Shown here: positions 1 through 64,000 of the stretch, piece after piece
Layout: each line of letters begins with the position of its first letter
How positions within the stretch are numbered: position 1 is the first letter of the stretch
Assembly: GCF_024346455.1 (NCBI RefSeq)
Contig: NZ_JAGQCY010000008.1
Coordinates: 1 to 64,000, forward strand
Reading direction: 5' to 3'
From: Cyanobium sp. Aljojuca 7A6
GTDB lineage: Bacteria > Cyanobacteriota > Cyanobacteriia > PCC-6307 > Cyanobiaceae
DNA length: 64,000 bases
The notes under the pieces: generated by a model
Told to the model about the DNA's origin: nothing
The model's input: only the letters and a program-made list of their open reading frames with translations
The model's database searches: none
Position numbers and translations under genes: made by a program

Positions 1-579
1 GACCTCTCCGAGCAGATCTCCACCGCCGGCCTGGAAGCCTCCGGCACCGGCAACATGAAATTCATGATGAACGGTGCCCTCACCATCGGCACCCTCGATG
101 GCGCCAACGTCGAGATCCGCGAGCAGGTGGGCGAAGACAACTTCTTCCTCTTCGGCCGCACCACCGAAGGCATTGCCGCCCTCAAGGAGCAGGGCTACCG
201 GCCCTGGGAACGGATCGCCAGCACGCCGGAGCTGCCGGAGGTGCTGCATCTGGTGGGGCAGGGACACTTCAGCAACGGTGACAAGGAGCTGTTTAAGCCA
301 CTGCTGGAGAATCTCACTGGCCTCGACCCGTTCTTCGTACTGGCCGACTTCGAGGCCTACATGCGCGCCCAGCAGGCGGTCAGCGACGCCTGGAGCGACC
401 GCCCCCGCTGGAACCGGATGTCACTGCTGAACACCGCCCGCAGTGGGCTGTTCTCTTCGGACCGCTCGATCCGGGAGTACAGCGAACGGATCTGGAAAAC
501 GGAGGAATTCCCTGTGACGATCACCTGCGAGATCGATGAGGCCCCGGCCAAGGGCCGCAAGCTGCCAACGGCCCACTGA
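1..579 (+). CDS. glgP: Glycogen phosphorylase, C-terminal part (5' end outside window)
   Basis: Releases glucose-1-phosphate from glycogen by phosphorolysis using pyridoxal phosphate. The reading frame is open from base 1, and the visible 192 residues are the end of the catalytic domain. They contain the family segment EASGTGNMKF at residues 12-21, whose lysine (residue 20 of the visible part) is the PLP-binding lysine, followed by NGALTIGTLDGANVEI. The frame ends at TGA 577-579, and the last residues (EAPAKGRKLPTAH) look like an ordinary variable tail. The gene converges on a minus-strand hypothetical gene only 16 bp away. The identification is secure; only the start is missing. Confidence 0.96.
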   Translation, partial: DLSEQISTAGLEASGTGNMKFMMNGALTIGTLDGANVEIREQVGEDNFFLFGRTTEGIAALKEQGYRPWERIASTPELPEVLHLVGQGHFSNGDKELFKPLLENLTGLDPFFVLADFEAYMRAQQAVSDAWSDRPRWNRMSLLNTARSGLFSSDRSIREYSERIWKTEEFPVTITCEIDEAPAKGRKLPTAH

Positions 580-587
580 AGCGGGGC

Positions 588-606
588 GGGGCGGCTCAGC
601 CGCCCC
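588..606. terminator. GC-rich hairpin between convergent genes
   Basis: GGGGCGGCT (588-596) and AGCCGCCCC (598-606) form a perfect inverted repeat with almost no loop, just after the glgP stop and covering the stop codon of the opposing gene. No T-run follows on either strand, so it is at best a weak or factor-assisted bidirectional terminator. Confidence 0.3.
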
Positions 607-1096
607 GGTGATCAGGCAGATCTGGTGTCTGGTGCAGAAGGCGATTGAGACGCAGGCGGTCGGCGTTGAGGGGGTCGGGGGCCAGCTCACCGGCCACTTC
701 GCGGAAGGTCTGTTCCACGGGCTCGGGCACCCTCACATCAAAGATGCGCTCCATCAAAGCCTCAATGGAGAAGAGGTGGGCGTTGATGTTCTCCAGGTCG
801 GCCATGGCCTGCTGAATCGCATCGGTTTCAGGTGGCCCGTCGGCGCCGGCCTCCTGCAGGTCGGCCTCGGGAGCCGCCGGGGTGGGCGCCGCATCACTAT
901 CGCCGTGCTGCTTCTGAAGCTCCTCCAGCACCCGGCCGGCCAGGGTGCGGAACGACTGCAGGGCGGCCCAGTTGAGCTCCTGTTGCTGACGGAGGCTGGG
1001 ATTTTCTCGGATCAGCCGGTCGTGTTCCCGATAGAACCGCTGGCAATCAGGACATTGGCAGGGCTCTTCTGGCACCGCGTCCCTTCTTTCATTCAA
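596..1096 (-). CDS. Conserved hypothetical protein, Glu/Gln-rich, N-terminal Cys cluster
   Basis: A 166-residue protein that I do not recognise. The N-terminus has a CQCPDC cluster (residues 13-18), which could bind metal, followed by a charged, probably helical segment rich in Q, E and L (residues 20-70). Next comes a Pro/Ala/Asp-rich linker (about 70-90), then a second helical, acidic region. No signal peptide or membrane segment is visible. The start ATG at 1096 lies 17 bp after the stop of the upstream gene (1114-1431), so the two probably form a transcription unit. Codon use (GC-rich third positions) supports real coding. Function unknown. Confidence 0.7.
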   Translation of the reverse strand: MNERRDAVPEEPCQCPDCQRFYREHDRLIRENPSLRQQQELNWAALQSFRTLAGRVLEELQKQHGDSDAAPTPAAPEADLQEAGADGPPETDAIQQAMADLENINAHLFSIEALMERIFDVRVPEPVEQTFREVAGELAPDPLNADRLRLNRLLHQTPDLPDHRGG

Positions 1097-1113
1097 CGAC
1101 CATCATGGCACCG

Positions 1114-1431
1114 TCAGGCCGCTAAGGGGCCTTGATCGGGCCGATCACCCGCCTCACTGAGCAGCGGCAGGGGAATTTCGATCGAACTCACCACCTGAAT
1201 CACATCGCGCAGGCGCATGGAATCGGCGAACCAGCCCATGGCCTGCTCCACGTCGCCGCGGCGTTCGGCGTCGCTGGCCTGCTCCTCATGGGCGTCGGCG
1301 AGCAGGGCCAGCCAGCAGAGGCAGCGGGCCTGCACCACCGAGAGATCCAGTTCATCGGGATGGGCGTGGGCGATGGCCTCGCTCTCCTGTTGCACCAGCA
1401 ACCGCAGGCGCAGGTCGTGAAGCTGGGTCAT
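1114..1431 (-). CDS. Small conserved hypothetical protein, all-helical
   Basis: A 105-residue, Leu/Ala/Glu-rich and probably all-alpha-helical protein without signal peptide or membrane segment. Residues 30-75 (CLCWLALLADAHEEQA to WFADSMRLRDVIQ) look like two amphipathic helices of a helical-repeat fold. It starts at ATG 1431 and is followed after 17 bp by the Cys-cluster hypothetical gene on the same strand, so the two are likely co-transcribed. Nothing in the sequence assigns a function. Confidence 0.65.
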   Translation of the reverse strand: MTQLHDLRLRLLVQQESEAIAHAHPDELDLSVVQARCLCWLALLADAHEEQASDAERRGDVEQAMGWFADSMRLRDVIQVVSSIEIPLPLLSEAGDRPDQGPLAA

Positions 1432-1860
1432 CCACTACTGACGACTGGCACCACGCTAGCGGGAGCGTCCGCTTTGGGAAGCCCACCAGCGGTAGCGCAC
1501 GTTACGGCTGGAGCCAGGCCTCAGCTGGCCCCCACTTTCCGGGTGTTCACCACCATCTGGGCAGTGGGAGGACATCCAGCCCCCACTGAGGGTGGGGATC
1601 GCAGCGGCAGAAAGGGAACGCTTAACGATCGTTCGCAGCCTGGCGTCAGGCAAAATTCCATGTGGGAGCAGGGATCTCTCACCGGCAACGACCCGGATCC
1701 GGCCGCAGGATGACGAAGCCCTGACAAAGCTGAAGATCCGATGACAGCGCTCCTTAAGGATTCCTCAGATTTGTGGTAAGGTTGCCACGTTGGCCAAGTT
1801 CGCCTCATAGGTGCTTGGGCCACATTGACCCCCCACGCACCCAACCACCCACTCCAATCC
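1432..1860. other. Intergenic region without a supportable gene
   Basis: About 430 bp between the divergent hypothetical gene (minus) and the PEP-CTERM gene (plus). Open frames here have irregular codon use and no recognisable protein. An imperfect hairpin, CAGTGGG (1562-1568) with CCCACTG (1582-1588), is visible, as is a short AGCGG/CCGCT repeat at 1458-1473. Promoters for both flanking genes must lie here, but I cannot assign -35/-10 boxes with confidence. The region is visibly less GC-rich towards the PEP-CTERM gene. Confidence 0.5.
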
Positions 1861-2583
1861 ATGACGACCACTCGATTCCGCTTCAGACCGGCGACCATCG
1901 CCAAAGCTGGCGTCTTGGCCGCCACCATCGCTCTGACCGTTCAAGCCGGCGAATCCAAGGCACAGCTCAGCGAGGCCTTGGCCGATCCAGTCAGTTGCGC
2001 CGCCACTGCTCTCAACACCGCAGCTTGCAACCCCCTCGTAGGCGACAAACAGTTTTCGGACTTCACCTTCACCGGTTTCACTCCGGCGGCTGGCGATACG
2101 GTTTCGTTCCGCCAGACCGCTCCGACGGCTTTTTCGATGCAGTATAACTTCGATCCCGGCCGGAGCGCACCTAATGCAACAGGAACCTTCGGTTACAAAA
2201 TCACTATCATCGAACCATTCAAATCACTTGGTTTTAGATTCCTTAACGCCCAAGCCAACATTACAGGTGGCACCATTGGTGGGGGCGCCCTCAACACCGT
2301 AGCCTCTTCAACGGCACTAACCGGTGGGTCTGTAAGTTCCACCTCAGGCCCTGGACCCATCGATACCTTCATTGACGACACCTTTGAAGCGGTATTTTCC
2401 CAGACCTTCTCGGCATTAGGTGGCAACGACCCCACCGCCGACATTGAAAGCTTCGGCCTGCGGTTCAGACAGAACAAGGAGTTCACTACCTCCTCCGTTC
2501 CGGGTCCTCTGCCGATCCTCGGTGCTGGTGCCGCCTTCGGTCTCTCCCGTAAGATGCGCCGTCGCATCAAGCAGGCTGCCTGA
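1861..2583 (+). CDS. PEP-CTERM-type exported protein (VPGPLP sorting signal)
   Basis: A 240-residue secreted protein. An N-terminal signal peptide (basic start TTTRFRFR, hydrophobic core about residues 14-28, likely cleaved after SKA) precedes a Thr/Ser/Gly/Ala-rich, beta-type body. The C-terminus (residues 213-240) has the tripartite cyanobacterial PEP-CTERM signal: VPGPLP, a hydrophobic stretch ILGAGAAFGL, and a basic tail SRKMRRRIK. Such proteins are recognised by an exosortase-type membrane protease; none is visible in the window. ATG 1861 was preferred to an upstream TTG (1825) because it puts the signal peptide directly at the N-terminus. Base composition is visibly AT-richer than in the housekeeping genes. 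A strong terminator follows at 2626. The mature protein's role is unknown. Confidence 0.85.
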   Translation: MTTTRFRFRPATIAKAGVLAATIALTVQAGESKAQLSEALADPVSCAATALNTAACNPLVGDKQFSDFTFTGFTPAAGDTVSFRQTAPTAFSMQYNFDPGRSAPNATGTFGYKITIIEPFKSLGFRFLNAQANITGGTIGGGALNTVASSTALTGGSVSSTSGPGPIDTFIDDTFEAVFSQTFSALGGNDPTADIESFGLRFRQNKEFTTSSVPGPLPILGAGAAFGLSRKMRRRIKQAA

Positions 2584-2625
2584 CAATCTTAAGCAGGGTT
2601 CCTCAGTAACCATCTGCTCACCTAC

Positions 2626-2654
2626 AGCCTCCCCTTCGGGGAGGCTTTTTTTTT
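2626..2654 (+). terminator. Rho-independent terminator of the PEP-CTERM gene
   Basis: AGCCTCCCC (2626-2634), loop TTC, GGGGAGGCT (2638-2646), directly followed by a run of Ts up to 2654. A textbook intrinsic terminator about 40 bp behind the stop codon. Confidence 0.9.
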
Positions 2655-2778
2655 GATCTGAACCGTAGCGGTCAGGCCATGGGGAGCCCACACCGCCTCG
2701 GAGGGGTAATCTGGCCGTTGAACGTTGAACCCAGAGACGGATCCCCATGGCCCACAGTCCACGGAAGGGTTTGTACTG

Positions 2779-3516
2779 ATGGACGAATTGAGACTGAACG
2801 ATGAGGCCCCCACGAGGCTTCCGAGCATCGCCTCCCGCGCCTGCGACCTTGTTGGTTGGATTCTGATTGGCAGTTCGCTGAGCAGTCTTCTGTTCATTGC
2901 CCTGCCGGTCAAACTGATTGATCCGGCGTGGCAACTGCAGTTGATCAGCGCCATCCTCGCCAGCACCACATTTCTGCTGCTCGGCACGCTTCTGGTGTGT
3001 GGGGCCACCTGGCTGAACGCGAAAAGCCGGACGCTGCAACAACGATCGGACTTCGTGCGCAGGGCGGCCGGCTGGTTTGCCGTACTGCTCTTGGTGTTGA
3101 TTCCTTACCAACTCTATGCCGGAAACCGGGCCAGTGGAGTGGTTCAGGCAACCGAGAATAAGAGCATCCAGCTGATCAAAAATGTAATCCGAGGTGTGAC
3201 AGCAACCAGCAGCGAACCGGAGTTGAGAAGCTTTCTTGCCAGCCTCCCGACGCCGCCGCCCGTCCCAGCCAAATTCGACGCACCCTTTGGCGAGATCAAG
3301 CAGCGACTCCTGATCAACTTCAACAGTCAGCTCAATGCGGCCAACTACCAGGCCGGTGAACTGCGTCGCCAGCGTCTGGAGCGGTTCATCGCCGATGTTA
3401 CGCGCAACTCCGTGCAGGCCGTGCTCATGGCCATCGCCTTCACCGGCATCGCCGAACAATTCGGTCCACTCCTGGGGTTGTTCAGGCGCATCGGTCTGTT
3501 CCGCTACAGGGACTGA
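2779..3516 (+). CDS. HpsJ-like integral membrane protein
   Basis: A 245-residue protein with three N-terminal membrane segments (about residues 24-43, 53-76 and 96-113), a soluble middle region (120-205) and a final hydrophobic segment (about 212-233) next to the C-terminus. This layout, with a VGW...PxxLxxPxW-like first loop and a basic stretch before the third helix, resembles HpsJ-family proteins. Those occur near exosortase/PEP-CTERM genes in cyanobacteria and were first described in hormogonium polysaccharide secretion. The assignment is by overall resemblance and by the neighbouring PEP-CTERM gene. ATG 2779 was chosen over TTG 2725; a GGAAGGG lies upstream. The upstream gene ends in a terminator, so this gene needs its own promoter. 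Confidence 0.55.
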   Translation: MDELRLNDEAPTRLPSIASRACDLVGWILIGSSLSSLLFIALPVKLIDPAWQLQLISAILASTTFLLLGTLLVCGATWLNAKSRTLQQRSDFVRRAAGWFAVLLLVLIPYQLYAGNRASGVVQATENKSIQLIKNVIRGVTATSSEPELRSFLASLPTPPPVPAKFDAPFGEIKQRLLINFNSQLNAANYQAGELRRQRLERFIADVTRNSVQAVLMAIAFTGIAEQFGPLLGLFRRIGLFRYRD

Positions 3517-3551
3517 CAACGGCCTTCGCCCAGAAAGAGCCAGGCGATGAA

Positions 3552-3625
<74 letters not shown>

Positions 3626-3715
3626 TGCATTGGGGTGAGTCAGGCTAACCCTCCCCCGCGCTTGGTCACTTTAGGGCTGGGCTTGGTCTCGCCTCAGGCT
3701 CCTAGTCTGAACAGC

Positions 3716-4121
3716 GGAAAGCAGGCGAGGTGATCGCGATCGGTGCGGTGCGGCCTTCGGGCCAGAGCTGCGGCCGGTTGAGGAAAGTCCGGGCTCCCCA
3801 ATGGCCAGGCTTGCTGGGTAACGCCCAGTGCGGGTGACCGTGAGGACAGTGCCACAGAAACACACCGCCGATGGCCGGCCGGGCTCGCCCGGTGGCACAG
3901 GCAAGGGTGCAAAGGTGCGGTAAGAGCGCACCAGCGGCATCGAGAGGTGCCGGCTTGGTAAACCCCGGCTGGGAGCAAGGCCCAGGGACAGCGGTTGGCC
4001 ATCTTCCCCGTCCCGATTCCCATGCGCCGCTCGAGGCCGCCGGTGACGGCGGTCCCAGACAGATGATCACCCCCCCTGCCGTTGGCAGGGGAGAACAGAA
4101 CCCGGCTTACGTCCTGCTTTC
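3716..4121 (+). ncRNA. rnpB: RNase P RNA
   Basis: Catalytic RNA of RNase P, which cuts the 5' leader from tRNA precursors. The conserved core elements are present in order: GAGGAAAGTCCGGGCTCCC near the 5' side (about 3780-3798) and ACAGAACCCGGCTTACG near the 3' end (about 4095-4111), which together form helix P4. The ends pair with each other (AAAGCAGG at 3718-3725 with CCTGCTTT at 4113-4120) as helix P1, which sets the boundaries within a few bases. The about 405-nt length is normal for the bacterial type A RNA. rnc begins only 15 bp downstream, so two RNA-processing genes lie side by side. Confidence 0.95.
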
Positions 4122-4136
4122 CCCCCTTGCCCCGCG

Positions 4137-4892
4137 ATGACTCCCCAGCGCCGCCAGCAACTCCTGGCTTTTCTGGAGAGTCTCGGCTCCGGCGCCGCCT
4201 CCAGCCTGCTGCCCCTGGATCCGGAGGCCGCCAGCGCCGCCCTGGCCACCCTGGATGAGGCCCTCACCCACAGCTCCACCGGCCAGCCCCGCCACCATGA
4301 CCGCCTGGAGTTCCTCGGCGATGCGGTGCTGCGCCTGGCGGCCGCCGAGTTCCTGCGCGCCGCGCACCCGTCCCTGAGCGTCGGCGACACCTCCGCCCTG
4401 CGGGGCCAGCTGGTGTCCGACCGCTGGCTGAGCGAGCTGGCCCGCGCCATTGCCCTGGAGCCGGTGTTGTTGCTGGGGCCGATGGCCGCCGGTGACCAGG
4501 CCGGCCGCGCCACCGTGCTGGCCGAATGCTGCGAAGCCCTGGTGGGGGCCATCTACACCGTGGGCGGCGGGCCCCACGGCGGGCTGGCGGCCGTGCAGCA
4601 CTGGCTGGCCCCCCATTGGCAGGCCAGCGCCGCCGAGCTGCTGGCCGACCCCGTGCGCCACAACTGGAAGTCGGTGCTGCAGGAATGGAGCCAGGGCAAG
4701 GGGAAGGGTCTGCCCGCCTACAGCTGCCAGGAGCGCAGCCGGGTGCACGGGGATCCGGAGCGCTTCGAATGCCGCGTGGAGGTGGCCGGGCTCAGCGGTG
4801 AGGGCCGGGGCGGTTCGCGGCGGGAGGCGGAACAGCAAGCCGCCCGGGCTGCCCTGGCGACGCTCGAGCTCAGGCCTGCTCCAGGGTGCTGA
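4137..4892 (+). CDS. rnc: Ribonuclease III
   Basis: Double-strand-specific endoribonuclease that processes rRNA precursors and structured RNAs. The 251-residue protein has the RNase III catalytic domain with the signature HDRLEFLGDAVL at 54-65 (metal ligands Glu58 and Asp62) and AECCEALVGAIY at 129-140, then a double-stranded-RNA-binding domain at about 172-243 (HNWKSVLQEWSQG ... GGSRREAEQQAARAAL). Glu133 is the conserved second-helix ligand. The position normally held by Asp (E. coli Asp114) is Glu130 here. ATG 4137 follows rnpB by 15 bp. The 3' end overlaps the opposing ndhS gene by 23 bp. Confidence 0.95.
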   Translation: MTPQRRQQLLAFLESLGSGAASSLLPLDPEAASAALATLDEALTHSSTGQPRHHDRLEFLGDAVLRLAAAEFLRAAHPSLSVGDTSALRGQLVSDRWLSELARAIALEPVLLLGPMAAGDQAGRATVLAECCEALVGAIYTVGGGPHGGLAAVQHWLAPHWQASAAELLADPVRHNWKSVLQEWSQGKGKGLPAYSCQERSRVHGDPERFECRVEVAGLSGEGRGGSRREAEQQAARAALATLELRPAPGC

Positions 4893-5049
4893 GGGGCACG
4901 GTCACCAGCTTGTCCCAGTTGCCGCCTTCGAACAGCACCGCCGCCATCGCCCCGCTGATGCGCTGCACGAAGCCCTGGTAGCCGTTGTAGATGGAGCGGG
5001 GATCGCGCACCACCACGGTGGAACCGGGCAGGATCGGGCTGCTGGCCAT
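4870..5049 (-). CDS. ndhS: NAD(P)H-quinone oxidoreductase subunit S (NdhS)
   Basis: A 59-residue protein reading [19 protein letters not shown] at its start, with the segment [20 protein letters not shown] at 39-58. This matches the small cyanobacterial NDH-1 subunit NdhS, an SH3-like fold that helps form the ferredoxin-binding site of the photosynthetic NDH-1 complex on the thylakoid membrane, in cyclic electron flow. The length is as expected for the family. The ATG is at 5049; the stop TGA at 4872-4870 lies inside the end of rnc, giving a 23-bp tail-to-tail overlap. The gene is easily missed because it is shorter than 60 codons. Confidence 0.88.
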
Positions 5050-5110
5050 GGCGGAGGCCCCCGGGAGCCATCAAGTGGGGCCATTATCGGTGCCCAGGTG
5101 CCATGGCGCG

Positions 5111-5707
5111 ATGATGCGCCGCGAAGCGAGTGCTCAGGCCGTGGCCGATACCAGCAACGAGGCGCCCGGAGCCGACGACCCGGGGGAGCTGATGGCGGTC
5201 GGACGGTTCGTGGCGGCCCAGGGCATGGGCGGTGAGGTGCGCCTGCTGCCCCTCAGCGACTTCCCCGAACGTTTCACCAGACCCGGGATGCGCTGGCTGC
5301 AGGCCCCCAACGGCGAACCGCGGCCGGTGAGGCTGCTGTCCGGCCGGCCCCTGCCAGGCAAGAACCTCTTCGTGCTGCGCCTCGAAGGCGTCAGCGACCG
5401 CAACGCCGCCGAAGCCCTGGTGGACCAGCACCTGCTGGTGCCCGCCAACGACCGTCCCAGCCTCGAGCCGGGGGAATTCCACCTGCTTGATCTGGTGGGG
5501 CTCCAGGTACGGCTACTGGACGAGCCCCAAAGCACCCTCGGCACCGTGACCGACCTGATCCATGCCGGCAACGATCTGCTGGAGGTGGAGCTCACGGCGG
5601 GGGGCCGGCGATTGCTGATCCCCTTCGTGGAGGCGATCGTGCCGGAGGTGAACCTGGCGGAAGGCTGGATCGGCCTGACGCCGCCCCCCGGCCTGCTCGA
5701 CCTCTGA
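5111..5707 (+). CDS. rimM: Ribosome maturation factor RimM
   Basis: Assists maturation of the 30S ribosomal subunit head and binds ribosomal protein S19. The protein has a RimM N-terminal beta-barrel ([20 protein letters not shown], ending FPERF) and a C-terminal PRC-barrel (LVGLQVRL, then [20 protein letters not shown]), both diagnostic. The first 25-30 residues before LMAVGRF are a variable, low-conservation extension. ATG 5111 (or the adjacent ATG 5114) was chosen; an internal ATG at 5192 (MAVGRF) would give a core-only protein. The gene diverges from ndhS with 61 bp between the starts. rnpB, rnc and rimM form an RNA/ribosome maturation neighbourhood. Confidence 0.93.
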
Positions 5708-5799
5708 ATCCGTCCCAGGTGCGGCGGAACGCTGACGAGCGCGGCCGCCTCAGGTTGAATGGGCCCGACTGATGGTCCTGCGGGACAGCTGCAGCTTCC

Positions 5800-7266
5800 A
5801 TGGCTTCCCCCTCCCTGGTTCCGGTGATCCTCTGCGGTGGCACCGGAACCCGCCTCTGGCCCCTGTCGCGGGCCAGCTACCCCAAGCAGTATTGGCCCCT
5901 GGCCGGTACCACCGAGGAAACCCTCCTCCAGCAGACCCACCAGCGCCTGCAGGGCCTGCCTGACCTGGCACCACCCTTGCTGATCTGCAACGAGGACCAT
6001 CGCTTCATCGTCGCCGAACAGATGCGCCAGATCGGCGTGGAGCCGGCGGCGATCCTGCTGGAGCCGATGGGGCGCAACACCGCCCCGGCGGTGGCGGTGG
6101 CGGCCCTGCAGGCCACCGCCCGCGGTGACGACCCGCTGCTGCTGATCCTGGCCGCCGATCACGTCATCCGCCGGGCCGTCGACTTCCGCGCCACGGTGGT
6201 CGCCGGCATGGCCGCTGCCACCGCCGGCCAGTTGGTCAGCTTCGGCATCGTGCCCACCAGCGCCGAGACCGGCTACGGCTACATCGAGGCCGCCGGACCC
6301 ATGGCCGCCACCACCCCCGTACCGATCGCCCGCTTCGTGGAGAAGCCGGACAAGGCCACCGCCGAGGCATTCCTGGCCACGGGCCGCTTCACCTGGAACA
6401 GCGGCATGTTCCTGTTCCGGGCCAGCACGATCCTGGCGGAGCTGGAGCGCTTTGCCCCCGAGGTGGTGAGCGCCTGCCGCACGGCCCTGGAGCAGGACAG
6501 CGCCGACCTGGAGTTCCTGCGGCTGGAGCGGGTGGCCTTCGCCAACGGCCCCAGCATCGCCATCGACGTGGCGGTGATGGAGAAGACCGAGCGGGGCGTG
6601 GTACTGCCCCTCGATGCCGACTGGAGCGACGTAGGCAGCTGGGGGGCCCTGTGGGAAACCTCCGAGCAGGACACCGAAGGCAACGTGCTGCGTGGCCGGG
6701 TGATCAGCGAGGGCAGCCGCAACTGCTATCTGCGCAGCGAACACCGCCTGGTGGTGGGGCTGGGCGTGGAGGACCTGGTGGTGGTCGAAACCGACGACGT
6801 GGTGCTCGTGGCCCACCGCGACCGGGCCCAGGAGGTGAAGGGCATCGTCGGCCGGCTGGAGCGGGATGGCGCCCCCGAGAGCCGCGCCCACCGCCGCATC
6901 TACCGGCCCTGGGGCCACTACGACGGCGTGGTGGAAGGGGAGCGCTGGCAGGTCAAGAAGATCTCGGTGAAGCCCGGCGCCAGCCTCTCCCTGCAGATGC
7001 ACCACCACCGGGCCGAGCACTGGGTGGTGGTGCGGGGCACCGCCGTGGTGGAAAAAGACGGCGTGGAGGAACTGGTGGGTGAGAACCAGAGCACCTACAT
7101 CCCCCTCGGCGCCCGCCACCGCCTCACCAACCCCGGCAAGATCGCCATGGAGCTGATCGAGGTGCAGAGCGGTCCGTACCTCGGCGAAGACGACATCGTC
7201 CGCTTCGACGACCGCTACGGGCGCAGCGACGCCCCGGCCCTGACCGAGCCCCTGAGCCAGCCTTGA
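5800..7266 (+). CDS. manC: Mannose-1-phosphate guanylyltransferase / mannose-6-phosphate isomerase
   Basis: Makes GDP-mannose from mannose-1-phosphate and GTP and probably also isomerises fructose-6-phosphate to mannose-6-phosphate (type II, bifunctional). The 488-residue protein has the nucleotidyltransferase domain with the pyrophosphorylase signature CGGTGTRLWPLSR at 13-25 and KQYWPL, FVEKPDKA and the NSGMFLFR segment around 200. A C-terminal cupin domain (from about 360) has RPWGHYDGV, KPGASLSLQMHHHRAEHW and the zinc-type histidines of the phosphomannose isomerase half. GDP-mannose feeds cell-surface polysaccharide made elsewhere. The start ATG 5800 fits the family N-terminus; no clear Shine-Dalgarno is present. 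Confidence 0.95.
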   Translation: MASPSLVPVILCGGTGTRLWPLSRASYPKQYWPLAGTTEETLLQQTHQRLQGLPDLAPPLLICNEDHRFIVAEQMRQIGVEPAAILLEPMGRNTAPAVAVAALQATARGDDPLLLILAADHVIRRAVDFRATVVAGMAAATAGQLVSFGIVPTSAETGYGYIEAAGPMAATTPVPIARFVEKPDKATAEAFLATGRFTWNSGMFLFRASTILAELERFAPEVVSACRTALEQDSADLEFLRLERVAFANGPSIAIDVAVMEKTERGVVLPLDADWSDVGSWGALWETSEQDTEGNVLRGRVISEGSRNCYLRSEHRLVVGLGVEDLVVVETDDVVLVAHRDRAQEVKGIVGRLERDGAPESRAHRRIYRPWGHYDGVVEGERWQVKKISVKPGASLSLQMHHHRAEHWVVVRGTAVVEKDGVEELVGENQSTYIPLGARHRLTNPGKIAMELIEVQSGPYLGEDDIVRFDDRYGRSDAPALTEPLSQP

Positions 7267-7281
7267 GGGCGCCGGCCTGCG

Positions 7282-7474
7282 GCGGGCAACGCCGCCTTCG
7301 GCCGGCACCATCAAGGCGGCAAGGGGCAGGGCAGGAGCCGGGCTGGGGAGGGAGGACACCGACGGCTCTCAGTGCCACTCCCCCCAGGAGGGTGTCGGTC
7401 CGCGGTGGGCTCGGAGGCGGCGTTGCCCGCGCCAGCGGGCTCGCCCGCCGCAGGCCCGCCGCGGACCGACACCC

Positions 7475-7475
<1 letters not shown>
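7282..7475. repeat. Nested inverted repeats between manC and glmS
   Basis: Two inverted repeats fill the gap between these convergent genes. The outer pair of the second half is 22 bp long (7389-7410 against 7454-7475) with a single G-U type mismatch, core GTGTCGGTCCGCGG, and encloses GC-rich self-complementary sequence. A separate 16-bp pair, GCGGGCAACGCCGCCT (7282-7297) with its exact reverse complement at 7415-7430, interlocks with it. The right arm touches the glmS stop codon. No T-run is present. It may act as a bidirectional transcription barrier or be a copy of a dispersed repeat. Confidence 0.7.
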
Positions 7476-9373
<1,898 letters not shown>

Positions 9374-9429
9374 AGGAGAAGCAATCCGGCGGGAAACGGG
9401 AATGGTGGGCCCAACGGGAGTGCTGGGCC

Positions 9430-9457
9430 AAAAAAAAGCCCGGCGCTGGCGCCGGGC
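9430..9457 (-). terminator. Rho-independent terminator of psaC
   Basis: On the minus strand, GCCCGGCGC and GCGCCGGGC (plus-strand 9438-9446 and 9449-9457) form a 9-bp stem followed by eight Ts (plus-strand As 9430-9437). It lies 34 bp behind the psaC stop and separates the strongly expressed psaC transcript from glmS on the same strand. Confidence 0.92.
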
Positions 9458-9491
9458 AAGAGCTTATGGGAGGGCAGCGATGCTGCCGAGC

Positions 9492-9815
<324 letters not shown>

Positions 9816-9886
9816 TCACCCTTGTTCATACGGCGAAAGGGCCCGACCAGGGCGACCCGTAGGATGCTGCCTCCCTCACAGCAGCC

Positions 9887-10129
9887 ATGTCCCAGGAAGC
9901 GATCTTCGAGAAAGTCCGGTCGATCGTTGCCGAACAACTCAGCGTGGAGGCTGACGAGGTCAAGCCGGAATCCAACTTCCAGAACGACCTGGGAGCTGAT
10001 TCCCTCGACACCGTCGAGCTGGTGATGGCCCTGGAGGAAGCCTTCGACATCGAGATCCCCGACGAGTCGGCCGAAGGGATCATCACGGTGGGCGACGCCG
10101 TCAAATACATCCAAGAGAAGCAGGCCTGA
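9887..10129 (+). CDS. acpP: Acyl carrier protein
   Basis: Carries growing acyl chains on a phosphopantetheine arm during fatty acid synthesis. The 80-residue acidic protein has the attachment motif [18 protein letters not shown] with the modified serine at residue 39. Size, charge and the four-helix pattern are typical. fabF follows after 7 bp on the same strand, the common acpP-fabF unit. The start at ATG 9887 gives the standard [15 protein letters not shown]-terminus. Confidence 0.98.
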
Positions 10130-10136
10130 GGCGTCC

Positions 10137-11384
10137 ATGGTGGAGGGTCTCCGCCGCGTCGTCGTTACCGGCCTGGGCGCGGTCACACCGATCGGCAACA
10201 ACGTCGCGACTTACTGGGAGGGGCTGATCAGCGGCCGCAATGGGGTGGCGCCGATCACCCTTTTCGATGCCTCCCGCCATGCCTGCCGCTTCGCCGCCGA
10301 AGTCAAGGACTTCGACACGGCCGGCTGGCTCGAACCGAAGGAAGCGAAGCGCTGGGACCGCTTCTGTCAGTTCGGTGTGGTCGCGGCCAAACAGGCCGTG
10401 GCCGATGCCGGCCTGAGCATCGACGACAGCAATGCCCAGCGCGTTGGGGTGGCCATCGGCTCCGGCGTGGGCGGGCTGCTGATGATGGAAACCCAGGCCC
10501 ACGTCCTGGCCGACCGCGGTCCCGACCGGGTCAGCCCGTTCTGTGTGCCGATGATGATCCCCAACATGGCCACGGGACTGGCGGCCATCGCCATCGGCGC
10601 CAAGGGGCCTAGCAGTGCTGTGGCCACCGCCTGCGCCGCCGGCTCCAACGCCATCGGGGACGCCTTCCGGTTGATCCAGATGGGGCTGGCGGACGCCATG
10701 GTCTGCGGCGGTGCCGAATCGGCGATCACCCCCCTCGGGGTGGCCGGCTTCGCCAGCGCCCGGGCCCTCTCGTTCCGCAACGATGACCCGGCCACGGCCA
10801 GCCGTCCCTTCGACGCCGAGCGCAACGGCTTCGTCATCGGCGAAGGGGCGGGGGTGCTGGTGCTGGAGAGCCTCGAGCACGCCACGGCCAGGGGCGCCCG
10901 GGTGCTCGGCGAGATCATCGGCTACGGCATGACCTGTGACGCCTACCACTACACGCTTCCCTCCCCGGGCGGCGTGGGGGCGGCGGAGGCCATCCGGCTG
11001 GCCCTGGCCGATGCCCGGCTGGAGCCGGAGGCGGTGGATTACGTCAATGCCCATGGCACCAGCACCCAGGCCAACGACAGCAACGAGACCGCCGCCATCA
11101 AGTCGGCCCTCGGGGCCCACGCCATGACCATCCCGGTCAGTTCCACCAAGTCGATGACCGGCCACCTGCTGGGCGGTAGCGGCGGCATCGAGGCGATCGC
11201 CGCGGTGCTGGCGGTAACCCATAACCAGGTACCGCCTACGATCAACTACAGCACGCCCGATCCCGCCTGCGATCTGGATGTGGTACCCAACCAGGCCCGG
11301 GAACACAACGTCAACGTCGTGCTTTCCAACTCCTTCGGATTCGGCGGCCACAACGTCTGCCTCGCCTTCCGCCGGATGACCTGA
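10137..11384 (+). CDS. fabF: 3-oxoacyl-ACP synthase II (KAS II)
   Basis: Condenses malonyl-ACP with acyl-ACP in the elongation cycle of fatty acid synthesis. The 415-residue thiolase-fold protein has the nucleophile Cys166 in [15 protein letters not shown] and the catalytic histidines in [14 protein letters not shown] (about 300-313) and [18 protein letters not shown] (about 334-351), plus the C-terminal NSFGFGGHN. It begins 7 bp after acpP and is therefore co-transcribed and probably translationally linked to it. tkt follows after 58 bp. Confidence 0.98.
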
Positions 11385-11442
11385 TCACCCGGCGCCCCAT
11401 CCCAGGAACACCTCCCTTTTCCCTGCACTCCCCTGTCAAGCC

Positions 11443-13461
11443 ATGGTCGCCGCCCCCACCACCCAGGTCGATAGCCACGTAGAGACGCTCTGCATCAACA
11501 GCATCCGCTTCCTGGCGGTCGATGCGATCAACAAGTCCAACTCGGGCCACCCCGGCCTGCCGATGGGCTGCGCTCCGATGGCCTTCTCCCTGTGGGACAA
11601 GGTGCTGCGCCACAACCCCAAGAATCCTCAGTGGTTCAACCGCGACCGCTTCGTGCTTTCGGCCGGCCACGGCTGCATGCTGCTCTACGCGCTGCTGCAC
11701 CTCACCGGCTACGACAGCGTGACCCTGGAGGACCTCAAGCAGTTCCGCCAGTGGGGCTCCCGCACCCCCGGCCACCCGGAAACCTTCGAGACCCCTGGCG
11801 TGGAGGTCACCACCGGCCCCCTGGGCCAGGGCATCTCCAACGCCGTGGGCCTGGCGATCGCCGAAGCCCACCTCGCGGCGAAGTTCAACAGGCCCGACGC
11901 CACCATCGTCGACCACTACACCTATGTGCTGATGGGTGACGGCTGCAACCAGGAGGGTGTCTCCAGCGAGGCCGCCTCCCTGGCCGGTCACCTGGGTCTG
12001 GGCAAGCTGATCGCCCTTTACGACGACAACCACATCACCATCGACGGCAATACCGGCGTGTCCTTCACCGAGGACGTGATGAAGCGCTATGAGGCCTACG
12101 GCTGGCATGTGCAGCACGTTGAAGACGGCAACACCGACGTGGCCGCCATCACCCGGGCGATCGAAGCGGCCAAGGCGGTCACCGATCGTCCCAGCCTGAT
12201 CAAGGTCACCACCACCATCGGCTACGGCTCCCCCAACAAGGCCAACACCGCCGGCGTGCACGGCGCCGCCCTCGGAGCCGAGGAGGCCGAGCTCACCCGC
12301 CAGCAACTGGAGTGGAGCTACGGGGCCTTCGAGGTGCCCGAGCCCGCCTACGAGCACTGGCGCGCCGCCATCCAGCGCGGGGCCGCCGCTGAAGCCTCCT
12401 GGAACGAAAGCCTGGCCGCTTACCGAAGCCGGTACCCCGCCGAAGCGGCCGAGTTCGAGCGCCTGCTGCGCGGTGAGCTGCCCGAGGGCTGGGATGCTTC
12501 GCTGCCCGTCTTCACCCCCGCCGACAAGGGCCTGGCCACCCGTCAGCACTCCTACAACGCCCTCAACGCCTTCGGCCCCAGCCTGCCCGAGCTGATCGGC
12601 GGCTCCGCCGACCTCACCCACTCCAACCTCACCGACATCAAGGGCGAGGCCAGCTTCCAGAAGGGCCATGAGGCCAACCGCTACCTGCACTTCGGCGTGC
12701 GGGAGCACGCCATGGCGGCGATCCTCAACGGCATCGCCTACCACAACAGCGGCCTGATCCCCTACGGCGGCACCTTCCTGGTGTTCGCCGGCTACATGAT
12801 CGGCGCCATGCGCCTCTCGGCCCTCTCCCAACTGGGCGTGATCTACGTGCTCACCCACGACTCGATCGGCCTGGGCGAAGACGGTCCCACCCACCAGCCG
12901 GTGGAAACCCTGGCCAACCTGCGCGCCATCCCCAACCTGCTGGTGATGCGCCCCGGCGACGGCAATGAGACGGTGGGGGCCTACAAGGTCGCCGTCACCA
13001 ACCGCAAGCGGCCCACGGTGCTGGCCCTCAGCCGCCAGGCCATGGTCAACCAGGCCAACTCCGCCGCCGACAAGGTGGCCCAGGGCGGCTATGTGCTCGA
13101 AGACTGCACCGGCACCCCGGATCTGATCCTGATCGGCAGCGGCACCGAGCTCGACCTCTGCGTCAAGGCTGCCGCCCAGCTGAGCGCTGCAGGCAAGGCC
13201 GTGCGCGTGGTGTCGATGCCTTGCGTCGAGCTGTTCGAGGAGCAGGACGCCGCCTATCGCGAGTCGGTGCTGCCCGCGGCCGTGCGCAAGCGGGTGGTGG
13301 TGGAAGCCTCCAGCTCCTTCGGCTGGCACAAGTACGCCGGCTTCGATGGCGCCACTGTGTCGATCGACAGCTTCGGTGCGTCCGCCCCCGGAGGCGTCTG
13401 CCTCGAGAAGTTCGGCTTCACCGTCGACAACGTGGTGGCCACGGCGAAGGCCCTGGGCTGA
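11443..13461 (+). CDS. tkt: Transketolase
   Basis: Thiamine-diphosphate enzyme of the Calvin-Benson cycle and pentose phosphate pathway, transferring two-carbon units between sugar phosphates. The 672-residue protein has the N-terminal domain with [24 protein letters not shown] and the ThDP motif starting [19 protein letters not shown] near residue 167. The pyrimidine-binding domain has [18 protein letters not shown], and the C-terminal domain is complete. Start ATG 11443 follows a Pro/Thr-rich leader typical of the family. In this lineage it is a highly expressed gene. A hairpin at 13502 follows. Confidence 0.98.
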
Positions 13462-13501
13462 TCGAGCCTTACCCCCTCAAGGGTTGGCTTGATCCTTTCC
13501 G

Positions 13502-13526
13502 AAGCCGGGCCTTGGGGTCCGGCTTT
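13502..13526 (+). terminator. Probable terminator of tkt
   Basis: AAGCCGGGCC (13502-13511), loop TTGG, GGTCCGGCTT (13516-13525) form a 10-bp stem with one G-U pair, followed by a short T-rich tail (TTTAT). It lies 40 bp after the tkt stop and marks the end of the acpP-fabF-tkt block. Confidence 0.65.
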
Positions 13527-13559
13527 ATCATCTCAGCTTTATCCGTTCGCAAGGACAGT

Positions 13560-14519
13560 TCAGCCCTCTCGGGAGGGCACGTTGTGGCGGCTGCGCTCCA
13601 CCACCAGCGGCAGGCGCAAGGTGCGCTGGTTGATGAAGCCGATGTATTCGCCCAGGATCCCGAGGGCGAACATCATGGCGCCGGCGAAGAACAGCGCCGA
13701 GATCGAGAGCATGGCCAGGCCGAACTGAAAGCTTTCCCAGAAGATCAGCTTGCTGAGCATCACCACGAACGACAGCAGGATCGAGAGGGCCCCGAGCGTC
13801 AGGCCGGCGGTGGTGATCAGCCGCATCGGCTTGCGGGAGGAGGTGACAATGCCAAGCACACCGAAATCCACCAGAAAAGAGAGCGAGGCCGAACTGCTGC
13901 CTCCTTTGCGATCGGCACTCACGTACGGAATGGTGGACCACTTGAAGCCGATGGCACAGACCAGACCCTTGATGAAGGGATAGGAATCGATCGATTGCCG
14001 CAGGGCCAGAATCACGGATCGATCGTAGATGCCGAAACCTGTGGTGTCGCGCACCATCGGGTAGTCGGAGAGCCAGGACAGCGTGGCGTAGTAGATCTTC
14101 TTGCAAAGAAACAGGATCGGGCTTTCGTGGCTGGAACGCCGTACAGCAAAAATCACCTGGTGATCACCCTGCTTCCAGGCCGTGATCAGATCCGCCACCA
14201 ACTCGGGGGGATCCTGCAGATCTGACATCAGAAAGACATTGGCGTCCGCATCAGGGACCAGCAGGGCGTTGGCAGAGGAGCGCACAAAGCCGAAGTTCGA
14301 GACATTGCGAATCAGGCCAACCCGTGAATCCCTGGCCGCCAATCCTTCGATCAGAGCGACCGTTTGGTCGGTGGAGCAATTGTCGGCAAACACGACGGAG
14401 AAGACATCGTCGGGGAATTGATCAAGAACCTTCGACAACCTCACATAGAGGGCTTCAACGTTCGAGGACTCGTTGTAACAGGGAATGCATATGGCGATAT
14501 GATGAGTCGCTGCCGTCAT
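13560..14519 (-). CDS. Family 2 glycosyltransferase with C-terminal membrane helices (ArnC/GtrB/DPM type)
   Basis: Probably transfers a sugar from a nucleotide donor to polyprenyl phosphate at the inner membrane face. The 319-residue protein has a GT-A domain (IAICIPCYNESSNVEALY at 8-25, ADNCSTDQT at 45-53, DLQDPPELV at 100-108, the GT2 metal/nucleotide region) and two C-terminal hydrophobic hairpin segments at about 228-300 ending GILGEYIGFINQRTLRLP. This is the layout of ArnC, GtrB and dolichol-phosphate mannose synthases. The start lies 6 bp from that of the divergent four-helix gene, and the CDP-dideoxyhexose operon is upstream. The donor could therefore be a CDP-sugar (inference). Visibly AT-richer than tkt. 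Confidence 0.85.
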   Translation of the reverse strand: MTAATHHIAICIPCYNESSNVEALYVRLSKVLDQFPDDVFSVVFADNCSTDQTVALIEGLAARDSRVGLIRNVSNFGFVRSSANALLVPDADANVFLMSDLQDPPELVADLITAWKQGDHQVIFAVRRSSHESPILFLCKKIYYATLSWLSDYPMVRDTTGFGIYDRSVILALRQSIDSYPFIKGLVCAIGFKWSTIPYVSADRKGGSSSASLSFLVDFGVLGIVTSSRKPMRLITTAGLTLGALSILLSFVVMLSKLIFWESFQFGLAMLSISALFFAGAMMFALGILGEYIGFINQRTLRLPLVVERSRHNVPSREG

Positions 14520-14525
14520 AAGACA

Positions 14526-14867
14526 ATGTTGACCAAAAGCATGCTGCAGGCAGTGTATCTATTCGCTGCCGTTCTAGCGGCATGCCTGGGCCAATTCATC
14601 TTGCGGATCCGCCCTCCGGCCGAAGGCATCCGCACCACATTGCTCTATCTGGTGGCCTCGCTGCTTTGCTATGGCGCATCGTTCGGAATCACGGCCCTTG
14701 TGCTGCCCGCCGCCGATCGCAAACTGGCAGTGTTGATACTCAGCCTGCAATATCCGCTGCTGTATGTGCTCTTCGCTGTCAAGGATTCGGCCGCTCTGCC
14801 ACCGGCCAGTCTGGTGGCGATCAGCCTCGGTTATGCAATTGTCGCTGTGGGCATGTTCGGGCGTTAG
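14526..14867 (+). CDS. Small four-helix membrane protein, possible lipid-linked-sugar flippase (ArnE/SMR-like)
   Basis: A 113-residue protein of four hydrophobic segments (about residues 6-24, 34-60, 66-84, 90-111), with only short loops and a GQFILR motif after the first helix. The last helix (SLVAISLGYAIVAVGMF) resembles the end of small multidrug resistance / ArnE-ArnF proteins, which flip lipid-linked aminoarabinose. It starts 6 bp from the divergent glycosyltransferase and overlaps the opposing GT-C-like gene tail-to-tail by 4 bp. It is thus an inverted gene between two minus-strand genes. Family assignment is by shape and size and is tentative; the open frame and hydrophobic pattern support real coding. 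Confidence 0.6.
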   Translation: MLTKSMLQAVYLFAAVLAACLGQFILRIRPPAEGIRTTLLYLVASLLCYGASFGITALVLPAADRKLAVLILSLQYPLLYVLFAVKDSAALPPASLVAISLGYAIVAVGMFGR

Positions 14868-16285
14868 CTGAGACTGACGCAGAGCCGATCGATCTGTTTC
14901 GGGCCCAGCGTGAAACTCCACACCGGACCGCCATAGATCGTTACAGGCAGAGGATCCGACTTCCTACATTGATCTCTCAATTGATCCTCGTAGACGAATG
15001 TCGTGACCTCACCACTGGGACTCTCCTCGGTGACGGCCCTGCCAACGACATTGTTGTGATAAAAGACCAACGTCAGAACCAGCCAGGTCGCCAAGGCACG
15101 GCTAGAGGCCGTGTTTCGCGTTTGTTTGTCACGGGCCAGCAGGACAAACGCCATCAACATCACAGACAGAAACAGGACGGTGTTCCAATAGAAGAATCGT
15201 CCCCCCGCGTCCTCCACCACCATCAGGGCGAGGTCCACGCCGCGTCGGGTGGCCACCAGCAGGCTGGAGAAGGAGAGCACCAGGGTGGAGAAGATGGCCA
15301 GGTAAAGAAGGGCCGGCTGGCCCATCTGCCTCGTCACCACCCGCATCGCCAGCAGCACTAGGGCCAACACCCCCAGCACGGCCAGCAACTGCAGGGGATC
15401 AGGCAGATTCCGGAGGTACCACCAGGGCTTGTAGCCCCCCAGCAGTGGGCTGATCAGGTGAACCGTGAACCAATCGAGCAGGATGTCAGGCCGCTTCAGC
15501 AGCTTGGCGATCGCCCTGACCGTTGAGAGGGGGTAGTTGGTCTGCAGCTGGGAAAAGTAGATCTGCAGGGACGACAGCAGCACCGGCAGGCTCAGCCACA
15601 GTGGGTGGATCGGCAGTCGGCGGCGACGCAGGCCATGGAAGACCAGCAACGGAATCGTGTAGATGGCCATGAAGGGGCCGGTGAAGGCCGCCACCAGCCC
15701 ATAGAGCAGCAGAAATGCCTTGAGAAACGGAGACTTGAAGACCTCCGGGCGCCCACTCCCCTGCTGTGCCACCACGCCATAGGCGATCAGGATGAAGCCA
15801 AGCGGGAAAAAGATGTAGGCATTGGGCAGATTCAGATAGGTCTCGCCGGCATAGGGGTAATAGACGTAGGGGATGTAGGCCACCCGCATCAGCCGGCTGA
15901 ACACCCCGGCACCGATCAGGGCCTCGACACTGACCAGCGGCAGCAGGTAGGACACCCAGGCCACCAGCAGAAAGAAGCCTGGATAGGTCAGTGGGGAGAG
16001 CAGATTCACAGCCGTGAGCGCCGTGAGGCGTTGCAGCAGATGGCTGTATCCCGCATACAGCTGCAGCAGCGAACCGGTGCCCTGATCGATGGCCTGCTGC
16101 AGAAAGATCGAGCCGTCCTCCGCATAGAGGGTGGGCGCCAGGGAGACGGAGGGGCGCCGCAGGTGGTAGCCGAGGGCACAGAGGCCGATCAGGGCGGCGG
16201 ACACGAGAAAGCCATGCAGCCTGGGAGGCAGTCGCTGCTCCGCTGACTGCCGGATCTGCTGGATCTTGTGGAGGACGTTCGCCAT
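14864..16285 (-). CDS. Large multi-pass membrane protein, probable GT-C-type glycosyltransferase
   Basis: A 473-residue protein with about ten membrane segments from residue 25 onward. The first periplasmic loop carries LYAEDGSIFLQQA (about 53-65). An acidic pair in this loop is the hallmark of GT-C enzymes, which use polyprenyl-phosphate sugars as donors outside the membrane. Aromatic-rich motifs (YIPYVYYPYAGETYLNLPNA) follow. A basic N-terminus lies in the cytoplasm. It is downstream of rfbE by 21 bp on the same strand and overlaps the four-helix gene at its 3' end. The likely role is to transfer the lipid-linked sugar to a surface polysaccharide. Start at ATG 16285. Confidence 0.6.
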   Translation of the reverse strand: MANVLHKIQQIRQSAEQRLPPRLHGFLVSAALIGLCALGYHLRRPSVSLAPTLYAEDGSIFLQQAIDQGTGSLLQLYAGYSHLLQRLTALTAVNLLSPLTYPGFFLLVAWVSYLLPLVSVEALIGAGVFSRLMRVAYIPYVYYPYAGETYLNLPNAYIFFPLGFILIAYGVVAQQGSGRPEVFKSPFLKAFLLLYGLVAAFTGPFMAIYTIPLLVFHGLRRRRLPIHPLWLSLPVLLSSLQIYFSQLQTNYPLSTVRAIAKLLKRPDILLDWFTVHLISPLLGGYKPWWYLRNLPDPLQLLAVLGVLALVLLAMRVVTRQMGQPALLYLAIFSTLVLSFSSLLVATRRGVDLALMVVEDAGGRFFYWNTVLFLSVMLMAFVLLARDKQTRNTASSRALATWLVLTLVFYHNNVVGRAVTEESPSGEVTTFVYEDQLRDQCRKSDPLPVTIYGGPVWSFTLGPKQIDRLCVSLS

Positions 16286-16306
16286 GGGTGCGCGCAGCGT
16301 CTCCGC

Positions 16307-17371
16307 TCAGGCCTTCATCAGGTTGGTTTCGGTCCAGGCGAGCATGCGGCTGACGCCGTCGCGGCAGGAGATGGCCGGCACCCAGCCGAGCAGGCGCTGG
16401 GCCTTGCCGATGGCGGCGATGAAGCAGTCCTGGTCGCTGGCCCGCCGGGGGGTGGGCGTGTACACCAGCGGCGGAATGGCGAGCAGTTCGGAGAGCAGGG
16501 CGAACAGCTCCAGCAGGCTGAGGGAGTTGGCGGCGCCGCCACCGATGTTGAAGATCTCCCCGTTCATCTGCTGGCGGTGGTCGTAGGCGGCCCGGTACAG
16601 GCGGATCAGGTCGTCGGCGTGGAGCACATCGCGCACCTGCTTGCCGGTGCCGGCGATGGTGAAGGGCTCGGGGGCCACGCCGGCGAGGTGGGCACGCTTC
16701 TGCTCGATCGCCTTCTGGCAGAACCAGCCCACCCAGCCCTGGTCGAAGGAGGCGAACTGGCGGCCGCCGAAGATCGAGGAGTGGCGGAAAACCACTGTTT
16801 TCAGGCCGTAGACGCGAGCCCAGTCGCGCACGTATTGGTCGGCGGCGCCCTTGGAGCAGCCGTAGGGGGTGGAAAAATCCAGCCCCAGCGCTTCATCGAG
16901 GCCTTCGGGGTGGTCGCTCAGGTGGTAACGGGTGGGGGTCTCCTCGTAGCGCAGTTCCTCCAGATCGCCATAGACCTTGTTGGTGCTGCTGTAGGCGATC
17001 AGCGCCTCAGGGGACAGGGCCCGGGCCGCCTCCAGCACAGCGAACGTGCCCAGCACGTTGGTCTGCAGGTCGCGGGCGGGATCGGTCAGGGAGGTGGTCA
17101 TGGCCACCTGGCCGCCCACGTGGCAGATGTAGTCGAAGGGGGCGTGGCGGCGGAACACGGCCAGCACGGCCTCCGCCTCGGCCAGGTCGGCCTGGAGGAA
17201 GTGGAAGCGCCCCGGCGCGGCCTGCTGCTCCAGCCAGGCCAGGTTGGCCGCCGACCCCTTGCGGAACAGGGCATCCACCACGATCACCTCGGCCCCTTCC
17301 TGCAGGTAGGAGGCAGCGAGGTTCGATCCCAGAAAGCCGCAACCGCCGGTGATCAGGACCTTCATCGACAT
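16307..17371 (-). CDS. rfbE: CDP-paratose 2-epimerase (CDP-tyvelose forming)
   Basis: Converts CDP-paratose to CDP-tyvelose, a 3,6-dideoxyhexose donor. The 354-residue extended SDR protein has the NAD motif TGGCGFLGSN at 9-18, the family segment IAYSSTNKVYGDLEELRYEE, the YGCSK catalytic YxxxK, and FASFDQGWVGWF, all characteristic of the tyvelose epimerase (rfbE/tyv) group rather than UDP-sugar epimerases. Two ATGs lie together (17371 and 17365). The first shares one base with the stop of the upstream reductase gene, so the two are translationally coupled. Genes for the preceding pathway steps lie immediately upstream. Confidence 0.85.
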   Translation of the reverse strand: MSMKVLITGGCGFLGSNLAASYLQEGAEVIVVDALFRKGSAANLAWLEQQAAPGRFHFLQADLAEAEAVLAVFRRHAPFDYICHVGGQVAMTTSLTDPARDLQTNVLGTFAVLEAARALSPEALIAYSSTNKVYGDLEELRYEETPTRYHLSDHPEGLDEALGLDFSTPYGCSKGAADQYVRDWARVYGLKTVVFRHSSIFGGRQFASFDQGWVGWFCQKAIEQKRAHLAGVAPEPFTIAGTGKQVRDVLHADDLIRLYRAAYDHRQQMNGEIFNIGGGAANSLSLLELFALLSELLAIPPLVYTPTPRRASDQDCFIAAIGKAQRLLGWVPAISCRDGVSRMLAWTETNLMKA

Positions 17372-18237
17372 CAGGGCAGAGGGGACGCGGGGAGCCGCAG
17401 ACCAGCCAGGTCCGGAACGTATCGCTCGATCTGATCGGGGCGGTCGGGAAGCACACCGGGGCGCAATCTACCGGTCGCCCCCAGGCGCTCCCATTCCGCT
17501 TCGGCGAAGGCCAGCAGGCTGGTGGCGGCCCCCGAACCGATGTTCACCACCAGGGGCGCGCCGGCGGCCACATCGGGCCGCGCACAGGCCGCCAGCAGGT
17601 GGTCGGCCACCTCGGCGACGGGGATGAAATCGCTGATCTGGCGGCCGGAGGTCATCGGGAAGTCGTGGCCGGCTTGGGCGGCACGCCGCAGGGAAGGCCA
17701 GAAGTTGCCTGAATACTGGCCCTCGCCGTAGGCGGAGAAGATGCGGCCGTAGAACAGCTCCAGCCCCTCGGCGATGGCGAAGGCGCACAGCAGCTGGAAG
17801 GCCGCCGCCTTGCTGGCGCCGTAGGCGCTCAGGGGCTCCAGGGGGGCGTCGGGGGGGATGGCCTGGTAGCGGCGGGCGGCGTTGCCGTACTCGTGACTGC
17901 TGCCGGCCACGACGCAGCGGCGCACCCCCGCCTCCGCCGCCCGCTCCAGCAGCCGCAGGCTGCCGGCCACATTGGCCTGCACCAGCTCGTCCCAGCTGGC
18001 GGGCTTGGGGCTCACCCCGGCCGAGGCCAGGTGCAGCACCGCCTCCACGCCCTCCAGCGCCGAGGTCTCCAGGCTGGCGAGGTCGCCCTGGCACCACTCG
18101 GGCTCACCTGGCAGGGGGATCACCGGGGCGGAGGCGGGGCTGCGGCGCAGGGCCCGCACCTGGTGGCCCGCCGCCAGGGCCGCCGCCAGCACATGGGAGC
18201 CGATGAAGCCGGTGCCGCCGGTGAGGAACAGCCTCAT
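17371..18237 (-). CDS. NAD(P)-dependent SDR reductase, probable CDP-paratose synthase
   Basis: Probably reduces the 4-keto group of CDP-4-keto-3,6-dideoxyglucose to give CDP-paratose (RfbS-type) or CDP-abequose (RfbJ-type). The 288-residue SDR has the nucleotide motif TGGTGFIGSHV at 6-16, SSHEYG at about 113-118 and the catalytic YGASK (Tyr139, Lys143). Its position between the 3-dehydrase rfbH (ATGA overlap at 18234-18237) and a CDP-paratose 2-epimerase makes the paratose branch the better guess. The sequence alone does not separate the two stereochemistries, so no symbol is given. Confidence 0.7.
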   Translation of the reverse strand: MRLFLTGGTGFIGSHVLAAALAAGHQVRALRRSPASAPVIPLPGEPEWCQGDLASLETSALEGVEAVLHLASAGVSPKPASWDELVQANVAGSLRLLERAAEAGVRRCVVAGSSHEYGNAARRYQAIPPDAPLEPLSAYGASKAAAFQLLCAFAIAEGLELFYGRIFSAYGEGQYSGNFWPSLRRAAQAGHDFPMTSGRQISDFIPVAEVADHLLAACARPDVAAGAPLVVNIGSGAATSLLAFAEAEWERLGATGRLRPGVLPDRPDQIERYVPDLAGLRLPASPLP

Positions 18238-19727
18238 CGGCTGCGGCAGAAGTCGAGGATCACCTCGATCTCCTTGGCCAGCATCGGGGCCGTCAGGCCC
18301 GGGTAGGTGCCGAGGAACAGGGTGTCAACCATGATCGCGTCGGCGCCGGCCAGCTCGCCCACCACCCGCAGGGCGTCGGGGCGGTCGGCGCGCAGCTGCA
18401 CGAAGGCCGGCTGACGCACCAGGTTGCCGCCGAACAGCATGCGGTTGCCGATGCGGTGGGCATCGAGCTCCCGGGCCAGGTCGGTGCGGCGGAAGGGGGC
18501 GTCGGGCTTCACCGAGATCTTGAAGCCGAACCAGGAGCAGTCGGTGCGGCAGCCCGTGGCATCCCAGGAGAAGCCGGCCTGCGGATCCCAGCCGGTGGCG
18601 TGGGTGGGCAGGGAGAACTCCAGCACGGACTCGGTGGGCACCAGCCCCTCGCGCAGGGTCTGCCAGTTGCGCTTGCGGGCCTCGATGAACTCGGGGAGGC
18701 GGCGCAGCTGCACCCGGCCGATGGCGGCCTGGGGATCGAGGGGTTTGAGGTTGAAGCCGAGGTGGCTGTAGATGTACTTGTGGTCGTAGCCGGCGGGCAG
18801 TTCGCCCAGCTGCCAGTCGAAGCGCTTGCCGCAGGTGTCGTCCTTGCCGGAGGGGCACCAGCAGTCGCGGCCCCAGTCGCGGAAGCTCTCGGCCACCACC
18901 TTGAGCTTCTGGTCGCGGACGATGTTGACGGCGCCGCCCTCGCCCATGGTGAGGTGGTGGGGCGGGTAGAAGCTCTGGGTGCTGATGTCGCCCCAGGTGC
19001 CGGTCCAGCGGATGACGCGGTCGGGGCCCTCCTCGAGGCCAGGGCTGTTGGCGCTGAAGCCGAGGGATTCGGCCAGCTCCCGGGGCATGGAATAGGAGCA
19101 CCCCAGGGCGTCGCAGTTGTCCTCGACGAGATAAAGATCATGGGCGCGGCAGAAGCGCAGCACCGCCGCCAGATCGAAGGGGTTGCCCAGGGCGTGGGCC
19201 ATCATCACGGCCTTGGTGACGCCGGGCCGGTAGGCGGCCTCCAGCTGGTCGCAGCGGGCGTTGCCGGTGACCGGATCGGCGTCGATGAACACCGGCACGG
19301 CGCCCACCTGCAGGATCGGCGCCACGGTGGTGGGGAAGCCGGCCGCCACCGTGATCACCTCATCGCCGGGGCGCAGGCGCCGCTCGGCGGGGAGGCGGTG
19401 GGAGGTGAGGGCCGAGATGGCCACCAGGTTGGCGGAGGAGCCGGAATTGACCAGCAGGCTGTGGCGCACCCCGAGGAAGGCCGCCAGCTCGCTCTCCATG
19501 GCGGCGCCTTCGGTGCCGAGGGTGAGCCAGAAGTCGAGGGTGGTGCCCACGGCCGCTTCGACTTCGTCTTCGGTGAAGACCCGGCCGGCGTAGGGGATCG
19601 TCTGGCCGTCGGCGTGGGGGGTGCGATCCGGGTCATCGCCGGGGCGATAGGCGGCGTGGGCGCGGCGGGCGTAGTCGCGGGTGAGCCGCAGGATCTCCTG
19701 CTTGAGCTGGTCGAGGTCGGCGGTCAT
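18234..19727 (-). CDS. rfbH: CDP-4-keto-6-deoxyglucose 3-dehydrase (E1)
   Basis: Removes the C3 hydroxyl of CDP-4-keto-6-deoxyglucose, the step that creates 3-deoxy sugars. The 497-residue aspartate-aminotransferase-fold protein binds PMP/PLP but has His257 in SFYPPHHLTMGEGG where aminotransferases have the Schiff-base lysine, as expected of dehydrases of this group. Cysteines 289, 291 and 299 (C-x-C-x7-C, in RDCWCPSGKDDTC) match the iron-sulfur ligands of E1; Cys205 in EDNCDALG is a candidate fourth ligand. The start ATG 19727 overlaps the rfbG stop (ATGA). A reading frame extends upstream to 20405 but has no family sequence. The partner reductase (E3) gene is not in the window. Confidence 0.93.
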   Translation of the reverse strand: MTADLDQLKQEILRLTRDYARRAHAAYRPGDDPDRTPHADGQTIPYAGRVFTEDEVEAAVGTTLDFWLTLGTEGAAMESELAAFLGVRHSLLVNSGSSANLVAISALTSHRLPAERRLRPGDEVITVAAGFPTTVAPILQVGAVPVFIDADPVTGNARCDQLEAAYRPGVTKAVMMAHALGNPFDLAAVLRFCRAHDLYLVEDNCDALGCSYSMPRELAESLGFSANSPGLEEGPDRVIRWTGTWGDISTQSFYPPHHLTMGEGGAVNIVRDQKLKVVAESFRDWGRDCWCPSGKDDTCGKRFDWQLGELPAGYDHKYIYSHLGFNLKPLDPQAAIGRVQLRRLPEFIEARKRNWQTLREGLVPTESVLEFSLPTHATGWDPQAGFSWDATGCRTDCSWFGFKISVKPDAPFRRTDLARELDAHRIGNRMLFGGNLVRQPAFVQLRADRPDALRVVGELAGADAIMVDTLFLGTYPGLTAPMLAKEIEVILDFCRSR

Positions 19728-20824
19728 GGGGTGGAACGGCCCGGCGGGAGAGCGGCTAGGTAGGCGGTGAGGTCGTCGAGGCAACAGGCCAGCGGGTCGT
19801 CGCCCGCCTCGATCACGCGGCGATACCACTGAAGCGTGCGGGCGGTGGTGGTCGCGAAGTCCCAGCGGGGCGACCACCCGAGGCGGTGGTGGGCCTTGTC
19901 GACCACCAGATTCAACAGACCGGCCTCGTGGGGGGCGCTGGGGTCGGAGGCATCGATCCAGGTGCCGGGCCAGTGGGCCAGGGCCTGCTCCACCAGCTCT
20001 TGCACGGGCCGGTTGGCCTCCAGCTGGGGCCCGAAGTTGAAGGCCTCGGCCATCGCCAGGCCATCGGAGGGCTCGGCGAGGGCCTCGGCCAGGGCCAGGT
20101 AGCCGCCGAGGGGTTCGAGCACGTGCTGCCAGGGGCGGGTGGCGGCGGGGTTGCGCAGGGTGATGGGCTCGCCGGCGCGCAGGGAGCGGACGGTGTCGGG
20201 AATGATGCGATCGGCCGCCCAGTCGCCGCCGCCGATGACGTTGCCGGCCCGGGCGCTGGCGATGCGCAGGTGGGGCGACTGGTGGGGCAGGGTGCCGCAG
20301 TAGCTGGCGCGCCAGGAGCTGATCGCCAGCTCGGCGGCGGCCTTGCTGCTGCTGTAGGGGTCGTGGCCGCCGAGGGGGTCGTTCTCCCTGTAGCCGTAGA
20401 GCCATTCGTTGTTGCGGTACACCTTGTCGGTGGTGATCAGCACCGCGGCGCAGGGATGGGCCAGGGGGCGCAGGGCCTCCATCAGATGGATGGTGCCCAT
20501 CACGTTGGTGTCCCAGGTGAGCACCGGCTCGGCGTAGCTGCGCCGCACCAGGGGCTGGGCGGCCAGGTGCAGCACCACCTCCGGCTGGACGGCGGCCACC
20601 AGCTCGCGCAGGGCGGCCGGATCACGCAGATCGCCGATGTGGTGATCGAGGCGGGAGGCCAGGCCCAGCTGGTCGAACAGGGAAGGGTCGGTGTCCGGCG
20701 CCAGGGCGAAGCCGGTGACGCGGGCGCCGAGTTCGCAGAGCCAGAGGGCCAGCCAGCTGCCCTTGAAGCCGGTGTGGCCGGTGAGCAGGACGCGCCTGCC
20801 CTGCCAGAAGGCGGGGCTGATCAT
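19724..20824 (-). CDS. rfbG: CDP-glucose 4,6-dehydratase
   Basis: Converts CDP-glucose to CDP-4-keto-6-deoxyglucose with bound NAD. The 366-residue extended SDR starts MISPAFWQGRRVLLTGHTGF; the glycine motif TGHTGFKGSWL is characteristic of this enzyme. Also present are HLAAQPLVRRSYAEP, TTDKVYRNNEW and the catalytic YSSSK. The ATG at 20824 is 2 bp behind the rfbF stop; a longer in-frame extension to 20989 is rejected because it lacks conserved sequence and overlaps rfbF. The 3' end overlaps rfbH by 4 bp. The order F-G-H is the same as in enterobacterial dideoxyhexose clusters. Confidence 0.95.
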   Translation of the reverse strand: MISPAFWQGRRVLLTGHTGFKGSWLALWLCELGARVTGFALAPDTDPSLFDQLGLASRLDHHIGDLRDPAALRELVAAVQPEVVLHLAAQPLVRRSYAEPVLTWDTNVMGTIHLMEALRPLAHPCAAVLITTDKVYRNNEWLYGYRENDPLGGHDPYSSSKAAAELAISSWRASYCGTLPHQSPHLRIASARAGNVIGGGDWAADRIIPDTVRSLRAGEPITLRNPAATRPWQHVLEPLGGYLALAEALAEPSDGLAMAEAFNFGPQLEANRPVQELVEQALAHWPGTWIDASDPSAPHEAGLLNLVVDKAHHRLGWSPRWDFATTTARTLQWYRRVIEAGDDPLACCLDDLTAYLAALPPGRSTP

Positions 20825-20826
20825 GG

Positions 20827-21600
20827 TCAGCTCCAGACCTTCCAGGGGGCGCGGCCCTGCTGCCAGAGGTCCTCCAGGCGCTGGCGGTCGCGCAGGGTGT
20901 CCATGGGCTGCCAGAAGCCGCGGTGCTTGAAGGAGCTGAGCTGGCCCTGGGTGGCCAGGGCCTTGAGGGGGGCCTGCTCCCAGACGCACTGGTCGCCGTC
21001 GACCAGGTCGATCACGGCGGGCTCGAGCACGAAGAAGCCGCCGTTGATCCAGGCGTTGTCACCGTCGGGCTTCTCCTCGAAATCGGCCACCGCATCGCCT
21101 TCCAGGTGCAGGGCGCCGTAGCGGCCGGGGGGCTGGACGGCGGTGAGGGTGGCCTGCAGGCCCTCGCGGCGGTGGTGGGCGATCAGGGCGGTGATGTCCA
21201 CATCGGCGACGCCGTCGCCGTAGGTGAAGCAGAAGGATTCCCCCGGCGGCAGGTAGCTGCGCACCCGGGCCAGACGGCCGCCGGTGAGGGTGGCATCGCC
21301 GGTGTCGACCAGGGTGACCTTCCAGGGTTCGGCCTTCTGGCGGTGCACTTCCATGTGGTTGAGATCCATATGGAAAGTGACATCACTGGTGTGCAGGAAA
21401 TAGTTGGCGAAGTATTCCTTGATCACATAACCCTTGTAGCCGCAGCAGATGATGAAGTCGTTGATCCCGTGGTGGCTGTAGATCTTGAGGATGTGCCACA
21501 GGATCGGCTTGCCGCCGATCTCCACCATCGGCTTGGGCCGCAGGTGGGTTTCTTCCGCTAATCGGGTACCCAGTCCACCGGCCAGGATGACGGCTTTCAT
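20827..21600 (-). CDS. rfbF: Glucose-1-phosphate cytidylyltransferase
   Basis: Makes CDP-glucose from CTP and glucose-1-phosphate, the first committed step of CDP-dideoxyhexose synthesis. The 257-residue nucleotidyltransferase starts [18 protein letters not shown], with [20 protein letters not shown] and the [10 protein letters not shown] metal-binding region around residue 125. These are diagnostic for the cytidylyltransferase rather than the thymidylyl- or uridylyltransferases (note HxFI-like substitution by [14 protein letters not shown]). It is the first gene of the operon, so the promoter should lie in the visibly AT-richer stretch just upstream (21601-21800). Confidence 0.96.
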
Positions 21601-21671
21601 CAGGCAGCAACGGGCCAGGCAGGCGGCGGCAACCTAGCAAAGGCACTCCACACCGCCTGGCTCAAGCAGGC

Positions 21672-21967
21672 CTACGAAACTAGACAGCCTCTTAAACCGT
21701 TGGCCCGCAACGACACTCCAATCGGGAACGCCAACTCCAACCGCGGATAACGGGTCCATGAACCACTTGCGTTCGCGGCTACAGCAGACCGCAATGGTGT
21801 GATGTACGCGGGGTGCTCCAGCGGCAGCGCCTGCGCCTTGCAGGCCCGCAGGCCGCCGCGCAGGTCGGCCACCCAGTCGTCCGCCTCTTCCAGCCCACCG
21901 TCGGCGGGCTTGCCGGAGCGCAGGTTCTCCATCGTGCCCACGAAGTCGCGCTCGTCGGCCTCCTCGG

Positions 21968-21971
<4 letters not shown>
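21672..21971 (-). pseudogene. Probable truncated gene at the island edge
   Basis: The frame opens with TTG 21971 overlapping the cupin stop (TTGA), mirroring the GTGA coupling between thiC and the cupin gene. For about 57 codons (to roughly 21800; MENLRSGKPADGG ... ALPLEHPAYI) nearly every third position is G or C, like neighbouring genes. After that codon use becomes irregular and AT-richer until the stop at 21672. This looks like the 5' part of a real gene cut off at a junction with foreign or non-coding DNA. I recognise no family. If it is not a remnant, it is a 99-residue hypothetical protein. Confidence 0.45.
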
Positions 21972-23823
<1,852 letters not shown>

Positions 23824-23871
23824 CTACGGCAAAGGACGAGGGCGCGGCCTGAGATTGGTTTCACGATCCTG

Positions 23872-23971
23872 TTCCACTTCCCTGCGCCGGCATGACCCGG
23901 ATCAGGTTCGGAGGGTGTGATCTCAGCCCTGGGCGCAGCGATCGGTGGATCCTGTGCCGGGCACCCCTAGT
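23872..23971 (-). promoter_or_regulatory. TPP riboswitch (THI element) in the thiC leader
   Basis: Reading the minus strand, the order CTAGGGGTGCCCGG, then GGGCTGAGATCACACCC, then CCTGATCCGGGTCATGCC, then GGCGCAGGGAAG is the classic thiamine-pyrophosphate aptamer with its invariant CTGAGA and CTGATC...GGGT...ATGCCGGCG elements. It precedes thiC on the same strand and is expected to repress it when TPP is abundant, probably by masking the translation start or by termination in the 54-bp spacer, where no T-run terminator is evident. Confidence 0.95.
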
Positions 23972-24079
23972 GACTTTCGAAACCTAGCAAGGCTGAAAGG
24001 GGATGGGGCTAAGCCTGAACGGACGTAGGGCTCCGCAGCAACGTTTCCCCAGGGCTGATGACCCGGGTCGGCGAAGGCC

Positions 24080-24688
24080 TCAGGCCTGCAGACCGTCGAG
24101 GGCCACGGCCGCCACCCGATGGTCGCCATCGCCTTGCAGGCCCGCCAGGGCCTCGCGGGATTCGGCCGCCTCCGGCTCCTCTCCCTGGCGCACCAGCCGG
24201 CCCAGGATCTCGGCCCCACCGGCCCGCACCGTGCCGTCGCCATCGGCGATGGCCAGCCGCGCCAGCTGGAGCAGCCAGGCCGCCGGCATCGCCTCCTGCT
24301 CAGCCAGGGCCGAAAGGATGCTGCAGCGCACCAACCACTGGTCGTCGGCCACAAAGGCGTCCCGCAGCAGGGGCCAGGCCCGCACCACGCCGTAGTTGGC
24401 CAAGGCATTGGCGGCCTCGGCGCGCACATTGGCGTCCTCGTCCTGCCGCACCGCCGTCTCCAGGGCCTGCCAGCCCACCTCATTGCGCTTCACCCCCAGA
24501 CCAGCACAGGCCAGCGAACGAATCACGAAGGTGGTCTGCTCCAGTCCCAGCAGCAACAAGGGGATGGCCGCCTCGGCCTCCACCGCCCGCAGTCCCGCCA
24601 GGGCGGGCATCGCCCGGCTGGGGTCACCGGAGGCGATCGCTTGCCGCGCGGCTTCGAGATCGGGGGTGGCTTCACTCACGGGGATCAC
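24080..24688 (-). CDS. HEAT-repeat protein
   Basis: A 202-residue all-helical protein built of about five HEAT-type repeats (for example LLGLEQTTFVIRSLACAGLG, AVRQDEDANVRAEAANALAN, ARLAIADGDGTVRAGGAEIL, each with the Asp-x-x-V-R turn). Such proteins act as protein-binding scaffolds; related cyanobacterial HEAT proteins include phycobilin lyases and NblB-like factors, but nothing here proves a link. It is the last gene of the minus-strand run that begins with ruvB; the gap to the preceding small membrane gene is 32 bp. No membrane segment. Confidence 0.8.
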   Translation of the reverse strand: MIPVSEATPDLEAARQAIASGDPSRAMPALAGLRAVEAEAAIPLLLLGLEQTTFVIRSLACAGLGVKRNEVGWQALETAVRQDEDANVRAEAANALANYGVVRAWPLLRDAFVADDQWLVRCSILSALAEQEAMPAAWLLQLARLAIADGDGTVRAGGAEILGRLVRQGEEPEAAESREALAGLQGDGDHRVAAVALDGLQA

Positions 24689-24720
24689 GGCGGGGATCCT
24701 TCACCTTGGCGCAGCATGCT

Positions 24721-24948
24721 TCAGGCCTGCGGCCCCTCGCGCAGCGCCCGCAGCAGTTCGGCCCGACGGCGGCGGCGGCGAAGCATGCTCGTGCCCAGCA
24801 GCCCGCAGCCGATCACCAGGGCGGGCAGGGCCGCCAGCCGATCGGCCCCCTGGCGGGTGATGAGCGCCAGCAGGGCCAGCAGGATCAGCAGCGGGGCGGA
24901 GAGCGCCAGCAGGGCGGCCAGGAAGCGGGGGGCCCGACGGACGCTCAA
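24721..24948 (-). CDS. Small two-helix membrane protein
   Basis: A 75-residue protein with two hydrophobic segments (residues 8-30 and 38-54) followed by a run of six arginines and a polar tail, so the C-terminus is cytoplasmic by the positive-inside rule. The ATG at 24948 overlaps the stop of the amidohydrolase gene by 4 bp, which supports real translation. No family recognised. Confidence 0.7.
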   Translation of the reverse strand: MSVRRAPRFLAALLALSAPLLILLALLALITRQGADRLAALPALVIGCGLLGTSMLRRRRRRAELLRALREGPQA

Positions 24949-26165
24949 ACCGGTCGCTCCATCCAGCGCAGCAGGCTGAGGGCCAGCACCTTGATGCCCA
25001 CCTCCAGGCAGCCCTCATCCGGGTCGAAGCTGTTGCTGTGCAGGGGCGAGCAGCCGCCGGGTCCGGCCACCCCCAGGCGAAACATCGTGCCGCGGGTGTT
25101 GGCCAGCAGTTCGGCGAAATCCTCAGCCCCCAGTGACGGCTGCTCCAGCCACTGCACCCGGGAGCGGCCCAGCAGGGCCACGGCCGCGTCGGCCACCAGC
25201 TGGGTGAGCTCCGGATCGTTGTGCACCGGCGGCGAGATGCAGCGGTAGTGCACCCGGGCTTCGCCCCCGTGGCCGCGGCAGAGGGCATGGACCGTGTCCT
25301 CGATCCAGCCGGGCAGCTGGGCATGCACCTCCAGATCCAGGCAGCGCACCGTGCCCAGCAGCCGCACGTGGTCGGCAATCACGTTGAAGGCCTTGCCGCC
25401 TTCGATCAGCCCGAAGCTGACCACCACCGGATGCAGCGGATCGAGCCGCCGGCTGATCGCCTCCTGCAGCCCGCTCACCACCCGGGCCGCGATCCAGATC
25501 GCATCGGTGCTCTGGTGCGGGCGGGCGCCATGGCCGCCTTCCCCCAGCACCTCCACCTCCAGTTCCCCCGCCGCGGCCGTGAGACTGCCGCTGCGCACCC
25601 CCACCGTGCCCACCTCCAGGCTGGGAAACACGTGCACCCCGAACAGGGCCTGGACATCGTCCATCGCCCCATCAGCGCGCATCCAGGCCGCCCCCTCCGC
25701 CGTCTCCTCCGCCGGCTGGAACAGCAGCCGCACTCGGGCCGTGAGCCTGTCGGCCACGCTGGCCAGCAGCTGGGCCACCCCCAGGCCCACGGTGGTGTGG
25801 ATGTCGTGACCGCAGGCATGCATCAGGCCCTGGCGGCTGGAGGCGTAGGCGAGCTGGGTGCGCTCCTCGATCGGCAGGGCGTCCATGTCGGCCCGCAGGG
25901 CCACCAGGGGGGCCCCCAGCGGACCCAACTCGGCCACCACCCCGGTGCGGCCCACCCCTTCGCGCACCTCCCAGCCCAGACGCCGCAGTTCACCGGCCAC
26001 CAGGGCGGCGGTCTGCTGCTCATGGCCGCTCAGCTCGGGGTGGCGGTGGATGTGGCGCCGCAGCTGGATCAGCTCCGGCAACGCCGCCTGCAGGGTCGCG
26101 TCCATCCCGAGCTCCTCCCAGGTGGCATCAGCCGGGGCCATGGGGGAAAAGGACAACGGGGTCAT
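24945..26165 (-). CDS. M20D-family amidohydrolase (N-acyl-amino-acid / hippurate hydrolase type)
   Basis: Metal-dependent hydrolase that removes acyl groups from amino acids or related amides. The 406-residue protein has the family landmarks: RRHIHRHPELSGHE near residue 38, ALRADMDALPI, MHACGHDIHTTVGLG (metal-binding Cys/His/Asp), LLFQPAEET, GGHGARPHQSTDAIW and the C-terminal SLGAEDFA and SPLHSNSFDPDE. ATG 26165 gives the usual N-terminus; the frame continues upstream to 26372 through the TPR gene but without conserved sequence. It lies 22 bp downstream of the TPR gene and overlaps the following small membrane gene by 4 bp. Substrate unknown. Confidence 0.92.
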   Translation of the reverse strand: MTPLSFSPMAPADATWEELGMDATLQAALPELIQLRRHIHRHPELSGHEQQTAALVAGELRRLGWEVREGVGRTGVVAELGPLGAPLVALRADMDALPIEERTQLAYASSRQGLMHACGHDIHTTVGLGVAQLLASVADRLTARVRLLFQPAEETAEGAAWMRADGAMDDVQALFGVHVFPSLEVGTVGVRSGSLTAAAGELEVEVLGEGGHGARPHQSTDAIWIAARVVSGLQEAISRRLDPLHPVVVSFGLIEGGKAFNVIADHVRLLGTVRCLDLEVHAQLPGWIEDTVHALCRGHGGEARVHYRCISPPVHNDPELTQLVADAAVALLGRSRVQWLEQPSLGAEDFAELLANTRGTMFRLGVAGPGGCSPLHSNSFDPDEGCLEVGIKVLALSLLRWMERPV

Positions 26166-26187
26166 GGGCGGAAGGTGGGAAGCCGGT

Positions 26188-26994
26188 TCAGGGGGCCAGG
26201 GCCAGGAACTGGGCCAGAGCCTGGACGGGAACAGGCGGCCAGCGCCGTATCTGCAGCAGCCATTCTTCCTGCCGGTAGCGGGGATCGAGGCCGGAGGCCG
26301 CGGCCCAGTGGCTCTCCGCCTCCCCCCGGGCACCCTGTTGCCAGAGCAACGCCGTGAGGCCAGCCCGGGCATCGGCGAACAGGGGGTAGCGGCGGATCAG
26401 GTCGCGCAGCTGCTTCTCCGCCGCTTTGGTGTCCCCCAGCTGGAAGGCGGCCAGGGCGGCACTGGAGCGGGCCATGGCGAAGCCCGGCCTGGCGGCGGCC
26501 GCCGCCTCGAAGCACCGGCGCGCCGCCGGCCAGTCGTCCTGGGAGCCCTCCACATTGCCCAGGTTGTAGAGGGCGGAGGCCTCCAGGGGATCCCGCTCCA
26601 GGATCCAGCGGTAATCAGCGGCGGCCGCCGGCCACAGGCCCAGGGCCTCCTCGGCGGTGCCGCGGTTGAGGTGGGGGTCGGCGCTGCCGGGCTCCAGGCT
26701 GATGGCCCGGTCCTGGTCGGCGATCGCCGCCACCGGATCCCCCAGGGCCAGCTGCACGTTGCCCCGGTTGCTCCAGGCCGACGCCTCCTGCGGCGCCAGC
26801 TCCACCACCTGATCCCACAGGGGCAGAGCGTCGCCGAAACGCCCCTCACGGCTGGCGGCCAGGGCCCGATCAAACAGCACCGGCAACGACGGCGCCCCAG
26901 GGCCGGCCGCGGCCCACACCGCTGGCGGCCAGGCCAGAAGCCCCCCCAGCAGCAGAGCCAGGACAGAAAGAACCACCGCCATCCGGGGCCTCAC
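26188..26994 (-). CDS. TPR-repeat protein with signal sequence or membrane anchor
   Basis: A 268-residue protein: one N-terminal hydrophobic segment (residues 6-29, ending AVWAAA, a possible signal-peptidase site) followed by about five tetratricopeptide repeats. Examples are [40 protein letters not shown] and [23 protein letters not shown] domains mediate protein-protein contacts; here probably at the outer face of the cytoplasmic or thylakoid membrane. The start overlaps the ruvB stop by 4 bp, so the gene depends on the ruvB transcript. Confidence 0.85.
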
Positions 26995-28094
26995 GCCGCC
27001 ACCGCGGCCGGACCGTCGATGTGGGCGCGGCCGGCGGCTGTGACGATGCGTCCCCGTGGGGTGCGCTGCAGGAACCCCAGCTGCAGCAGATAGGGCTCCA
27101 CCACCGCTTCGAGGGTGGCAGGATCTTCCCCCAGGCCCGCCGCCAGGGTGTCGAGCCCCACCGGGCCGCCCCCGTAGGCCTTGAGCATCAGCTGCAGCAG
27201 GCGGCGGTCGCTGGCATCCAGGCCGCGGCCATCCACCCGGTGCAGGGCAAGGGCCTCCTCCACCAACGCCGCATCGATCTGGCCGTGCCCCCCCACCGCC
27301 GCCACGTCGCGCACCCGTCGCAGCAGGCGGTTGGCGATGCGGGGTGTGCCCCGGCAGCGCCGGGCCACCTCCTGGGCGGCACAGGGCCGCAGGGGCAACT
27401 GCAGCAGACCGGCGGCCCGCACCACGATCGCCTCGAGGTCATCGAGGCCATAGAACTCCAGCCGCTGGATCAGGCCGAAGCGGTCCCGCAGCGGCGAGCT
27501 CAGCGACCCGGCGCGGGTGGTGGCCCCCACCAGGGTGAAGGGGGCCACGTCCAGGCTGCGGGTGCGGGCGGTGGTGCCCTTACCCACGGTGAGATCGAGG
27601 CGGAAGTCCTCCATCGCCGGGTAGAGGATCTCCTCGGCCACGCGGTTGAGCCGGTGGATCTCATCGATGAACAGCACCTCGCGGGGCTGCAGGTTCACCA
27701 GCAGTCCGACGATGTCGCGCGGGCGCTCCAGGGCCGGGGCGCTGGTGATCCGGCAGCGCACCCCGAGCTCTTCGGCCAGCACCAGAGCCATGGTGGTCTT
27801 GCCGAGGCCGGGGGGCCCGTAGAGCAGCACGTGGTCGAGGGCCTCCTGGCGTCGGCGGGTGGCCTCCACGGCGATGCGCAGCACCTGCTTGAGCTCGCTC
27901 TGGCCGATGTAGTCCGCCAGGCGCCGGGGCCTCAGCCCGTCCTCCCGAACCACCGGCTCCTCCTCAGGCCGGGCGGTGGGATCGACGAGGCGCGCCGCGG
28001 GGGGGCTATCGGCCTTGGCCCGGCCCGCTCCCGGGACGCGCCCGCCCTCTCCCGGGACGCGCCCGATCGGTCCTCCCGAAGAGATGATCGCCAT
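26991..28094 (-). CDS. ruvB: Holliday junction branch-migration helicase RuvB
   Basis: Hexameric AAA+ motor that drives branch migration of Holliday junctions with RuvA. The 367-residue protein has Walker [10 protein letters not shown], Walker [11 protein letters not shown], the sensor motif [18 protein letters not shown] and the C-terminal winged-helix ([10 protein letters not shown]). The N-terminal 45 residues are a Gly/Pro/Arg-rich extension before the conserved [20 protein letters not shown] short GGGACGCGCCCG direct repeat in the DNA (about 28031-28065) encodes part of it, so the true start could be further in. First gene of a five-gene run. Confidence 0.95.
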
Positions 28095-28156
28095 GGTTGG
28101 AGGGTACCGGCTGCTGCCTAGGGTCGGGGAGCATCCAGGTGATCAAGGACGTAGCG

Positions 28157-28657
28157 ATGGCGAAGGGGCCCGGCAGGAAGGGCGGTGGCGCCAAGAGCGC
28201 CGACCCGGCCAACCGGCTGCTGGCCGACAACCGTCTGGCCAGACACCAGTACGAGATTCTCGAAACGCTCGAGACCGGGGTTGAACTGCTCGGCACCGAG
28301 GTGAAATCAATCCGGGCCGGCCAGGTGAACCTGCGCGACGGCTTCTGCCTGATCCGCAACGGCGAGATGCAGCTCCACAACGTCCACATCTCCCCCCACA
28401 GCCACGCTGGCCGCTTTTTCAACCACGAGCCGCTGCGGGTGCGCAAGCTGCTGGCCCACAGGCGCGAGATCGACAAGCTGCGCGTCTCCCTGGATCAGAA
28501 GGGCCTCACCCTGATCCCGCTCAACCTGCACCTGAAGGGGTCCTGGATCAAGATCACCATCGGCCTGGGCAAGGGCCGCAAGCTGCACGACAAGCGCCAG
28601 GACGAAAAGAGCAAGCAGATCGCCAAGGAAACCCGGGCCGCCGTCGCCCGGCTCTGA
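28157..28657 (+). CDS. smpB: tmRNA-binding protein SmpB
   Basis: Binds tmRNA and delivers it to stalled ribosomes for trans-translation. The 166-residue basic protein has [41 protein letters not shown] and the C-terminal [17 protein letters not shown] tail that enters the ribosome. The ATG 28157 yields the usual [10 protein letters not shown] lead-in; an in-frame ATG at 28097 is unlikely. It is divergent from ruvB (62 bp) and converges on the kinase-like gene. Confidence 0.96.
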
Positions 28658-28666
28658 GCAGCGTTC

Positions 28667-30760
28667 TCAGGGGTTGGTGGGTTCCACCGGCGGCGGCGGT
28701 GCTGGGGCCGCTGGCCCGGCCGGCGTCTGGCCGGCGCCGGGATTGGCCGGTGCCGGCACGTCCGGCGTTTCCGGTGTCTCCTCGGGGGCCGGTGGTGAGT
28801 CCAGGGCGGGTGGGGGGGTGGGAGCCGGAGGGTCGGCCCGCAACGACAAGCGGATCAGGGCCGGGGCAACGCCGTCGTTGGTGAGCAGCAGCTGCACCGG
28901 CGAGCCCTTCTGGGAGCCGAGGGTGACCACCCGCAGCGGCCCCCTGGCCTCCAGCGGGGTGCCCTCCGCAGAAAAGACGCTCATCTGCAGCAGGGGGGAG
29001 CCGTTGACCCCGAGGGCCAGGCCATGGCCAGCAGGGAGCCGGATCGGGAACAGCCGGGCGCCGCTGGCGGGAACTTCGGCGGTCAGGACCTGGGTGGCGC
29101 CGGAGGGGGCCTCGATCGGCTCGATCCTGAGGTTTTCCAGGGTCAGCTCGCCGGCGGCATACCAGATCTGGCGGAAGGGCTCCGGCGGCATCGCCTGGGA
29201 GGCACGACTCGGCAGCAGGTTCTGCACACTCGCCGACACCAGCTCCCGCAGCACCGCCGGACTCAGGCCCTGGCGCACGAAGCCCGCCTGGCGCGCCTCC
29301 CAGTCGGTGGCGCTGAAGTTACCCAGCCGCCGGCGCAGGGGCAGGGGCAGCTGCTCCACCCGGGCCAGCCATTCCTCGGCCAGCTCGTTCCAGACGCGCC
29401 GCAGGGGGGCGTCTTCAAGGGTGTCGGAGGGGAGCCGGCCGTTGCGTTCCGGGTACTGGGCCAGCAGGGCCGCATCCACCAGGCTGAGGAACCAGGCCCG
29501 GTCCACCTGCATCGCCCGCAGACGGTTGAGCAGCTGCTGGCGCTGATCCACCTCCGAGGGGGGCAGGCTGCTGGGCAGCTCGGGCACCCCGCCGGGGGGC
29601 GGTGTGGCCACCTTGCCGCGGCTCAGCCACCACCAGCCCACCGCCGTGCCCACCACGGCCGACAGCACCAGGGCGATCAGCACCGGCCAGAAGCCCCCCT
29701 CAGCGGCCTCCTCCCGTTCCTCGTAGCGGCGTCGCAGGCTGTCGGGAGCGGCCACGACGGCTGGAGGTGGCGGCGGCACCGCCAGGCGCAGGGGCAGCTG
29801 GGGCTCCACCCGGGGCGTTTCGGGCGGGCGGGGGGCCTCGGCGGCAGCCACCTCGCTGGCGACGACCGGCGCCGGGGGCGGTGGCGGGGCCGGCGCCGCC
29901 GCGGGCACCAGGATCACGGTGCGATCGGCACGGGGCACCGGGCCCGTGCTGTCGGGCATGGCCAGGGACTGGACGGCCACCAGGGCCTGGCCGGCCGAAG
30001 CGAAACGCTCGTCGGGATGGCGGCTGAGCAGTCTTTGCAGCTGAAGCCGCAGGTCCGGCTCGGCCTCCAGGGCTGCCGGCCAGCGCCACTGCATCGTGGT
30101 CGGATCGAGCAAGCCCCCAGGGGCATCACCGCTCAGCAACACCAGGGCCACCACCCCGAGGGCGTGCAGATCCATCCAGGGTTGGGCGGGCTCACCCTTG
30201 GCCAGCTCCGGGGGGGCGTAGCCCGGCGTGGCGCCCAGCAGCCGTTCCCCGGCGGTGCCACTGGCGGTGCCCCGCACCAGGCCGAAATCGAGGGGCACAG
30301 GCAACCCGTCGCTGTCGCGGCGCAGCAGATTGGCGGGGCTCAGGTCGCCGTGCAGCAGATCCTGGCTGTGCAGGGCGGCGAGCACCGGCAGCAGCTGGCG
30401 CAGCAGCAGCAGCACCTCGCCTGCCCCGAACACCAGCTGGCGTTCCGCCCGCAGCTCCAGCAGCTGCTGGTAGGTGCGGCCCGCCTGCCACTCCCGCACC
30501 AGCCAGAGCTGGTCGTCGGCCTCGATCACGGCGCCGATGCGGGGCACCTGGGGATGGAGCACCCCCTGGAGCCGCGACCAGAGCTCCCGGGCCCGGGCCT
30601 GGTCCTGGTCGGGTCCGATGCAACGCAAGGCCACGGGCGCGTCGGCGGCCAGCTGGTCGCTGGCCAGCCACAACGCCCCCTGGGGCCCGGCACTCTCCGA
30701 GCCGAGGCAGCGCTCCAGCCGGTAACGGCCGCCGATCATCTGACCCTGGGCTGCCGTCAT
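28667..30760 (-). CDS. Membrane-anchored Ser/Thr protein-kinase-like protein (possible pseudokinase)
   Basis: A 697-residue protein with an N-terminal protein-kinase fold (residues 10-265): HGDLSPANLL (Asp139, Asn144), LDFGLVRG (Asp158) and TPGYAPPELAKGE. The residue in the VAxK position is arginine (VALR, Arg46), and the glycine loop (LGSESAGPQGALW) is poor, so activity is doubtful. A Pro/Ala-rich linker, one membrane helix (357-380) and an extracytoplasmic region ending in a long Pro-rich tail follow. The ATG 30760 overlaps the stop of the cysteine synthase gene (ATGA), so the pair is co-translated. Targets unknown. Confidence 0.85.
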   Translation of the reverse strand: MTAAQGQMIGGRYRLERCLGSESAGPQGALWLASDQLAADAPVALRCIGPDQDQARARELWSRLQGVLHPQVPRIGAVIEADDQLWLVREWQAGRTYQQLLELRAERQLVFGAGEVLLLLRQLLPVLAALHSQDLLHGDLSPANLLRRDSDGLPVPLDFGLVRGTASGTAGERLLGATPGYAPPELAKGEPAQPWMDLHALGVVALVLLSGDAPGGLLDPTTMQWRWPAALEAEPDLRLQLQRLLSRHPDERFASAGQALVAVQSLAMPDSTGPVPRADRTVILVPAAAPAPPPPPAPVVASEVAAAEAPRPPETPRVEPQLPLRLAVPPPPPAVVAAPDSLRRRYEEREEAAEGGFWPVLIALVLSAVVGTAVGWWWLSRGKVATPPPGGVPELPSSLPPSEVDQRQQLLNRLRAMQVDRAWFLSLVDAALLAQYPERNGRLPSDTLEDAPLRRVWNELAEEWLARVEQLPLPLRRRLGNFSATDWEARQAGFVRQGLSPAVLRELVSASVQNLLPSRASQAMPPEPFRQIWYAAGELTLENLRIEPIEAPSGATQVLTAEVPASGARLFPIRLPAGHGLALGVNGSPLLQMSVFSAEGTPLEARGPLRVVTLGSQKGSPVQLLLTNDGVAPALIRLSLRADPPAPTPPPALDSPPAPEETPETPDVPAPANPGAGQTPAGPAAPAPPPPVEPTNP

Positions 30761-31785
30761 GGGATCAGGGCCGCGCCGCTGCGCTGGGGTTGCTCCAGGC
30801 CGCGGCCCGCCAGCCAATCACGGTCGTAGAGGCGGGAGCGGTAGCGATCGCCGCTGTCGCACAGCACGGTGACGATGCGATGCCCCGGCCCAAGCCGCCG
30901 GGCCGTTTCCACCGCCGCCGCCACGTTGATGCCCACCGAGCCCCCCATGAACAGGCCCTCCTGCCACAGCAGGCCGTAGATCGTGCGCAGCGCCATGGGG
31001 TCATCGATGCGGACGGCATCGTCGATCGGGGCTCCCTCGAGGTTGGCAGTGACGCGACTGTTGCCGATGCCTTCGGTGATCGAGCCGCCCTCACTTTTCA
31101 GGGTGCCGTCGGTGGCCCAGCTGTAGAGGGCGCTGCCGCAGGGATCGGCCAGGACACAGCGGATCGCAGGATCCTGCTCCTTGAGATACAGGGCCACCCC
31201 CGCATAGGTGCCGCCGGTGCCGGTGGCGGCCACCCAGGCATCCAGCCGGCCGCCGGTCTGCTGCCAGATCTCCGGCCCGGTGCTGCCGTAGTGGGCGCGC
31301 CGATTGGCGAGGTTGTCGAACTGGTTGGCCCAGAGGGCGCCGGGCGTCTCCGCGGCGATGCGGCCGGAGAGACGCACGTAGTTGGCCGGGTCGCTGTAGG
31401 GCACCGCCGGCACCGTGCGCACCTCGGCGCCGAGGCTGCGCAGCAGGCCGATCTTCTCCGCCGACTGGGTTTCGGGGATGACGATCAAGCAGCGGTAGCC
31501 ACGGGCATTGCAGAGGTGGGTCAGGCCGATGCCGGTGTTACCGGCGGTGCCTTCCACCACCGTGCCCCCCGGCTGCAGCTGGCCGCTCGCCTCCGCCTCC
31601 TGCAGGATGCCGAGGGCGGCCCGGTCCTTGACCGACCCACCGGGGTTCATGAACTCCGCCTTGCCGAGGATCTCGCAGCCGGTGAGGGCGCTGAGGGCAT
31701 GGAGCCGGATCAGTGGCGTCCGGCCCACCGCGCCGCTGAAGCCCTCGGTGATCCCTGTGGTCATGCCATCGCTGTGGGCTCCCAT
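30757..31785 (-). CDS. cysK: Cysteine synthase-like PLP enzyme
   Basis: Makes cysteine from O-acetylserine and sulfide, or a related beta-replacement. The 342-residue fold-type II PLP protein has NPGGSVKDRAAL with the Schiff-base Lys53, EGTAGNTGIGLTHLC for the substrate, and TGTGGTYAG for the phosphate loop. The C-terminal extension after VLCDSGDRYRSRLYDRDWL is typical of the cyanobacterial/plant-related longer form. ATG 31785 or ATG 31764 could be the start. It is divergent from egtB, with 78 bp between, and co-translated with the kinase-like gene. Another cysteine-pathway gene, cysE, is at 58562. Confidence 0.88.
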   Translation of the reverse strand: MGAHSDGMTTGITEGFSGAVGRTPLIRLHALSALTGCEILGKAEFMNPGGSVKDRAALGILQEAEASGQLQPGGTVVEGTAGNTGIGLTHLCNARGYRCLIVIPETQSAEKIGLLRSLGAEVRTVPAVPYSDPANYVRLSGRIAAETPGALWANQFDNLANRRAHYGSTGPEIWQQTGGRLDAWVAATGTGGTYAGVALYLKEQDPAIRCVLADPCGSALYSWATDGTLKSEGGSITEGIGNSRVTANLEGAPIDDAVRIDDPMALRTIYGLLWQEGLFMGGSVGINVAAAVETARRLGPGHRIVTVLCDSGDRYRSRLYDRDWLAGRGLEQPQRSGAALIP

Positions 31786-31863
31786 CCGGCTGGCCTTCTC
31801 CTTGGCTGCGTGGCCGGATCGTAGGGAACATCCCTATGGTCGGCCCCAGAGAAGGGCAGGTCC

Positions 31864-33126
31864 ATGGGCTCCAGGGCACACACCCCGGCGGACATCACCA
31901 GGCTCCTGCAACGGCTCCAGGCGGTACGGCAGCACAGCGAGCGTCTGATCGACGGCCTCGAGCCGGAGGACCTCTGCCTGCAGGGCATGGCCGATGCCAG
32001 CCCGGCCAAGTGGCACCTGGGGCATACCACCTGGTTCTTCGAGACCTTCCTGCTGGAGCCCCACCTGAGCGGCCATGAAACACCCGACCGCCGCTGGGGC
32101 CATCTTTTCAACTCCTATTACGAGGCGATCGGCAGCCGCCACCCCCGCCCCCAGCGGGGTCTGCTCACCCGCCCGGCCATCGGTGAGGTGCTGGCCTGGC
32201 GCCGCCGCGTTGACGCCGGGCTGGAAACGCTGCTGCTGGAACTCGATCGCCGTCCCGCCGAGGCGGCCACCCCCCTGCTCGAGCTGGTGGAACTGGGGCT
32301 GCAGCACGAGCAGCAGCACCAGGAGCTGCTGTTGATGGATCTGCTCGACGGCTTCAGCCGCAACCCGCTGGAGCCCGCCTATGGCGTCGAACCTCCCGGG
32401 GCCGGGGCGCCGGAAACCGCCGCTGGCTGGCGCTCCCACCCCGGTGGGCTGGTGGCAATCGGCCACGACGGCGGTGGCTTCCACTTCGACAACGAGGCCC
32501 CCCGGCACCGCCAGTGGCTGGAGCCCTTCAGCCTCGCCGAAACCCTCGTGACCAACGAGGCGTACGCCGCCTTCATCACCGATGGGGGCTACCGGCGCCC
32601 GGAGCTGTGGATGAGCGAGGGCTGGGCAGTGGTGCAGGAGCGTGGCTGGTGCGCTCCGCGCTACTGGCGCGGCGACTGGGAGTTCAGCCTGGCGGGCCGC
32701 CGGCCGCGCCACCCCCAGGCGCCGGTGCGGCACCTGAGCTGGTTCGAGGCCGATGCCTTTGCCCGTTGGAGCGGCGCCCGGCTGCCCAGCGAAGCCGAAT
32801 GGGAACTGGTGGCGACAGAGGCCGCCCAACCCGGCGGCCGCCCCCTGCCCCAGGCCTTCGGTGCCCTCTGGCAGTGGACCGCCACCCCCTACCGTCCCTA
32901 CCCGGGCTTCCGGCCCGCCGCCGGTGCGGTGGGGGAATACAACGGCAAGTTCATGACCTCCCAGTTCGTGCTCCGGGGCAGCAGCTTCCTCACCCCGGCG
33001 GGCCACGCCAGAACCACCTACCGCAACTTCTTCGCGCCCCATTGCCGCTGGATGGCCGCCGGCCTGCGTCTGGCCCGAGACGGCGCTGACGAGGGCGCCG
33101 GGGGCGGTGCCATCGACCGATGCTGA
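31864..33126 (+). CDS. egtB: Ergothioneine biosynthesis sulfoxide synthase EgtB
   Basis: Non-haem iron enzyme that joins a thiol donor to trimethylhistidine (hercynine) with oxygen to form a sulfoxide. The 420-residue protein has the DinB-like iron domain with KWHLGHTTWFFE (His51 or His54) and HEQQHQE (His148, His152, Glu154), the three-His pattern of the family, then an FGE-sulfatase-type domain (RLPSEAEWEL, LRGSSFLTP, RNFF). No egtA or egtC was seen nearby, so the thiol donor may be cysteine rather than gamma-glutamylcysteine (inference). It overlaps egtD by 7 bp. Confidence 0.93.
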   Translation: MGSRAHTPADITRLLQRLQAVRQHSERLIDGLEPEDLCLQGMADASPAKWHLGHTTWFFETFLLEPHLSGHETPDRRWGHLFNSYYEAIGSRHPRPQRGLLTRPAIGEVLAWRRRVDAGLETLLLELDRRPAEAATPLLELVELGLQHEQQHQELLLMDLLDGFSRNPLEPAYGVEPPGAGAPETAAGWRSHPGGLVAIGHDGGGFHFDNEAPRHRQWLEPFSLAETLVTNEAYAAFITDGGYRRPELWMSEGWAVVQERGWCAPRYWRGDWEFSLAGRRPRHPQAPVRHLSWFEADAFARWSGARLPSEAEWELVATEAAQPGGRPLPQAFGALWQWTATPYRPYPGFRPAAGAVGEYNGKFMTSQFVLRGSSFLTPAGHARTTYRNFFAPHCRWMAAGLRLARDGADEGAGGGAIDRC

Positions 33127-34091
33127 TCGACCTGCATCCCGAGCCGGCCGATATGGTCCGGCTGGTGATTGAGGGCATGGGCCGCCAGCCGAAACAGCTG
33201 CCGGCCTGGTTGCTGTACGACGCCGAGGGCTCCCGGCTGTTCGAGGCCATCTGCGAACAGCCGGAGTACGGCCTCACCCGCACCGAGACGGCCCTGCTGG
33301 AAGCGCGGGCGGCCGAGCTGGCCGCCGCCCTCGGACCCGGGGTGGTGGTGGAATTCGGCGCCGGCAGCGCCCGCAAGGTCAGCCCCCTGCTCAGTGCCCT
33401 CAAACCAGCCGCCTATGTGGCCCTCGACATCAGCGCCGACCACCTGGCGCCCGCCTGCCAGGCCCTGCAGGGCCGCCACCCCGACCTGCCGGTGCTGGGC
33501 ATCTGCTGCGACTACAGCCTCCTGGAGCAACTGCCGGACCACCCCGCCCTGGCGGGCCACGGGCGGCTGGGTTTCTACCCAGGCAGTTCGATCGGCAACT
33601 TCGACCCCGCCGGCGCCCAGGCCCTGCTGCGCCAGTTCCGCCGGCTGCTGGGGGCCGGCAGCCGCCTGCTGATCGGCATCGACCAGCCCAAGGCGGTGCA
33701 GCGGCTGGAGGCGGCCTACAACGACGCCGCCGGCTGGTCGGAGGCCTTCGCCCGCAACCTGCTCAGCCGGCTCAACCGTGATCTGGACGGCGACTTCCAG
33801 GCGGCGGACTTCGCCTACCGGGCCTGGTGGGACGCCGAGCAGGGCCGCATCGCCATGGCCCTGGTGAGCCAGCGGGACCTGGAGGTGCGGCTGGCGGGCC
33901 GGTGCTGGCCGTTCGCCGCCGCTGAACCACTGATCACGGAGTACAGCTACAAGTACGCCCCCGAGGCCTTCCTCGCCCTGGCGGCCAGCGCCGGCTGGCA
34001 GGGGTCGGGCCGCTGGAGCGATCCTGACGGCGATTTCGCTTTGTATCTGCTGGTGCAGGCAGACTCGGAACAGCAGCGGAGTGATCGATGA
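33120..34091 (+). CDS. egtD: L-histidine N-alpha-methyltransferase EgtD
   Basis: Trimethylates histidine to hercynine with three molecules of SAM. The 323-residue class I methyltransferase has the family N-terminus with LPAWLLYDAEGSRLFEAICE and PEYGLTRTE, the SAM motif VVEFGAGSARKVSPLL, then YPGSSIGNF and LLIGIDQPK. It overlaps egtB by 7 bp and the following small gene by 4 bp (ATGA), so hercynine formation and its sulfoxidation are translated from one message. The complete two-step core of ergothioneine synthesis is thus present apart from the C-S lyase (EgtE). Confidence 0.95.
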   Translation: MLIDLHPEPADMVRLVIEGMGRQPKQLPAWLLYDAEGSRLFEAICEQPEYGLTRTETALLEARAAELAAALGPGVVVEFGAGSARKVSPLLSALKPAAYVALDISADHLAPACQALQGRHPDLPVLGICCDYSLLEQLPDHPALAGHGRLGFYPGSSIGNFDPAGAQALLRQFRRLLGAGSRLLIGIDQPKAVQRLEAAYNDAAGWSEAFARNLLSRLNRDLDGDFQAADFAYRAWWDAEQGRIAMALVSQRDLEVRLAGRCWPFAAAEPLITEYSYKYAPEAFLALAASAGWQGSGRWSDPDGDFALYLLVQADSEQQRSDR

Positions 34092-34324
34092 GCAGGGAGG
34101 AGCAGCGTCAGTCCATGCGCGGGGTCCGCGAAGGGCTGATCGAGGAACTCGAGGATCTGTACCGCCAGGCCTTCGACCGCATCGGCGAGCAGGACCTGGG
34201 GGAAGGGGCCATCGCCCGGCTCACCCAGCTGCTGCTGCGCTCCCGCGAGGCGGCCATCACCCCCCTGCAGGAGGAGATCGAAGCGCCCCTGATCACCCGC
34301 GCCCCCGGCGAACCCGTGCCATGA
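34088..34324 (+). CDS. Small helical protein of the ergothioneine operon (hercynine metabolism small protein)
   Basis: A 78-residue acidic, helical protein with the segments MRGVREGLIEELEDLYRQAF and GEGAIARLTQLLLRSREAAI. It is linked by ATGA overlaps to both egtD and the next gene. Cyanobacterial egtBD loci commonly carry such a small companion, named in annotations as a hercynine metabolism small protein. No catalytic motif is visible, so it may be an accessory or regulatory subunit. Confidence 0.75.
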   Translation: MSREEQRQSMRGVREGLIEELEDLYRQAFDRIGEQDLGEGAIARLTQLLLRSREAAITPLQEEIEAPLITRAPGEPVP

Positions 34325-34803
34325 GCAGCTGGCTGGAGGAACTGGAGGCGCGGCTGGATCAGCAGCTGGAGGGCTTCCTGCGCACCAATCCCCAGCAGGA
34401 GGAGCTGCTGCGGGGACAGGCCGCCCGCGACCGGCAGAAACAGTTGCTGGCCGAACGGGTGCGCCTGCGGCAGCAGGCCGAGGAGCAGCGAAAGCAACTG
34501 CTGAAGCTGGCCGAGGAGATCCGCCAGTGGCAGGAGCGGATCGGTCGGGCCCGAAGCGCTGGGGCCGGGGAGCTGGCGGGCCGCGCTGAGAGCCATGTGG
34601 CGGGCCTGATGGACCAGGGGCGCCAACGCTGGCAGGCCCTCGCCGATCTGGGCCAGCGCTTCGCCAGCGTCGAGCAGGAGCTGGCCGAACTGACCCGCCA
34701 GCGCAACTCCGGCCCTGCCGCCACGCCCGATCTGGAGGCCGACTGGGCCCGTTTCGAGGCCCAGCAGGAGCTGCAGGAGCTGAAGCGACGCAGCCAGCGC
34801 TGA
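34321..34803 (+). CDS. Coiled-coil protein of the ergothioneine operon (hercynine metabolism protein)
   Basis: A 160-residue protein that is almost entirely a charged coiled coil: heptad-like runs of E, Q, R and L from residue 5 to about 95 (QQEELLRGQAARDRQKQLLA, RLRQQAEEQRKQLLKLAEEI) and again near the C-terminus. The start ATG 34321 overlaps the preceding stop (ATGA). Such a gene repeatedly follows egtD in cyanobacteria and is annotated by association as a hercynine metabolism protein; I see no active-site motif, so a structural or adaptor role is more likely than catalysis. Confidence 0.72.
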   Translation: MSSWLEELEARLDQQLEGFLRTNPQQEELLRGQAARDRQKQLLAERVRLRQQAEEQRKQLLKLAEEIRQWQERIGRARSAGAGELAGRAESHVAGLMDQGRQRWQALADLGQRFASVEQELAELTRQRNSGPAATPDLEADWARFEAQQELQELKRRSQR

Positions 34804-34827
34804 GCCGCTCCACGCCAACTCCCCGCC

Positions 34828-35628
34828 ATGGGTTTTCTGCTCTCCAAACTGCTGCCGCTCGGCCTCTACCCCCTCGGCCTGGCCCTGCTGCTGCAGATCG
34901 CGGGCCTGCTGACCCGCCAGCGCCGCATCGGCCTGGTCCTCTCCAGCGTGGGGATCGTGCTCCTCTGGCTGGCGGCCACGCCCCTGCTGAGTCGCCAGCT
35001 GGTCTGGGGGCTGGAGGAACAGGCCGCCCGGCTGACGCCCTCGCCGATCCCCAAGGCCGATGCGGTGCTGGTGCTGGGGGGTGGGTTGCGGCCGGCCCTG
35101 CCACCGCGCCAGGGGGTGGAAGTCAACGAGGCCGGCGACCGGCTGCTGCGCGCCGTGGCGCTGATGCGGGAGGACAAGGCCCCCTGGCTGCTGGTGACCG
35201 GTGGCAAGGTCAGCTTCATGGCCAACGATCCGGCCTCCGGCGAGGCCAAGCTGGCCAAGGCCCTGGCCACCAGCCTGGGGGTGGCGGCCGATCGGATCGT
35301 GACCAGCGAAGAGGGGCGCAACACGGCGGAGGAAACCAGCGCCCTGGTGCGGGTGGCCCGGCAGCGGGGCTGGACCTCCCTGCTCCTGGTCACCAGCGCC
35401 ACCCACCTGCCCCGCTCGCTGGCCACCCTGCGCCGGGCGGCGCCCGAGTTCCGGATCATCCCGGTGGCCTGTGATTTCCAGCTGCCCGATCGGCGGTCGT
35501 TCGGCACGCCCACCCTGGCCAGCAGCGTGTTGGGGCTGTTGCCCAGTGCCGAAGCCCTGGTGCTGACCACCACCGCCATGCGGGAGCATCTCGGCCTGCT
35601 GGCCTACCGCTGGAAGGGCTGGATCTGA
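34828..35628 (+). CDS. YdcF/ElyC-type membrane protein (DUF218)
   Basis: A 266-residue protein with two N-terminal membrane helices (about 7-26 and 34-53) and a DUF218 domain: DAVLVLGGGLRPA, LLVTGGKVSF, SEEGRNTAEE and VTSATHLPRSLATLRR. The family includes ElyC and SanA, linked to envelope glycan and lipid-carrier metabolism; the enzymatic reaction is not established. It lies 24 bp behind the ergothioneine coiled-coil gene on the same strand, so it may be co-transcribed, without an obvious functional link. Start ATG 34828. Confidence 0.85.
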   Translation: MGFLLSKLLPLGLYPLGLALLLQIAGLLTRQRRIGLVLSSVGIVLLWLAATPLLSRQLVWGLEEQAARLTPSPIPKADAVLVLGGGLRPALPPRQGVEVNEAGDRLLRAVALMREDKAPWLLVTGGKVSFMANDPASGEAKLAKALATSLGVAADRIVTSEEGRNTAEETSALVRVARQRGWTSLLLVTSATHLPRSLATLRRAAPEFRIIPVACDFQLPDRRSFGTPTLASSVLGLLPSAEALVLTTTAMREHLGLLAYRWKGWI

Positions 35629-35655
35629 TGCCCCGCAGCCGCGCCTGCTGGAAAC

Positions 35656-35919
35656 CTACTTCTTGGGGACCGGGGGCACCAGACTCACGCCCTCGGGCGG
35701 GGGGGTGGGGTCGGGATCGGCGATCAGCATGTGCTGCAGCACAATCTCCGGACGTTCACTGTCCCGCCAGCGGATGCGGTAGGCGGGCATCTTGGTTCCC
35801 CGGCTGGTGGTCTGTTCCACCGGTTCCATGACCCAGCCACGGCGAGATCGCCCCTGGGGATTGCGCTTCACCACCGCATCGGCGTGTTGAAAGCGAAAAC
35901 CGACGCGCTCACCACTCAT
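35656..35919 (-). CDS. Small conserved hypothetical protein
   Basis: An 87-residue basic protein, MSGERVGFRFQHADAVVKRN at its start, with a central WVMEPVEQTTSRGTKMPAYR segment and a Pro-rich tail. No membrane segment or known motif; the N-terminal half could be an SH3-like small beta domain. ATG 35919 was preferred to ATG 35958, which abuts the lysS stop, because conserved-looking sequence begins there and GGGGCTCTGG precedes it. It lies behind lysS on the same strand. Confidence 0.6.
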   Translation of the reverse strand: MSGERVGFRFQHADAVVKRNPQGRSRRGWVMEPVEQTTSRGTKMPAYRIRWRDSERPEIVLQHMLIADPDPTPPPEGVSLVPPVPKK

Positions 35920-35957
35920 ACCAGAGCCCCGAGGGGGAAAAGGCCTACTGGGGACCA

Positions 35958-37478
35958 TTATCCCACTGCGTCGGTTCCCGACCGTTCCCGAGCCTCCGGG
36001 CGCAGCAGGGGGAAGGCGATCACATCCCTGATCGAAGGGCTGTCGGTGAGCAGCATGGCCAGCCGGTCGATGCCGATGCCGAGGCCGCCCGTGGGAGGCA
36101 TGCCCACCTCCAGGGCATGCAGGAAGTCCTCATCCACCGTCTGGGCTTCGGGGTCCCCGGCCTGGCGGCGCAGCTGCTGCAGCTCGAGCCTGGCCCGCTG
36201 ATCCAGCGGATCGATCAGCTCGCTGAAGGCATTCGCCGTCTCCCGCCCGACGATGAACAGCTCGAAGCGCTCCACCAGCCCCGGCTTGCTGCGATGGGCC
36301 CGGGCCAGGGGCGAATTCTCCACCGGGTAATCCATCACGAAGGTGGGCTGCTCGAGGCTGGTTTCCACCGCTTGCTCGAAGGCTTCCACCAGCAGCCGTC
36401 CCACGCTGTCGGCCGCCTCGGGGGCCACCAGGCCCGCGGCCTCCATGGCCGCGGCCGCCTGGGCACGATCGGCGAAGGTGTTGAAATCCAGGCCGGTGGC
36501 CTGCTCCACCAGTTCATGCATGGTGACCCGCCGCCAGGGCGGGGTGAGGTCGATCGCCGTGCCCTGGTAAGTGAGGCGGGTGTCACCGCAGACCTCCAGG
36601 CAGGCCGCGGCCAGCAGCTGCTCGGTGAGGTCCATCATCGTGTGGTAATCAGCGAAGGCCTGGTAGATCTCCACCGACGTGAACTCGGGGTTGTGCCGGG
36701 TGCTGATCCCCTCGTTGCGGAAGATGCGGCCGAGCTCGTACACCCGCTCGAAGCCCCCCACCACCAGCCGCTTGAGGTGCAGTTCGGTGGCGATGCGCAG
36801 GGTGAGGGGCAGGTCGAGGGCGTTGTGATGGGTGGCGAAGGGACGCGCGTCGGCACCGCCGGCTTCGGTCTGCAGGACAGGCGTTTCGATCTCGAGAAAG
36901 TCGCGCTCATCGAGCCAGCGGCGCATGGCGCTCACCAGGCGCGCCCGGCGCCGAAAGGTTTCCCGGGTGTCGGGCGAGACGATCAGATCGAGGTAGCGCT
37001 GGCGGTAGCGCTTCTCCACATCCGCCAGGCCATGCCATTTGTCGGGCAGGGGCTGGAGTGCCTTGGTGAGCATCACCCAGTCGGTCACCTTGACCGAGAG
37101 TTCGCCCCGATCGGTGCGGCGCAGGCTGCCGTGCACCCCGATCCAGTCGCCGCCATCCACCAGGGAGGTGATCTGGGCGAAGCCTTCGGGCTCCTCCGGG
37201 TGGGCCGCCAGCAGGGTGGCCTTCTCGATGAACAGCTGGATCGGACCGGATTCGTCGGCAATGGTGAAGAAGGCCAGCTTGCCCATCACCCGACGGGTCA
37301 TCACCCGGCCGGCGACGGCCACCTCAACGGCCCGCTCCTCGCCGTTGGGCAGGTCGGCGTGGGCCTGCTGCAGCTCGGCGGTGCGGTGGCTGGGGGCGAA
37401 GCCGAGGGCATAGGGAGCCCGACCAAGGGACTCCAGGGTGCGGGCTTTCTCCAGACGGGTCTCACGCAGATCCGACAA
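35958..37478 (-). CDS. lysS: Lysyl-tRNA synthetase (class II)
   Basis: Attaches lysine to tRNA-Lys. The protein of about 506 residues has an N-terminal OB-fold anticodon-binding domain ([20 protein letters not shown]) and a class II core with motif 2 ([18 protein letters not shown]) and motif 3 ([17 protein letters not shown]). No ATG gives a sensible N-terminus. The family start [14 protein letters not shown] is preceded by TTG at 37478, chosen here; an ATG at 37550 would add 24 Pro-rich residues and overlap the rpaB stop. It follows rpaB with 43 bp between. Confidence 0.95.
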
Positions 37479-37521
37479 GGCAGGCTGGGGGTGGAGAAGG
37501 GTGGCTGCCCATCCTGCAGGA

Positions 37522-38346
37522 TCAGCCGGCGGCGGCCAGGGAGGCCTCACCCATCCGCTGGGAGGCGTAGCCAGTACCGCGCACGGTGAGGATCAGCTCG
37601 GGGTTGCGGGGATCGGGCTCGAGCTTGCCGCGCAGGCGGGCCACATACACGTCCACCACGCGCAGGTCGGCGGCACGGCGGGGGGGGTAGCCCCAGAGCT
37701 GCTCGAGGATCTCGGCCCGGGGCACCACCCGGCCCGGCTCCCGGAACAGCAACTCCAGCAGGCTGAATTCGGTGTAGGTGAGGGCGATGCGCTGGCCCTC
37801 GCGGGTCACCTGGCGGCGGTTGGTGTCGACCACCAGATCGCCCACCCGCAGCACCCCGGAGCCGACGGGGAGTTCGCGGGGCTCGCTGGTGGCCGCCCCC
37901 CGCCCCATGCGCCGCAGGATCGTGGAGATGCGGGCTTCGAGTTCCTTGGGGCTGAAGGGCTTGGGCAGGTAGTCGTCGGCTCCCAGATCCAGACCCGCCA
38001 CCCGTTCGGCGATGGCATCGAGGGCGGAGAGAAAGATGATCGGCACGCAGGATTCGGCCCGAAGGCGCCGGCAGACGGCAAAGCCGTCGAGCTTGGGCAG
38101 CATCACGTCGAGAACCACCAGATCGGGCTGCTCCTGGTGAAAGAGGGCCAGGGCCTCCTCGCCGTCTTCGGCACAGAGCACCCGGTAGCCGGCCAGCTGC
38201 AGACGCATCAGCAGCACCCGGCGCACCGCCGCCTCGTCGTCGACGACCAGCAGGGTGGCGATCGGCTGGGACGGGGAAGCGCCGCCCGCGGAAGCCTCCA
38301 GATCAGCACCATCGGTGAAGGAGGAGGCAGCCGTGGGCATGGGCAT
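37522..38346 (-). CDS. rpaB: Response regulator RpaB (OmpR family)
   Basis: Essential cyanobacterial response regulator that controls photosystem and high-light genes by binding HLR1 sites. The 274-residue protein has a receiver domain (LLVVDDE at 32-38, phospho-acceptor Asp80 in [12 protein letters not shown], Lys in [12 protein letters not shown]) and an OmpR-type winged helix ([33 protein letters not shown]). The receiver-to-effector sequence is that of the RpaB/Ycf27 group. Two start codons lie close together (38346, 38340). The N-terminal 30 residues are Ser/Ala-rich and not conserved. Confidence 0.93.
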
Positions 38347-38490
38347 CGCTCCTGTCCGCTGGATGAAGAATCGCAACCATAACGCGACACTGATTGGAGC
38401 TGCGAGCACGGAATCGGCTCCAGCAGCGGGCGTCTGAGCGAAAGGCAACATTTCTTCGGAATCCCTTGCCTGCCCCGTCGGCCGCTCCCT

Positions 38491-39807
38491 TCAGGGCCAG
38501 CGGGCCTCGGCGTAGCGGTTCCACTGCAGCTCGGCTTCGGCCAGGGCTGCGTCGCTGTCGAGCTGTCCCAGCATCGCCCGCTGCAACTGGGTGTAGAGGA
38601 TCGCCTGCAGCCGCTTCACCCCCGGGGTGGCCGGCACCAGCACCCGGGCCTGGGCCAGGGTCTCGATCGAGAGCAGCCGGGCGTTGTGCACCAGCCGCTC
38701 CTGGCCATCGCTGGGGACCGCCCCCCGCAGCTTGCGCTCCAGGCTCGCCAGGGCTCCCCTGGAGGACGGCAACACCCGGGCCTCCTCGGCGAAGGCCAGC
38801 TGGTTGGCCGCATCGCTCAGGAACAGGGCAAAGCTCACCGCCTCCGGGGCCATGGCGCTCTGGCGGGGCACCACCAGGTTCATCACCGCCACATTGGCTT
38901 CACCGTTCGCCCCCGTCAGGGGCGGGAAGGGGGCGGAGGTGGCGGCGATGCCGGGGGCGTTGGTCTGCAGGTTGCGCAGGAAATCAGGGCCACTGGCCAC
39001 CTGGGCCAGATCCCCGGCCTGGAACAGCTCGATGGCGCGCCGGTAGCCCTGGCTCACCACCTCCCGCGGCAGCAGCCCGCGGCGGTAGAGATCGCTCCAG
39101 AAGGCGAAGGCGCGGCGACCGACCGGACTGTTGAACGCCGCCCGCTGGCGCTCGTCGAGCAACAGCACCCCCATCTGCACCAGCGCCTCCATCAGTTCGC
39201 CGGAGTCGTCGGGGACGACGGTCACGAACAGGGCGTAGCGGCCGGTGCGGCGCCTGACCGTCTCCGCATAGGCCGGCACCTCCTCCCAGCGGCGGGGTGG
39301 GGCGCTGAGGCCGGCCCGCTGCAGCAGCCGCCGGTTGGCGATCGTCACCCGGGCCGTCAGGTACCAGGGAATGCCGAACTGCTCGCCCTGCTGCTGGCCC
39401 GAGGTCCAGATCCCGGCCAGGTAGCGATCCGCGGCGTCGGGGGGGAGCAGGGGGGTGAGATCCCGCAGCCCCCCCTTGCTGGCCAGGTTGGCGGCGAAGT
39501 TGGGGTTGAGATTGACCAGATCAGGGGCGGTGCGGGCGAACACGGCCGCCAGCAGCTTGCGTTCCACCGATCCCCAGGGCACGTCCGTCCAACGCACCGT
39601 TACGCCGGGATGGTCTTGCTCCCAGGCCGCGATCACCCGCCGCATGTAGGTGTTGAAGCGGGGCGCCAGGTCCAGGGTCCAGACGTTGAGCACCTTGCCC
39701 TGGCTGGGCCCGGGCCGCCGCGCGCAGGCCCCGGCGCCCAGGGCGAGGGCGACGGGGGCGGCCAGCAGCCGCAGGGCCTGGCGTCGTGGCAGGGATCTGG
39801 GCATCAC
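38491..39807 (-). CDS. ABC-transporter sugar-type substrate-binding protein
   Basis: Extracytoplasmic binding protein of family 1 (maltose/glycerol-phosphate type). The 438-residue protein has an export signal with twin arginines (LPRRQALRLLAAP) and a lipobox-like GAGAC at 24-28, then the solute-binding fold starting LNVWTLDLAPRFN, with DLVNLNPNFAANLA, FGIPWYL and YRRAIELFQAGDLA. No permease or ATPase gene is adjacent; its ATG touches the mreD stop. Function in sugar uptake is inferred from the family, not from the context. Confidence 0.85.
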   Translation of the reverse strand: MMPRSLPRRQALRLLAAPVALALGAGACARRPGPSQGKVLNVWTLDLAPRFNTYMRRVIAAWEQDHPGVTVRWTDVPWGSVERKLLAAVFARTAPDLVNLNPNFAANLASKGGLRDLTPLLPPDAADRYLAGIWTSGQQQGEQFGIPWYLTARVTIANRRLLQRAGLSAPPRRWEEVPAYAETVRRRTGRYALFVTVVPDDSGELMEALVQMGVLLLDERQRAAFNSPVGRRAFAFWSDLYRRGLLPREVVSQGYRRAIELFQAGDLAQVASGPDFLRNLQTNAPGIAATSAPFPPLTGANGEANVAVMNLVVPRQSAMAPEAVSFALFLSDAANQLAFAEEARVLPSSRGALASLERKLRGAVPSDGQERLVHNARLLSIETLAQARVLVPATPGVKRLQAILYTQLQRAMLGQLDSDAALAEAELQWNRYAEARWP

Positions 39808-40419
39808 TCAGCGCCGCCAGCCGGAGCCCACCTGGCGCCAGAGCAACAACTGCAGGGAACAGAGCATCGGGGCGAGCAAGGCCGTGATCAGCGTCTGGGA
39901 GAGCAGGACCCGCAGGCCGGGACCCGCCAGATCATCCCAGCGCCACCCCGGCAGGGCCAGCAGGGCGGGGTTCACCCCCTGATCGGCCAGGTTGCGACCC
40001 AGTTCCGGTCCCGCCAGCTGGACCGCCTCCCGGGTACCCACCCAGTCCTGGACGCCCCACTGCAGCATCAGGGTGAGGCCGAGCAGGGCCGTGCCGAGCA
40101 GGGCGAGCAGACCGAGGCTGAAACTGCGCTGGATCGGCGGTGCCCGCCGTCCCATCCGCCCCCACCACCAGCCCAGCAGCAGCAGGGCGGGCACCTGGGT
40201 GACACCGCCGGGGTAAACGGCATCCAGCAGCAGTCCCAGGGCGAGGCCGGCGCAGGCCCCCGAAAACGGTCCGTCACTCAAGGCCCAGGGCAGCAGCCAC
40301 AGCACCGCCCAGCAGGGGCCAACGCCATCAAGGCTGAGCCAACCCGGCGAGGCCAGGACGAGCAGGGGCACCAGCAGGGCCGAGGCGACGAGCAGGGGCT
40401 GGCGGGTGAGCAGATCCAT
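39808..40419 (-). CDS. mreD: Rod-shape-determining protein MreD
   Basis: Integral membrane component of the elongasome that positions peptidoglycan synthesis. The 203-residue, very hydrophobic protein has about five membrane segments and few conserved residues, as usual for MreD; the call rests on size, hydrophobicity and position directly after mreC (1-bp overlap). It shows the [18 protein letters not shown]-like segment ([19 protein letters not shown]) that fits the conserved FxxGxxxDxxxxxxxG of MreD. Confidence 0.85.
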   Translation of the reverse strand: MDLLTRQPLLVASALLVPLLVLASPGWLSLDGVGPCWAVLWLLPWALSDGPFSGACAGLALGLLLDAVYPGGVTQVPALLLLGWWWGRMGRRAPPIQRSFSLGLLALLGTALLGLTLMLQWGVQDWVGTREAVQLAGPELGRNLADQGVNPALLALPGWRWDDLAGPGLRVLLSQTLITALLAPMLCSLQLLLWRQVGSGWRR

Positions 40420-41159
40420 CAGCGCACCTGCACCTGCACCCAGTCGAGGGCCGAAACCGGCGCGATCAGCTGCACCACCGCCACCGGGGCCGGGTCGGCG
40501 TTGGCGTCCATGGACTGGATCACACCCACCGGCAGGTTCGGCGGCACCAGGGTGCTGGCGGGGGATGTCACCACCACGTCACCGGGACGGGCCTGGGGAT
40601 CCTTCTCCAGGAAGCGCAGCAGGGGCCGGCCGGTGCCGATGCCGGTGAGCAGACCGTGGTGCTGGGTGCGCCCCACCCACACCCCGACACGGCTGCGGGG
40701 ATCGGTGAGCAGGGTGACGCTGGCTGTGCTGGGGGTGACACTGCCCACCAGACCGACCAGACCGCCCGGACCGACCACCGCCTGGCCGGCCCGGATACCG
40801 CTGAGGGCCCCCTGCCCAAGCAACAGCTGCCGCCACCAGCCAGCGCCATCCCTGGAAATCACCGGGGCCGTCACCCGGTTGGGATTCTGCTTCTGCAGCT
40901 CCAGCAGGGTCCGCAGCCGCTGGTTGTCCTGCTCCAGCTGGGCCAGGCGGGCCCCATCCTCCACCCGTCGGGCCGACCGCAGCCACTCGGCCTGGGCCGT
41001 CCCGGGCCAGAAGGGTCGGCTCAGGAGGGCATAGGCATCGGAGACAACTGCCCCTTTGCTGAGCCGCACGGCCACCAAGGCCAGCAGCACCAGCAGCCAG
41101 GGGGTGATCCGTCGCAGGGACGAGCCTTGGACGAAACGAAGCCAGCGCCATGCCGGCAT
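40419..41159 (-). CDS. mreC: Rod-shape-determining protein MreC
   Basis: Single-pass membrane protein linking MreB to the periplasmic wall-synthesis enzymes. The 246-residue protein has a membrane helix (about 18-36), a coiled coil (DGARLAQLEQDNQRLRTLLE), and the two-barrel periplasmic domain with VISRDGAGWWRQLLLGQG, VGPGGLVGLVGSV, LTDPRSRVGVWV and GDVVVTS. It starts 5 bp after mreB and overlaps mreD by 1 bp. Confidence 0.95.
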   Translation of the reverse strand: MPAWRWLRFVQGSSLRRITPWLLVLLALVAVRLSKGAVVSDAYALLSRPFWPGTAQAEWLRSARRVEDGARLAQLEQDNQRLRTLLELQKQNPNRVTAPVISRDGAGWWRQLLLGQGALSGIRAGQAVVGPGGLVGLVGSVTPSTASVTLLTDPRSRVGVWVGRTQHHGLLTGIGTGRPLLRFLEKDPQARPGDVVVTSPASTLVPPNLPVGVIQSMDANADPAPVAVVQLIAPVSALDWVQVQVR

Positions 41160-41164
41160 GGGGA

Positions 41165-42217
41165 TCAGGCCGTCTGACGGAGGAATTCAGGGGTGTCGAG
41201 CACCCGCTCCAGCCGGCTGTAGTCCTCCAGGACCATGCCACAGCCGTTGACCACGCAGAGCAGGGGGTCTTCAGCCACGTGGGTCAGGATCCCGGTCTCG
41301 TGGCTGATCAGGTCGCAGATGCCCCGCACCAGCGCACCACCGCCAGCGAGCATGATCCCCCGGTCGACGATGTCGGCCGCCAGCTCGGGAGGGGTGCGCT
41401 CCAGGGTGCGCTTGACCGCCTCCACGATCACGTTGAGCGGCTCGGCCATGGCTTCACGGATATCTCCGGCCCGGATGTTGATCGTGCGCGGCAGGCCGGA
41501 CAGCAGGTGCAGACCCCGCACATCCATGGAGGTCTCGTCGTGGGCGTCGTCGGGGAACGCCGAGCCGATGCGGATCTTGATGTCCTCGGCGGTGCGCTCA
41601 CCCACCACGAGGTTGTGCACCTTCTTGAGGTAGACGCTGATGGCGTCGCTGAGCTCATCGCCCGCCACCCGGACAGACTCGCTCAGCACGGTGCCGCCCA
41701 GGCTGAGCACCGCCACCTCGGTGGTGCCACCGCCGATGTCGACGATCATCGTGCCCACCGGATCGGTCACCGGCAGGCCGGCACCGATGGCGGCCGCCAC
41801 CGGCTCATCGATCAGGTGCACCTGCCGCGCCCCGGCCAGGCCGGCCTGATGCACGGCGCGGCGCTCCACGCCGGTGACGCCGCTGGGGATGCCGATCACG
41901 AGGCGGGGGGCGATCACCCCCCGGCCCTCGTTGCCCTTCTGGATGAAGCTCTTGATCATCTGCTCGGCGGCATCAAAGTCGGCGATGACCCCATCGCGCA
42001 GGGGCCGGATCGCCCGGATGTTGCCGGGGGTGCGGCCGAGCATCAGCTTGGCCTCCTCACCCACCGCCAGGGGGGTGCCGCGCTCCAGATCGATCGCCAC
42101 GACAGACGGCTCCTGCAGCACGATGCCCTTGCCCGAGACATACATCAGTGTGTTGGCCGTCCCCAGATCGATGCCGATATCGCGGGAGAACTGGAAACGG
42201 CGGAAAAACACGGGCAA
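41165..42217 (-). CDS. mreB: Cell-shape actin homologue MreB
   Basis: Actin-like ATPase that organises lateral cell-wall growth. The 350-residue protein has phosphate-1 IGIDLGTANTLMY... near residue 14 (DIGIDLGTANTL), phosphate-2 MIVDIGGGTTEVAVLSLGG, and the adenosine motif GIMLAGGGALVRG. The first gene of mreBCD. It is divergent from ssb; the 153-bp gap contains a perfect 12-bp palindrome (42322-42333). Start ATG 42217 gives MPVFFRRFQFSRDIGIDLG. Confidence 0.97.
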   Translation of the reverse strand: MPVFFRRFQFSRDIGIDLGTANTLMYVSGKGIVLQEPSVVAIDLERGTPLAVGEEAKLMLGRTPGNIRAIRPLRDGVIADFDAAEQMIKSFIQKGNEGRGVIAPRLVIGIPSGVTGVERRAVHQAGLAGARQVHLIDEPVAAAIGAGLPVTDPVGTMIVDIGGGTTEVAVLSLGGTVLSESVRVAGDELSDAISVYLKKVHNLVVGERTAEDIKIRIGSAFPDDAHDETSMDVRGLHLLSGLPRTINIRAGDIREAMAEPLNVIVEAVKRTLERTPPELAADIVDRGIMLAGGGALVRGICDLISHETGILTHVAEDPLLCVVNGCGMVLEDYSRLERVLDTPEFLRQTA

Positions 42218-42370
42218 GACCTCTGGCAGCGGTCGATCATAGTTGGGGCGATTCCGGTGGACCGGCCAACACCTGGTGGGTGTGACAACCGGGACGAAGG
42301 GTGGAACGGAAAGAGAGAGGCCCCCGATCGGGGTGCCCCATCATTGATCCACTCGTTTCAGGAGCACGCC

Positions 42371-42766
42371 ATGGGCGTCAATTCCATCACCCTCGTCGGC
42401 AGAGCCGGCCGCGACCCGGAGGTCCGCTACTTCGAATCCGGCAGCATGGTCGCCAACCTCACCCTGGCGGTCAATCGCCGCAGCCGCGACGGCGAACCGG
42501 ACTGGTTCAATCTGGAGATCTGGGGCAAGCAGGCCCAGGTGGCCGCCGACTACGTCCGCAAGGGTGCCCTGATCGGCATCATCGGTTCCTTCAAGCTCGA
42601 CCGCTGGACGGACAGGGCCAGTGGTGAGGAGCGCAGCAAGCCCGTGATCCGGGTCGACCGCCTGGAGCTGCTCGGCAGCAAGCGGGATGCCGAAGGCGGC
42701 GGTGGCGGCAGCTTCGGCGGGGGATTCGGTGGCGGCGAGCCCAGCGAGGAAGAAGTGCCCTTCTGA
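42371..42766 (+). CDS. ssb: Single-stranded DNA-binding protein
   Basis: Coats single-stranded DNA in replication and repair. The 131-residue protein has an OB fold (NSITLVGRAGRDPEVRYFES, WFNLEIWGKQAQ, GALIGIIGSFKLDRW), a Gly-rich linker and the acidic C-terminal tip EEEVPF that recruits partners. The ATG 42371 has a good Shine-Dalgarno (AGGAG, 42360-42364), unusual among the weak sites of this window, and the intrinsic terminator at 42844 lies behind it. Confidence 0.96.
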   Translation: MGVNSITLVGRAGRDPEVRYFESGSMVANLTLAVNRRSRDGEPDWFNLEIWGKQAQVAADYVRKGALIGIIGSFKLDRWTDRASGEERSKPVIRVDRLELLGSKRDAEGGGGGSFGGGFGGGEPSEEEVPF

Positions 42767-42843
42767 GCCTTTCTACCCAGCTGTAGCGATGGGGGCTTGT
42801 GCCAGTGACCCAGCCGGGTTATCAAGCGTCCGAAGCCAAAGGA

Positions 42844-42867
42844 GGCGCCCCCCGGGGCGCCTTTTTT
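42844..42867 (+). terminator. Rho-independent terminator of ssb
   Basis: GGCGCCCC (42844-42851), loop CC, GGGGCGCC (42854-42861) and six Ts (42862-42867). Strong intrinsic terminator about 80 bp behind ssb. Confidence 0.92.
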
Positions 42868-42893
42868 ACTGCTCGGAGGCTGGTGGCTCTGGA

Positions 42894-43550
42894 TCAGGGA
42901 CTGTGGCGGCTCTGCTTCCAGATGCGCAGCCCCAGCCAGACGGCCCCCGCCAGCACACCCAGCACCAGCAGCAGCTTCACCACCCGGGCGGCAGGCTCGA
43001 TCCAGAGTTCAACATTGGTGTAACTCTCGCCCAGGGCCAGGCCTGCCAGCGTCAGCAGCAGGGTCCAGATCAGGCTGCCGGCCGTGGTCCAGAGCAGAAA
43101 GGGCGTCAGCGGCATCATCTCAATGCCGGCAGGGACGGAGATGAGCGTGCGGATGCCGGGCACCAGCCGGCCCCAGAACACCAGAGCCGTGCCGTGACGG
43201 CTGAACCAGCGGCGGCTGCGCTGAAGTTCCTGAGAGCTGATGCCGATCCAGCGTCCGTGGCGATCAAGCCATTGCTCGATGCGCTCCTCATTCACCAGCC
43301 GGCCGATGCCATACCAGGGAAGGGCACCGAGAACGGTGCCCAGCAGGCCGGCCAGCACCACCGGAATCAGGGAGAGCTTGCCCTGCTGCACGTAGAAGCC
43401 CCCGAGGGGCATGATCAGCTCCGACGGGATGGGAGGGAACAGATTCTCCAGAAACATGGCCGCGAAGATCGCCCCGTACCCCGCTGCCGGGTTGGCCTCC
43501 ACGGCCAACCCGATCATCTCGGGAAGCTTCTGAACCAGTTCCCAGCCCAC
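42894..43550 (-). CDS. DedA-family membrane protein
   Basis: Polytopic membrane protein of the DedA/SNARE-associated family, some members of which move polyprenyl-phosphate or phospholipids between leaflets. The 218-residue protein has FLENLFPPIPSELIMPLGGF at about 33-52, the PWYGIGRLVN loop, and FWGRLVPGIRTLISVPAGI, the paired motifs of the family. No in-frame ATG fits; GTG 43550, 13 bp behind the ahcY stop, is chosen. It converges with ssb across the terminator. Confidence 0.9.
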   Translation of the reverse strand: MGWELVQKLPEMIGLAVEANPAAGYGAIFAAMFLENLFPPIPSELIMPLGGFYVQQGKLSLIPVVLAGLLGTVLGALPWYGIGRLVNEERIEQWLDRHGRWIGISSQELQRSRRWFSRHGTALVFWGRLVPGIRTLISVPAGIEMMPLTPFLLWTTAGSLIWTLLLTLAGLALGESYTNVELWIEPAARVVKLLLVLGVLAGAVWLGLRIWKQSRHSP

Positions 43551-43563
43551 GGGCCCTGACCGC

Positions 43564-45006
<1,443 letters not shown>

Positions 45007-45097
45007 GAAGGAAAAGCTCCCGAATGGGAGGACGAAAAAGTGGAAATATCTGCAGAGACGCCGAGGCTTCGGGCTCGCTGGGGGCCAATCTACAAGG

Positions 45098-45616
45098 GTG
45101 GAACCGAATGACGCGATCGAGGTGTGCCAACTGGCGGACCCCTCCGCCACCGACGCCCTGGGGCGGCGGCTGGCGTCGCAGCTGATCGCCTCTGGTGCCG
45201 GTGACGGCGCCCTGCTGTTGCTGCGGGGGGAGCTCGGGGCCGGCAAGACGGCACTGGTGCAGGGACTGGCCGCCGGGTTGGGCATCGTCGAACCGATCAC
45301 CAGCCCGACCTTCGCCCTGGCTCAGCACTACGACACCGACGCCGGACCCGATGCGGGCGCCGCGGCCCTGGTGCATGTGGATCTCTACCGGCTTGAGCAG
45401 GGCGCCGCGGCCGATGAACTGTTCGCCCAGGAAGAGGAGGAGGCCCGCCGTATCGGCGCCGTGATGGCCGTGGAGTGGCCCGAGCGACTCAGCTTCCGGC
45501 CGGAGGGGGCCTGGGAGGTGGACTTGAGCCACCCGGAGTCCGGCGAGGGCCGGCTGGCCCGGATCACGCCACCAGGCTTCACCCCGCCGCGATCCTTGCC
45601 TGCAGCGCCGCGATGA
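45098..45616 (+). CDS. tsaE: tRNA threonylcarbamoyladenosine biosynthesis ATPase TsaE
   Basis: ATPase that works with TsaB and TsaD to put threonylcarbamoyl on A37 of ANN-decoding tRNAs. The 172-residue protein has Walker [23 protein letters not shown] and VHVDLYRL, and VEWPERL. The GTG start at 45098 (VEPNDAIEV) is the first sensible start after the ahcY leader region; an ATG far upstream (45005) overlaps ahcY and adds unconserved residues. The 3' end overlaps mutY by 38 bp tail-to-tail. Confidence 0.92.
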
Positions 45617-46700
45617 TGCGGGCATTGGCGGCCGGAAACGGGTAATCGGAGAGCTCCTGCGGCGCCACCCAGCGCACCTGCTGGGAGGCCAGCGGCTGCG
45701 GCTCCCCCGCCAGCCAGCGGCAGAGATGCACCACGAAGCGCAGCCGCTTGTGGCTGTAGGCGTGCTCGAGGCTGATCAGCTCCTCCCCCACCGCCACCTC
45801 GATGGCCAGCTCCTCGCGCAGCTCCCGCTCGATCGTCGCTTCGATCGCTTCGCCCGGCTCCTGTTTGCCGCCCGGAAACTCCCACAGGCCGCCCAGCAGG
45901 CCCTCCTGGAGCCGCTGATCGATCAGCACCCTCCCCTCGCCGTCCTGCACCACCCCTACCCCGATCACCTGGAACGGGATGGGCGCGGGGGTGTCCTTCA
46001 CAGGGAAACGGCCGGGATCGCCGGCAGCGTAGGCAGCGCAAAGTTCACGCCAGGGGCAGGCGCCACAGGTGGGCTGGCGGGGGGTGCAGACGCCGGCGCC
46101 CAGGTCCATCAGAGCCTGGTTGAAGGCCCGGGGACGCTTGGGGTCGAGGACGGTGGCGCTCAGCCGCCAGAAGTCGGCCAGCTGCCGCTTCGGCGGAACC
46201 GGATGGGCCACCAACCGGGCCAACACCCGCTGGACGTTGCCATCGAGGATCGGATGGGCCAGATCGAAGGCCGACGAGAGGATGCTGGCGGCGGTGCTGC
46301 GGCCAATGCCCGGCAGGGCCAACCAGCCCTCAAGCGTGCGCGGCCAGGGATCGCCACCCGCCGCAATCAGTCGCTGCGCCCCGCCGTGCAGGCGTCGGGC
46401 CCGGGCGTAGTAGCCGAGGCCCTGCCACACCATCAAGACGTCGTGCTCGCTGGCGGCGGCAAGGGTTCTGAGGTCGGGGAACGCCGCCATCCAGCGCTGC
46501 CAGTAGGGCAGCACCACCGCCAGCTGGGTCTGCTGCAGCATCACCTCAGCCACCCACACGCCGAAGGGGTCGAGGGACTCACCGGGCCCGGGGCGAGATC
46601 CGTCGGGGCGGAGCTTCCAGGGGATGGCATGGCGTCCGTGGGTCTCCCACCAATCCAGCAGGGAGTCCCGAAGCGGCTCCAGCGGGCCCGGATCCAGCAC
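45579..46700 (-). CDS. mutY: A/G-specific adenine glycosylase MutY with C-terminal Nudix domain
   Basis: Removes adenine mispaired with 8-oxoguanine. The 373-residue protein has the helix-hairpin-helix GPGIGRSTAASIL-like segment (LPGIGRSTAASIL at 129-141), catalytic Glu52 in VAEVMLQQTQ and Asp153 in ILDGNVQRVL, and the [4Fe-4S] cysteines 205, 212, 215, 221 (C-x6-C-x2-C-x5-C). The C-terminal domain has a nearly complete Nudix box at 278-300 (G-x5-E-x7-RELREE), which classical MutY has lost. The start is GTG 46700, 8 bp after the preceding oxygenase gene. Overlap with tsaE at the 3' end. Confidence 0.93.
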   Translation of the reverse strand: MLDPGPLEPLRDSLLDWWETHGRHAIPWKLRPDGSRPGPGESLDPFGVWVAEVMLQQTQLAVVLPYWQRWMAAFPDLRTLAAASEHDVLMVWQGLGYYARARRLHGGAQRLIAAGGDPWPRTLEGWLALPGIGRSTAASILSSAFDLAHPILDGNVQRVLARLVAHPVPPKRQLADFWRLSATVLDPKRPRAFNQALMDLGAGVCTPRQPTCGACPWRELCAAYAAGDPGRFPVKDTPAPIPFQVIGVGVVQDGEGRVLIDQRLQEGLLGGLWEFPGGKQEPGEAIEATIERELREELAIEVAVGEELISLEHAYSHKRLRFVVHLCRWLAGEPQPLASQQVRWVAPQELSDYPFPAANARIIAALQARIAAG

Positions 46701-46708
46701 GTCGCCCC

Positions 46709-47467
46709 TTAAACGAATCCCCCCGGCCGGGGCCGGGTGCTGGAGAGGGACACATTCCCCTGAGCCAAGCCCTGGACGGCCACAGGCGACGGGGCCGGCC
46801 GTGGCGGCGGCTGGGGCACCGCCACCACGTTGAAGGCGATTGACCAGCGCTCGCCATCGCCGCGGAAGGGGGGCACCGAATGGGGCTGCCAGGCAGGAAA
46901 CACGTAAAAATCCCCGGGTACCGGCAGCACGTAATGGGCCATGCCGGTGCGGAAGCTCTGGATGTGCCACTCCTCCGGCCCATGGAAGCAGAGCTGGCCG
47001 TCGAAACGCTCGGCGTTGATCTGGGGCGGCACCTGCAGGAACAGCACCCCGGAGAAGCTGCCGCCATGGGTGTGGGTGGGGTTGTAGTCGCCGGCGCGCT
47101 GGGCATTGAGCCACAGGTCGATCATCTGCAGGCCATAGCGGCCCGGCGTCCACGGACCCCGGCCCTGGGGGGGCTGCTGGTCGATCACATGGCGGATCCA
47201 GCGCTCACAGGCCGGCAGGATCACCGACCGGCAGAGCTCCGCTGCCGCGGGATGGTCGGGACCGAGCTCCCGCTGCTGTGACAGCTGTCCTGCCAGCTTC
47301 ACCGAAGCATCGGGGCTGCGTTCGGGCTCGGCCAGCACGGCCCTGGCCATGGCCTGAAGATCGGCCAGCTGAGCCACAGGCAACTGGCCCTGCAGCAGGT
47401 AGCGGGGGAACAGGCTGACCACCTCCATCGTGGGCTCTTCCGAGGCTGCAGAAGGATTGCCGGCCAT
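46709..47467 (-). CDS. Putative 2OG-Fe(II) oxygenase-like protein
   Basis: A 252-residue protein of the DSBH (double-stranded beta-helix) type: RAGDYNPTHTHGGSFSGVLF (the metal-binding histidines), GDFYVFPAWQPHSVPPFRGD with a further histidine, and WSIAFNVVAV. This pattern fits the putative 2-oxoglutarate/Fe(II) oxygenase group of unknown substrate. The C-terminal 35 residues are Pro-rich. ATG 47467 is chosen; ATG 47428 (MEVVSLFP) is an alternative. It lies between the sigma factor gene (45 bp) and mutY (8 bp) on one strand. Confidence 0.7.
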   Translation of the reverse strand: MAGNPSAASEEPTMEVVSLFPRYLLQGQLPVAQLADLQAMARAVLAEPERSPDASVKLAGQLSQQRELGPDHPAAAELCRSVILPACERWIRHVIDQQPPQGRGPWTPGRYGLQMIDLWLNAQRAGDYNPTHTHGGSFSGVLFLQVPPQINAERFDGQLCFHGPEEWHIQSFRTGMAHYVLPVPGDFYVFPAWQPHSVPPFRGDGERWSIAFNVVAVPQPPPRPAPSPVAVQGLAQGNVSLSSTRPRPGGFV

Positions 47468-47512
47468 GGAAGTGGGGGTGGAGGCTGGGCTCAAGCCTCG
47501 CAAACGGCGGGA

Positions 47513-48547
47513 TCAGATGACCACATAGGCCTGGACGGCATCGCTGAGGCGGCGCAGACCGGCCAGCCCGTCGCGCTCCAGGTTGCGCACCCGGTCGCGG
47601 CTGATGCCCAGGATGCGGCCAATGCCGGTCAGGCTCATCGGCTCTTCGCCGTCGATGCCGTAGCGCATCTTCAGCACCCGGCCCTGCAGCTCCGGCAGCT
47701 GCTCCAGCAGGGCCCGCAGGTCGCCCTTGAGGCACTCGCCATCCACCAGGTCGGCCGGCAGCAGGTCGTCCCCGGCCAGCAGGTCCAGCAGCTCGGTGTC
47801 TTCGCCATCGCCCACTTTTGTTTCCAGGCTCACCGGCTGGCGGGCGCGGCAGAGCAGGTCTTTCACCTCCTCTTCGGGGAGTTCCACCGCCACCGCCAGT
47901 TCGCTCAGGGTGGGGGTGCGGCCCAATTCCTGGCTCAGCTCCCGCTGGCCCTTCTTGAGCTTGTTGAGTGTTTCGGTGATGTGGATCGGCAGCCGGATCG
48001 TGCGGCTCTTCTCGGCGATGGCCCGGGTGATGCCCTGGCGGATCCACCAGTAGGCATAGGTGGAGAACTTGTAGCCGCGGGTGGGGTCGAACTTCTCGAC
48101 ACCCCGCACCAGGCCGATCGTGCCCTCCTGGATCAGATCCAGCAGCTCCATGTTCCGCTTGGTGTATTTCTTGGCGACGCTCACCACCAGGCGCAGGTTG
48201 GCCGCCACCATCCGCTCCTTGGCGCGGCGGCCGGCGTGCAGGCGCTTGCGCAGCACTTCGGGGCGCAGACCCACCGCCACCGCCAGTTCCTGCTGGCTCG
48301 GATCGGTGCCACCGGAGCGCATTTTCAGCTCCTCGCGCATGTCCTCCAGGGCCATGAGCTCCTGCACCTGCCGGCCCAGGGTGATCTCCTGCTCATGGCT
48401 CAGCAGGGGCACCCGGCCGATGTCCCGCAGGTAGGAGCGGACCAGATCGCCATCCACCGGCGGCATGGAACGGCCCGGGGAGGGGCGAACCACGGACTGA
48501 ACAGCGGCGGGAGTCGACGGTTGGGCAACGGCGAGAGCGACGACCAT
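47513..48547 (-). CDS. Group 2 sigma-70 factor
   Basis: Alternative, non-essential-type sigma factor close to the primary sigma. The 344-residue protein has regions 1.2 ([20 protein letters not shown]), 2 ([19 protein letters not shown] and [17 protein letters not shown]), 3 and 4 ([33 protein letters not shown]). It lacks the long acidic N-terminus of SigA, and region 2.4 matches the SigB/C/D/E set; the subtype cannot be fixed by eye. Its leader is AT-rich. It heads the run sigma, oxygenase, mutY. Confidence 0.93.
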
Positions 48548-48624
48548 GGAACTGATCCATAACTGTCTGTAAAGCGTAACATAAAGAAGTGTGAACTCCT
48601 CTCAGAAACCGTCAATCCCCGGGG

Positions 48625-50013
48625 TCAACCGGTGCCCAGCCGCGGCAGCAGCAGCTGGGCCGTCTTGAGGTAGATGAAAACGCCCGCCACGTCGGTGGCC
48701 GTGGTGATGAACGGGGCCGACATCAAGGCCGGATCGAGGCCGAGGCGGGCGAACAGCAGGGGCAGGGCGGCGCCGGCGGTGGCGGCCAGGGTGGTGATCG
48801 CCACCAGGCTGATGCCGGCTGAGGTCGCCACCAGCACGCTGCCCCCCATCGTCCAGGCCCAGGGCACGACCACCACCGCCAGCAAGCCGCCCAGCAGCGC
48901 ACCAGCGACCAGCTCCCGGCCGATGGTGCGCCAGGGACCCAGGGACTGCAGCCGCTGGGTGCTCAGGCCCCGGATGACCACGGTGGAACTCTGGGCCCCC
49001 ACGTTGCCGCCGGTGCCGATCAGCAACGGAATGAAGGCCGCCAGCAGCACCACCTGCTTCAGCACCAGCTGTTCGGAGGCGATCACGGCCGAGGTGCCGG
49101 TGTTCGCCACCAGCAGCACCAGCAACCACACCACCCGGCGACGCGCCACGGTGAACAGATTGCTGCGGAAGTAGTCGTCCTCGTCGCCGGCCTGCACGGC
49201 GCCGGCGGCGTAGAGGTCGCGGGTGGCCTCCTGCTGGATGACGTCGATGACGTCATCGACGGTGACGATGCCCACCAGCCGCTGCTCCCGGTCCACCACC
49301 GGCACCGCCAGGAAGTCGTAGCGCTGGATCACCCGGGCCACCTCCTCCTGGTCGGTGTCGGTGGCAACGCTCATCACCTCCCGCGTCATCACATCCCCCA
49401 GCCGGTCCTCCGGATCCGCCGTCACCAGATCCCGCAGCGAGAGCATGCCGCTGAGGTGGCGTGAGGCGTCGGTCACATAAAGGCTGTAAATCGTCTCCGT
49501 GTCCCGGGCGCGGCGGCGGACGATCTCGAGGGCCTGCTGGGCACTGTGGAATTCCTTGAGGTCGATGAACTCCGTCGTCATCAGACGCCCGGCTGTTTCC
49601 GCCTCGTAGCCCAGCATCTGGGCCGTGACCCGCCGCTCCGCCGGACTGAGCTCCGCCAGCAGCCGCCGCACCACCTTGGCGGGCAGTTCATCAAAGAGGC
49701 GCACCCGGTCGTCCGGGGACATCTCCTCCACCAGTTCCAGCACCTCACCGGAGCGCAGCCGCTCCAGCAGGCTCTGCTGCACCGAGCCATCGAGGTACTC
49801 GTAGACCTCAATCGCCTCGTTCTTGGGCAGCAGCCGGAAGGCAAGCGCCTGCAGCGTGCGCGGCAGGGTGCCGATCGCCTCGGCCGAATCCACCGGCTGC
49901 ACGGGTTGCAGCAGCAGTTTGGCGCCGTCGTAATTGCCCGCCTGCAGCAAACCCTCCAGCTGGCGGGCCACCACCTCGGCGACGGCGGAGGCCTCAGCCA
50001 TCGCTTCACGCAT
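48625..50013 (-). CDS. mgtE: Magnesium transporter MgtE
   Basis: Mg2+ channel gated by intracellular magnesium. The 462-residue protein has the N-domain (residues 1-130, with LVEEMSPDDRVRLFDELP), two CBS domains (about 130-260; PVVDREQRLVGIVTVDDVID) and five C-terminal membrane helices (LIGTGGNVGAQSSTVVIRGL is the ion-pore motif). ATG 50013 was chosen; the frame continues upstream to 50688 without family sequence. Divergent from the glutathione peroxidase gene. Confidence 0.94.
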   Translation of the reverse strand: MREAMAEASAVAEVVARQLEGLLQAGNYDGAKLLLQPVQPVDSAEAIGTLPRTLQALAFRLLPKNEAIEVYEYLDGSVQQSLLERLRSGEVLELVEEMSPDDRVRLFDELPAKVVRRLLAELSPAERRVTAQMLGYEAETAGRLMTTEFIDLKEFHSAQQALEIVRRRARDTETIYSLYVTDASRHLSGMLSLRDLVTADPEDRLGDVMTREVMSVATDTDQEEVARVIQRYDFLAVPVVDREQRLVGIVTVDDVIDVIQQEATRDLYAAGAVQAGDEDDYFRSNLFTVARRRVVWLLVLLVANTGTSAVIASEQLVLKQVVLLAAFIPLLIGTGGNVGAQSSTVVIRGLSTQRLQSLGPWRTIGRELVAGALLGGLLAVVVVPWAWTMGGSVLVATSAGISLVAITTLAATAGAALPLLFARLGLDPALMSAPFITTATDVAGVFIYLKTAQLLLPRLGTG

Positions 50014-50079
50014 GCCGGTGAGTACGAGTGTATGGGCAGAGCCGCTAGGGTCCACTGCGAACACTGCTTGCTGGTACCC

Positions 50080-50559
50080 ATGGCCCTGAACGTGAGCGAC
50101 GTGGTGGTGCGCACCGCCAGCGGCGAGGAGCGCCGGCTCGGCGAGTGGGCCGGGACGGTGCTGCTGGTGGTCAATGTGGCCAGCCGCTGCGGCTTCACCC
50201 GCCAGTACGCCGGCCTGCAGAAACTGCAGCAGACCTACGGGCCCCAGGGCTTCACGGTGCTCGGCTTCCCCTGCAACGACTTCGGCGCCCAGGAGCCGGG
50301 AACGCTGGAAGAGATCCAGCAGTTCTGCACCAGCACCTACGGGGCCGACTTTCCCCTGTTCGACAAGGTGCACGCCACCGGCTCCAAGACGGCGCCCTAC
50401 GACACCCTCACCCAGGCGGAACCCGCCGGGGACGTGGCCTGGAACTTCGAGAAGTTCCTGATCGGCAAGGACGGCAGCGTGGTGGCCCGCTACAAGAGCG
50501 CCGTCGAGCCCGACGGGGCGGAACTGGTGGCCGCGATCGAAACGGCCCTGACGGCCTGA
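50080..50559 (+). CDS. Glutathione peroxidase-like thiol peroxidase
   Basis: Reduces hydroperoxides using thioredoxin or glutathione. The 159-residue protein has the catalytic Cys37 in NVASRCGFTRQYAGLQ, the PCNDFGAQEPGTLEEIQQFC segment that includes the second cysteine region, and WNFEKFLIGKDGSVVARY. This is the non-selenium Cys-type usual in cyanobacteria. ATG 50080 gives the standard N-terminus. The gene is followed after 37 bp by the antiporter on the same strand. Confidence 0.93.
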   Translation: MALNVSDVVVRTASGEERRLGEWAGTVLLVVNVASRCGFTRQYAGLQKLQQTYGPQGFTVLGFPCNDFGAQEPGTLEEIQQFCTSTYGADFPLFDKVHATGSKTAPYDTLTQAEPAGDVAWNFEKFLIGKDGSVVARYKSAVEPDGAELVAAIETALTA

Positions 50560-50596
50560 GCAGCGCCAGACTGCCGCCAGCGCAACGGCGACCCTG

Positions 50597-51811
50597 ATGG
50601 GCTGGCTGGGATTCGCCGAGTTGGTGATCCTCGGATTGCTGGCCGATGGCCTGTTCCGCAGGCTCGGGGTGCCCGGCCTGATCGGCATGCTGCTGGTGGG
50701 CGTGGCCCTGGGGAGCTCGGGATTAGGGGCGATCGACCCGCGGCTGCTGGCCCTCAGCGGCGATCTGCGTCAGATGGCCCTGATCGTGATCCTGCTGCGG
50801 GTGGGCTTTGCGCTCAACCTGACCACCCTGCGGCAGGTGGGCGGCCGGGTGCTGCTGCTGGCCTGGATCCCCGCCAGCTGCGAGGGCTTGATGATCACGG
50901 CCGTGGCCCAGCCGTTGCTGGCTCTGAGCTGGCTGGAGGCGGCGCTGCTGGGCTCGGTGGTGGCGGCCGTCTCGCCGGCGGTGGTGGTGCCGCTGATGCT
51001 GCGCTTGATTGAGGAGCGGCGCGGCACCGCCAAGGCGATCCCCTCGATGGTGATGGCCGCCGCCTCCCTCGATGACATCGCCGTGATCGTGGTCAATGGC
51101 CTGCTGCTGGGGCTGCTGGTGCAGCAGCAGAGCGACCTGCCGGGCCGGCTGCTGGGGCTACCGCTGGGATTGGCCCTGGGAGCGGCGGCCGGGGCGCTGC
51201 TAGGCTGGGGGCTGATCCGCTGGATCGAACGCTTCCGTCCCAACGCCAACCGCCAGGTGCTGATCGTGCTGGCCCTGGCGCTGCTGCTGCTGCGCCTGCA
51301 GGAACGCCTCAACGGCCTCGTGCCCTTCACCGGCCTGGTGGCGGCCATCGCCCTGGGGGTGGTGATCCTGGAATGGCGCCAGGATCTGGCCCATCCGATC
51401 GCCGCCAAGCTGGCTTCGATCTGGGTGTTCGCCGAACTGGTGCTGTTCGTGCTTGTGGGGGCCCAGCTCAACCTGGCGGTGGCCTGGCGCAGCGGCCTGG
51501 CCGGGCTGGCGGTGCTGGCCCTGGGGCTGCTGGCCCGCTCGATCGGCACCCTGGCCTGCCTGCACGACAGCCCCCTCAGCGCCGGGGAGCGCCTGTTCGT
51601 GGTGGTGGCCTACACCCCCAAAGCCACGGTGCAGGCGGCGATCGGCGCCATGCCCCTGATGGCGATGCAGGCGGCGGGACTGCCCAGCGGAGCTGGCGAG
51701 GTGATCCTGGCGGTGGCGGTGCTGAGCATCGTGACCACCGCCCCCGCCGGCGCCTGGCTGAGCGCCTGGGTGGCGGATCGGGTGCTGAAGCCTGAGCCGG
51801 CTGACGCGTGA
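50597..51811 (+). CDS. Monovalent cation/proton antiporter (CPA family)
   Basis: Membrane antiporter that probably exchanges Na+ or K+ for H+. The 404-residue, 11-12-helix protein has the CPA core with SPAVVVPLMLRLI and the paired-charge helix SLDDIAVIVVNGLLLG, where the Asp-Asp suggests ion/proton coupling. The usual N-terminal GLPGLIGMLLVGVALG-like loop is LGVPGLIGMLLVGVALG. No regulatory domain is attached. It lies behind the glutathione peroxidase gene. Ion preference cannot be read from the sequence. Confidence 0.87.
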   Translation: MGWLGFAELVILGLLADGLFRRLGVPGLIGMLLVGVALGSSGLGAIDPRLLALSGDLRQMALIVILLRVGFALNLTTLRQVGGRVLLLAWIPASCEGLMITAVAQPLLALSWLEAALLGSVVAAVSPAVVVPLMLRLIEERRGTAKAIPSMVMAAASLDDIAVIVVNGLLLGLLVQQQSDLPGRLLGLPLGLALGAAAGALLGWGLIRWIERFRPNANRQVLIVLALALLLLRLQERLNGLVPFTGLVAAIALGVVILEWRQDLAHPIAAKLASIWVFAELVLFVLVGAQLNLAVAWRSGLAGLAVLALGLLARSIGTLACLHDSPLSAGERLFVVVAYTPKATVQAAIGAMPLMAMQAAGLPSGAGEVILAVAVLSIVTTAPAGAWLSAWVADRVLKPEPADA

Positions 51812-51850
51812 GCTGACTGTTGGTCGGATCGGCACCCACAGGGGCCTGGC

Positions 51851-52185
51851 TCAGCCCGCCAACCAGCCGCGGCTGGCCCGCCCGGCAGCGGTGGACGCTT
51901 CCACCTGGAGCCAACGGCGCCCGCCCGGCTCCATCCATTGCCGCAACACCCGCAGCGGGGCCCCCGTTTCCAGCCGCGCCAGCACCGGCGCCTGGCAGCG
52001 GGGAGCGCAGTGGAGCCCGAGGCTGCCGTTGCTGAGCAGGGGCTCGGCCTGGCGCTCGCGGCGCCGGACTTCCGGCAAGCGCCGCTCGCCGCCGCCGGCG
52101 GGCAGGGCTGCCGGGGCCAGCAGGGCAAATCCCAGCAAGGCAGCCCAGCGCCAGGCCGGCACCGGCATGGGATGGCGTGGGTTCA

Positions 52186-52186
<1 letters not shown>
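51851..52186 (-). CDS. Secreted SH3b-like small protein
   Basis: A 111-residue protein: signal peptide (residues 1-30, ending ALPAGG) then a bacterial SH3-type domain (LGLHCAPRCQAPVLARLETG, LRVLRQWMEPGGRRWLQVEA, RGWLAG). SH3b domains bind cell-wall or protein ligands in the periplasm. Its ATG shares one base with the gyrB stop, so the two are translationally linked. Confidence 0.75.
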
Positions 52187-54144
<1,958 letters not shown>

Positions 54145-54372
54145 TCAGAAAAGGTCTCCCCAGGGGGCTGACAAGGGCGGCGAATCCCAGGGGCGGTGGG
54201 GCGGCAATGGGGCGAAGCGGCTCCGAAAGGACGCTGCGCAAAGGGCAATCTACCACCGCCGTCCCGGAGGGGCGCAGAGGCGCCTCTGGGAACCGATTTG
54301 CAACGGGGGTGCAATCGCCCCTCGATTCCACCTCCGGCAGGATGGCCCGATCCCCCCTGCCCAGGCCGCCCT

Positions 54373-55320
54373 GTGGCGCCCCCCCCCGGAGCCGAACCCA
54401 GCGCCGAGCTGCCCCTGGTGATCGCCCTGCTGGGCCCGACGGCCAGCGGCAAGACCTCCCTGGCGATCGAGCTGGCTGAGGCCCTCGATCTGGCCGTGCT
54501 GTCGGTGGACTCCCGCCAGATGTACCGCCACATGGACGTGGGCACGGCCAAGCCCAGCCCCGAACAGCGGGCCCGGGTGCGCCACGAACTGCTGGATCTG
54601 AGCGACCCCGACCAGCCGCTCACCCTGCAGGAGTTCACGGCCCTGGCGGGCACCGCGATCGCGGCGGAACACCGGCGCCGGGGCGTGGCCCTGCTGGTGG
54701 GGGGCAGCGGGCTTTATCTCAAGGCCCTGCTGGCGGGCCTGCAGCCACCGGCGGTGCCGCCCCAGCCGGCCCTGCGGGCCCAGTTCGCCGCCCTGGGTCA
54801 GGCCGTCTGCCACCAGCTGCTGCAGCAGAACGACCCACGGGCGGCAGGGCGGATCGCCCCGGCCGACGCGGTGCGCACCATCCGGGCCCTGGAAGTGCTC
54901 TATGCCACCGGGCGGCCCCTGTCGGCCCAGCAGACGCTTTGCCCTCCCCCCTGGCGGGTGCTGGAGCTGGGACTGGATCCGGCCGACCTGCCCCAGCGCA
55001 TCGGGCGCCGCACGGCCGCCCTCTATGGCGGCGGCCTGGTGGAGGAAACGGCCCAGCTGATCGATCGCTTCGGCGCCGACTGCCCCCTGCTGGAAACGAT
55101 CGGCTATGGCGAAGCCGCCGGGCTGCTGCGGGGCGAGCTGAACCGGGATGGGGCCATGGCCCTGACGGAACGGCGGACCCGGCAATACGCCAAACGCCAG
55201 CGCACCTGGTTCCGGCGCCAGCACCAGCCGCTCTGGTTGACGGATCCGGCCACCGAAGGGGCTTCGGAGGCGGATGTGCTTCAGCGGGCGGTGGCGGCGG
55301 CCATGGGCGGTTTAGGGTGA
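54373..55320 (+). CDS. miaA: tRNA dimethylallyltransferase MiaA
   Basis: Adds an isopentenyl group to A37 of tRNAs that read codons starting with U. The 315-residue protein has the P-loop [20 protein letters not shown], the [16 protein letters not shown] substrate motif and the C-terminal [16 protein letters not shown]. No ATG precedes the conserved region closely; the GTG at 54373 (VAPPPGAEP) is chosen. The frame continues upstream to 54196 without conservation. Confidence 0.93.
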
Positions 55321-55340
55321 ACAGCTAACCGCCCCTGTGA

Positions 55341-55922
55341 ATGCCTCCCCGTCCCCGTTTTGATCGCCGTGCTCCCGTGCGGGAGCTGCCCAACATCAAC
55401 GACCGCATCAGCTACCCCAACCTGCGTGTGGTGGATGCGGACGGCAGTCAACTGGGAGTCATCACCCGAGAGGCGGCCCTGGAGGTCGCCCGCGACCGCG
55501 AGCTGGATCTGGTCCTGGTGAGCGAGAAGGCCGATCCGCCGGTCTGCCGGATCATGGATTACGGCAAATACAAGTTCGAGCAGGAGAAGAAGGCCAAGGA
55601 GGCCAAGAAGAAGTCGCACCAGACCGAGGTCAAGGAGGTGAAGATGCGCTACAAGATCGATCTGCACGACTACCAGGTGCGCATCGGTCAGGCGGTCCGC
55701 TTCCTCAAATCCGGCGACAAGGTGAAGTGCACGGTGATCTTCCGGGGCCGGGAGATCCAGCACACGGCCCTGGCCGAACAGCTGCTCTATCGCATGGCCA
55801 AGGATCTCGAAGAGAACGCCGAGATCCAGCAGCCCCCCAAGCGGGAAGGTCGCAACATGATCATGTTCCTGAGCCCGCGCAAACAGGCCGCCGGCAAGAC
55901 GGCCGCTGCCGCTGCGGGCTGA
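55341..55922 (+). CDS. infC: Translation initiation factor IF-3
   Basis: Prevents premature subunit joining and checks the start codon. The 193-residue protein starts [20 protein letters not shown], typical of picocyanobacteria, has the N-domain ([21 protein letters not shown]) and C-domain ([27 protein letters not shown]). It follows miaA by 20 bp. No unusual start codon: it uses ATG at 55341, unlike the AUU autoregulated start of enterobacteria. Confidence 0.96.
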
Positions 55923-55930
55923 GCCTGCCC

Positions 55931-56725
55931 TCAGGCTTGCCCCTGGCCCCCTGGTGCCCCCAGCCCCTGCTCGAAGGCCTCCAGCAGCAGTGACCAGCCC
56001 TGCTCCGCCGCCTCTGGGCGATGGTCGGGCCGGGCCGAGCACATGAAGCCGTGGCCCCCCTCCAGGAGCACCAGGCGGTGCGCACTGGACACGGCGAGGG
56101 CCGTTTCGATCGCCGCCACGTCCGCCGGGGGGATGAGGGGATCGGCATCGCCACAGACACACAGCAGCGTGCCGCCGATCGACGGCACCAGCGTCAGGCT
56201 GGCGGGACCGCCACCGGGGCGGCCCGTGGCCACACCGGCTCCATAGAAATCGACCGTGACAGCCACCTGGGGCAGGGTGGCCGCCAGCAGGGCGACGTGG
56301 CCACCGAAGCAGAACCCCACACACCCCAGGCCGGTGGCAGACGCGGGCAACTGCTGCTGCAGCCAGTCGGCGGCCAGGCCCACATCGGCCAGCAGCTGGT
56401 CGGTGCAGGTGAGCTCCTTGTGGCGGCGGCCCAGCGCCAGGTCATCCGGGCCATAACCCAGCTCCAGCTCAGGGGCGGTGCGGGCGTACAGGGGCACCGC
56501 CAAAGCCGCGTAGCCCGCTTCGGCCAGCCGCTGGGTGACGCTGCGGATCCAGCCGTTGAGGCCAAACACCTCCGGCAGCACCAGCACGCCGCCCCGGGGC
56601 GGTGTGCCGGCGGGCCTGGCCCACCAGCAGCGCAGCGGAACCTGGTCCGGCCGCCGGGGCTCGAGCTGCAACCAGGAGGCGACGGAATCGGAGTGGGACA
56701 AACCGGCACAGGGCAACCGGCACAT
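55931..56725 (-). CDS. Dienelactone hydrolase-family alpha/beta hydrolase
   Basis: Hydrolyses ester or lactone substrates. The 264-residue protein has the DLH fold with GGVLVLPEVFGLNGWIRSVT, the nucleophile Cys in GCVGFCFGGHVALLAA (GxCxGG), CVCGDADPLIP and the catalytic His in LEGGHGFMC. The Cys nucleophile marks it as DLH-like rather than serine esterase. It converges with infC, 8 bp apart. True substrate in cyanobacteria is not known. Confidence 0.88.
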   Translation of the reverse strand: MCRLPCAGLSHSDSVASWLQLEPRRPDQVPLRCWWARPAGTPPRGGVLVLPEVFGLNGWIRSVTQRLAEAGYAALAVPLYARTAPELELGYGPDDLALGRRHKELTCTDQLLADVGLAADWLQQQLPASATGLGCVGFCFGGHVALLAATLPQVAVTVDFYGAGVATGRPGGGPASLTLVPSIGGTLLCVCGDADPLIPPADVAAIETALAVSSAHRLVLLEGGHGFMCSARPDHRPEAAEQGWSLLLEAFEQGLGAPGGQGQA

Positions 56726-56803
56726 GGTCGTATGACAACGAGGGAATTGTCACGGGGGCGAAAGCTCCTTAGGGTGGCGGCCAGACCCCCTGGCCACACT
56801 GGC

Positions 56804-57793
56804 GTGCGTTTTCACATTCAGCAGGAGAGCGACATCCCGGCGTCGACCCAGCTGTACAACCAGATCTGCTTCGCCATCGCCGCCCGGCATTACCCGCCGG
56901 GCCACAGGCTGCCGAGCACACGTCAGCTGGCCATGCAGACCGGCCTGCACCGCAACACGATCAGCAAGGTCTACCGCCAGCTCGAAACGGACGGCGTGGT
57001 GGAGGCCATGGCCGGCTCAGGGATCTATGTACGCGACCAGCAGAACCCGCGCGAGATCAAGCCGCCGCCGGGGCTGCGCAGCAAGGCGCTGCCGGATATC
57101 GACCGGGAGGTGCGCCAGAGCGTCGATGGTCTGCTGAATGCCGGCTGCACCCTGCAGCAGGCCCGCGAACTGCTCACCCGCGAGATCGACTGGCGGCTGC
57201 GCTGCGGCGCCCGGGTGCTGGTGAGCACCTCCCGCGAGGACATCGGCGCCTCGATCCTGATTGCCGAGGAACTCAGGCCCAGCCTGGAGGTGCCGGTGGA
57301 GGTGGTGCCGATCGAGGAGCTCGAATCGGTGCTGGAAACCTCCAGCAAGGGAACGGTGGTCACCAGCCGCTACTTCCTGCAGGAAGTGGAGCAGATCGCC
57401 AAGGTGCACGGGGTGCGGGCCGTACCGGTGGACCTCAACGACTTCGGCCACGAACTGGGCATGCTCAAGGAGCTGCGCCCCGGCAGCTGCGTGGGCCTGG
57501 TCAGCATCAGCCCAGGCATCCTGCGGGCCGCCGAAGTGATCCTGCACAGCATGCGGGGCAACGAACTGCTGGTGATGACGGCCAATCCCGACACCAGCAG
57601 CCGCCTGCTGGCGTTGCTGCGGGCCTCCAGCCACGTGATCTGCGACAAGCCCAGCCTGCCCCTGGTGGAGCAGACCCTGCGCCAGAACCGCGCCCAGCTG
57701 ATGCGCCTGCCGATGGTGCACTGTGCCCAGAGCTACCTTGGCACCGCCACCATCGACCAGCTGCGCAAGGAGATCGGCCTCCTGGCGGTCTGA
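56804..57793 (+). CDS. plmA: GntR-family regulator PlmA
   Basis: Cyanobacterial transcription factor of the YtrA-like GntR group, reported to interact with PII and PipX and to affect photosystem ratio. The 329-residue protein begins RFHIQQESDIPASTQLYNQI, with the winged-helix YPPGHRLPSTRQLAMQTGLH and NTISKVYRQLETDGVVEA, characteristic of PlmA. A C-terminal ligand domain follows (about 80-329). The GTG 56804 is taken as start because it gives this N-terminus; the frame continues upstream to 56021 without family sequence. Followed by vapBC. Confidence 0.82.
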   Translation: MRFHIQQESDIPASTQLYNQICFAIAARHYPPGHRLPSTRQLAMQTGLHRNTISKVYRQLETDGVVEAMAGSGIYVRDQQNPREIKPPPGLRSKALPDIDREVRQSVDGLLNAGCTLQQARELLTREIDWRLRCGARVLVSTSREDIGASILIAEELRPSLEVPVEVVPIEELESVLETSSKGTVVTSRYFLQEVEQIAKVHGVRAVPVDLNDFGHELGMLKELRPGSCVGLVSISPGILRAAEVILHSMRGNELLVMTANPDTSSRLLALLRASSHVICDKPSLPLVEQTLRQNRAQLMRLPMVHCAQSYLGTATIDQLRKEIGLLAV

Positions 57794-57832
57794 GGGCCAA
57801 CCCGTGAGGGGCGGAGGGGGCCGAGGCTGGCG

Positions 57833-57856
57833 GGTAGAATAGTTGAGATTTCTACC
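57833..57856 (+). promoter_or_regulatory. Probable vapBC promoter/operator palindrome
   Basis: GGTAGAA (57833-57839) and TTCTACC (57850-57856) form a perfect 7-bp inverted repeat with a 10-bp spacer, ending 10 bp before the vapB ATG. The left arm overlaps a -10-like TAGAAT (57835-57840). This is the expected form of a VapB autoregulatory site; the binding is inferred. Confidence 0.65.
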
Positions 57857-57866
57857 ATGCAGGGCC

Positions 57867-58136
57867 ATGGGCATGAACATCAAGGACCCCAGGGTCCATG
57901 CCATGGCCAAGGACCTGGCCGCGCGCCGGGGCACCAGCGTGACGGAGGCCGTTCGCCAGGCCCTGGAGGCGGAGCTCACCAGAACAACGGCACCCGGGCC
58001 TGAGAACGTTCGCTCCACCAGACTGGAAGCCATCCGTCAGATCCAGGAACGCTTCTCGGAGCTGCCGATCAGGGATCCGCGTTCCTGCCGCGACCTGCAG
58101 GACAGTCTCTACGACGACCGTGGCCTGCCGATCTGA
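57867..58136 (+). CDS. vapB: VapB-type antitoxin
   Basis: DNA-binding antitoxin that neutralises the PIN toxin encoded next to it. The 89-residue protein has the family opening MGMNIKDPRVHAMAKDLAAR, then RGTSVTEAVRQALEAEL (ribbon-helix-helix-like), and a variable C-terminal half that should bind the toxin (IQERFSELPIRDPRSCRD). ATG 57867 (or 57873) is the start. The downstream vapC begins directly at the next base after the stop. The site at 57833-57856 probably provides autoregulation. Confidence 0.82.
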   Translation: MGMNIKDPRVHAMAKDLAARRGTSVTEAVRQALEAELTRTTAPGPENVRSTRLEAIRQIQERFSELPIRDPRSCRDLQDSLYDDRGLPI

Positions 58137-58550
58137 ATGACCCCATCCCCCATGGTCATCGACACCTCAGCCTTTCTGGCGGTTCTGTTCAAGGAAGACG
58201 AGGCCGAGGCTCTGTCCGTGCGGATGGCGGAGGCCCCGATGCTGCTGATGTCAGCGGCAACGAAGCTGGAAGCCTCCCTGGTGGCCGAAGGAAGCCGCTT
58301 CGGCGCCTCCAGCGAGGCCGTCGAATCCCTCTGCCAGGCCCTGGACATTCAGGTGCTGCCCTTTGGTCAGAGCCATCTGCTGTGGGCGCTCAGGGGCTGG
58401 CGCGAGTTCGGCAAGGGGCGCCACCGGGCAGGGCTGAATCTGGGCGACTGCTTCAGCTACGGACTGGCCAGGGCCATGAACATGCCGCTGCTCTACAAGG
58501 GGGATGACTTCCAACGCACCGACGTGCGCTCACCCGAACCGGGCACCTGA
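58137..58550 (+). CDS. vapC: VapC-type PIN-domain toxin ribonuclease
   Basis: Metal-dependent ribonuclease, toxic unless bound by VapB; family members cut tRNAs or rRNA. The 137-residue PIN protein has the acidic residues in [20 protein letters not shown] (Asp9 region), [12 protein letters not shown] (Glu45), and [20 protein letters not shown] with Asp (about 103) and KGDDFQRTD (about 122-130). The acidic quartet is intact, so it is probably active. It starts at ATG 58137 directly after vapB; ATG 58152 (MVIDTSAF) is an alternative. Confidence 0.88.
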
Positions 58551-58561
58551 AGGATCCCACC

Positions 58562-59311
58562 ATGCTCGATGCACTCAGGGCCGACCTGGCCATCATCCGG
58601 CAGCGGGATCCGGCGGCCAGGGGCACCCTGGAGATCCTGCTCTGCTACCCGGGCTTCCACGCCCTGGAGCTGCACCGCTTCAGCCACCGCCTCTGGCGGC
58701 TGGGGCTGCCCCTGCTGCCGCGGATGCTGAGCCAGCTGGGGCGCCTGCTCACCGGGGTGGAGATCCACCCCGGAGCCCGCATCGGCCGGGGCGTGTTCAT
58801 CGACCACGGCATGGGCGTGGTGATCGGTGAAACCAGCGTCATCGGTGACAACTGCCTCCTCTATCAGGGGGTGACCCTGGGGGGCACCGGCAAGGAACAC
58901 GGCAAGCGTCACCCCACCTTGATGGACAACGTCGTGGTGGGGGCGGGAGCGAAGGTGCTGGGGGCGATCACCGTGGGCTCCAACACCCGCATCGGCGCCG
59001 GCTCGGTGCTGCTGCGCAACGTGGGGGCCGACAGCACCGTGGTGGGCATTCCCGGCCGGGTGATCCACCAGGCGGGAGCCCGCATCGATCCCCTGGCCCA
59101 CTCCGCCCTGCCGGATGCGGAGGCGTCGGTGATCCGCAACCTGATGGAGCGGATCGACAGCCTCGAGAGCGACGTCAACCGGCTGCAGGCCTGCCTGAAG
59201 GAAGTGGCCGCCGGCAGGCCACTGCAGGAACCCTGCAGCGGCAATGCCCAGAACCTGCGCGATCGGGAGATCCTGGAGTTTCTGGGAGACAACCCGGACG
59301 TCCCCAACTGA
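58562..59311 (+). CDS. cysE: Serine O-acetyltransferase CysE
   Basis: Acetylates serine to O-acetylserine, the substrate for cysteine synthase. The 249-residue protein has the N-terminal helical domain ([18 protein letters not shown]) and the left-handed beta-helix with hexapeptide repeats ([36 protein letters not shown]), and a C-terminal tail. ATG 58562, 11 bp after vapC; the spacing suggests read-through from vapBC though function is unrelated. It converges with secA. Confidence 0.96.
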
Positions 59312-59326
59312 AGCGGCGAAACGCCC

Positions 59327-62161
<2,835 letters not shown>

Positions 62162-62337
62162 GGAGAAAGCCTGTCCGTAGTTGCTTACCCTACCATCGCG
62201 AAACCGCGGCCGAGAGCGAAGAAACGTGCTGCTGCAAGGGTTCTCGGCGTCTCTTGCGTCGGGGATCCGCACCTGCAGAGGCCCGCGGCACCGGCCGCCA
62301 AGCAGGATTCGCAGCTGATGCCCTTCACACCGGCCCG

Positions 62338-62802
62338 TTGAGCAGCGCCACCCCCAGGCACGAGGCCCCCTCCCTCGCCCCGATCCGGCTGGTCCGCCAC
62401 GGCGGCCTGTGCCTGCGCCTGCGCTGGCGGCTGGCGGCCCTCGGCGCCCTGCTGGATGGCCACAGCTTCTGGGCCACCGGCCGGCAGCGATCCCAGCTGA
62501 GGCGCATGCTCAGCGGCAGCCAGGTGGTGGTGAGCGCCTGGCAGGGCAAGAACCTGGTGGGATTCGGACGCGCCACCAGCGACTGCGTGTTCCGCGCCGT
62601 GCTCTGGGACGTGGTGGTGGCCGAGGACCAGCAGGGGCAGGGACTGGGCCGGCGGATCGTCGAGGAACTGCTGGCCAGCCCGCCCGTGGCCGCCGCCGAG
62701 CGGGTCTACCTGATGACCACCACAGGCGAGGGCTTCTACGAGAAGCTGGGCTTCAGCCGGGTGGACAGCCAGCGCCTGATGCTGAAACAGACAAGCGGAT
62801 GA
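62338..62802 (+). CDS. GNAT-family N-acetyltransferase
   Basis: Acetyl-CoA-dependent acetyltransferase of unknown substrate. The 154-residue protein has the GNAT acetyl-CoA loop [20 protein letters not shown] (Q/R-x-x-G-x-G/A) and the final beta-strand region [20 protein letters not shown]. No ATG gives a sensible N-terminus; the TTG at 62338 ([11 protein letters not shown]) is chosen with low certainty. The stop codon and the last two codons lie inside the tRNA-Gly gene on the other strand (9-bp overlap). Confidence 0.82.
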
Positions 62803-62865
62803 AGAGATTCGAACTCTCGACCCTCTCCTTGGCAAGGAGATGCTCTACCACTGAGCTACATCCGC
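62794..62865 (-). tRNA. tRNA-Gly (anticodon GCC)
   Basis: The minus strand folds as a 72-nt cloverleaf: acceptor GCGGATG/CATCCGC, D-arm TAGCTCAGTGGTAGAGC, anticodon arm TCTCCTTGCCAAGGAGA with loop TTGCCAA (anticodon GCC), and T-arm GAGAGTTCGAATCTCTT. CCA not encoded. Overlaps the end of the GNAT gene. Confidence 0.95.
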
Positions 62866-63051
62866 GCTTGACGGGGCCAGGCGTGAGTGCCGTTAACGGC
62901 GCTGGGCTTGGCTCGGCCGGTTCGCACCGACGAGTTGAGCATGCCCCATGGGGGCGCCCTTGGTCAAATGGGGGCAGCGACACCGAGTCCAGGGCCAGGG
63001 GAGCCAGGCGGAACCACCCATAAAGTCCACAGGTGGCGGCGGCGGCAAGGC

Positions 63052-64000
63052 ATGTGGTGGCGGACTCCCTGGCTGAGACAGCGGCGGCTGCTGCTGGGGC
63101 TGGCCCTGTTCGACACCCTGCTGCTGCTCGGGACCTACAACAGCCTGTTCCTGCAGCGGTTCGACCGTTGGGCCGGGGTCACCGGTTCCATCGTGGGCCT
63201 GGTCGTCCTCTGGGTGGGGGTCTCGTACCTGCTGGGGCGCTACTCCAAGCCCGACCAGGGGCAGCGGGATTCCCAGCGACGCCGGTTGGCCGCCACTGCC
63301 GTGGTTGCGCTGCTGGTGCTCGCCGTCGTCGTCGTGTTACTCAACTGGGGACTGAAGGTTGAAGACCCGCGAACGTTCCGGAACTTCATCCTTCCCCTGC
63401 TGGCGGCAGTCACTCTGGCCTCCGGAACAGCCCAACTGGTCGTCACCCGCCTGCTGAGTCAGCGCCAGGCCTGGCTGCTGGTGGGAGAAGCCGCCGAACT
63501 GAACGTGGTGCAACGGGAGCTGGCGCGTGACGGTGAGCAGCCTCTGCTCGATCTCCACTACTGCGACTGCCGGGCGCTTGCACCGGACTTCGAGGCGACT
63601 CTGCTGATGGTGGATGGCATCGCGGTGAGCGAAGCCGCTGAACTGAACGATGCCCTGCTGCAGAAATTGCTGGCGCGGCGCGAACGCGGCGCCAGCGTCT
63701 GCAGCCTCGTGATCTGGGCCGAGCATCACCTGCAACGGGTTCCCCCGGAGCTGTTCTCGAGCCGCTGGCTGCTTCAGGCGGATGGCTTCGAACTGCAACC
63801 GAACCGCTGGGGATGGCGTCTCAAACGCCTGGGAGACGTGGTCGTCGCCAGCCTGTTGCTGGTCGTCACGGCGCCCATCCTGCTGATCGCCGCCATCGCC
63901 ATCCGACTCGAAGACGGGGGGGGCATCCTCTACCGCCAGCGGCGCACAGGCCTCTACGGAGAGGCCATCGAGGTATGGAAGTTGAGAACCATGTGCCAGG
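63052..64000 (+). CDS. Polyprenyl-phosphate sugar-1-phosphate transferase (WcaJ-type), 5' part
   Basis: Starts a lipid-linked oligosaccharide by moving a sugar-1-phosphate to undecaprenyl phosphate. ATG 63052 opens a frame that runs to the window edge without a stop (316 codons visible). Four to five N-terminal membrane segments (about residues 14-27, 42-58, 77-97, 108-125) lead into a cytoplasmic nucleotide-fold region. From residue 258 the catalytic domain begins: KRLGDVVVASLLLVVTAP, a re-entrant helix, LEDGGGILYRQRRTGLYGE and VWKLRTM. The rest lies outside. Likely the first gene of a further surface-glycan locus. Confidence 0.88.
   Translation, partial: MWWRTPWLRQRRLLLGLALFDTLLLLGTYNSLFLQRFDRWAGVTGSIVGLVVLWVGVSYLLGRYSKPDQGQRDSQRRRLAATAVVALLVLAVVVVLLNWGLKVEDPRTFRNFILPLLAAVTLASGTAQLVVTRLLSQRQAWLLVGEAAELNVVQRELARDGEQPLLDLHYCDCRALAPDFEATLLMVDGIAVSEAAELNDALLQKLLARRERGASVCSLVIWAEHHLQRVPPELFSSRWLLQADGFELQPNRWGWRLKRLGDVVVASLLLVVTAPILLIAAIAIRLEDGGGILYRQRRTGLYGEAIEVWKLRTMCQ

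Follow-up and report, generated by a model that had tools for sequence, protein, structure and literature searches.

Does a dideoxy sugar made in Cyanobium reach the cell surface by way of a lipid carrier? 3,6-Dideoxyhexoses have long been recognized as immunodominant, and their addition takes place in the cytoplasm in those textbook examples that we know. The Salmonella tyvelose O-antigen pathway (rfbFGHSE), which shares its CDP-tyvelose enzymes with the locus described here, is such a case: the sugar is added from the CDP-sugar by WbaV. We analyzed a stretch of 64,000 nucleotides from Cyanobium sp. Aljojuca 7A6 (the window). A preliminary description of its sequence had placed an Arn/Gtr-like trio, consisting of a GT2 enzyme, a small four-helix protein and a polytopic protein, beside a CDP-dideoxyhexose operon. 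All three parts are present at 13560-16285, directly after rfbF-G-H-S-E, and the trio is conserved. The genes are as follows.

13560 to 14519, minus strand: GT2 glycosyltransferase of the GtrB/sll0501 family, from a divergent clade linked to CDP-dideoxyhexose pathways (319 aa; two C-terminal TM helices)
14526 to 14867, plus strand: small four-helix membrane protein, candidate flippase (113 aa from ATG; nested on the opposite strand)
14864 to 16285, minus strand: polytopic GT-C-like transferase of the GtrV family (473 aa; invariant EDG at 56-58)
16307 to 17371, minus strand: rfbE, CDP-tyvelose (CDP-paratose) 2-epimerase (YxxxK at 170-174, WVGWF at 213-217)
17371 to 18237, minus strand: rfbS-like SDR reductase, probable CDP-paratose synthase (PF01370, 4.6e-38; reaction predicted with operon position)
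18234 to 19727, minus strand: rfbH, CDP-4-keto-6-deoxyglucose 3-dehydrase (NF011936, 615 bits, cut-off 423; 497 aa from the start used here)
19724 to 20824, minus strand: rfbG, CDP-glucose 4,6-dehydratase (TIGR02622, 488 bits, cut-off 278; the putative start is an internal ATG, the mechanical ORF reaching 20989)
20827 to 21600, minus strand: rfbF, glucose-1-phosphate cytidylyltransferase (TIGR02623, 478 bits, cut-off 300)

The trio lies directly downstream of the pathway genes, since the polytopic gene begins 21 nt past rfbE. As had been described, the small gene is nested between the other two on the opposite strand; it shares 4 nt with the stop end of the polytopic gene and stands head to head with the GT2 gene, with 6 nt between the starts. 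Gene order and the opposite strand of the small gene are repeated in 10/10 loci of the genome collection. The trio adjoins rfbFGHSE in the window and in nine of ten other genome loci, the tenth having lost rfbG and rfbH.

The operon itself is as announced. NCBIfam equivalogs above their cut-offs confirm rfbF, rfbG and rfbH, and RfbE matches CDP-tyvelose 2-epimerase structures (9rl0, E 5e-122; 1orr, E 9e-113) and carries motif residues named in PMC7851689. RfbF, RfbG, RfbH and a CDP-tyvelose 2-epimerase, the set expected of a CDP-tyvelose pathway, are thus all encoded, and the RfbS-like reductase is assigned by position and SDR family only. Another TyvE-like epimerase is encoded on C29 of the same genome; it scores 324 bits against 9rl0 and has the motifs YxxxK and WVAWF, so RfbE homology alone is no proof of tyvelose. 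Tyvelose is probably the dideoxy sugar of the gene cluster.

We consider it fairly likely that the trio glycosylates the cell surface as a three-component system of the Gtr type, with a 3,6-dideoxyhexose drawn from CDP-tyvelose or CDP-paratose. RfbF-G-H-S would yield CDP-paratose, which RfbE would convert to CDP-tyvelose. At the cytoplasmic face the GT2 would load polyprenyl phosphate with the dideoxyhexose (tyvelose, or paratose) taken from CDP, the 113-aa protein would aid membrane crossing of the lipid-linked sugar, and the GtrV-family protein would transfer the sugar outside the membrane to a surface polysaccharide, most likely O-antigen. Gene order, the GT2 and GtrV-like families, the pathway enzymes, conservation, clade linkage and uniform active-site changes are the observations behind this proposal. 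Its donor, product, flipping and acceptor are what we infer from them.

The GT2 resembles polyprenyl-phosphate glycosyltransferases (PF00535, 8e-18; PHROG 841 GtrB, 4.5e-47) and aligns over nearly its full length with the sll0501 GtrB of Synechocystis (PDB 5EKE/5EKP, E 4e-34), which has a GT-A domain and two TM helices and converts UDP-glucose to Und-P-glucose (PMC4728340). By this homology the window enzyme has the GT-A domain and the two C-terminal helices noted earlier; the hydropathy count is 2 in two close relatives. Phylogeny places it in a separate clade (100/100) apart from ordinary GtrB and ArnC, in a tree whose long branches are ArnC, L296 and L297. Judged by sequence, this is a divergent sister clade and not canonical GtrB.

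The active site of the clade differs uniformly from that of sll0501: of the DxD motif (D94, D96) and D157, only the metal Asp is retained (40/41 clade GT2s). The first DxD Asp is absent in 41/41 (D in 21/22 controls), the D157 equivalent is Gly in 41/41 (D in 22/22 controls), and the base-contacting position has changed from Asp to Asn in 40/41 (D in 22/22 controls). The R200 equivalent is kept in 40/41, and R122 aligns with Arg or Lys. An Asn is also seen at the base position of GT2s that take non-CDP donors, and has therefore no diagnostic value. In PfDPMS, Asp39 contacts the base and the first Asp of DxD touches a sugar hydroxyl (PMC5526996). The D157N mutant of GtrB is inactive (PMC4728340), and the Gly at this position in the clade counts against the proposed system. 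Asp is not universal there, since ArnC has Met.

The preliminary description had proposed GT2 phylogeny as a check on donor use, and the clade, away from ordinary GtrB and ArnC, proves to be physically linked to rfbFGH. RfbH above cut-off occurs in 28 of 34 genomes with a GT2 match at E<=1e-45 (two of these matches are of ordinary-GtrB type and come without RfbH above cut-off) versus 51 of the other 352. Outside the genus, rfbF/G/H lie within ~10 kb of the GT2 at 13/33 clade loci versus 0/20 control GtrB loci (p 7e-4; clade and control loci are not phylogenetically independent), and at 10/23 clade loci when the contig must extend 5 kb or more to each side. The 33 loci are 35 minus the extra flanks L302 and L303, with L227 (three clade GT2s) counted once; the controls are the first 20 genomes with a best match <165 bits. 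A contig end comes within 5 kb of 10/33 clade GT2s and 4/20 control GT2s. Linkage to rfb is not exclusive in the clade, since 20/33 loci have no rfbF/G/H within ~10 kb.

These data bear on a different explanation, namely that an ordinary Gtr glucosylation cassette, or one for another UDP- or GDP-sugar, lies beside the rfb operon by chance and that a conventional transferase encoded elsewhere adds the dideoxyhexose in the cytoplasm, as in Salmonella. GtrV is annotated as a glucose enzyme and sll0501 GtrB is a demonstrated one; the genome also has 38 GT2-domain matches, and therefore a cytoplasmic transferase elsewhere is possible. Against this, the window GT2 falls outside the ordinary GtrB clade and lacks Asp at the first DxD position and at the position equivalent to D157, and its rfbFGH linkage is seen again in distant genomes but at 0/20 control loci. 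We regard a chance neighborhood as unlikely.

The two closest GT2s outside the genus (G217, same family; G357, another family) are directly beside rfbE, and their clusters also contain rfbF, rfbG and an rfbH-like gene; the RfbH-like protein of G217 is below the family cut-off (308 bits) and the rfbS-like gene of G357 is weakly similar (56 bits). Counting against the proposal, RfbE is also encountered apart from this GT2: a strong RfbE match (E<=1e-95) was found in 14 genomes of the phylum draw, only six of which have a clade GT2. None of the 33 outside clade GT2s has a GtrV-family protein within 3 kb, so the exact combination is seen only in the genus. Several outside clade GT2s are near rfbFGH without rfbE, some with transketolase-like genes, as expected if the same system handled another lipid-linked sugar derived from a CDP-sugar related to 4-keto-3,6-dideoxyglucose, for example a branched one. 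In the genus, however, rfbS and rfbE directly precede the trio, and both nearest outside GT2s adjoin rfbE; we give such an alternative sugar little chance.

Distribution within the genus ties the trio to tyvelose-type genes. The polytopic gene occurs in 15/42 genomes, the small gene in the same 15 plus one contig-edge copy, and a near-identical RfbE (>700 bits) in exactly these 15. RfbH above cut-off is found in 14 of the 15 (14/1/10/17 table, Fisher p 4e-4), in keeping with the co-occurrence of trio and rfbFGH that had been suggested as a check. RfbH alone does not predict the trio: ten genus genomes have RfbH and lack the trio. None of these ten has the near-identical RfbE, three have an RfbE 74-81% identical, and G410 has a broken one. 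The trio thus co-occurs with the rfbS/rfbE version of the pathway. Trio absence is less sure among these ten, because 5/10 rfbH contigs are <8 kb and 5/10 genomes are <90% complete or nearly so. By Pfam scan, rfbH is followed at one trio-less locus (L131) by genes for a TPP enzyme, an SDR and a DHQ-synthase-like protein, and is preceded at another (L133) by those for an ABC transporter and a GT2. One genome (G175) retains the trio with rfbG and rfbH gone, which fits recent decay or another donor. Several genome-collection loci equal contigs of G-numbered genomes in length (L010/G175, L005/G314, L008/G386, L011/G401), and the counts of the two sets are not additive.

The small gene behaves as a real coding sequence. 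Its frame is open in 14/14 compared sequences, and variable sites by codon position number 35/19/87 of 114 each across these 14, as in a coding frame. The product had been described as ArnE/SMR- or GtrA-like; its size and four helices fit, but by sequence it falls in neither family. Pfam searches with 11 members (E<=10) list neither GtrA (PF04138; hhalign probability 0.2%) nor any SMR family, and profile comparison with ArnE/F by hhalign is not significant. EmrE fills ranks 1-8 in a Foldseek search with the predicted model (pLDDT 69), with probability 0.75-0.98 and E 0.1-0.45. The fold match is weak, because in VIA-align chains unrelated to EmrE reach the same Z; the profile score against EmrE (10.6 bits; best decoy 9.8) is likewise not significant. 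A search over 166 genomes of the family gave matches in six, all in the same genus.

Clade GT2s elsewhere often stand beside GtrA: nine of ten small neighbors scanned are PF04138 and the tenth is DUF2304. GtrA-profile matches occur at 21/33 clade loci versus 1/20 controls, a comparison biased by a profile built partly from clade loci. The 113-aa protein occupies the place that GtrA often takes in clade relatives, is found in the same genomes as the polytopic protein, has a fitting size and helix number, and has EmrE as its top, though weak, fold match. It may instead be an accessory or regulatory membrane protein, with flipping left to another carrier or to a GtrA domain encoded elsewhere; the Cyanobium genome has one such domain, encoded together with a GT2 match in a frame of 388 aa. 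The missing GtrA, SMR or Arn family match and the opposite strand of the gene are compatible with that role, which we judge rather unlikely but to be taken seriously.

The polytopic protein would provide the final transfer. It matches PHROG 19534 glucosyltransferase, and a profile of 11 distant homologues scores SfV GtrV at 121 bits and the window protein at 70 (best shuffled decoy, 9); with a genus-only profile SfV GtrV is not above decoys. Through these intermediates its sequence assigns it to the family of GtrV of phage SfV, an O-antigen glucosyltransferase. In this the trio resembles Gtr rather than Arn systems, ArnT not being among the best 8 matches listed for the polytopic profiles. A first-loop acidic motif, as in the GT-C layout, is present: E56-D57-G58 does not vary across 14 homologues, of which 11 are just 18-22% identical to the window protein. 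The AEDG noted earlier is thus there; the helix number may differ from ten, hydropathy counting 7 in two close relatives and 6-10 in the 11 distant ones. The AlphaFold model is poor (pLDDT 49) and was left out of the fold search. Weak homologues occur in 11/386 genomes, in other gene contexts: a GT2 of 223-227 aa is near in 5/11 neighborhoods, no ORF in any of the 11 has rfbF, rfbG or rfbH as its best match, and rfbE matches reach 135 bits.

Among the closest known systems is gtrA-gtrB-gtrV of SfV (NC_003444), which likewise combines a GtrB-family GT2, a GtrV-family polytopic transferase and a small membrane protein. SfV has GtrA and a glucose-annotated transferase, whereas the small protein of the window is not GtrA and is encoded on the opposite strand. 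The window trio, moreover, comes directly after a complete CDP-dideoxyhexose pathway. The window clade differs from sll0501 GtrB in lacking D94 and D157 and in the Asn at the base contact. E. coli Arn (ArnC, ArnE/F, ArnT) shares the overall logic of a GT2, small four-helix protein(s) and a polytopic transferase; ArnC, however, lies outside the clade, and the ArnE/F and ArnT comparisons differ as described above. Three-component pentofuranose addition (PMC11127046) also uses a lipid-linked donor and a GT-C enzyme outside the membrane; the paper describes its lipid-donor enzyme as not GtrB-like, and CDP is not mentioned in the main text.

Among the open-licence PMC matches listed, no title or abstract opening names a polyprenyl-phosphate-linked 3,6-dideoxyhexose. 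Polyprenyl phosphate and tyvelose come together in a single paper (PMC7729866), where the passage concerned treats CDP-tyvelose simply as a nucleotide sugar. The route of loading, flipping and attaching a sugar by lipid carrier has been described for ordinary sugars and, apparently, not for the dideoxy class. More tentatively, and with slightly less than even confidence, the whole polyprenyl-phosphate glycosyltransferase clade, across several families of the phylum, may have exchanged UDP-hexoses for CDP-3,6-dideoxyhexoses as donors by rebuilding the donor site. This would open a general periplasmic route by which dideoxyhexoses reach surface glycans, served in this genus by a new family of flippases whose gene lies antisense within its own operon. 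A lipid-linked periplasmic route, if true, would extend Gtr logic to a CDP-activated donor class, and would offer predictions, at the level of single residues, on how GtrB-family enzymes switch donors, together with a testable new flippase candidate. Such decoration of surface glycans in picocyanobacteria may matter for recognition by phages and grazers.

A same-strand gene run in the 3.13 Mb genome of Cyanobium sp. Aljojuca 7A6, read from 21600 to 13560, encodes RfbF, RfbG, RfbH, an RfbS-like reductase, RfbE (CDP-tyvelose/CDP-paratose 2-epimerase), a polytopic protein and a GT2 glycosyltransferase. The last two genes and a small gene between them form a trio:

14864-16285, minus strand, polytopic protein of 473 aa
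14526-14867, plus strand, opposite to its neighbours, small gene of 113 aa between the polytopic gene and the GT2 gene
13560-14519, minus strand, GT2 glycosyltransferase

The small gene meets the polytopic gene tail to tail, with a 4-nt overlap in the window and in 8/10 loci of the genome collection, and faces the GT2 gene head to head, their starts 6 nt apart. Its frame is open in 14/14 sequences and its variable sites (35/19/87 by codon position) are mostly third positions. The nested, opposite-strand placement given in the preliminary description was found in the window and in 10/10 collection loci. Because the small gene is antisense within the run, any read-through transcript reaching GT2 would be antisense to it, and the arrangement at 14519-14867 looks like a noncontiguous operon. 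The window also contains an RNase P RNA (3718-4124) and a TPP riboswitch upstream of thiC (23862-23978, minus strand).

Among named records, the polytopic genes closest to that of the window belong to Cyanobium, Synechococcus, Aphanothece and Microcystis elabens, which marks the genome as picocyanobacterial. Gene order and strand within the trio are kept in 10/10 collection loci, and the full rfbFGHSE set precedes the trio in nine of the ten. The tenth locus, L010, whose contig equals G175:C10 in length, has intact rfbS, rfbE and trio genes but has lost rfbG and the greater part of rfbH, and a 218-aa frame (L010:7381-8037) resembles parts of rfbF, then the end of rfbH; this loss is natural decay. 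Among 42 genus genomes surveyed, 15 carry the polytopic gene, and the same 15 carry the small gene, which has one further copy at a contig edge. RfbH passes the cut-off in 24 of the 42, including 14 of the 15 with the polytopic gene, so that the co-occurrence with rfbFGH earlier proposed as a check was indeed found. RfbE exceeds 700 bits in exactly those 15. Ten genus genomes have RfbH and no trio; three of them have an RfbE that is 74-81% identical and one (G410) a broken one. The trio thus tracks the paratose/tyvelose version of the pathway, not rfbFGH generally. A genus relative (G408, L131:11615-16591) carries, after rfbFGH, genes for a TPP enzyme resembling acetolactate synthase, for an SDR and for a DHQ-synthase-like protein, a set that suggests another branched sugar. 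The window genome also encodes a second TyvE-like 2-epimerase, 47% identical to RfbE (G000:C29:177877-178875, L161), a type present in many genus genomes, some of them without the trio. This paralogue, like the three trio-less genomes that have RfbH and a 74-81% identical RfbE, weighs against the mechanism proposed below.

Residues 4-306 of the GT2 align with Synechocystis GtrB (sll0501; E 4e-34), which according to PMC4728340 converts UDP-glucose to Und-P-glucose. At E<=1e-45, 34 of 386 phylum genomes have a GT2 match, two of them (G096, G105) of the ordinary GtrB type; RfbH is over the cut-off in 28 of these 34 versus 51 of the other 352. In a 64-row tree, a 100/100 branch parts the 41 proteins of the divergent clade containing the window GT2 from 20 ordinary GtrB controls, two phage/prophage GtrBs and ArnC. 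The GT2 phylogeny that had been called for thus sets the clade apart, and its loci are linked to the pathway: rfbF, rfbG or rfbH lies within ~10 kb at 13 of the 33 distinct non-genus loci of the clade (10/23 where the contig extends at least 5 kb on each side) versus 0/20 ordinary GtrB loci. The first to join the window group is G217, from the same family (100/100), followed by G357, from a different one (100/96). In each of these two, the neighbours of the GT2 include rfbF, rfbG, rfbE, an SDR gene and an rfbH-like gene; the RfbH-like product of G217 scores under its family's cut-off, and the G357 SDR bears only a weak likeness to rfbS. Against the linkage, 20 of the 33 outside loci have no rfbF/G/H within about 10 kb, and RfbE occurs without a clade GT2 in 8 of 14 genomes with a strong RfbE match (E<=1e-95).

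Several loci carry other genes beside a GT2. Two-part transketolase-like genes, possibly for two-carbon-branched dideoxy sugars, adjoin GtrA and a clade GT2 at L227:9833-11565 and L230:9014-10737, the latter also with rfbFGH. At L232:234-8715, six polytopic proteins (454-505 aa) form an array next to GtrA and a clade GT2; the one scanned is DUF2142. In a genome of this family that is small (1.7 Mb), a GT2-GtrA fusion (L223:8331-9443) adjoins an rfbE-linked GT2 and a GT87-like protein.

We compared the 41 clade members with 22 controls, using window GT2 numbering. Asn replaces Asp at position 47 in 40/41 clade GT2s, Gly replaces Asp at 161 in 41/41, and Asp is absent from 98, the first Asp of DxD, in 41/41. 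Asp 100 (40/41), Gln 102 (41/41) and Arg 204 (40/41) are retained, with either Arg or Lys at 127. The residues of ArnC at 47, 98 and 161 are Asp, Asp and Met. Counted by hand from the pairwise alignment, window positions 98, 100, 161, 127 and 204 are sll0501 D94, D96, D157, R122 and R200. In PfDPMS, according to PMC5526996, Asp39 binds the base, and the first and second Asp of DxD contact a sugar hydroxyl and the metal, respectively. The clade pattern is what an enzyme with a retained metal site and an altered donor site would show. Gly in the clade at the equivalent of D157, which is essential in sll0501, counts against the mechanism proposed below. Position 47 is presumably the equivalent of PfDPMS Asp39, by motif comparison. 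Cytosine N3 is a hydrogen-bond acceptor, and Asn at 47 would suit such a base; as Asn at the base-contact position is common in other GT2s too, the change is suggestive only.

Neither Pfam nor NCBIfam gave a match for the polytopic protein. The phage glucosyltransferase family PHROG 19534 is matched by 10 of 14 members of the protein's own family (best 8e-46) and by the window protein at 3.5e-5 over residues 32-413. A distant homologue matches the Shigella phage SfV protein GtrV (28% over 121 aa, E 2e-3), which is encoded in a gtrA-gtrB-gtrV cluster. A profile of the 11 distant homologues alone gave GtrV 121 bits, the window protein 70 and the best shuffled decoy 9; a genus-only profile did not separate GtrV from decoys. 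Because of the distant-homologue profile and the PHROG 19534 and SfV GtrV matches, we assign the protein, via intermediates, to the GtrV family of transferases. An AEDG motif had been described in the first loop of a GT-C-layout protein; its EDG part stands, E56, D57 and G58 being invariant in all 14 aligned sequences, and the hydropathy pattern places it in that loop.

The small protein had been called four-helix and ArnE/SMR- or GtrA-like. Its AlphaFold model indeed has four helices (pLDDT 69). EmrE occupies Foldseek ranks 1-8, at weak E values of 0.1-0.45. Family profile searches gave no GtrA, SMR or other match of note, and profile comparisons with GtrA and ArnE/F were negative. Its matches, in 6 of 166 family genomes, are all within the genus. 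The corresponding protein at other clade loci is GtrA in 9 of 10 scanned; the one GtrA domain of the window genome lies elsewhere, in a 388-aa frame also holding a GT2 match. Size, place and co-occurrence, not homology, make the small protein a candidate flippase.

Computation gave the adjacency, the families, the linkage and the residue changes; the chemical steps of the probable mechanism are all inferred. RfbF-G-H-S-E would make CDP-paratose and CDP-tyvelose, from which the GT2 would form polyprenyl-phosphate-tyvelose (or -paratose); the small protein would carry this across the membrane, and the GtrV-family protein would attach the sugar to a surface polysaccharide. As a further point against it, none of the 33 clade GT2s outside the genus has a GtrV-family protein at a distance of 3 kb or less, so the full combination is specific to the genus and the GT2-rfb link is broader. 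Together, the original observation holds up with a wider reach than first noted, and the trio is predicted to be a Gtr-type system with a new donor class.
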